From: a virus
DNA: 24,761 nt
Reading direction: 5' to 3' (one strand)
IMG/VR virus record: IMGVR_UViG_3300050821_001216
Coordinates: 1-24,761 of that record
This document shows positions 1 to 24,761 of this stretch, in pieces. The notes under the pieces were generated by a model. That model was not told the origin of the DNA. It saw only the letters and a list, made by a program, of their open reading frames with translations, and made no database searches. A program made the translations under genes and the position numbers. The stretch's first letter is position 1. Every line of letters begins with the position of its first letter.

Positions 1-644
1 TTCAGATCCAAGCGAGCGTGGCGAAGATCGAGGTGGACATCTTCGGAGCCGAGATCCAGGCCTACCTCGGCCAGGTCAACGCCTATAGCGCGCAGATCAG
101 CGCCTACAAGACCAGCGTCGAAGCGCAGGGCGTGATCGAGGACGTCTTCAAGACCAGCGTGGAGGCGTACACTGCGCAGGTCCAGGCCGGCGTCGCGCAG
201 ATCAACGCCAATGTGGATGTCTTCAAGGCGCAGGTCTCCGCCTACGAGGCTCAGCTGGCCGGCTACGACAGCGCCATCAAGGGCATGGTCGGGCAGGCGC
301 AAGCGGCGTCCGAGTTCAACCAGGCAGAGGCGGCGGTCTACCGCGCCGCGGTCGAGGCGATCACCAGCTACAACGGGACGCTTACGGCTCAGTGGCAGGC
401 CGTCCTCAATGAGCAAGAGAAGATCGCCGAGGTCGGCGTCGCGGCTGCGAAGGCCAACGGCGATCTCTACATCGCGGCGCGCGGGCTCTCGATCGACGCG
501 TCCAAGGTCGGCGCGCAGGTCAGCGCTCAGATCGCCGCAGCTGCCCTCGGGGCGGCCCATTGGAGCACCAGCATCAGCGCCTCGGTATCGGCGGCCAACT
601 CCACCAGCTTCGCCGAGAGCGAGAGCACGAGCGCGAGCGTATAA
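1..644 (+). CDS. Repetitive helical phage structural protein, 5' end outside window
   Basis: The reading frame is open from base 3 with no upstream stop, so the gene begins before the window; the first possible internal start is a GTG at 18. About 214 residues are visible. Residues after the GTG form an almost uninterrupted Ala/Gln/Val-rich helix with a recurring pattern of Tyr or Phe followed by xAQ (QAYLGQVNAY, SAYKTSVEAQ, EAYTAQVQAG, SAYEAQLAGY), as expected of a coiled coil or long helical rod. The C-terminus is Ser/Ala-rich. Such repeats are common in virion fibre, neck or tail-associated proteins, but no specific family was recognised. It lies 11 bp upstream of another plus-strand virion gene, and both run opposite to the replication module. 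Confidence 0.75.
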   Translation, partial: QIQASVAKIEVDIFGAEIQAYLGQVNAYSAQISAYKTSVEAQGVIEDVFKTSVEAYTAQVQAGVAQINANVDVFKAQVSAYEAQLAGYDSAIKGMVGQAQAASEFNQAEAAVYRAAVEAITSYNGTLTAQWQAVLNEQEKIAEVGVAAAKANGDLYIAARGLSIDASKVGAQVSAQIAAAALGAAHWSTSISASVSAANSTSFAESESTSASV

Positions 645-655
645 GGATCAGACCC

Positions 656-1741
656 ATGCTGCCCGGATTTCAAGACGCCTTATCCCAGAAATACGACATC
701 CTCGGCCGGAACGCCGACGCGAACATGATCGCCGCGCGCGGACAGGCAGCCCTCAGCAATGCCAACGCCGGGCAGGTCGCCGCAAACGCCGAGTCGCAGA
801 GGAATCTGCAGAAGTCGCAGGCCGGCCTAACCGGTGCACAGACGTCCAAGACCACAGCTGAAGCTGGACAGGTTGATCCGCTGGCTCAGTCCACCATCGG
901 TCTCCAGGGGCACCAAGGCAGCTATTTCGACAACACCGGCTCGGCTGCGCTCATGCACGGCAACGCCGCGCTGATCGGCGCTAACAGCCAGAGCGACCTA
1001 GTCCACGAGGGGCAGATCCCGAATTACCAGGCCGATACGAACCGGACCCAGATGCAGACCAACCAACAGTTCGCGCCTTATACCGGTGGCGATGACGTCA
1101 TCAATTCCATAGGCAGCCAGCTCGGGTTCCACGCTGGCACAACCGACGTCCACCGTCCGCTCGCGGACGAGGAGCTACACATGATCCACCAGCATCTCTG
1201 CATGGGCGGAATGGTCCACGCCATGGGCGGCATGAGCCAGGTGCCAGGTCAGCCGACACCGGCCGCGCAGGTCGGCACGCAGGCCAGCGATCAGGTGCCT
1301 GCGATGCTCGCGCCGAACGAAGCCGTCCTCAACGAACACGCTGCAGACATCATCGGCCGGGATAAGATCGCCGCGGCAAACGCGATCGGCAACCATATGG
1401 CGAAGCAACAGCGCGAACACGCCGCGCCGGCTCCGACCGGGGCGCAGGCAAGGGCGCAGCCAGGCAAAGCCGCTCCTGGGAAGGGAATGCCTGCACCGAA
1501 AGAGAAGGCCGCTCCTGCGCCGGAGATGAGTCACCAGAAGCTCTCCGGCGGGACGCACCAGGTCGCACACGGTAAGAGCGCCAAGACCCCCGGCAAGATC
1601 GACCCGGCCGCGGCGATGGCCCTCCTCCAGATGGCTCAGGGCGGAGGCAAAGGTATGCCTGCTCCTCAGCCGGGCGGGATGCCTGCGCCGAACGGTTCAC
1701 CGCCACAAGGCAACCCGATGCCAATGCAGCCGTCCCCGTAG
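656..1741 (+). CDS. Virion-associated Gly/Met/Pro-rich protein
   Basis: A protein of 361 residues. The ATG at 656 is preferred over upstream in-frame starts because AAGGA lies about 8 bases before it and earlier starts overlap the previous gene heavily. The N-terminal part is Gln/Asn/Ala-rich and probably helical. The middle has a Met/Gly/His-rich stretch (HLCMGGMVHAMGGM) followed by DQVPAMLAPNEAVLNEHAAD, close to the TDTVPAMLTPGEFVLN-type motif that recurs in phage tail and internal virion proteins. The C-terminus is low-complexity Pro/Ala/Lys/Met-rich. It is the last plus-strand gene of the structural module. The motif supports a virion role; the exact role is inferred. Confidence 0.7.
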   Translation: MLPGFQDALSQKYDILGRNADANMIAARGQAALSNANAGQVAANAESQRNLQKSQAGLTGAQTSKTTAEAGQVDPLAQSTIGLQGHQGSYFDNTGSAALMHGNAALIGANSQSDLVHEGQIPNYQADTNRTQMQTNQQFAPYTGGDDVINSIGSQLGFHAGTTDVHRPLADEELHMIHQHLCMGGMVHAMGGMSQVPGQPTPAAQVGTQASDQVPAMLAPNEAVLNEHAADIIGRDKIAAANAIGNHMAKQQREHAAPAPTGAQARAQPGKAAPGKGMPAPKEKAAPAPEMSHQKLSGGTHQVAHGKSAKTPGKIDPAAAMALLQMAQGGGKGMPAPQPGGMPAPNGSPPQGNPMPMQPSP

Positions 1742-1750
1742 TTTGTGGGC

Positions 1751-1786
1751 CGATTTGTGGGCCGGAGAAAAACCCTTCACAAATCG
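1751..1786 (+). terminator. Probable intrinsic terminator of the structural operon
   Basis: CGATTTGTG (1751-1759) and CACAAATCG (1778-1786) are perfect 9-bp inverted repeats around an 18-base loop, 10 bases after the stop of the virion gene. They are followed by ATCTGTTTTC. The loop is large and the T-run short, so efficiency is uncertain. Confidence 0.5.
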
Positions 1787-1853
1787 ATCTGTTTTCATTA
1801 GAGAATCAGCCAAGGTCGGGCGGAAGCTGCACCTTACGCACTCTCGTCCGCCA

Positions 1854-1926
1854 TTGTCCGTCGTAGTCTGAAAACGTTGACGAATCTTGGCCTATTTCCC
1901 CAGGACTTGTCCGAGGTTGTCCGAGG
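1854..1926. repeat. TTGTCCG repeats, two in 10-bp tandem
   Basis: TTGTCCG occurs at 1854-1860, 1907-1913 and 1917-1923. The last two belong to a perfect 10-bp tandem repeat (TTGTCCGAGG twice), so they lie one helical turn apart. That spacing suits a DNA-binding protein, but no partner is identified. Confidence 0.55.
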
Positions 1927-1974
1927 TAGGCCGTCACAATCCGGCGCTTTTTTGTGGGCTGATTTGTGGGCCGG

Positions 1975-2005
1975 GTTTAGGCCCTAAACTTTGTCCTAAA
2001 CTTTA
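1975..2005. promoter_or_regulatory. CCTAAAC operator-like repeats beside the HTH gene
   Basis: GTTTAGG (inverted) is followed after one base by CCTAAAC, then a second direct copy, CCTAAACTTT, that runs into the stop codon of the helix-turn-helix gene. This gives three copies of a heptamer in 28 bp. It may be a binding site for the adjacent small DNA-binding protein or part of a terminator; the role is inferred. Confidence 0.4.
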
Positions 2006-2173
2006 AGTCGTCCCGCCTGAAGCGAGCCTAGCTATTTCACTCTCCGGCACAACCGTGCGGCCGGCTATGTGAACGAGCTTGATCTTCCCTTCGGACGCCA
2101 ACTTGTAGATCGTAGATTTGCTGATCCCGAGGGCTTTGCACGCCTCTGGGATGCGCCGAACCAGGACAGTCAC
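2003..2173 (-). CDS. Small helix-turn-helix DNA-binding protein (excisionase/AlpA-like)
   Basis: A 56-residue protein starting at a GTG that overlaps the upstream stop as GTGA. Residues 6-30 (RRIPEACKALGISKSTIYKL) form a helix-turn-helix of the MerR/excisionase/AlpA type, followed by the usual basic strand-turn (GKIKLVHIAGRTVV) and a short helix (PESEIARL). Such proteins bind DNA and act as excisionases or small phage regulators. It is the last gene of the replication operon and ends beside clustered direct and inverted repeats, which may be its targets. No integrase is visible, so an excision role is not proven. Confidence 0.75.
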   Translation of the reverse strand: MTVLVRRIPEACKALGISKSTIYKLASEGKIKLVHIAGRTVVPESEIARLASGGTT

Positions 2174-2565
2174 ACCAGCACCTCAGCAGCTTTCTTTTCC
2201 TTGGAGTAGGTCAACACTTGGATGTCGCGGCGCTGCGCCATGAAGACGATCTTCTGGATCTGCTGCTTCTGGAAGCGCTTCTGGATCATGTCGAACACCA
2301 CCACGTAGTCGGGGCGGCCTTCGTCGAACAGCCGGGCTCGCCAACGCTTGCCAGCCTCGAAGCCATCGCGCGGCTCCTCGAGGATCGGCTTGTGCAGAAC
2401 CCGCTGCTGCTTCGATACGGCTTGCTGCCACGTAATCGCCTGGGGATGGTTGGCGTGGATCACACAGGTGATCGGGCCGTAGGTGTTGTTCACCTCGTGC
2501 AGCTTGCCATGGACGAACGTGTTGTCCTCGGGGTCGCCTGCCCCCACGACTAGAATGCGGGTCAT
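2170..2565 (-). CDS. SLOG/DUF2493-like Rossmann-fold protein
   Basis: A protein of 131 residues from the ATG at 2565, which overlaps the upstream stop as ATGA. The N-terminus TRILVVGAGDPEDN is a Rossmann-like strand plus Gly-rich loop. A central CVIHANHPQAITW replaces the usual HGxAxGAD segment, and a later strand (PDYVVVFD) precedes a helix and a final IQVLTYSK strand. This order fits DUF2493 proteins of the SLOG superfamily, thought to bind nucleotides or nucleotide-derived ligands. These are frequent in phages, mostly without assigned function. Length fits the family; the degenerate ligand motif leaves some doubt. Confidence 0.55.
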   Translation of the reverse strand: MTRILVVGAGDPEDNTFVHGKLHEVNNTYGPITCVIHANHPQAITWQQAVSKQQRVLHKPILEEPRDGFEAGKRWRARLFDEGRPDYVVVFDMIQKRFQKQQIQKIVFMAQRRDIQVLTYSKEKKAAEVLV

Positions 2566-2777
2566 CGCGTATCCTTCGGCGGCGTGAGGGGGCATTCGTG
2601 GAGCCAGTGCGTCATGTTCTCACGCCAGGCTTTTGCGCCGCGTCCATCCGGACTCTCGGCGATCACCGTCTTAAGCGTGCGGAGGGCCTCGGCGAGAATG
2701 ATCCTGTAGTCTTCCTCGTAGATCGCCCCGATTGTTTTGCTGGCGCACCGCTCGATCAATTCCTCATACGCGCTCAT
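2562..2777 (-). CDS. Hypothetical small phage protein
   Basis: A 71-residue protein with no recognised family. It is helical and charged, beginning MSAYEELIERCASKTIGA. Its ATG overlaps the stop of the primase-helicase gene and its stop overlaps the next start, both as ATGA, so it is almost certainly translated by coupling. Function unknown. Confidence 0.7.
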   Translation of the reverse strand: MSAYEELIERCASKTIGAIYEEDYRIILAEALRTLKTVIAESPDGRGAKAWRENMTHWLHECPLTPPKDTR

Positions 2778-5680
2778 TGCCTTGCTCCCTTCGCGAACTC
2801 GGGATGGGCGGGGTTCACCGTGAAACAGACCGACTTGGCCGTCTCGTATTTAGTGCCCTTGCCGAGTGGAAATTTGTATTCGATGTCGGTGACGACACCC
2901 ATCCGCGCGAGGTCGGTCAGCACGCGCATGCCGTTCTTGTGATGCTGCGAGCACCACAGCCGGAACGCGTCCTTGCGGATGTAGATGATCGGCCGCTTGC
3001 GGTCGTGGTGGGCAACGATCGCGCCGTGGACCTCACGCAGCGGCTGGTCGTTGAGGTTACCCTCGACGTGATCTCCCTGGACGACAATGGTCGCCCCAGA
3101 CTTATCCGCCAGGAACGCCGACAAGACGGCGGCCGGCCCGCTCTCTGTCTCCACACCCTTGACTGTCCCGCGCATGTCGTTGAGCTGCTCGCCGTAGGCC
3201 CAGGCGCGCACCGGCTCGACGCGGAACGGCAGTAGGCTCCACTCATACGCCAGTTCACCTGCGATCAGCGCGGCGACGTCGGCGGCGCTCCAGTAGCGTT
3301 CAGGCGGCGCGAGTCCCCAGCGCGCGTCCAGCTCGGCCACCGTGCGGCGCACCCGGTCGTCGATCGCCTCGCGGTCCATCAAGTATCGCTTCAAGAACTC
3401 GGGCCCGATGTGGCCATAGACCTTGTTGTGGATCTGATGGAGGAACTCGTTGGCCTCGGCTGCGCTGCCCTCTACCGCCGGGAAGACGATCTCGTAGACG
3501 CGCATGTCACCGGCAGTCCCCGCACGGTTCTCGATCTGCAAGAGGTCGTGCAGCGAAGAGTTGGCGGAGCACAGCAGCATGTTCGAACGCCTGCCGCCTC
3601 TAATCGGTTTCGGCGTGCCGTCAGGGTTGAGGCGAACTCGCTGCTGCTCCTGGGTGGCCCCGAAGACAAACTTCTGCGCCGCCTTAGGCTCAATCATGGT
3701 GATCTCGTCCATGCACGCCGGTAGCTGGCAGAGACTGTGGACCCGGTGCAGCCGCGCCAGTTGCGTCATCCCAGTCTCGGTGCCGTTCATGACGTAGTCC
3801 TTGGGCCGACCCCACAGGCTGGCGGCGGCGTAGAGCGCGCTCGACTTCGACCCGCCCGACTTACCGCTGGCGTTAATCACCACACCGGGTTGGTTCGTGG
3901 CATGGAAGAGGATCGACCCTAGGCCGCACATGATGATGAACTGGTGCCTGAGGTACTGCGGTTTGTCGTAGAACCTCAGGACCTCTACCTGCTCCTCTAG
4001 TGTGCCCTTCTTGGTGACGTAGCCCACCTCCTGCACTGCTGAGGCACTGAGCCTACAGGGTGTCGAGGTTCCGTCAGCCTTGACTACCTCGGTCGGCAGG
4101 ATGAACGCGGCCTTATCCGCGTCGACCCAGCCAAGATGGTCGAACTGTTTGTTCGCCGCCTTGGCCTCCTGCAGCTGCTTCATGTAATAGAACATCATCT
4201 CCTGGACCTTCCTGAAGGAGTTGGGGGCGATATACACGCCGCGATTGGTTAGAGTGGCATGCAGCTGCTTGGAGTCCTGCAAGACATTGGCCGGGACCTT
4301 GATCATCGTCTGACTGCGCTTGGGTATCCGCACCGCCCATGTGCCGAAGGCGGTTTCAAGATCAGTGTTCTCGCAGTCATCGACCGGGAACATGTCGTAG
4401 TCTACGATCAGCTCCTCTTCCTCGACCTCCTGCTTAGTCTCCTTATCCTTCACGATGACCTTCTTGTAGATCTTACCGTGCTTGCGGAACCAAGGTCTGG
4501 GGGGCTCGACCGCCGGCTCGGTGTCAGGCTGCACGACGACACCCGGCGGCGGCTTGGCCTTCCGGTGCGCCAGCGCGATCGTCAGTGGGTTCTTGCCTAG
4601 CTTGGCGAACGGGCAGCGCGCGCAGGCATCACCACCGCAGACCTGGTCCAGCTTGGAGCAAGACGCTGGCTTGCTGTCAGTGCGGTCGTTGTACTGGTCC
4701 AGCTTCGCGTGCGCGGTGTCTGGGTCGGTGTAGTCCGGATGGGTAGTGGCGAACTTCAGATAGGGCTCGTAGCCCTCCTGAGTCTTGGACACCACCCCGC
4801 AGCCGAGGTGGTAGAGGATCGGCTCGCCACGGCCAGCCAGGCCCTGGGCTAGATGCACCCTGGCCTGCTCGCAGACCTCGGTGACCTCGTCTAGGGTTGG
4901 GACTTGTCCGTCCCAGGCGGTATGAAGGTTACCGCGTCTTCGGCGTGCTGTTGACTGTGGGTATCGAACTTCATCAGGGATGGTATCATCGCCGAGAAGT
5001 TCCGTAAGAATATCGAGGAACGCCTGCGTTCCCGTCGTAGCGCCTGTCTGTACTGCCACGCACGGGCGAGGAGGGTGTCCCGGCTTGTGGTTGAGTGTCC
5101 CAACGACTCGAAGGACAGAGGACTGATCCGTCGTGCGCGCCGGGTCGGCACGAAGGCGAACTCGTCGAGCCACATGGTGGAGGACGGCAGCGTGTGACCG
5201 CCAAACAGTAGAATGTAGGGGTTCAGTAAGGGGCCAATAAACGTGGTATCCACCGCCTGAACTCGTGACGAGGGGGTCGGGGAGTCCGGTCCGAAAGAGG
5301 AAAACTTCCAATCCATCTAAAGCCTCCTGTCTGGTTTCATACTTGGGAGTAGTGGGCGTGCTCTCGCCGACGTCAAGGTCGAAAAAGAACGCGCGGCTTT
5401 CGAGCATGTTGTCATGCTCACGGTAGTAGCGCCTCGGGCCGTCGCCCCTGAAGTTCAGTTTGCCGTCAGTGTCCTCGCGATACGGTTGTTTGGTCGTGTG
5501 TACCGCAAAGAATAAGTTTTCATCTTTGTACTTCCTGGTGACCGCCACCGCCTCTTCGATCGACTTGCATGGGATGTGCGCCCACGCAGGCTTCTTCATG
5601 TCGGCGGTTTGAAACGGCTTCGCGATGCAGTAATTTCCGCTGGCAGGCCACACTGCTTTGAAAAATTCGAGGGTGTCCAC
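2774..5680 (-). CDS. Primase-helicase fusion (AEP primase plus DUF927-like ATPase)
   Basis: A 968-residue protein likely to prime and unwind phage DNA. The N-terminal third is an archaeo-eukaryotic-type primase: AFFFDLD near residues 97-103 (metal DxD), SSGGGYHVYW near 140-149, and TTDQSSVLRVVGTLNHK near 183-199. Four cysteines at 341, 348, 353 and 356 (CSKLDQVC, CARC) probably bind zinc or an Fe-S cluster. The C-terminal half has an ATPase: Walker A GKSGGSKSS near 606 and Walker B LPACMDEI near 653-660, in a context like DUF927/phage helicases. The GTG at 5680 is chosen because no other start precedes the conserved N-terminus; its ribosome-binding site is poor. A terminator-like hairpin lies just upstream. 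The architecture is well supported; exact polarity and priming activity are inferred. Confidence 0.88.
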   Translation of the reverse strand: MDTLEFFKAVWPASGNYCIAKPFQTADMKKPAWAHIPCKSIEEAVAVTRKYKDENLFFAVHTTKQPYREDTDGKLNFRGDGPRRYYREHDNMLESRAFFFDLDVGESTPTTPKYETRQEALDGLEVFLFRTGLPDPLVTSSGGGYHVYWPLTEPLHSTVWRSHAAVLHHVARRVRLRADPARTTDQSSVLRVVGTLNHKPGHPPRPCVAVQTGATTGTQAFLDILTELLGDDTIPDEVRYPQSTARRRRGNLHTAWDGQVPTLDEVTEVCEQARVHLAQGLAGRGEPILYHLGCGVVSKTQEGYEPYLKFATTHPDYTDPDTAHAKLDQYNDRTDSKPASCSKLDQVCGGDACARCPFAKLGKNPLTIALAHRKAKPPPGVVVQPDTEPAVEPPRPWFRKHGKIYKKVIVKDKETKQEVEEEELIVDYDMFPVDDCENTDLETAFGTWAVRIPKRSQTMIKVPANVLQDSKQLHATLTNRGVYIAPNSFRKVQEMMFYYMKQLQEAKAANKQFDHLGWVDADKAAFILPTEVVKADGTSTPCRLSASAVQEVGYVTKKGTLEEQVEVLRFYDKPQYLRHQFIIMCGLGSILFHATNQPGVVINASGKSGGSKSSALYAAASLWGRPKDYVMNGTETGMTQLARLHRVHSLCQLPACMDEITMIEPKAAQKFVFGATQEQQRVRLNPDGTPKPIRGGRRSNMLLCSANSSLHDLLQIENRAGTAGDMRVYEIVFPAVEGSAAEANEFLHQIHNKVYGHIGPEFLKRYLMDREAIDDRVRRTVAELDARWGLAPPERYWSAADVAALIAGELAYEWSLLPFRVEPVRAWAYGEQLNDMRGTVKGVETESGPAAVLSAFLADKSGATIVVQGDHVEGNLNDQPLREVHGAIVAHHDRKRPIIYIRKDAFRLWCSQHHKNGMRVLTDLARMGVVTDIEYKFPLGKGTKYETAKSVCFTVNPAHPEFAKGARQ

Positions 5681-5694
5681 GACCGGCCGTTTCA

Positions 5695-5736
5695 GTAAGA
5701 CAAAGGGACCCGCCGCCTTCAGAGAGCGACGGGTCC
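5695..5736 (-). terminator. Intrinsic terminator or attenuator before the primase-helicase gene
   Basis: Bases 5706-5716 and 5726-5736 pair as an 11-bp G+C-rich stem (one G-U) with a 9-base loop. On the minus strand CTTTGTCTT follows. It sits between the stop at 5759 and the GTG start at 5680, so it would reduce rather than abolish primase expression unless another promoter exists. Confidence 0.6.
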
Positions 5737-5758
5737 GGCACTACCTGGGGAGAAGGAG

Positions 5759-7150
5759 CTAGTCCCAGGCAGGCAAAGCGGCGGCGAGTGCGGCCGGGAT
5801 CTCGACTGGACCACCGAGCGATGCTGTAGTGACCGGCTCCTCAGGCAGAAGAGCCTTCAGTGCGGCCATGTTAACGCTTGGCATCATGAGGGGGTTTAAG
5901 TCGGCCGCGACCTCCTGAACGGTGGCCTGAGTAGGCGGAGCCTTAGCTGCTGCTTCAGCCGCGCGCGCGGCGTCCATCTCAGCCTTGGTCCGACGTGTGC
6001 GCTTCTTCTCACGTTCCTCAGCCGTGACAGGGATGTCGAGTTCGACCGTGGGCGCAGGCGGGTTATGGAACCGCCCAGCAACAGCAGGAACGACTCGATC
6101 ACCAACGATCGGCCCATCGTCGAACCCACCCTCCTCCGCTTCGAGCGCGGCAAGCGCGGCCTTGGCGTCGGCGATCTTCTTGGCTTTGGCTGCTGCAGCG
6201 TCGGCAGCGGCCTTGGCTTCAGCAGCAGCCGCAGCGTGCTTAGCGGCCTCAGCCTCTTCCGCGACGCGCAGCTTCTGCTCTGCTTCAAACGCGTGCAGCT
6301 CGGCCAACGGATCGTGCTGAGGTGCGGTCTGAGCTGGCTCCTCATCCTTCGGCAGCGGCTTGCCTTGCGGCTTGGGGGCCGGGTTGAAACCGGCGAGAAG
6401 CTTCTGCACCTCTTCCGACTTCGATCGAGCGAGGACCTTGTCGAACTCTTCCTCCTCCAGGAACTTGGCCAGCTTGAACTGCACCTTCGGCCAGTTCGTG
6501 TTGGCGAAGCGCATCTGAGTGACGACTGCGCCAGAGTGATCCAGCCCGTTGGCCCTCAAGAACTCGACGTAGTTCTTCCACGCGTACCAGCCGTTGGCGA
6601 CCGCTTCGTCATCCTTGGCATCCCAGTCGGACGTGACCGCCAGCTTCATCCTCATGGCCGGGTAGTCGAGGTTCTTCTCGGGGATGACCACCAGGATACG
6701 GTTCTGGCCGCAGGCGACCATCTCCTTGCCGTCCTTGACCAACGACCCCTTGAACGACATCGGGCAGGTCTCGCACGTCGCGCCTTGCGGGTTCTCCACA
6801 GAGGCATGTGGCTTCTTGCCGTCAGGTGACCAGCAGTCAGGCTGGCGACCCTGGCCGGTCCAGTTGCCCTCGTAGTAGGCGCGCTCCTTGACCTGGTTCC
6901 AGTCGACCACGACGACGCGCAGGATCTGCACGTTCTCGAGTTCCCCGGTGTCAGGGTCAGGACGCGTCACCGGCTTGCTCTCGCCGTTGATGTGCATCTC
7001 CCAGATCTTCTTAGCGAACGTGATCGAGTTGGTCGTGTTCTTGTCAGGGATGTTGCCGCCGCCAGCGGCCTTGATCCGAGCGGCGATGTGCGCGGGGACT
7101 GCGAAGGACAGACCCTTGGTTCCCGCCTGTGCTGCGACTTCGTTACCCAT
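5759..7150 (-). CDS. Phage replication-associated Cys-motif protein, candidate ssDNA-binding protein
   Basis: A protein of 463 residues. The first about 270 look folded and contain C106, C126, C129 and C147 (DCWSPDG, CETCP, ACGQN), a likely zinc site. The rest is low-complexity Ala/Glu/Lys-rich, including a long AEAKAAADAAAAKAKK helix, ending in an acidic or hydrophobic tail. Comparable Cys-motif proteins beside phage primases are often suspected to bind ssDNA, but no defining signature is visible. The ATG at 7150 shares its A with the upstream TGA (TGATG) and has GGAG upstream. The next gene is the primase-helicase, supporting a role at the fork. Confidence 0.6.
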   Translation of the reverse strand: MGNEVAAQAGTKGLSFAVPAHIAARIKAAGGGNIPDKNTTNSITFAKKIWEMHINGESKPVTRPDPDTGELENVQILRVVVVDWNQVKERAYYEGNWTGQGRQPDCWSPDGKKPHASVENPQGATCETCPMSFKGSLVKDGKEMVACGQNRILVVIPEKNLDYPAMRMKLAVTSDWDAKDDEAVANGWYAWKNYVEFLRANGLDHSGAVVTQMRFANTNWPKVQFKLAKFLEEEEFDKVLARSKSEEVQKLLAGFNPAPKPQGKPLPKDEEPAQTAPQHDPLAELHAFEAEQKLRVAEEAEAAKHAAAAAEAKAAADAAAAKAKKIADAKAALAALEAEEGGFDDGPIVGDRVVPAVAGRFHNPPAPTVELDIPVTAEEREKKRTRRTKAEMDAARAAEAAAKAPPTQATVQEVAADLNPLMMPSVNMAALKALLPEEPVTTASLGGPVEIPAALAAALPAWD

Positions 7151-7803
7151 CAGTTTGCTCCTTCATCATCTTTGGGGAGCGCCTTGCGCCCACCGGGTTT
7201 CTTGACGCTCAGTTTGTACTTGGTGAATGTGCTCATGCCGGGCGGCAGCGCATCATGCACGGCCCTCCACTTCAGGATCTCACTGCTGGTGAGACGCTTC
7301 TGGACGAACTCGAACTTGTTGTTTTCGACAATGAACCGCCAGATCGCACCCCAGTCGGCGGCGTTGACGTGGGTTTCTTCCTTGCGCTCGATGACACCGG
7401 CCACGGTCTCCAGCTTGTCAGCCTTCATGGCGTGCATCTGGCCGAGCAGCACAGCACTGAGCTGGTCCTGCTGCACCTTGATCTTCGCGACCTCGGCCTC
7501 GCAGTCAGCCTTCAGATTGTCCATGGCGTCGTCCATCTTGCGCCAGATGCGCGCGAGCCGCTCCAGGTCCATGGACTGCGGGGAAGGTGCTGCCACGATC
7601 GTACCAGCTTCAAGAACCTTACGGCGTAACGCCTCCTCACTTCCTGCAGCAGTGAGAACATTCTCGGAAAGGACGACCTCAGGCTGCACCCCGACGATCT
7701 CCTTGTAAGTGTCCTCGTCGATCTCCACTGTGTCCAGGCCGTCAGGCGGCGGGACCTCTAGGGCGAACGCCTCTTCGCGTCCACTGTGAAACCAGTACCT
7801 CAT
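7150..7803 (-). CDS. Hypothetical coiled-coil phage protein of the replication module
   Basis: A protein of 217 residues. A central helical region (about 78-130) rich in Lys/Glu/Ala/Gln looks like a coiled coil. The C-terminal part (NAADWGAIWRFIVENNKFEF and ALPPGMSTFTKYKLSVKKPG) resembles a conserved tail in other phage replication-region proteins, but I cannot name the family. Start and stop are both shared with neighbours (ATGA upstream, TGATG downstream). Function unknown; position between helicase and Cys-motif gene suggests a replication or recombination accessory. Confidence 0.65.
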   Translation of the reverse strand: MRYWFHSGREEAFALEVPPPDGLDTVEIDEDTYKEIVGVQPEVVLSENVLTAAGSEEALRRKVLEAGTIVAAPSPQSMDLERLARIWRKMDDAMDNLKADCEAEVAKIKVQQDQLSAVLLGQMHAMKADKLETVAGVIERKEETHVNAADWGAIWRFIVENNKFEFVQKRLTSSEILKWRAVHDALPPGMSTFTKYKLSVKKPGGRKALPKDDEGAN

Positions 7804-7946
7804 GCGTGCGCCTTCCCTGTTTTCAAGAAGTCAAGGAAATCTTGCGCGAGGCGTACGACCTCCCACTGCGGAGGACGGTCTTTGTCCGCAAGAGCCTGCA
7901 CCGCCAGTTCCAAAGCCCTAACGCGTAACCATTCTTCCGGGTTCAT
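7800..7946 (-). CDS. Small hypothetical protein between helicase and coiled-coil genes
   Basis: A 48-residue protein beginning MNPEEWLRVRALELAVQALA and ending FLKTGKAHA. It is mostly predicted helix. Its ATG overlaps the helicase stop and its TGA overlaps the next ATG, both as ATGA, which is strong evidence for a real coupled cistron despite its size. No family recognised. Confidence 0.7.
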   Translation of the reverse strand: MNPEEWLRVRALELAVQALADKDRPPQWEVVRLAQDFLDFLKTGKAHA

Positions 7947-9547
7947 AGCTGATCCTCTCCGTTTATAAACGCCTGGTATAGCTCCAGGATTGCGTTTTGC
8001 ATCGACCCTCTGTCGTCCACTACCCTGTAGATAGAAGCCTCCAGCGGATGTGCAAGCATGCGAAGCAAAAACATTGTGTTTTTCTGCGCCATCCCACTGA
8101 ACCGTTCAATCACTTGAGTGTACTCGTCATTGCTGTAGATGGGCGCGTAGAAAATTGTGGTGTCGGCTTCGGCGAAATCCAGGCCGTGAGCCATCACCTT
8201 GGGGTGACAGATCAGAGCCTTAATGTCAGGGTCCTCTTTGAACTGCTTGATGACCCCCGGCCGCTTGGCCGTCGTCACGTCTCCGTTCAAGATCAGTGTC
8301 TTGATCCCCGGCTGCGGGATGCCGTCGAGCTTCCAGGGCTTCGGCAGTTCCCCCGCGAGGAGGCGCACTATACCTTTAAACGGTGCAATGACAAGCACTT
8401 TCGCGTGAGCCTCTGCGATCAGTGATCTCAGTATGTCGACGCGCGGCTTGCATTCCATGTCCACATAACGACCAGTAGTGGGGTCCTTCACGCTGCCACA
8501 CAAGATCTGGCGTAGCTTGAGGATCTTGTCAGCTCCGTTAACTGCAGTGATCTCGACCTCGTTGGCGAACGTCCGCATCTGGGTCCGCATCTCCTTCAGC
8601 GCCTTGGTCTGCTCCGGTGTCAGTGTCGCATGCACGTCGCGTGGCCCGACCAGCGGCGGCAGGTTCCTCAAGACCTTGCGCTTCTCGAACCGGATCGCCG
8701 GCTGCATGATCTCGAACGCGCGCTCGATCGCCCCCTTCTTCGGGATATATTTGGTGTCAACCTTCTCGCAGACCTCGTCGCGGAACCTCGAGAAGCTTAG
8801 CGTCTGCGGCGTGATCAGGTTGGCCTGCGCCCACGCGTCCTGCGGCCCGTTCGGGCACGGCGTACCTGAGAGGAGCCACAGTTTCTTTTTCTTCTCCATG
8901 ACCCACGCCAGGAAGCGGTATTTATCGATCCCCGGGTTGCGGAAGAACGACGACTCGTCCACTACAACCAGGCCGATGTCCGGCCGGCGGCGCAGCGCCA
9001 GAGCCACCTTCTCAAGGTCGATCCCGTCGTGGTTCATGACGTAGAAGTCCACCATCCGGTTGAGGTTTTTGAGCCTGGCCTCCTGGTTCGCGCCGTGCAG
9101 TGTCGTGCAGGTGCGGTGCGGCAAGATCTTGAAGATGTCCTGCGACCACGTCGGCTTCATCGTGCTGACCGTGCTGAGGATCAGCGTGCGCTCAAGGAGG
9201 CCCTCCTGCATTAGGTAATCGGCCGCCCACAAGGTTGCGTAGGTTTTACCCGTCCGCGGCTCAGACAGGTTGAAGCACTTGTCGTGCAGCGTGCAGAACG
9301 AGGCCATCTCGACCTGGTGCTCCATCGGCTTGTGTCGCCCGGGCCAGTTATAGAACGCCGTGATCGGCGACGGCGCGGCGATGCCGAGGTTGCGCAGGAC
9401 CTTCGCCGACTCGAGCGTCCATCTGATCTGGATGTTGTGCCCGTCAGGCAGGGAAAGCATGCGGCTATGCTTCGGCAGAGCCTCACGCACGCCTATTGGG
9501 TCCCGGACCTTCAATATTAAGGACCGGGTTGGGGTATGCATATACAT
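7943..9547 (-). CDS. SNF2-like superfamily 2 DEAD/DEAH-box helicase
   Basis: A protein of 534 residues that would use ATP to remodel or unwind DNA. Motifs in order: PMEHQVEMASF (Q-like), SEPRTGKTYATL (Walker A, about 95-106), VVVDESS (motif II, about 194-200), WLLSGTPCPNGP (motif III, about 224-235), HPKVMAHGLDFAEADT (motif V), and QVIERFSGMAQKN (motif VI, where the last usual arginine of R..R is replaced by Met or Ala). This is the short SNF2-like helicase type common in phage replication modules. The ATG at 9547 has AGGGG about 9 bases upstream. The stop overlaps the next gene. Confidence 0.9.
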   Translation of the reverse strand: MYMHTPTRSLILKVRDPIGVREALPKHSRMLSLPDGHNIQIRWTLESAKVLRNLGIAAPSPITAFYNWPGRHKPMEHQVEMASFCTLHDKCFNLSEPRTGKTYATLWAADYLMQEGLLERTLILSTVSTMKPTWSQDIFKILPHRTCTTLHGANQEARLKNLNRMVDFYVMNHDGIDLEKVALALRRRPDIGLVVVDESSFFRNPGIDKYRFLAWVMEKKKKLWLLSGTPCPNGPQDAWAQANLITPQTLSFSRFRDEVCEKVDTKYIPKKGAIERAFEIMQPAIRFEKRKVLRNLPPLVGPRDVHATLTPEQTKALKEMRTQMRTFANEVEITAVNGADKILKLRQILCGSVKDPTTGRYVDMECKPRVDILRSLIAEAHAKVLVIAPFKGIVRLLAGELPKPWKLDGIPQPGIKTLILNGDVTTAKRPGVIKQFKEDPDIKALICHPKVMAHGLDFAEADTTIFYAPIYSNDEYTQVIERFSGMAQKNTMFLLRMLAHPLEASIYRVVDDRGSMQNAILELYQAFINGEDQL

Positions 9548-9558
9548 GTCTGATACCC

Positions 9559-9960
9559 CTAGATCTCCTGCTGCATCTCACGGATGCAGTTGATCATCTG
9601 CGCGCCATGCTCCTCGGGGACCGGCTCTTTCTTCTGCTGCGCCTGGGTGGCGATCTCGAAGCTGGTGAGGAACGCGTCGAGATGCTTCACCCTGCTCTCG
9701 TTGACCACGAAGGCGAAGTGGCCTGCCTGCTGCATCTTCTGCAGGAAGGCGATCTGGTTGGCAGTCGGCTTCTCGGTGCCGCGCTTGGTCTCGATCGCCA
9801 TGAACAGACGGTTCTTGACGGCGTGGAAGTCACTAATCCCCACCTTGCTATACATGTTGGATGGAGGCATCCAGTACCACCAGTCGTGCTTGTCGAGCAC
9901 CTTCTTGACGTCATCCTTGACGTCGGCCTCGAGGTTCTTTTTCTTCGGCATCGGGCTCAT
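9559..9960 (-). CDS. VRR-NUC domain endonuclease
   Basis: A protein of 133 residues. A standard VRR-NUC fold of the PD-(D/E)XK superfamily is visible: an N-terminal helix (EADVKDDVKKVLDKHDWWYW), KVGISDFHAV with the first metal Asp, FMAIETKRG giving the E-x-K pair, then PTANQIAFLQKMQQAGHFAF. VRR-NUC proteins cleave branched or structured DNA, and phage members stand alone like this one. The ATG at 9960 is chosen over a longer frame because AAGGAGAAG lies just upstream and it overlaps the previous stop as ATGA. A short C-terminal extension is charged. Confidence 0.88.
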   Translation of the reverse strand: MSPMPKKKNLEADVKDDVKKVLDKHDWWYWMPPSNMYSKVGISDFHAVKNRLFMAIETKRGTEKPTANQIAFLQKMQQAGHFAFVVNESRVKHLDAFLTSFEIATQAQQKKEPVPEEHGAQMINCIREMQQEI

Positions 9961-10133
9961 CGATACTTCTCCTTGAATACTTCCCACCAGCTGCCCGTCT
10001 GCTGGGCCTTGGCCAAGTTCAGGCGTAGACAAAATCTATAGGCCTCGCCGTCAAAGCCGTAGCTGTTCTGCCACGTCCACCGTCCACGAATGAAGGCGAT
10101 GCGGGTTTTAGGTATCTGACACTGGCAGCACAT
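9957..10133 (-). CDS. Small Cys-containing protein between two nuclease genes
   Basis: A 58-residue protein starting MCCQCQIPKTRIAFIRGRW. The N-terminal CCQC plus Cys35 could bind metal, but the pattern is not a classical zinc ribbon. The ATG shares a base with the upstream TGA (TGATG) and the stop overlaps the VRR-NUC start. An accessory role with the flanking nucleases is inferred only from position. Confidence 0.65.
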   Translation of the reverse strand: MCCQCQIPKTRIAFIRGRWTWQNSYGFDGEAYRFCLRLNLAKAQQTGSWWEVFKEKYR

Positions 10134-10834
10134 CACCACTTCTTCTCCCTCTTCTCTTCCCAGAACTGGCAGCTCTTCACAGGGCACCAGCCCTTGCACA
10201 GACCCGACTGCTTCATGGGCCACGTGTCAGTCTTGAAGCTGTGGACGTAAGCCTCGAGTTGCGGAGCGTACATGCCGGCGAGCGTATCCATCTCGTGCCG
10301 CCCCCAGACCTTCCTGGTCTTCGTCTGATCAACGGTCCAGTAGTATTGGGCATCGATCAGGTTGACCTCTAGGTAGTTGACGAACATCCAGATCGCCGAC
10401 TGAGCGAGCTGCACCCAGTCATCCTTCTTCTTGCCTGTCTTGTAGTCGACGATCTTGGCGCGCCTGTCCTTCTTGACGACGATCTGCCGGTCGATCACGC
10501 CGCGCCACCACACCGGCACCGTCTTGTCGAAGTAGTCACATGGCTGGAACTTCACACTGAGCGCCACCTTGCGCTCCGTCCCGTCGACGTCTGCGTCCTC
10601 ACCCTCGGCGTTCAGCTTGTCGAGGAACGGCGCGTGGATGCGCAGGTCTGGCGGTAGCTCGAACCCTGGCCGGCTGCCATGGTACTCGAACTGCTTGTGG
10701 ACGAACGTGCCCCACTCCTGCTCTTGGGTCTTCACCTCCGGCGGCAGATCCTTAAGCACGTACTTATGGTGGTACTGCTCAGGACAAGTGTCGTGACAGT
10801 TCAGCGCGCTGTGGGAGAAGGGCAAAGGGCGCAT
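10133..10834 (-). CDS. PD-(D/E)XK nuclease, RecB/Cas4-like
   Basis: A protein of 233 residues. Motifs of the RecB-like exonuclease family are clear: SHSALNCHDTCPEQYHHKY at the N-terminus, WGTFVHKQFE, WRGVIDRQIV with an acidic metal ligand, AKIVDYKTGKK with the D-x-K pair, and QLAQSAIW (QhxxY-like). Cysteines at the N-terminus (C13, C17) and near the C-terminus (LCKGWCPVKSC) could hold an Fe-S cluster, as in Cas4/AddB-type enzymes. It probably processes DNA ends during phage replication or recombination. The ATG overlaps the upstream stop as TGATG. Confidence 0.85.
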   Translation of the reverse strand: MRPLPFSHSALNCHDTCPEQYHHKYVLKDLPPEVKTQEQEWGTFVHKQFEYHGSRPGFELPPDLRIHAPFLDKLNAEGEDADVDGTERKVALSVKFQPCDYFDKTVPVWWRGVIDRQIVVKKDRRAKIVDYKTGKKKDDWVQLAQSAIWMFVNYLEVNLIDAQYYWTVDQTKTRKVWGRHEMDTLAGMYAPQLEAYVHSFKTDTWPMKQSGLCKGWCPVKSCQFWEEKREKKW

Positions 10835-11040
10835 CAGTTGTCCTTCAGCGCCCTATCCGCGATCTGATAGATCCCCAACAGAGCTTGGGCGAGACGCTCT
10901 CGGCTAGGGTAGTCGCTGTCCGGTGATGTCTTGAAGCGGTCGCTGAGCCGGTCCTTGGCGATCATGATCAGCGCGTTGCGCAGTCGTGAGTTCTCACTCT
11001 GCAGTGCGGCTATCAGTTCACTGTCGCGCATCTCGCTCAC
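10834..11040 (-). CDS. Small hypothetical helical protein
   Basis: A 68-residue protein from a GTG at 11040 that overlaps the exonuclease stop as GTGA; an ATG at 11031 is an alternative. The N-terminal SELIAALQSENSRLRNAL is a short leucine-rich coiled coil. No family recognised. The stop is shared with the nuclease start (TGATG). Confidence 0.6.
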   Translation of the reverse strand: MSEMRDSELIAALQSENSRLRNALIMIAKDRLSDRFKTSPDSDYPSRERLAQALLGIYQIADRALKDN

Positions 11041-11591
11041 TCCATGACCCAAGGGAGCCGGCGCTGCACGATCCTCTGCAACGTCAGGGCCTGTGCGATC
11101 GCATCGTCGAGCGCGTGGTGCTCAGTACCGTACTTACACGGCTTGACCGGCGGCTGGACGATGCTCTTGATCGTGCGGAAGCAGCGGTCGGCGCGGTAGC
11201 TCCATGGCCGGTCGATGCCCAGCGCCTGGTAGGCGTTGGAGAGGATCACGTTGTCGAACGTGGCCCCGTTGCCCCACACAGGCACAGTGTCATCGTTGCC
11301 GTACCACTCGCTGAAGCCCAGCAGCGCCTCGTCGAGGTCGACTTGGGGCGACACGCAAAGCCACCGATCGCGCGCCGGGAGCTGCTCTGGCTCCATCCAC
11401 CATTCGATGGTGGGGGCGTCTACCCGCAGCCCCGCCTTCATCGAGCTGGCCAGAGTGATGCCGGTGTAGAAGGAGTTGCTGACGTCAACCGACTTCTCGT
11501 TCGGGTCGAACTTGACGGCTCCAATTGAGACGACGGCGGCGTAGCTGTTGGTAGACATAGTCTCCAGATCGAGCATGATGTGGGTGGTCAC
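11037..11591 (-). CDS. DexA/RNase T-like 3'-5' exonuclease (DEDDh)
   Basis: A protein of 184 residues. The DEDDh active site is complete: D8 and E10 in HIMLDLETMS, D113 in VWGNGATFDN, and H158 plus D163 in EHHALDDA. The WGNGATFDN motif is typical of the phage 3'-5' exonuclease group that includes T4 DexA. It would degrade single-stranded DNA (possibly RNA) from the 3' end. It starts with GTG overlapping the previous stop (GTGA). It is separate from the exonuclease domain in the polymerase N-terminal gene. Confidence 0.88.
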   Translation of the reverse strand: MTTHIMLDLETMSTNSYAAVVSIGAVKFDPNEKSVDVSNSFYTGITLASSMKAGLRVDAPTIEWWMEPEQLPARDRWLCVSPQVDLDEALLGFSEWYGNDDTVPVWGNGATFDNVILSNAYQALGIDRPWSYRADRCFRTIKSIVQPPVKPCKYGTEHHALDDAIAQALTLQRIVQRRLPWVME

Positions 11592-11791
11592 TTGACGCTC
11601 CGCTTGAATGAGTTCTTCTGCTGGTGCGCCGTGCGCGCCTCGTGGTCAGGGCCGTTCTTCAGTCGCCAGTACTCGACGAAGCTCAAACTCTTGTTCGTCC
11701 ATCCGTCAGCCGTCATGCCGGCCCTGCTTCGCATGGTGTGGAACTCAGCAATAGCTTCCCTGCGGCGGTCGCCGCGCGTCATCAATGCCAC
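11588..11791 (-). CDS. Small hypothetical basic protein
   Basis: A 67-residue protein with a charged, helical sequence (RGDRRREAIAEFHTMRSRAG and a basic C-terminus). The GTG at 11791 is preferred because GAGGT lies 7 bases upstream; an ATG at 11782 and a TTG at 11830 are alternatives. No family recognised. It overlaps the exonuclease start as GTGA. Confidence 0.5.
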   Translation of the reverse strand: MALMTRGDRRREAIAEFHTMRSRAGMTADGWTNKSLSFVEYWRLKNGPDHEARTAHQQKNSFKRSVK

Positions 11792-11801
11792 GTTGATTAC
11801 C

Positions 11802-12029
11802 TCAGTGCTGTAGTTCTCGCATCCGTGCAAGAAGCACGTCGACCATCTCGCCCAGTGCCGTCAACTCATCGTTGCGCGGAAGGTCCGCGGAGTAGGTCAA
11901 TGTCATCGCTACGGTAGCGCCAGCCAGTACATGAACAGGGACATTGTCCGGGAATTCCTTCCTGATGACCTTGTTCAATTTTTCTGCCAACGAGATGTAT
12001 ATGCCGCCAGGTAACCTTTCCAGTATCAT
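11802..12029 (-). CDS. Hypothetical protein
   Basis: A 75-residue protein with AGGGA 4 bases before its ATG. It combines a helix (ISLAEKLNKVIRKEFP) with a hydrophobic strand-like stretch (VPVHVLAGATVAMTLTY) and a C-terminal Leu/Met-rich helix. No family recognised. Confidence 0.55.
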   Translation of the reverse strand: MILERLPGGIYISLAEKLNKVIRKEFPDNVPVHVLAGATVAMTLTYSADLPRNDELTALGEMVDVLLARMRELQH

Positions 12030-12036
12030 TTTGTCC

Positions 12037-12342
12037 CTACGTTTCTTTTGTAGTCTTAGGCCGGTTAACTATCATCGAGCCATCCGACCCTCTCGGAAAG
12101 CTTCGATTGTCATGCGGCGGCTCCGCACGCCAATTCTTGGGATCTCCACCTTTACCGCCCTGCCCCAGGGCTTTCTTATGATCCAGGTCCTGACCTGGCT
12201 TCACCATCCCCAACTTCAACGCCTTGCGTCGATCGCGCTCACGAATAGCGTTTTTGCTGTCGTGACCGCCCACTTCACCGCGCGCCTTACGGGTCTTGTC
12301 CTCTTCCTTCAGGTCACGGACATAGTTGGGGGAACTAGGCAT
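12037..12342 (-). CDS. HNH endonuclease-like protein
   Basis: A protein of 101 residues. The core QDLDHKKALGQGGKGGDPKN followed by W R and DNRSFPR matches the DH...GG...N..NRS pattern of small phage HNH proteins: Asp-His metal/catalytic pair, then Asn and the last motif. The N-terminal part is strongly basic. HNH enzymes nick or cut DNA and may act in packaging, recombination or as free-standing homing enzymes. The gene lies about 370 bp downstream of the second half of the split polymerase, so a past role in that rearrangement is possible but unproven. Start ATG lies 1 base after the previous stop. Confidence 0.72.
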   Translation of the reverse strand: MPSSPNYVRDLKEEDKTRKARGEVGGHDSKNAIRERDRRKALKLGMVKPGQDLDHKKALGQGGKGGDPKNWRAEPPHDNRSFPRGSDGSMIVNRPKTTKET

Positions 12343-12343
12343 C

Positions 12344-12550
12344 TTAGATCTCAATCATCCCTTCAAACCGGCCGACGACTCGCTCGTAGCCCAGCTCCTT
12401 GAAGCGCGGCGGGTCATAAGGCTCAGTGACCTTCCCCAGCCTGCCCTGCAGTGTAGCGAGTTTCGTCTCCGGATCATAGCCCACGATGCGATAAACGAGG
12501 CCGTTGCGGCGGCAGCGCAGGTGGACGATGTTGGCGTCAGTGTCGGTCAT
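12344..12550 (-). CDS. Small hypothetical beta-rich protein
   Basis: A 68-residue protein (NIVHLRCRRNGLVYRIVGYD then TKLATLQGRLGKV) suggesting a small beta-barrel-like fold. No family recognised. The ATG overlaps the previous stop as ATGA. Confidence 0.6.
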   Translation of the reverse strand: MTDTDANIVHLRCRRNGLVYRIVGYDPETKLATLQGRLGKVTEPYDPPRFKELGYERVVGRFEGMIEI

Positions 12551-12717
12551 GCTTCAGCCTCGTCGTCATCTTCCCCGGCCCACCCCATTGAGCGCAGCTC
12601 GCCCTCAACGATGCGTCTGCTCTCAATGAGATTTGCACCTTGACTTGAGCCGAAGCCCCACGCCTCGGCCAGATCAAGCAAGGTGTTCCAGGTGATGATC
12701 AAATTCTCTCTGGTCAC
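12547..12717 (-). CDS. Small acidic hypothetical protein
   Basis: A 56-residue protein beginning MTRENLIITWNTLLDLAEAW and ending in an acidic GEDDDEAEA tail. It starts at a GTG overlapping the polymerase stop (GTGA) and ends overlapping the next ATG (ATGA). The double overlap supports a real cistron. No family recognised. Confidence 0.6.
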   Translation of the reverse strand: MTRENLIITWNTLLDLAEAWGFGSSQGANLIESRRIVEGELRSMGWAGEDDDEAEA

Positions 12718-13577
12718 AACTTCACCTCTTTCAGCGCGCCCCAGGACTTACCCATCTTGCAATCCCAGTTCAGCGGGATCGGCGGGGTGAAGCCCCAGGC
12801 TTCAGTGTACGGCAGGTTGTCCAACAGGTGCTTACCCCTGACGCAGAACTCAGTGACGTGCCGGTCAGGCACCTCGCTATATATTCCATCATGCAGGTCA
12901 ATCAAGAGGCGAGCCCCGAACTCAGTGTATAAATTTCCCAAGGCTCGGATGGCCAGATATTTTTGCTCGCCTCCGGTGCCCTGGATCGTGTAGTTGATGG
13001 CCGTCGAGCCCATCTGCCAGCCGTACCGCTCCCAGTCCCCCACCACCTGAACTCGGCGGCCGGCGAGTGTCTCTGCATAGCCGCACTGCTTCACCTTATC
13101 GATCGCACTCTTCCAGTACCGCGGCACTCCAGGGTAGGACCGCATGTAGACGAACCGGGTGTGTTCAGCCTGCGGGAGAGTCATCAATATGCCTCGGTCG
13201 ACACGTGTGCGCGTCATGAAGGTCTTGGCGCTCGTGCGGTACTGAAGGGACAGGTTGGCCACCTTCCCCGCCATCCTGATACGCTTGGCGTCTGCGTTGC
13301 CTTCAGCCGCCTGGCGGATCAGCTCCCTGTATTCGAACATGGTGTCGATCCTCGAGCCCATGAAGCTGTGCGGATCTTCGCCTGGCTTGCACAGCTCCAG
13401 CATAGTGTGATCCCCGCTGGCCACGGCCATCCAGCGAAACTCCTGCCCAGCCGCGTCAAATTCAACGATGCTGTAGTCAGGCCTCGAGATCACGAGGCTG
13501 CGGTACTCGGGCCCGCTCTTCATTTGGTGAAGAGCGAAGCCGGTCTGGAAGTCAGTGGTCTTACGAGCGGTGGCCAT
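12714..13577 (-). CDS. DNA polymerase family A, C-terminal palm/fingers half of a split polymerase
   Basis: A protein of 287 residues carrying the catalytic palm and fingers. Motif A is PDYSIVEFDAAGQEFRWMA (D34 equals the first catalytic Asp; E39 the following Glu). Motif B is RMAGKVANLSLQYR, with R101, K105 and Y113 at the expected spacing and Leu109 at the place of E. coli Phe762. Motif C is IDLHDGIYSEV, with the second catalytic Asp at 230 and Gly in place of the usual Glu. It lacks the exonuclease and thumb, which are encoded by the gene starting at 14870 in the same frame. A GCGTAATGG junction places its ATG on the stop of the small inserted gene. The two polymerase parts probably assemble; that is inferred. 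Confidence 0.9.
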   Translation of the reverse strand: MATARKTTDFQTGFALHQMKSGPEYRSLVISRPDYSIVEFDAAGQEFRWMAVASGDHTMLELCKPGEDPHSFMGSRIDTMFEYRELIRQAAEGNADAKRIRMAGKVANLSLQYRTSAKTFMTRTRVDRGILMTLPQAEHTRFVYMRSYPGVPRYWKSAIDKVKQCGYAETLAGRRVQVVGDWERYGWQMGSTAINYTIQGTGGEQKYLAIRALGNLYTEFGARLLIDLHDGIYSEVPDRHVTEFCVRGKHLLDNLPYTEAWGFTPPIPLNWDCKMGKSWGALKEVKL

Positions 13578-13783
13578 TACGCGAGATCATGTTTCTCAGC
13601 GAGCCAGTCGGGGACCGTGACTCGTATTATTTGGTTCCTACGGTATTCTTTCTCGGGGAAATCTATTTGTGATTTCGGCAGCCAGAATAAAGAAGCATCG
13701 CCATCAGTTCTAACTGCAAGTCCCTTATCCGTCTCCGACACATACATAAGGTCGTAGTCCGCCACATTAGATTTATTACTCAT
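13577..13783 (-). CDS. Small gene inserted between the two DNA polymerase halves
   Basis: A 68-residue protein, MSNKSNVADYDLMYVSETDK at the N-terminus, then SLFWLPKSQIDF and VTVPDWLAEKHDLA. Similar small proteins with a WLPKSQI plus VPxWLAEKKGL pattern occur as stand-alone phage genes to my recollection, but function is not known to me. The ATG at 13783 (TTG at 13786 also possible) has AGAGGA about 9 bases upstream, inside the end of the upstream half. Its stop overlaps the downstream start (TAATG). Base composition is clearly richer in A+T than the polymerase sequence on both sides, suggesting recent transfer. It is in a different frame from both halves. Confidence 0.75.
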   Translation of the reverse strand: MSNKSNVADYDLMYVSETDKGLAVRTDGDASLFWLPKSQIDFPEKEYRRNQIIRVTVPDWLAEKHDLA

Positions 13784-14870
13784 CAACCTGGTTCCTCTTC
13801 GTCTGCTTTGAACTGTAGGTCATGCGCCCGGTGTATGTGCCGAACACGATGGCCTCCGGGTAGGCGCGGCCGGTGCCGTTGTAGCGGGCCGCGATCATCG
13901 GCTTCTCGCAAAACTTCACGACGTTGTTGAGCGCCTCGCGGTACTCGCGCAGTTCCCGCGCGCGCGGGTCCTTGAACGCTAGTTCGAACAGGGTCTCCTT
14001 GTCGGTCGAGCGGGTCTGCGTGCCCTTCTTGTTGGGCGGGTTCATCTTGTGGACCGGCAGTCCCCAGTCGTCGAACAGCAGCTTCTCCATCTGCTGCGGC
14101 GAGCGGACGATCTTCTCGGTGACGCCGTACGGCGCGAGGCTCGCCAACCTGGCCGCGGCGATCTCCGCCTGCCGGATGGCCACGTCCTGGGCCAGGATCG
14201 TATCGATCAGGAGGCCCTCCACGTTGGCCTCGGCCACGTGCGGGAGGCAGTCGGCCTCGATCATAGCTGCCTGCCGCTGGCGAGGCTCCAGCTTCTTCCA
14301 GAGGGCCTTGCAGCCCATCAGGGTGAACGCACAGTCTTTGATGTTGTACTCGTGCAGCCTGGCGCGCACCGCTGGGTCGGGATCGTGGAAGTCGATCTCA
14401 GCCTCATAGCCCGCGTGCATCGGCAGGAACTGCTTGACGAAGGCCTTGAGCCCATAGGACCGCCGCGGGCCGTCATCGTACTCGGGCTCGATCTCAAGAT
14501 GCCGCCACAGCAGCATCCCGTCGCCCCACTTGATCTCACGCACCAGCTGGGGGTTGATGCCGTAGGCGAGGATCACCGAGATGTCGAACTTAACGTTCCA
14601 GCCCCACAGCCGGCGCTTGCCAGCGTGAGCCCACTCGAGCATCGCCTCGATCAAATTTCTCGTGAGGTCTTGATCCGGCCGCTCGAGCGGGTAAAGTAAG
14701 CCGCCGCCGTGCATGAGCTTGCCGGCATCTGGCCACAACCAGACCAAGGAGGTACCCCAGGCTCCCCCCTGGGGTATTCTCCAAGGTTGCAGCGCGTGTT
14801 CCGGCTTAGTCCCACTCGTTTCGAAGTCGAACGACGCAACATGTGCGTCGTCCCAGTCCCAATGAGGCAT
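13776..14870 (-). CDS. DNA polymerase family A, N-terminal exonuclease/thumb half of a split polymerase
   Basis: A protein of 364 residues. The 3'-5' proofreading exonuclease is intact: D15 and E17 in ASFDFETSG (Exo I), GWNVKFDISVI (Exo II) and YNIKDC (Exo III). The middle carries thumb-like sequence, ending in TGRMTYSSKQ, the conserved block that in uninterrupted polymerases directly precedes palm motif A. After SSKQ the protein runs for only TKRNQVDE and stops. The continuation (KTTDFQTGFALHQMKSG) is found at the start of the gene at 13577, in the same frame. Nothing conserved appears lost. The ATG at 14870 follows a 198-bp leader full of hairpins. Confidence 0.9.
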   Translation of the reverse strand: MPHWDWDDAHVASFDFETSGTKPEHALQPWRIPQGGAWGTSLVWLWPDAGKLMHGGGLLYPLERPDQDLTRNLIEAMLEWAHAGKRRLWGWNVKFDISVILAYGINPQLVREIKWGDGMLLWRHLEIEPEYDDGPRRSYGLKAFVKQFLPMHAGYEAEIDFHDPDPAVRARLHEYNIKDCAFTLMGCKALWKKLEPRQRQAAMIEADCLPHVAEANVEGLLIDTILAQDVAIRQAEIAAARLASLAPYGVTEKIVRSPQQMEKLLFDDWGLPVHKMNPPNKKGTQTRSTDKETLFELAFKDPRARELREYREALNNVVKFCEKPMIAARYNGTGRAYPEAIVFGTYTGRMTYSSKQTKRNQVDE

Positions 14871-14885
14871 CCCTACCCCTTAATT

Positions 14886-15019
14886 CCGCTTATGCGGTTG
14901 TTTCTGTCTGGGTATTTCTACCCAGACGCGTGACCTGTAAATCGGACTTAAGTCCTAACCGAGGTCTTAGGTATTTCTACCTATGGTACGCTTCCGTACA
15001 TATAGGCGAGTCAAACTCG
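14886..15019 (-). promoter_or_regulatory. Array of six hairpins/palindromes in the polymerase leader
   Basis: In order on the plus strand: CCGC-TTAT-GCGG (14886-14897); GTCTGGGTA-TTTC-TACCCAGAC (14906-14927, 9 bp); the palindrome GGACTTAAGTCC (14944-14955), itself enclosed by GACCT/AGGTC (14932-14966); TAGGTA-TTTC-TACCTA (14968-14983); GTACG-CTTC-CGTAC (14986-14999); and CGAGT-CAA-ACTCG (15007-15019). Read on the transcribed minus strand, two loops are GAAA, a GNRA-type tetraloop, which favours an RNA role. A structured leader, processing region or replication origin are all possible. Confidence 0.6.
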
Positions 15020-15068
15020 GTATTCAAATTTTATTCGCCGCCTTTAATCTAACAGATATGTGGAGGTT

Positions 15069-15332
15069 TCACGGACGCAGCACCGCGCCCATGACCTGCC
15101 CGTTGAACAGGATGGTGATCTCGTAGTCGCGGTCCCAGTCTTCAGGGACGACCGACATGATGTCTGCAAATGAGGTGACGCGCGAGGGGAGTTCGATAAC
15201 CCCATCATCATGCCACAGCGGCATCCGAGTGCCTGAGTCAAAGCCGATCGAGGCTAACCACTTCGCCTGTCGAGTTTCCACCCTACGCAGGCGCTGTACG
15301 ATCTCGTACACGCTGTCCGATAACGTCGCCAT
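15069..15332 (-). CDS. Hypothetical protein
   Basis: An 87-residue protein: an N-terminal helix (SDSVYEIVQRLRRVETRQAK), a middle segment with MPLWHDDGVIELP, and a C-terminal strand (YEITILFNGQVMGAVLRP). No family recognised. AGGTT precedes the ATG, and a plausible promoter and operator lie just upstream. It is the last gene before the hairpin-rich leader. Confidence 0.6.
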   Translation of the reverse strand: MATLSDSVYEIVQRLRRVETRQAKWLASIGFDSGTRMPLWHDDGVIELPSRVTSFADIMSVVPEDWDRDYEITILFNGQVMGAVLRP

Positions 15333-15346
15333 GGCGTAACCTCAGG

Positions 15347-15393
15347 TCAGTGCATTGAGCACACTGATATAACCCGAAGTCCGGCGGCGTCAA
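15347..15393 (-). promoter_or_regulatory. Candidate promoter with TCAGTG/CACTGA operator
   Basis: On the minus strand TTGACG (15393-15388), a 16-base spacer and TATATC (15371-15366) form a sigma70-like promoter. TCAGTG (15347-15352) and CACTGA (15362-15367) are inverted repeats with a 9-base gap overlapping the -10 and start region, where a repressor could bind. Confidence 0.45.
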
Positions 15394-15608
15394 GGCTCTG
15401 GGTTGTAAGGAATAGCCCGCTTGAGCATTTGCTCAACGATAAGTGGCATAATCTCGCCTGTGTATCCCGGAGGGACCCTCCCGCCCAGCCTGTGGAGCTT
15501 GTCGATGTCGAACTGACGACCGCGACGCTCCAGATCCAAGACCAGATGAGCGTATCGACCGTAAGGGCTCCTAGGTTCTCGTCCGAACAATCGTCTGAGC
15601 CAGTTCAT
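15390..15608 (-). CDS. Hypothetical protein
   Basis: A 72-residue protein starting MNWLRRLFGREPRSPYGRY. The ATG at 15608 has AGGGA upstream and lies 2 bases after the previous stop; a longer frame lacks a good site. The N-terminus is basic and amphipathic and could touch a membrane or nucleic acid. No family recognised. Confidence 0.55.
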   Translation of the reverse strand: MNWLRRLFGREPRSPYGRYAHLVLDLERRGRQFDIDKLHRLGGRVPPGYTGEIMPLIVEQMLKRAIPYNPEP

Positions 15609-15610
15609 CT

Positions 15611-15772
15611 TCAATCCCTCAAATACCAAAGAACATGGGCGATCGCCCCTGCCCTCGTCAGTGCTTGAGCCTCCACCAGCATCCGCCGCTCGCGCTTAGA
15701 GATCACGGTGCGGATGACGAGGCTGAGGCGTTCGATCATGTCACGCGTTAGTGGGAAGTGCGTCAGGTTCAC
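15611..15772 (-). CDS. Small basic hypothetical protein
   Basis: A 53-residue protein (NLTHFPLTRDMIERLSLVIR, then a basic ISKRERRMLVEAQALTRAGA). The GTG start overlaps the previous stop as GTGA, with GAGGGGAAG just upstream. No family recognised. Confidence 0.5.
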   Translation of the reverse strand: MNLTHFPLTRDMIERLSLVIRTVISKRERRMLVEAQALTRAGAIAHVLWYLRD

Positions 15773-15861
15773 TTCTTCCCCTCGCGCCAGGTGGTGTAAA
15801 TCATGGCGACGAGGGGGCCTACGGTAGCGACTAAGGCTATGTACCAGACGAACTCAGGCAT
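15769..15861 (-). CDS. Tiny single-pass membrane protein
   Basis: Thirty residues: MPEFVWYIALVATVGPLVAM then a short polar tail with WREGKK. Residues 4-22 form one hydrophobic membrane segment with a basic C-terminus. A strong GGGAGGAGCAG precedes the ATG and the stop overlaps the next GTG. Function unknown. Confidence 0.55.
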   Translation of the reverse strand: MPEFVWYIALVATVGPLVAMIYTTWREGKK

Positions 15862-15874
15862 CTGCTCCTCCCTC

Positions 15875-15913
15875 CCAAGAAAACAGCCGCCGACCGGGAG
15901 ACTCGGCCGACGG
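15875..15913 (-). terminator. Intrinsic terminator after the ribbon-helix-helix gene
   Basis: Bases 15887-15896 and 15904-15913 form a 10-bp G+C-rich stem (two G-U pairs) with a 7-base loop, followed on the minus strand by CTGTTTTCTT. It lies just after the stop at 15928. Confidence 0.7.
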
Positions 15914-15927
15914 AAACTAGATCAAGC

Positions 15928-16353
15928 CTACGAGTGCAGGCCCTTATCGACGAGCTGCCGGACCATCTCGGACAACGAAACTGAGTTCTCAGCCGCGGCC
16001 ATCTCCAGCAATCGAAAGGTGCCTGGCTTGAACGTCACCGTAGCCTGCTTAGCGCCTGAGCTTAACTGTGTGCCACTGCCCACCGTCTTGGCGCGTTGGT
16101 AAGAGCGCTCCATGATCTTGGCTTCGATCTTCGGCATCTTCAGTGGTCTCTCATCGACCCGCTTGGCCTTGAGCGCCATCGCTGCGGCTTGGGCCCTGAC
16201 CTCGGCCGCTTCCTGCTCTTCCTTCAGCATGGCCTGGAGCAACTCCTGCTCTGCCATGGCCTTGGCCTCCCGTGCCTGCTGTGCCGCCTGTTCAGCCTGC
16301 TCGGCCAATAGTGCCTGCTGCGCGACCTGTTCCTCTAATGCTTTGATGCTCAC
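15928..16353 (-). CDS. Coiled-coil plus ribbon-helix-helix regulator
   Basis: A 141-residue protein from a GTG at 16353 with GGAGGA upstream; a longer reading without this site is less likely. Residues about 5-60 form an Ala/Gln/Glu-rich coiled coil (EEQVAQQALLAEQAEQAAQQ). The C-terminus (QATVTFKPGTFRLLEMAAAE then SVSLSEMVRQLVDKGL) has the strand-helix-helix order of ribbon-helix-helix DNA-binding proteins. It probably binds DNA as an oligomer held by the coiled coil. A 22-bp inverted repeat immediately upstream may be its own operator. A terminator follows, so the gene may form its own unit. Confidence 0.68.
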   Translation of the reverse strand: MSIKALEEQVAQQALLAEQAEQAAQQAREAKAMAEQELLQAMLKEEQEAAEVRAQAAAMALKAKRVDERPLKMPKIEAKIMERSYQRAKTVGSGTQLSSGAKQATVTFKPGTFRLLEMAAAENSVSLSEMVRQLVDKGLHS

Positions 16354-16375
16354 TGTTATGGTCCTCCTACGCCCA

Positions 16376-16397
16376 GCAGGTTGTGCATGCAACCTGC
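16376..16397. promoter_or_regulatory. Inverted repeat upstream of the ribbon-helix-helix gene
   Basis: GCAGGTTG (16376-16383) and CAACCTGC (16390-16397) are perfect 8-bp arms around TGCATG, 22 bases before the GTG start. The position suits an autoregulatory operator, although an RNA hairpin is possible. Confidence 0.5.
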
Positions 16398-16467
16398 CTG
16401 ACTCCACAGATAGGTCGAGGTCCACTGTTTGTCTAGTACCAAATTTACCCAAAAGTGGTAGAAAAAA

Positions 16468-16734
16468 TCACGCGATGCTGTAGTTATCCAGCCACTTTAA
16501 CCGTGGCATGGACGGGCGCGGGCGATCCTCGAGCGGTGGGCTGACTACCACTTTTGCGCGCATTGGCAAAGGCCGGTCAGGGTCCTTCAACAGTTTCAGC
16601 CTGGCCAGCTTCCCAATGATAGAGCCTTGGGTGCGGTCCATGGCGTGGGCGCACCTTGTCACACTCTGGCCCTCGCGCCACCGCTGCGTCAGTTCAGCGT
16701 TATCGAACGATGTCCACTCTTTATGTTTGCTCAT
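16468..16734 (-). CDS. GcrA-like small DNA-binding regulator
   Basis: An 88-residue protein. The N-terminus W T SFDNAELTQRWREGQSVTRC followed by AMDRTQGSIIGKLARLKLL resembles the N-terminal helix-turn-helix of the alphaproteobacterial GcrA family (W-x-L-W-x-G-x-S, then R-x-x-IGK-x-x-RL-x-L). GcrA proteins bind sigma70-RNA polymerase and methylated promoters to control cell-cycle genes. The C-terminus here is short and basic/Pro-rich. The ATG at 16734 has GGAGGG upstream and overlaps the previous stop as ATGA. A generic Myb/SANT-like regulator is the alternative. Confidence 0.5.
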   Translation of the reverse strand: MSKHKEWTSFDNAELTQRWREGQSVTRCAHAMDRTQGSIIGKLARLKLLKDPDRPLPMRAKVVVSPPLEDRPRPSMPRLKWLDNYSIA

Positions 16735-16901
16735 TGATCCCTCCACTGTTCATATTCCCAGTCGGCTCGGTCGGCCGACTCGTCCTCATCAGGATCATAG
16801 CCGTCGTCGAGCTGGCGCTCGTACCAAACGATGGCAGGGTAATCGGCCCTGTCGTCGATGGCGAACTGATCGATCGCGTCGCACGCCTGCTGCCAGGTCA
16901 T
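16731..16901 (-). CDS. Small acidic hypothetical protein
   Basis: A 56-residue protein with strong negative charge (DDRADYPAIVWYERQLDDGY, DPDEDESADRADWEYE). Both ends overlap neighbours as ATGA. Acidic small phage proteins often mimic DNA or bind host factors, but nothing specific supports that here. Confidence 0.6.
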   Translation of the reverse strand: MTWQQACDAIDQFAIDDRADYPAIVWYERQLDDGYDPDEDESADRADWEYEQWRDQ

Positions 16902-17059
16902 GACGTGTAATACGCTGCCGACGATGTCAGCTCGGTGATGATGACGTTCGTCAGCCTGTGGAACGTGGCAAACTCTGAAGCCTGATCTCGGCTCTCAAAC
17001 GGCCCGACCACCTCCTTGAACTCACTGGTGACCGGGTCGAAGACTATGATAACGTACAT
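16898..17059 (-). CDS. Small hypothetical protein
   Basis: A 53-residue protein: a strand-rich start (MYVIIVFDPVTSEFKEVVGP) followed by a helix (SRDQASEFATFHRL) and a strand (NVIITEL). The layout is a small alpha/beta fold with no recognised family. GGAG precedes the ATG and the stop overlaps the next ATG. Confidence 0.6.
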   Translation of the reverse strand: MYVIIVFDPVTSEFKEVVGPFESRDQASEFATFHRLTNVIITELTSSAAYYTS

Positions 17060-17062
17060 GGT

Positions 17063-17302
17063 TCAGTCTCCACGGGAGATGGCGACAATCTCCGCCTCCA
17101 GTTCTGCGACACGGGCGCGCAGCGTCGTGATCTCAGCCTGCGCTTGCTCCAGCTCAGTGCTGACCCGTAGCCGATGCGCCTGCTGCCTGCACACATCGGA
17201 GCAATAGCGACGCGTGGGCCGCTTAGCTTCTCCCATGGCGCGGCCACAGATGCCGCAGCGCAGGCGGGATAGTTCAACTTCATCGCTCACATAGTAAACC
17301 AT
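17063..17302 (-). CDS. Zinc-ribbon protein with C-terminal coiled coil
   Basis: A 79-residue protein. RCGICGRAM (C16, C19) and RRYCSDVCRQQAHRLR (C34, C38) form a four-Cys zinc site of the kind found in many small phage and plasmid proteins. The remaining residues (ELEQAQAEITTLRARVAELE) form a leucine-containing coiled coil. The ATG at 17302 has GGAGGG upstream; a GTG at 17290 overlapping the previous stop as GTGA is an alternative. DNA or protein binding is likely; target unknown. Confidence 0.65.
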   Translation of the reverse strand: MVYYVSDEVELSRLRCGICGRAMGEAKRPTRRYCSDVCRQQAHRLRVSTELEQAQAEITTLRARVAELEAEIVAISRGD

Positions 17303-17499
17303 TGATGACCCTCCGCTAGTTTCTTACGCCGTCCGATGGGCACGGCCGGCTTAACGTAGTCGACGCCGATCTCCATCTCGGCGCGGATGGCCACGGACAG
17401 AGCCTGAGCGCCGGCGATGAACGCCTCATGCGCAGCCTTCCGTGTGCTCCCACGCTTGCCCTTGGTGTAGCGCTCAGCCAGTGCAACGATGTCGATCAT
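17287..17499 (-). CDS. Hypothetical protein
   Basis: A 70-residue protein (MIDIVALAERYTKGKRGSTR, KAAHEAFIAGAQALSVAIRA), helical with a basic stretch. The start overlaps the previous stop as ATGA. No family recognised. Confidence 0.6.
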   Translation of the reverse strand: MIDIVALAERYTKGKRGSTRKAAHEAFIAGAQALSVAIRAEMEIGVDYVKPAVPIGRRKKLAEGHQWFTM

Positions 17500-17735
17500 G
17501 GCTTCCTCGCTCGGATGGCGGCGGCGATTTCCTCACATAGCGCGATCTCTGAGTCGTCAGGGTAGTGCAGCCAGCGGTCTAAGACTGCGTCCGCTATCTT
17601 CGCACACGCCTCGCGCTCCTCTGCGCGGACGGCGGCGAGGACTGCGAGGATGGTTTGAACCGGATCGTTTTGCCTAAGCATCTGGTCAACGCCGAGCCTC
17701 TTGTGTAGCGCGAGCGCCCTGTCTGCGTCAGTCAC
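17496..17735 (-). CDS. Hypothetical helical protein
   Basis: A 79-residue protein from a GTG that overlaps the previous stop (GTGA). Ala/Glu/Arg-rich helices (TILAVLAAVRAEEREACAKI, EEIAAAIRARKP) resemble the AEEREACA segment common in small phage proteins. Function unknown. Confidence 0.6.
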   Translation of the reverse strand: MTDADRALALHKRLGVDQMLRQNDPVQTILAVLAAVRAEEREACAKIADAVLDRWLHYPDDSEIALCEEIAAAIRARKP

Positions 17736-17908
17736 TGCTCAAACCTCCTGTGCCAGCTCTGATCGTTCAACCGGCGCTCGACAACAGCCGCCCGCCGCCC
17801 GCATCGGTAGGACCACCAACACGCGAAGCTGACCCACAATATGTCAGCCACAGCGCCGCACCCCAAAGTCATTGATGTGCACATCGAACTCTCCATTAAG
17901 ACGGTCAC
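17732..17908 (-). CDS. Small single-pass membrane protein
   Basis: A 58-residue protein from a GTG overlapping the previous stop (GTGA). One hydrophobic segment, about residues 14-32 (TLGCGAVADILWVSFACWW), is followed by a basic tail (RCGRRAAVVERR), so the C-terminus is predicted cytoplasmic. No family recognised. Confidence 0.5.
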   Translation of the reverse strand: MTVLMESSMCTSMTLGCGAVADILWVSFACWWSYRCGRRAAVVERRLNDQSWHRRFEQ

Positions 17909-18105
17909 GGCTCCACTCCCAGCCCGCGCAAGGTTGACTCCCACCGTGCGATCGCGGGACGGTTCGCATCCGCCCACTGCCCCACACTCTTGTTGAGTAT
18001 CCAGATGGCATTGCGAGCCTCACGTATCCTCTCGGCCGTGCTCATCTCCGAGAACGGCCTGGGCGTGTGCCAGAACGTGCGCTTGCGTCTAACTGTCTTG
18101 GCCAT
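17905..18105 (-). CDS. Small basic hypothetical protein
   Basis: A 66-residue protein beginning MAKTVRRKRTFWHTPRPFSE with a helical remainder (AERIREARNAIWILN). GGAGGAGG lies just upstream of the ATG at 18105. It overlaps the RMF-like gene by 17 bases. No family recognised. Confidence 0.55.
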   Translation of the reverse strand: MAKTVRRKRTFWHTPRPFSEMSTAERIREARNAIWILNKSVGQWADANRPAIARWESTLRGLGVEP

Positions 18106-18250
18106 CGTAAGCCTCCTCCATCTGCAGCTCTTCGACGCCATCGAAGTAGCCATTCATCCAGTCGTTGTATTCAGGAGTGCCCTCATCGTAAGGGCAGGAA
18201 TCGCAGCCTCCCCAATACCCTACGTCATAACCTCTTTCGTACGGCGTCAT
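18089..18250 (-). CDS. RMF/CrpP-like small protein
   Basis: A 53-residue protein. The core YERGYDVGYWGGCDSCPYDE followed by NDWMNGYFDGVEE matches the pattern of the ribosome modulation factor/CrpP group: RGY..G, then CPY, then W..G...G. RMF dimerises ribosomes in resting Escherichia coli; CrpP members on plasmids have other proposed roles. Here the N-terminus is short and the C-terminus acidic, unlike basic RMF. GAGGAGG precedes the ATG, and a 17-bp AT-rich repeat element lies just before it. Confidence 0.6.
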   Translation of the reverse strand: MTPYERGYDVGYWGGCDSCPYDEGTPEYNDWMNGYFDGVEELQMEEAYDGQDS

Positions 18251-18261
18251 TCAAACCTCCT

Positions 18262-18278
18262 CGATTAAGTTTTTAATT
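18262..18278 (-). repeat. Repeated leader element, copy 1
   Basis: CGATTAAGTTTTTAATT on the plus strand. It lies between the stop at 18278 and the RBS of the RMF-like gene. ATTAA and TTAAT can pair around a 4-base loop. Confidence 0.8.
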
Positions 18279-18475
18279 CAGAGCACTACCCAGTAGCCAA
18301 CGTCGTTGCCGTTGATGTCGAACAGGCTCTGCCCGTAGGACAACATCTCCTCGCCTTCACGTTCAAGAATAATGGCGATGTTTCGCAGTATGCGAGCAAT
18401 CTCAATGCACGCCTCTGGTTGAAACGCATCGTTGCGCAGATCGATTTCAAGTTTAAGTGTTTTGGTTTCAATCAT
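18278..18475 (-). CDS. Hypothetical protein
   Basis: A 65-residue protein (MIETKTLKLEIDLRNDAFQP, then IEIARILRNIAIILEREGEE and FDINGNDVGYWVVL): strand, long helix, strand. The ATG at 18475 has GAGAGGAAA upstream and lies just after a good promoter. It resembles small alpha/beta phage proteins of unknown role. Confidence 0.62.
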   Translation of the reverse strand: MIETKTLKLEIDLRNDAFQPEACIEIARILRNIAIILEREGEEMLSYGQSLFDINGNDVGYWVVL

Positions 18476-18486
18476 TTTCCTCTCCA

Positions 18487-18515
18487 TTACTACCACCATA
18501 CTTGGTGTTTGTCAA
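18487..18515 (-). promoter_or_regulatory. Candidate sigma70-like promoter
   Basis: On the minus strand TTGACA (18515-18510), exactly 17 bases, then TAGTAA (18492-18487). Transcription would begin about 5 bases before the RBS of the gene at 18475. ACTGAC sits just upstream of the -35 box, as at the promoter near 23.37 kb. Confidence 0.55.
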
Positions 18516-18516
18516 G

Positions 18517-18660
18517 TCAGTCTCTGATTATAACTACACCTAACAATCTGATCCTTTTCCCATTCTCCCAACGTGCGAACGTCCAAGCGGATAGTTTCGT
18601 ATACCAAGGCGACCACTTGAATTTCCCGCAGTCCCAAGGCTTATGATACTCGAAGCGCAT
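18517..18660 (-). CDS. Small hypothetical basic, aromatic-rich protein
   Basis: A 47-residue protein, MRFEYHKPWDCGKFKWSPWY then TKLSAWTFARWENGKRIRLL and a hydrophobic VVII tail. AGGAG precedes the ATG. It has many Trp and Lys and no recognised family. Confidence 0.55.
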   Translation of the reverse strand: MRFEYHKPWDCGKFKWSPWYTKLSAWTFARWENGKRIRLLGVVIIRD

Positions 18661-18673
18661 CTGTTCTCTCCTC

Positions 18674-18814
18674 TCAACGCTGGTCGAACACGTAGGCTGT
18701 AGCCTTGGCTTTACTGTCGAACACAGCCACTATGCTGTTGCCTACACGCACTAGCCACGCTGCACCCTGTTGGACAATGCACGTAGCTGGCGAGTCCCTG
18801 TGAACGATGGCCAT
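18674..18814 (-). CDS. Small hypothetical protein
   Basis: A 46-residue protein (MAIVHRDSPATCIVQQGAAW then LVRVGNSIVAVFDS) with short beta strands. The ATG shares its base with the previous TGA (TGATG) and has GGGGAGG upstream. No family recognised. Confidence 0.55.
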   Translation of the reverse strand: MAIVHRDSPATCIVQQGAAWLVRVGNSIVAVFDSKAKATAYVFDQR

Positions 18815-18879
18815 CAGAACCTCCCCACGACGTACATGTAGCCAGCGAAGGCTAGCGCCAGGAATAGCCACGGGTCCAT
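18814..18879 (-). CDS. Tiny membrane peptide
   Basis: Twenty-one residues, almost entirely one hydrophobic segment beginning MDPWLFLALAFAGYMYVV. AGGAG lies upstream and it sits tightly between two other cistrons. Too short for a family assignment. Confidence 0.45.
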   Translation of the reverse strand: MDPWLFLALAFAGYMYVVGRF

Positions 18880-18880
18880 C

Positions 18881-19009
18881 TCACTTCTCCTCATCTTTGC
18901 TGGTCAAATTGTTCTCATCATACCGAGTCGGTCTGGCGAGCATCACGCAGCACAGTGCGTTGAGCAGCATCCATACCATGATGGCGAGGCCGATGCGTTC
19001 CCAGGTCAT
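18881..19009 (-). CDS. Small single-pass membrane protein
   Basis: A 42-residue protein. Residues about 6-24 (IGLAIMVWMLLNALCCVML) form a membrane segment; the C-terminus is polar and charged. The ATG shares a base with the previous TGA (TGATG) and has AAGGAG upstream. Function unknown. Confidence 0.55.
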   Translation of the reverse strand: MTWERIGLAIMVWMLLNALCCVMLARPTRYDENNLTSKDEEK

Positions 19010-19278
19010 CACAGCTCCTTGACATGCTGTGCGTAATAGTCCGCCAGTTCGATGGCTGCGAGCAGGATGTCCTCGACAGTGAAGCTCGACGTGTTAGGCG
19101 TACCAAACGCCTTGTCGTATGCCTTAGCGCCATCGCTGGCGACGTGCAGCCACTGCTGCGCCACGTATCGCACTTGAGCGCCGCGATCTTGTGGGTACTC
19201 GGCGAGATGCTTGCGTTCGGTGTAGCCATCGCCATCGTTGATGATGGTCAACGCGAGTTCATGTGATCCAGTTGTCAT
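19009..19278 (-). CDS. Hypothetical protein
   Basis: An 89-residue protein with a polar N-terminus (TGSHELALTIINDGDGYTER), a middle WLHVASDGAKAYDKAFG and a C-terminal helix (VEDILLAAIELADYYAQHV). No family recognised. It has the conserved leader cassette (GGGATAAAGGGACAAGACA) just upstream. Confidence 0.62.
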   Translation of the reverse strand: MTTGSHELALTIINDGDGYTERKHLAEYPQDRGAQVRYVAQQWLHVASDGAKAYDKAFGTPNTSSFTVEDILLAAIELADYYAQHVKEL

Positions 19279-19297
19279 TGTCTTGTCCCTTTATCCC
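19279..19297 (-). promoter_or_regulatory. Conserved RBS leader cassette, copy A
   Basis: GGGATAAAGGGACAAGACA immediately precedes the ATG at 19278. It is nearly identical to four other gene leaders in this region. A 5-bp hairpin (19300-19315) sits just upstream of it. Confidence 0.75.
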
Positions 19298-19314
19298 TTG
19301 GCCGTCGTTGCGGC

Positions 19315-19331
19315 CGATTAAGTTTTTAATT
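19315..19331 (-). repeat. Repeated leader element, copy 2
   Basis: CGATTAAGTTTTTAATT on the plus strand, identical to copy 1. On the minus strand it contains the TAA stop codon of the peptidase gene. Confidence 0.8.
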
Positions 19332-20282
19332 GAGGTTCAACTCAGACATCAGAGCCTTCACGTCATAGCCGTACTGCTCCAGCAGGTCAGCGACCTCGTT
19401 GGGGTAGTCACACACCACGTCGTACACTGAACGCGACGCTTTACTCCACGCGCCCATCACCTGCCTAGGCAGGTTGTCGTTCGCGAGATAATCAAACATG
19501 TCGAGCCGGTCGAACTCTTCCTCAACCGTGGGGTCACGCTCGGCTACGAGCCTGCTCTCGTCGAACACCAGCAGAGCTTGGGCCAGCTCGATGGCATGCG
19601 CCAAGTCCTGACTCTCCTTGGACGTGTGCTGGTCATAATACCCCACTGATATGTTGGTGCATTCGGGTATCATGTCAACATAGTTGGCCGTGTCAGTGAA
19701 ACTACCGCCATCGTCGGCCTTGTACGCGCCGGGCAGCATAGGTGCGATGCTGTCAACGAACGCTTGGCTCGCACAGCGCAGACCCATCTGGTGAGTGATC
19801 ACACTGTCGGTGCCCTTGCGATCGAACGCGATCGCAAACTCGACGCCGTTGAGCCGCTCATCTCCCTTGCGTGCGATCATGGACGAGCCGACCCCTCCAC
19901 GCTCCTCCGAGCGGTGGAAGACGTAGATGCCTGGCACCTTGGCGAGGATCATCTGACGCATGAGCCACACGCCTGTCGTGCAGTCAGCCCCTAGGCAGTC
20001 GGAGGCTTTGGCGGCGACATACCCTTGGACGATCTCGATCTCCTGCGGTCCGCCCTCTTTATGCACAGTGTCAGTGTGGGACGACCACATGACCCGTGAC
20101 TTACCCACGACAACCCAGTAGTTGCCATGGACGTCAGCCTCCGCCCCAAGCGGGGCGATGAACTGCCGGATGAACGCACGCTCAGTCTTGCTGCCGGCCG
20201 GACGCTTGTATCGTAGCATCTCGGCGAACGTGGCCAGTTCGCTGTCGAGCTGGGTCGTGACGACTGGTGAGAATGATGACAT
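19326..20282 (-). CDS. Predicted M20/M28-type zinc metallopeptidase
   Basis: A protein of 318 residues. The co-catalytic metal site is recognisable: H69 and D71 in SSHTDTVH, D100 in CLGADCTTGVW (where the usual second Asp of GADD is Cys), E126 and E127 in HRSEERGGVGS (general base plus ligand), D154 in AFDRKG, and H219 in GYYDQHTSKE. The spacing fits M20 aminopeptidase/tripeptidase or M28-like enzymes that cleave small peptides. At 318 residues it is shorter than PepT-type enzymes, so the dimerisation lid may be reduced. Such peptidases are unusual in phage accessory regions; a role in peptide salvage or host interference is inferred. Confidence 0.78.
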   Translation of the reverse strand: MSSFSPVVTTQLDSELATFAEMLRYKRPAGSKTERAFIRQFIAPLGAEADVHGNYWVVVGKSRVMWSSHTDTVHKEGGPQEIEIVQGYVAAKASDCLGADCTTGVWLMRQMILAKVPGIYVFHRSEERGGVGSSMIARKGDERLNGVEFAIAFDRKGTDSVITHQMGLRCASQAFVDSIAPMLPGAYKADDGGSFTDTANYVDMIPECTNISVGYYDQHTSKESQDLAHAIELAQALLVFDESRLVAERDPTVEEEFDRLDMFDYLANDNLPRQVMGAWSKASRSVYDVVCDYPNEVADLLEQYGYDVKALMSELNLN

Positions 20283-20298
20283 GGTGCAGTTCCTTCCT

Positions 20299-20315
20299 CG
20301 ATTAAGTTTTTAATT
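20299..20315 (-). repeat. Repeated leader element, copy 3
   Basis: CGATTAAGTTTTTAATT on the plus strand, directly after the stop of the large Cys-rich gene and 16 bases before the peptidase ATG, with only the RBS between. Confidence 0.8.
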
Positions 20316-21844
20316 CAGGCTGCGAGCGGCAGGTATGGCAGGTAGATCGGCAGCGGCATCTGGCCAGGATGATCGCCGGTCAGCGACAGCTTGCGCGGCC
20401 GCACTGGCTTGACAACCACAAGCGCATGGTCGCGGGCGTGCAACGCTGCGATGTGCGGTGCCCAGTCTTGCATGTTACCGTAGTAGTCAATGACCTTAGC
20501 AGGCTCCACATCGTCAGCTACCAGTTCATTCGACCGCTCACATCGCCATGTGTACCGGTCGCGGGCGCGTGGTCCCCACCTTTCGGTTGTGCCATCCTCA
20601 TCAACTATCACGTCCTCAAGGTCATCGTCAGCGTGGTTTCCCTGAGTGCGCTGGCATTCTCCGCCATCGTCCTCAAACGCATAGATGCTCCAAGTCTCAT
20701 CGCCCACCTGGACACTTTCCACGCTGTCGGAATAACGCTCATTGATGTGGTCGCAATAAAACGCATCGTTTTCGCTGCAATAGTTGCACCAATATTGACT
20801 GCGGTTGCGGCTAGTATGAACTTCGTTAGTTTCGTCGCAACCCTCTTCACATCGATCACAAGTGTACTCATACTCGCTTTCTTCGCTTCTAGTCGGGTCC
20901 GACCATCCGTCAGTGCGGCGCAAGTCAATACCGCCATCAGGATCAAGCACAAGAAACTTATCATCACGCCGCGCGTTTGAGATGTCATCGCAATAAGGGA
21001 CAAGATAGACATCGCTGTCGTCTTCACAAGTGATCTTAAGCAAACGCGCGCCTTCGAGGCTTTGCTCATGATCTTGGTCGCCGTAATACCCCGCCGACTT
21101 GCGATAGCCGCGCGCCTTTAGCAGGCGATGGAGCTTGTCGCCATCGTTGGCGTAAACGCGGGAGTACAGTTTCTTGTCTGGCCAGCACAACGCCCGCGCG
21201 GTAGTCCGGCCCTCATCGTTGGCCGTGTATGCTACTGCCAAGTCACCCGCGCCATAGACGGAGCATGGATGTTTGGGGCATGGCGCGGCATCGTCGCCGT
21301 CATCGAAATCATAGCGCATGCAGGAATTAGAGACTGCACTGCACGCACGGTCGTAGTGGGTGTAAACTCTAGTGATCTCGGCAGGTGTCTTAGCGAACTT
21401 AAGATCATCATCGTTAAGTGACTGGCCTTCGTGCTCGGCTTTGATCTCTTCGAGATGCTCGGGGAGCATGTCACTGGCGAACGCCTCAATGTAACCCTGC
21501 AAACTAATGATGGACTGCAAATCTTGCGCGCCCTTAGCTGCGTCCTTAGTGTACGCCAATTGACCGGGCTTTTTCTCCGCCAAGTGGAGAAAATGATCGA
21601 TGTCACGCTCCAATCGAACGAGATAATCAGGGCGCTTGTACGTGCCATTAGCGCAGCGTTCGCGCTCACGCCTTTGCCAATTGTCATCGCCCTTGGCTGC
21701 GGGGCGCGGCTGGAGTTTACGGCCCTCCGCCTTGGCTTGTTTGCAGTAGGCAGCGGCCAGCTGCCCCGTCTCGAAGATCAGATGCGCGCCTTCGTCGCCC
21801 AACTCAATGAGCTGACCACTTTCAAGATCGAAGATGTTAAACAT
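20315..21844 (-). CDS. Large cysteine-rich phage protein of unknown function
   Basis: A protein of 509 residues. The first about 150 are helical and charged. A conserved-looking middle contains NSCMRYDFDD, HPCSVYGAGDLAVAY and GRTTARALCWPDKKLYSRVY. Further on are Cys clusters YTCDRCEEGCDET and YWCNYCSENDAFYCDH, probably zinc-binding, then an acidic stretch and a Pro/Leu-rich tail. I have a vague memory of similar SCM/HPxxxY/ARA proteins in other phages but cannot name a family. It carries the conserved leader (GGGAAAAGGGACAATCAAA) and is the largest gene of the accessory cluster. Confidence 0.7.
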   Translation of the reverse strand: MFNIFDLESGQLIELGDEGAHLIFETGQLAAAYCKQAKAEGRKLQPRPAAKGDDNWQRRERERCANGTYKRPDYLVRLERDIDHFLHLAEKKPGQLAYTKDAAKGAQDLQSIISLQGYIEAFASDMLPEHLEEIKAEHEGQSLNDDDLKFAKTPAEITRVYTHYDRACSAVSNSCMRYDFDDGDDAAPCPKHPCSVYGAGDLAVAYTANDEGRTTARALCWPDKKLYSRVYANDGDKLHRLLKARGYRKSAGYYGDQDHEQSLEGARLLKITCEDDSDVYLVPYCDDISNARRDDKFLVLDPDGGIDLRRTDGWSDPTRSEESEYEYTCDRCEEGCDETNEVHTSRNRSQYWCNYCSENDAFYCDHINERYSDSVESVQVGDETWSIYAFEDDGGECQRTQGNHADDDLEDVIVDEDGTTERWGPRARDRYTWRCERSNELVADDVEPAKVIDYYGNMQDWAPHIAALHARDHALVVVKPVRPRKLSLTGDHPGQMPLPIYLPYLPLAA

Positions 21845-21863
21845 TTTGATTGTCCCTTTTCCC
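21845..21863 (-). promoter_or_regulatory. Conserved RBS leader cassette, variant copy E
   Basis: GGGAAAAGGGACAATCAAA directly before the ATG at 21844. It matches the shared GGGAAAGGGACAAGACA leader with small changes near the start codon. Confidence 0.65.
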
Positions 21864-21867
21864 GTTC

Positions 21868-21884
21868 GATTAAGTTTTTAATTC
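21868..21884 (-). repeat. Repeated leader element, copy 4
   Basis: CGATTAAGTTTTTAATT on the plus strand. It runs from the stop of the gene at 21883 to just before leader cassette E. Confidence 0.8.
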
Positions 21885-22065
21885 AGTGCATCGTCAGCGC
21901 CAGCATCTTGCTGACGCGCGCCCTGTTGAGCAGGTGGGCAACCCTCACGAACATCATGGCCACCTCATCGCCACGGCGCGCAGCGAGGAGGGTTTGCCTG
22001 GCCGCCACGGGCGGGTAGCCTTGGGCCAACAGCGCCCGGTAGCAGTGTGGAAATAGCTTGTTCAT
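21883..22065 (-). CDS. Small basic hypothetical protein
   Basis: A 60-residue protein (MNKLFPHCYRALLAQGYPPV, ARQTLLAARRGDEVAMMFVR, then a basic helical tail). GGAGG lies 8 bases upstream and the ATG overlaps the previous stop as ATGA. No family recognised. Confidence 0.6.
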   Translation of the reverse strand: MNKLFPHCYRALLAQGYPPVAARQTLLAARRGDEVAMMFVRVAHLLNRARVSKMLALTMH

Positions 22066-22226
22066 GGCAGCGGCCTCCCAGCCAGTTCATCGCGAACGGC
22101 ATCGATAGTAGCGTTCTCAACGCTAGTCCCGCCTGAGCGCACCGCATAGTCCACACGGATGCGGACGCCCGCCGCCTGTAGCGGCGTCATGAGCTTGTAG
22201 AGCTTGAGTGCCTGTTCTTCGGTCAT
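22062..22226 (-). CDS. Small hypothetical protein
   Basis: A 54-residue protein (MTEEQALKLYKLMTPLQAAG then VRIRVDYAVRSGGTSVENAT), helix followed by strands. It has the conserved leader cassette and overlaps the next gene as ATGA. No family recognised. Confidence 0.62.
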   Translation of the reverse strand: MTEEQALKLYKLMTPLQAAGVRIRVDYAVRSGGTSVENATIDAVRDELAGRPLP

Positions 22227-22245
22227 TGTCTTGTCCCTTTCCCTG
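22227..22245 (-). promoter_or_regulatory. Conserved RBS leader cassette, copy B
   Basis: CAGGGAAAGGGACAAGACA immediately before the ATG at 22226, identical in its core to copies C and D. Confidence 0.8.
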
Positions 22246-22247
22246 TT

Positions 22248-22289
22248 TGGCGTTGGTCGCCAGTGATGCGCAGCGCGTGTCTGCGCATC
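22248..22289 (-). promoter_or_regulatory. Two G+C-rich hairpins in the leader of the gene at 22226
   Basis: TGGCG/CGCCA (22248-22262, 5 bp) and GATGCGCAG/CTGCGCATC (22265-22289, 9 bp, 7-base loop) fill the space that at other leaders holds the AT-rich element. The larger one lacks a T-run, so a simple terminator is unlikely. Confidence 0.5.
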
Positions 22290-22297
22290 GAGAGCGA

Positions 22298-22516
22298 TCA
22301 GTCGCGGTCGAACTGGATAACGAGATTGACCACGGTGCTGCCATCAGTGAGCGTTTCGCGCACAAACACCGCATATTTGGCGTGGTTGCCTTCACCATCA
22401 GTGACGTAAACAACGATTTCATCGTCTGGCAGTTGGGCCATGTTTCCAGTGACAAAGTCGCCGAGGCCCATTGCGTCTTCCGCGAAGTCATAGCTGCCGA
22501 TGATTTCTTTTTCCAT
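22298..22516 (-). CDS. Hypothetical protein
   Basis: A 72-residue protein (MEKEIIGSYDFAEDAMGLGD, MAQLPDDEIVVYVTDG, KYAVFVRETLTDG), acidic and strand-rich. The ATG at 22516 has AGGAGAAAC upstream; a longer frame has no site. No family recognised. Confidence 0.6.
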   Translation of the reverse strand: MEKEIIGSYDFAEDAMGLGDFVTGNMAQLPDDEIVVYVTDGEGNHAKYAVFVRETLTDGSTVVNLVIQFDRD

Positions 22517-22527
22517 TATCGTTTCTC

Positions 22528-22761
22528 CTACAGTTGGTCGTCTGTGGGTTGGCCGTGGCCGGGCTCGCAACTGAGCTTGACCCACTCATTCCTGCGAACG
22601 CGGTTAGTGACCGTGTTCATCGCTGCGTACTGCTGCGCCTCCATCAGGCATGAGTACGGAAGCCTGGCCTCCGTCTCATGAGTGAGGACTGTGCGAGCCG
22701 TGGGGCGCTGGCACTCTATGGGGCTCTGCCCCAGGGTGCAGATCAGAAGGACTGCGAGCAT
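22528..22761 (-). CDS. Small hypothetical protein with hydrophobic N-terminus, possibly secreted
   Basis: A 77-residue protein. Residues 1-11 (MLAVLLICTLG) are hydrophobic, but there is no basic n-region and no good lipobox, so export is uncertain. Cysteines at 8, 17, 38 and 65 could form disulfides if exported. GGAG lies upstream. No family recognised. Confidence 0.55.
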   Translation of the reverse strand: MLAVLLICTLGQSPIECQRPTARTVLTHETEARLPYSCLMEAQQYAAMNTVTNRVRRNEWVKLSCEPGHGQPTDDQL

Positions 22762-22762
22762 G

Positions 22763-22942
22763 TCAGTTCTCCACCATCTGAAGCAGATCGTTTGCCACCA
22801 TTCTGACGTACATGGCGTAGGTGTCGCGACCGATCATATCGTCTGCCCAGTACTCATGAGCGGTGCGCAGGAGATCTATGGCCGTCTCGATGTTCGGGCC
22901 GTCCGCCTGTTCAAACGCATCGGCGGCTTCAGTGAGTGTCAT
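22763..22942 (-). CDS. Small helical hypothetical protein
   Basis: A 59-residue protein (MTLTEAADAFEQADGPNIET, AIDLLRTAHEYWADDMIGRD, TYAMYVRMVANDLLQMVEN), almost entirely helical and acidic. It carries the conserved leader cassette. The stop lies 1 base before the next ATG. Confidence 0.65.
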   Translation of the reverse strand: MTLTEAADAFEQADGPNIETAIDLLRTAHEYWADDMIGRDTYAMYVRMVANDLLQMVEN

Positions 22943-22960
22943 TGTCTTGTCCCTTTCCCG
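22943..22960 (-). promoter_or_regulatory. Conserved RBS leader cassette, copy C
   Basis: CGGGAAAGGGACAAGACA directly before the ATG at 22942; it abuts repeat element copy 5. Confidence 0.8.
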
Positions 22961-22975
22961 ATTAAGGTTTTAATT
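22959..22975 (-). repeat. Repeated leader element, copy 5
   Basis: CGATTAAGGTTTTAATT on the plus strand; on the minus strand it contains the TAA stop of the upstream gene. Its exact inverse is copy 6. Confidence 0.8.
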
Positions 22976-23254
22976 GGCTTCGTCCAGATCGTCACCCGTG
23001 TCAGGGTCAACTTCATAAATGTAGACGATATACTCGCGAGCCTCGTCTTCAGTGTCGAACGGCCCAGTCCACTCAGTCTGATCCATGTAACCGTTAGCAG
23101 ACAGGTGACAAAACCACTTGCCTTCATACGTGGCCGTGATCTCTTCGCCGTCTCCCAAGTCTTCATAGCCTTGTTCGACCATCGTGGATTCGCCATGCTT
23201 GTTCGTCACTTCAACGAATGTCGCATTGCTATAGTACGGGGTCATGAATGCCAT
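22970..23254 (-). CDS. Hypothetical acidic protein
   Basis: A 94-residue protein (MAFMTPYYSNATFVEVTNKH, GEEITATYEGKWFCHLSANG, then acidic TEDEAREYIVYIYEVDPDTG). Alternating strands and one helix; no family recognised. The ATG at 23254 has the conserved leader. Inverted copies of a 21-bp sequence flank this gene, and a strong promoter lies upstream. Confidence 0.65.
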   Translation of the reverse strand: MAFMTPYYSNATFVEVTNKHGESTMVEQGYEDLGDGEEITATYEGKWFCHLSANGYMDQTEWTGPFDTEDEAREYIVYIYEVDPDTGDDLDEAN

Positions 23255-23273
23255 TGTCTTGTCCCTTTCCCTG
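23255..23273 (-). promoter_or_regulatory. Conserved RBS leader cassette, copy D
   Basis: CAGGGAAAGGGACAAGACA directly before the ATG at 23254, identical to copy B. Confidence 0.8.
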
Positions 23274-23279
23274 AGCCCC

Positions 23280-23296
23280 AATTAAAACCTTAATCG
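23280..23296 (+). repeat. Repeated leader element, copy 6, inverted
   Basis: AATTAAAACCTTAATCG on the plus strand, the exact reverse complement of copy 5 and the only copy in this orientation. It is extended by CCCC/GGGG flanks into a near-perfect hairpin (23277-23300). Confidence 0.8.
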
Positions 23297-23300
23297 GGGA

Positions 23301-23377
23301 TGTCAATTAAATTGTCAGTTTTCTGACCGTTTTCCTATTGACAGAAACACTCTAGCACAGTTTTGTTTAATTGTCAA
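23301..23377 (-). promoter_or_regulatory. Promoter with nested operator-like inverted repeats
   Basis: On the minus strand TTGACA (23377-23372), 17 bases, TAGAGT (23354-23349): a strong sigma70-like promoter for the gene at 23254. Downstream, GTCAG-TTTT-CTGAC (23314-23327) lies inside the arms TGTCAAT (23301-23307) and ATTGACA (23337-23343), almost concentric. Repressor binding there could block transcription. Confidence 0.65.
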
Positions 23378-23392
23378 GCCGAGTCAGTGTGA

Positions 23393-24241
23393 TTATGGCT
23401 GGCGTCTCCACCAAATGTGGAACGGCTCATCAATGTTTAGAGCCTGCCACTCACTGAACTGCCGCTCACGCAATGCCGCATGTTCTGCCACCGTGCCACG
23501 GGGCCTGCCCTTCGAACGCGGGCGCGGCGTGGGCAGGTTCAGCGCTGTACGCAGGTAAGCTAGCTCGGCATGGAAACTGGCATGGCGCGGTTGCTGGTAT
23601 AGCCAATGGTCGAGCGTGAGACCGCCACCGCTCACACGGTGCAACTCTTCCCGCAGGTCATCGCGTTCGGTTCGGTCCGCCATTGTTGGCGGCGGCAGTT
23701 GCGCTCTGCGCTGCGTGGCCACGCGTGGCGCATTGGTAAGCTCTTTGTACCACATCAGGCTCGGCTTATAGGTCTCAATGGTCGGGCTCTCCCATGTCCC
23801 TGACCATCCGTATTTGTCCTGCTGAACAACGAATAGGCACAAGTGGAGAGCATGAGCGTCTCCCGCGATAGCCAACCGTTTACCCTCTCGCATGACATCT
23901 GCGTCCGTGGTGAACTGGCCATGAGGCAACGGGATCACAGTGGCGTGGTTGTCCCAACGTGACCTCTCAATAAAATAGCCTCGCTTAACGGCCTCCGCCT
24001 GGTCCGCCTTAGTCCAAGTTAAAAACTCGATACGCTCTCTAAATACGCGTTCGACCTTACGGACGCGGCCATAGGCTCGCGAATTAGACGGATCGGTCGG
24101 ATAGCCGATAGTTATTTTACGTGTCACGTACACTGTACCAGCGTCAAACATGCGCTTTGGAGCAGGGACCATAGCCCCGATTTTATCCCTGATGTGGCGT
24201 GGATAGCCGATATAATCAGCGCGTTTACGAGTCTCAGCCAT
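23393..24241 (-). CDS. Hypothetical protein, first gene after the right control region
   Basis: A protein of 282 residues with no recognised family. It is basic, with MAETRKRADYIGYPRHIRDK at the start, KVERVFRERIEFLTW and ALHLCLFVVQQDKYGW in the middle, and a Pro/Arg-rich linker (TPRPRSKGRPRGT) before a C-terminal RERQFSEWQALN helix. The linker has an AT-hook-like GRPRG core, so nucleic-acid binding is possible. GAGG precedes the ATG at 24241, and repeat element copy 7 lies just upstream. Confidence 0.68.
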   Translation of the reverse strand: MAETRKRADYIGYPRHIRDKIGAMVPAPKRMFDAGTVYVTRKITIGYPTDPSNSRAYGRVRKVERVFRERIEFLTWTKADQAEAVKRGYFIERSRWDNHATVIPLPHGQFTTDADVMREGKRLAIAGDAHALHLCLFVVQQDKYGWSGTWESPTIETYKPSLMWYKELTNAPRVATQRRAQLPPPTMADRTERDDLREELHRVSGGGLTLDHWLYQQPRHASFHAELAYLRTALNLPTPRPRSKGRPRGTVAEHAALRERQFSEWQALNIDEPFHIWWRRQP

Positions 24242-24253
24242 GTCAGTTTACCT

Positions 24254-24270
24254 CGATTAAAGGTTTAATT
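24254..24270 (-). repeat. Repeated leader element, copy 7 (variant)
   Basis: CGATTAAAGGTTTAATT on the plus strand, 12 bases before the ATG at 24241. The changes in the middle keep the ATTAA/TTAAT pairing. Confidence 0.75.
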
Positions 24271-24272
24271 GG

Positions 24273-24293
24273 GTTTGAGCATTACTCTCAAAC
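24273..24293 (-). promoter_or_regulatory. Leader hairpin
   Basis: GTTTGAG (24273-24279) and CTCAAAC (24287-24293) are perfect 7-bp arms around a 7-base loop, in the leader between the promoter and repeat copy 7. Confidence 0.55.
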
Positions 24294-24299
24294 GCCAAA

Positions 24300-24331
24300 A
24301 CTGACATAATGGTCCACTGACATGATGTCAA
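24300..24331 (-). promoter_or_regulatory. Candidate promoter with ACTGACAT operator repeats
   Basis: On the minus strand TTGACA (24331-24326), 17 bases, TATGTC (24308-24303). On the plus strand ACTGACAT occurs at 24300-24307 and 24316-24323, and the inverse ATGTCA at 24325-24330. Another copy overlaps the start codon of the gene at 24241. The repeats cover both promoter boxes, as expected for a repressor. Confidence 0.5.
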
Positions 24332-24611
24332 GTCCCTGTGTTTACAGGGGCAGCATTTTGTTCTGGCGAAAATGGCTAATTCCCCCCAGAACATAGGTAT
24401 ACGTACGGCGTTGTGATGTTGTGATTATTTTACGTGGGCGCTCGAGACGGGATTTTACCCGAATAGCTCGACGTCAAGACAAAAAGTCTCATACGTATAT
24501 TCATATTCTGTTTGAATAGATATATATATAATGATAATAATATAAAAAGACCTTAATAGCTCCTGCGGAGCGCTTAAATTGCCCTATCCGGTAGGACACG
24601 CCCAATAAAAA
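24332..24611. other. Gene-free control region with AT-rich island
   Basis: No credible gene lies between 24242 and 24661. Besides the promoter, this part holds a CCCTGT/ACAGGG hairpin (24334-24349), GTTCTGG/CCAGAAC inverted repeats (24360-24392), a tandem TTGTGATG/TTGTGATT (24411-24426), and a strikingly A+T-rich tract about 24480-24560 with runs of TA. Such a tract could be an unwinding element of a replication origin or a promoter region; nothing here proves it. Confidence 0.5.
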
Positions 24612-24639
24612 ATGGCCACAGTGTGTAAACTGTGGCCAT
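24605..24639 (-). terminator. Strong intrinsic terminator
   Basis: ATGGCCACAGT (24612-24622) and ACTGTGGCCAT (24629-24639) are perfect 11-bp arms around a 6-base loop, followed on the minus strand by TTTTTATT. It lies 23 bases after the stop of the gene at the right edge. Confidence 0.85.
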
Positions 24640-24661
24640 AATATGTAAACTATGTAGGATG

Positions 24662-24761
24662 TTAGGCCGCCAACTTAAATTTAGCCTTAAAAGCTCCCTG
24701 AGCCGCTAATTTAGCGATAATTTTAGCCTCCATAGCCTCCTCAGCCGTTAAAACCGGCTGA
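24662..24761 (-). CDS. C-terminal end of a minus-strand gene running off the window
   Basis: An open minus-strand frame ends at TAA (24662-24664). The visible 32 residues are Ala/Lys-rich and helical (LTAEEAMEAKIIAKLAAQGA, ending KFKLAA). A strong terminator follows directly, which supports a real gene. Identity cannot be judged. Confidence 0.55.
   Translation of the reverse strand, partial: QPVLTAEEAMEAKIIAKLAAQGAFKAKFKLAA

Follow-up and report, generated by a model that had tools for sequence, protein, structure and literature searches.

In the OM43 phages MEP401 and MEP402 (Zobellviridae), the family A DNA polymerase (PolA) is encoded by two genes located around a small ORF, a split that is also present in most group I relatives of these phages and for which an intron was suspected by the authors (PMC10580990). 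In Aeromonas phages 25 and 44RR, the family B polymerase is split as gp43A/gp43B, and the 43A and 43B proteins of phage 25 co-purify with polymerase activity (PMC2988022). Furthermore, the ribonucleotide reductase NrdA of phage Aeh1 is split by mobE and is fully active (PMC2988022). Split polymerases are not mentioned in the virioplankton PolA paper PMC6302109.

A split PolA is encoded on the minus strand of the stretch of DNA analysed here (24,761 nucleotides of an uncultured phage, IMG/VR record IMGVR_UViG_3300050821_001216, hereafter called the window). Its layout is of the MEP401 kind: a gene for the exonuclease and the N-terminal part of PolA, a small unrelated gene and a gene for the C-terminal part of PolA are adjacent on one strand. 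However, MEP401 and MEP402 belong to another polymerase clade, their 77-aa cargo is unrelated to that of the window, and their break lies just before motif A (N-terminal part ending in FLSRYGE, C-terminal part starting with MILNADAKALEW), about 25 residues beyond that of the window, which falls after SSKQ and before QTGFALHQ and hence not immediately before motif A. The gp43A/gp43B pair resembles the window in being a replicative polymerase in two chains, but it is of family B and its split is tied to an endonuclease gene or an untranslated spacer, not to a small cargo gene. The nrdA gene of Aeh1 is likewise a gene for an essential enzyme that is split by an inserted gene, with a product that is still functional, but the enzyme is a ribonucleotide reductase and the inserted gene encodes an HNH homing endonuclease.

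Anatomy of the split locus

An earlier note, made from the sequence alone, had described a family A polymerase split by a small gene, and this split is real: three touching genes are encoded on the minus strand, between which the Pfam domain DNA_pol_A (PF00476; 381 positions) is divided, positions 29-124 being matched by the N-half and positions 136-380 by the C-half, which places both in family A. The N-half (364 aa; 13776..14870; PHROG_17, E=4.6e-25) comprises the 3'-5' exonuclease, the thumb and the first part of the palm, contains the TGR motif (13824..13832), which matches the TGR of the Klenow fragment in alignments, and ends in TGRMTYSSKQTKRNQVDE. The C-half (287 aa; 12714..13577; PHROG_17, E=1.2e-36) comprises the palm and fingers with, according to the alignment, motif A (VEFDAAGQEFRWMA; 13425..13466) including the invariant Asp 41 of the C-half, motif B (RMAGKVANLSLQYR; 13236..13277) and the His-Asp of motif C (LIDLHDGIY; 12888..12893). 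All motifs are thus kept in the two halves, which can be aligned with intact relatives over their full length. Between the halves, the polymerase frame is riddled with stops (TAA TAA ATC TAA ...), and recoding or readthrough was rejected on this ground.

The inserted gene, referred to here as P0002 (68 aa; ATG start; 13577..13783, minus strand), overlaps the stop of the N-half by 8 nt (ATGAGTAA; 13776..13783), an overlap that had previously been overlooked, and shares one base with the start of the C-half in TAATG (13575..13579), as had been claimed. It has its own putative ribosome-binding site, a Shine-Dalgarno-like GAAGAGGA (-6.5 kcal/mol), and is indeed richer in A+T than its flanks, with a G+C content of 45.4% compared to 63.1% in the N-half and 59.5% in the C-half. 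The start of the C-half is preceded by a poor Shine-Dalgarno-like site (-2.7 kcal/mol), consistent with a C-half whose translation is coupled through the insert. Stop-start coupling signals are found as TAATG in the window and in OK172329 and as TGATG in the relative L020. Both halves are in one frame in the window, as the earlier note had observed, but this means little, since the halves are in different frames in the relative L030 and in MEP401.

Another small gene is encoded soon 3' of the C-half (12344-12550, minus strand) and is conserved, a similar gene being the neighbour in L030, L031 and L020; a PHROG search with it gave no match.

The break in relatives and its position in the fold

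Scans of IMG/VR with the C-half, the N-half and profiles of both, together with a genome-contig scan and two phage records, yielded 96 distinct polymerases, the window included. One open frame runs across the junction in all but six of them. The intact relatives are 50-57% identical to the window polymerase and carry a linker of about 4 to 28 residues at the junction, for example about 7 residues in TYSSKQ-GKNKGER-QTGFALHQ and 24 residues in L031, the nearest intact relative. Since this linker is short and variable, only a variable linker seems to be lost in the window, and the earlier view that nothing essential is missing holds. Among public isolates, the N-half matches just five records (Xanthomonas phage Xp15 and Acinetobacter phages such as Effie), and the polymerase is intact in the two that were examined.

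The same break is found in two relatives, so that both the alignment to intact polymerases and the search for the same split in other genomes, which had been proposed as checks, gave a positive result. L030, a 66-kb contig from an independent assembly, branches as sister to the window (tree support 100), is largely collinear with it around the polymerase and encodes polymerase halves that are about 63-71% identical to those of the window; its gap gene (62 aa) is unrelated to the 68-aa gene. L020 is broken at the same place and in the same arrangement (an 8-nt overlap, then TGATG), and its gap gene (58 aa) gave a weak zinc-ribbon match. No relatives of P0002 were found in the L030 and L020 records. 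The three relatives with this break therefore hold three unrelated small genes. Such an exchange of cargo at one break indicates that the halves do not depend on it to stay together, and these sequences indicate that the gap gene is an exchangeable passenger and not a polymerase subunit. The intact L031 branches beside the window and L030 (support 99), which implies that the break of L020 arose independently or that the break was healed in L031. Furthermore, L194 and L197 form a separate branch (support 100), in which the break immediately precedes motif A and the gap holds one to four genes. Between the window and L030, the NG86 method gave dN 0.31 and dS 0.82 for the N-half and dN 0.26 and dS 1.22 for the C-half; dS being near saturation, these values are indications of constraint only, and as such both halves look constrained.

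The clade profile aligns with the Klenow fragment through the break region. In the AlphaFold2 model of an intact relative, L047 (mean pLDDT 95.7; TM 0.75 versus Klenow), the linker forms a turn between strands 344-345 and 352-353, after TGR and before motif A. The break is thus predicted to sit at the length-variable tip of a beta-hairpin of the intact fold. In the Klenow fragment, the TGR arginine touches the minor groove of the primer-template and the metal ligands are the aspartates of motifs A and C. As TGR is located on the N-half and the metal-binding aspartates on the C-half, the anatomy implies that a normal active site would form only if the halves associate.

Other irregularities were observed among the gathered polymerases. 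Six of those with an open frame (L006, L046, L095, L097, L105 and L178) contain an in-frame insertion of about 320-340 aa between TY and SGR, just upstream of the junction, read as an intein and, in L006, as a LAGLIDADG intein; its presence in L178 and absence from the near-identical L168 suggests a recent gain or loss. These inteins occur in the same gene and at nearly the same spot as the split of the window but, unlike it, lie about 10 residues upstream, in frame, within one open frame. An intein, a split intein or a remnant of one was also considered for the window break itself and rejected, the 8 extra residues of the N-half and the 10 extra residues of the C-half having no intein motifs. 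In-frame insertions are also present in motif B of L020, L021, L026, L099, L100, L103, L134, L155, L166 and L171, and are seen as inteins in L020, where the gene is additionally split, and in L021. In L038, the polymerase frame is broken in the N-half near 4584-4590 (profile position 222-225), by a frameshift or at a further split site. Finally, the frame of L017 shifts by 1 nt at a five-G run with a GTGA overlap (5984-5995), at the same junction as the window break; a real split, a programmed shift and a sequencing indel are all possible, and since the five-G run and the 1-nt shift would fit an indel, L017 was not counted as a cargo-free split.

Split PolA genes in other phages

Split PolA genes were also scanned for outside this clade, in the MEP401 type and in a type fused to a uracil-DNA-glycosylase (UDG) domain, keeping the best 80 matches of each and removing duplicates. 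Among these matches, the MEP401 type comprised 52 distinct split loci and 0 intact ones and the UDG-fused type 48 split versus 20 intact loci; many MEP-type loci are close kin, and these counts are not a frequency across all phages. In the split loci of both scans (about 100), the break always falls between the TGR motif and motif A. The view that a family A split is unusual is therefore not upheld, given these loci and the published MEP401/MEP402 case (PMC10580990). To this known but barely described kind of split PolA, the window adds a new clade, a new break point and exchangeable cargo.

The gap cargo sorts into 47 clusters. Genes found in the gaps include dUTPase, ribonucleotide reductase (RNR), HNH and DfrB-like ones. 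In brief, (i) a dUTPase gene is present in the gap of 21 UDG-type loci (L380, L382, L385, L391, L393-L399, L401, L403, L405, L409, L431, L441 and others), (ii) an RNR large-subunit gene and a relative of P0002 are present in the gap of three UDG-type loci (L374/L210, L376 and L435), which probably represent one event, (iii) an HNH match was obtained for the gap of L416, among the cargo genes tested, and (iv) the size of the gap ranges from a split without cargo in Alcaligenes phage QDWS535, through a 184-aa cargo in Vibrio phage VS-ABTNL-3, to 3.6 kb with several genes in ct2os315. The UDG-exonuclease-PolA splits, such as L210 and VS-ABTNL-3, resemble the window in having a break between the TGR/NLQNIP region and motif A and cargo genes, and one of their lineages carries a P0002 relative, as the window carries P0002. 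They differ from it by the extra UDG domain, by a break after NLQNIP and by a larger cargo (dUTPase, RNR). In ctOsX528 (L291, MW202697; Manatee Spring), a gene for a 68-aa DfrB/R67-like dihydrofolate reductase (DHFR) lies between the halves (3782-3988); it scores 89 bits with the NCBIfam model trim_DfrB, under the cut-off of 137.

It is conceivable, although we hold this only tentatively, that the stretch from TGR to motif A is a general gene slot of phage PolA, broken independently in several clades and loaded with exchangeable genes often devoted to dNTP supply (dUTPase, RNR, DHFR), because their coupling to the synthesis of the polymerase would itself benefit the phage.

The inserted gene and the explanation of the split

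P0002 belongs to PHROG_8389 (E=3e-6 over residues 4-66) and has the motifs W-L-P-K-S-Q-I and P-x-W-L-A-E, which correspond to the W-(L/M)-PKSQI core and P-x-W-L-A-E tail of that family. A strict sequence search for P0002 returned no relatives, and a profile search returned 80 in viral contigs. PolA is encoded on the same strand within 5 kb, in the fetched flanks, at 18 of 82 loci of the family, most of which have no linkage to PolA. The PHROG_8389 gene of Pseudomonas phage AN14 lies immediately behind polA, which it overlaps by 4 bp, and members from Yuavirus adjoin polA. The AlphaFold2 model of P0002 (pLDDT 83.5) consists of a small beta sheet and a C-terminal helix, without any significant fold match in the PDB (the top rows, at E>0.1, include EF-P and NusA domains). 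No match to a nuclease family (HNH, GIY-YIG, LAGLIDADG) was detected in the insert, which is thus not recognisable as a homing endonuclease insertion. A GINS-like subunit was also considered for P0002 and rejected, as it relies on one sub-threshold PSF3_N match in a relative and the PDB gave no significant fold match. Our guess is that P0002 is a small accessory of the replication module that landed in the gap.

The locus most likely encodes a two-chain family A polymerase that replicates the phage, derived from an ancestral gene broken at a tolerant loop in which a small unrelated passenger is lodged. An ancestral single gene would have been broken at the length-tolerant hairpin tip between TGR and motif A, where the small gene would then have lodged. 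A single message would serve for the translation of both halves, that of the C-half depending on stop-start coupling via the small gene. The N-half, with the exonuclease, thumb and TGR, and the C-half, with motifs A, B and C, would then form one active enzyme by non-covalent association, and the small protein would be a passenger and not a required subunit. The reassembly of the halves, also expected by the earlier note, and their activity are inferred from the sequences and by analogy; since gp43 of phage 25 and NrdA of Aeh1 are functional although split, reassembly is the best guess, and a probable one.

The earlier note had added that the inserted protein might take part in the enzyme, as an adaptor or processivity subunit joining the halves in three chains. 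Such a role could explain why PHROG_8389 genes abut polA in AN14 and adjoin it in Yuavirus, the 18 linked loci out of 82, the P0002-family members in the gap of three UDG-type splits and the weak PSF3_N (GINS) match of the member from L210 (E=1.6e-4, below the family cut-off). It is nevertheless unlikely, since unrelated genes occupy the same break in L030 and L020, several split polymerases have no gene at all between their halves, the majority of the family is not near PolA, and the three UDG-type cases, which also have an RNR gene in common, seem to go back to a single event. The positions of family members in Yuavirus and in these three gaps still make some link with the polymerase conceivable. 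Even less likely is the production of a full-length polymerase, either by splicing of the insert from the RNA as a group I or other intron or by ribosomal bypass. Group I introns are frequent in phage polA genes and the window halves share one frame, but the insert of about 200 nt is nearly all coding, a start or stop of its own, in a translational overlap, is present in each half, the cargo of related splits can comprise several genes and reach 3.6 kb, and the halves of L030 and MEP401 are in different frames. Moreover, no Rfam match, and thus no group I intron core, was found at the gathering threshold or at E<=5, and the predicted RNA folding is no better than that of shuffled sequences (z 0.33).

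A broken or decaying gene, or an assembly error, with another polymerase doing the work, appears the most improbable reading. The window covers just 24.8 kb of the genome of an uncultured phage, so that a further polymerase could be encoded beyond its ends, and only the record of its sister argues against this. However, the same break in the independent contig L030 speaks against an assembly error, both halves look constrained, and all motifs are kept. No second intact polymerase gene, which the earlier note had named as evidence against its reading, turned up: searches for a further polymerase of family A, B or C (PolA, PolB or Pol III alpha) gave nothing in the window and nothing in the 66-kb L030 record, and the L020 record yielded neither PolB nor Pol III alpha.

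Returning to the two-chain polymerase, split PolA is common in uncultured phages, yet one report of it was found in the literature, and gene callers would list such phages with polymerase fragments or with two polymerases. Designers of split polymerases could take these natural break points as they are, and the exchange of cargo offers small systems in which gene fission and operon building can be tested. For phages of this kind, the locus means that the gene of a replicative family A polymerase can persist when cut within the part for the palm, in a loop that separates two motifs of the active site.
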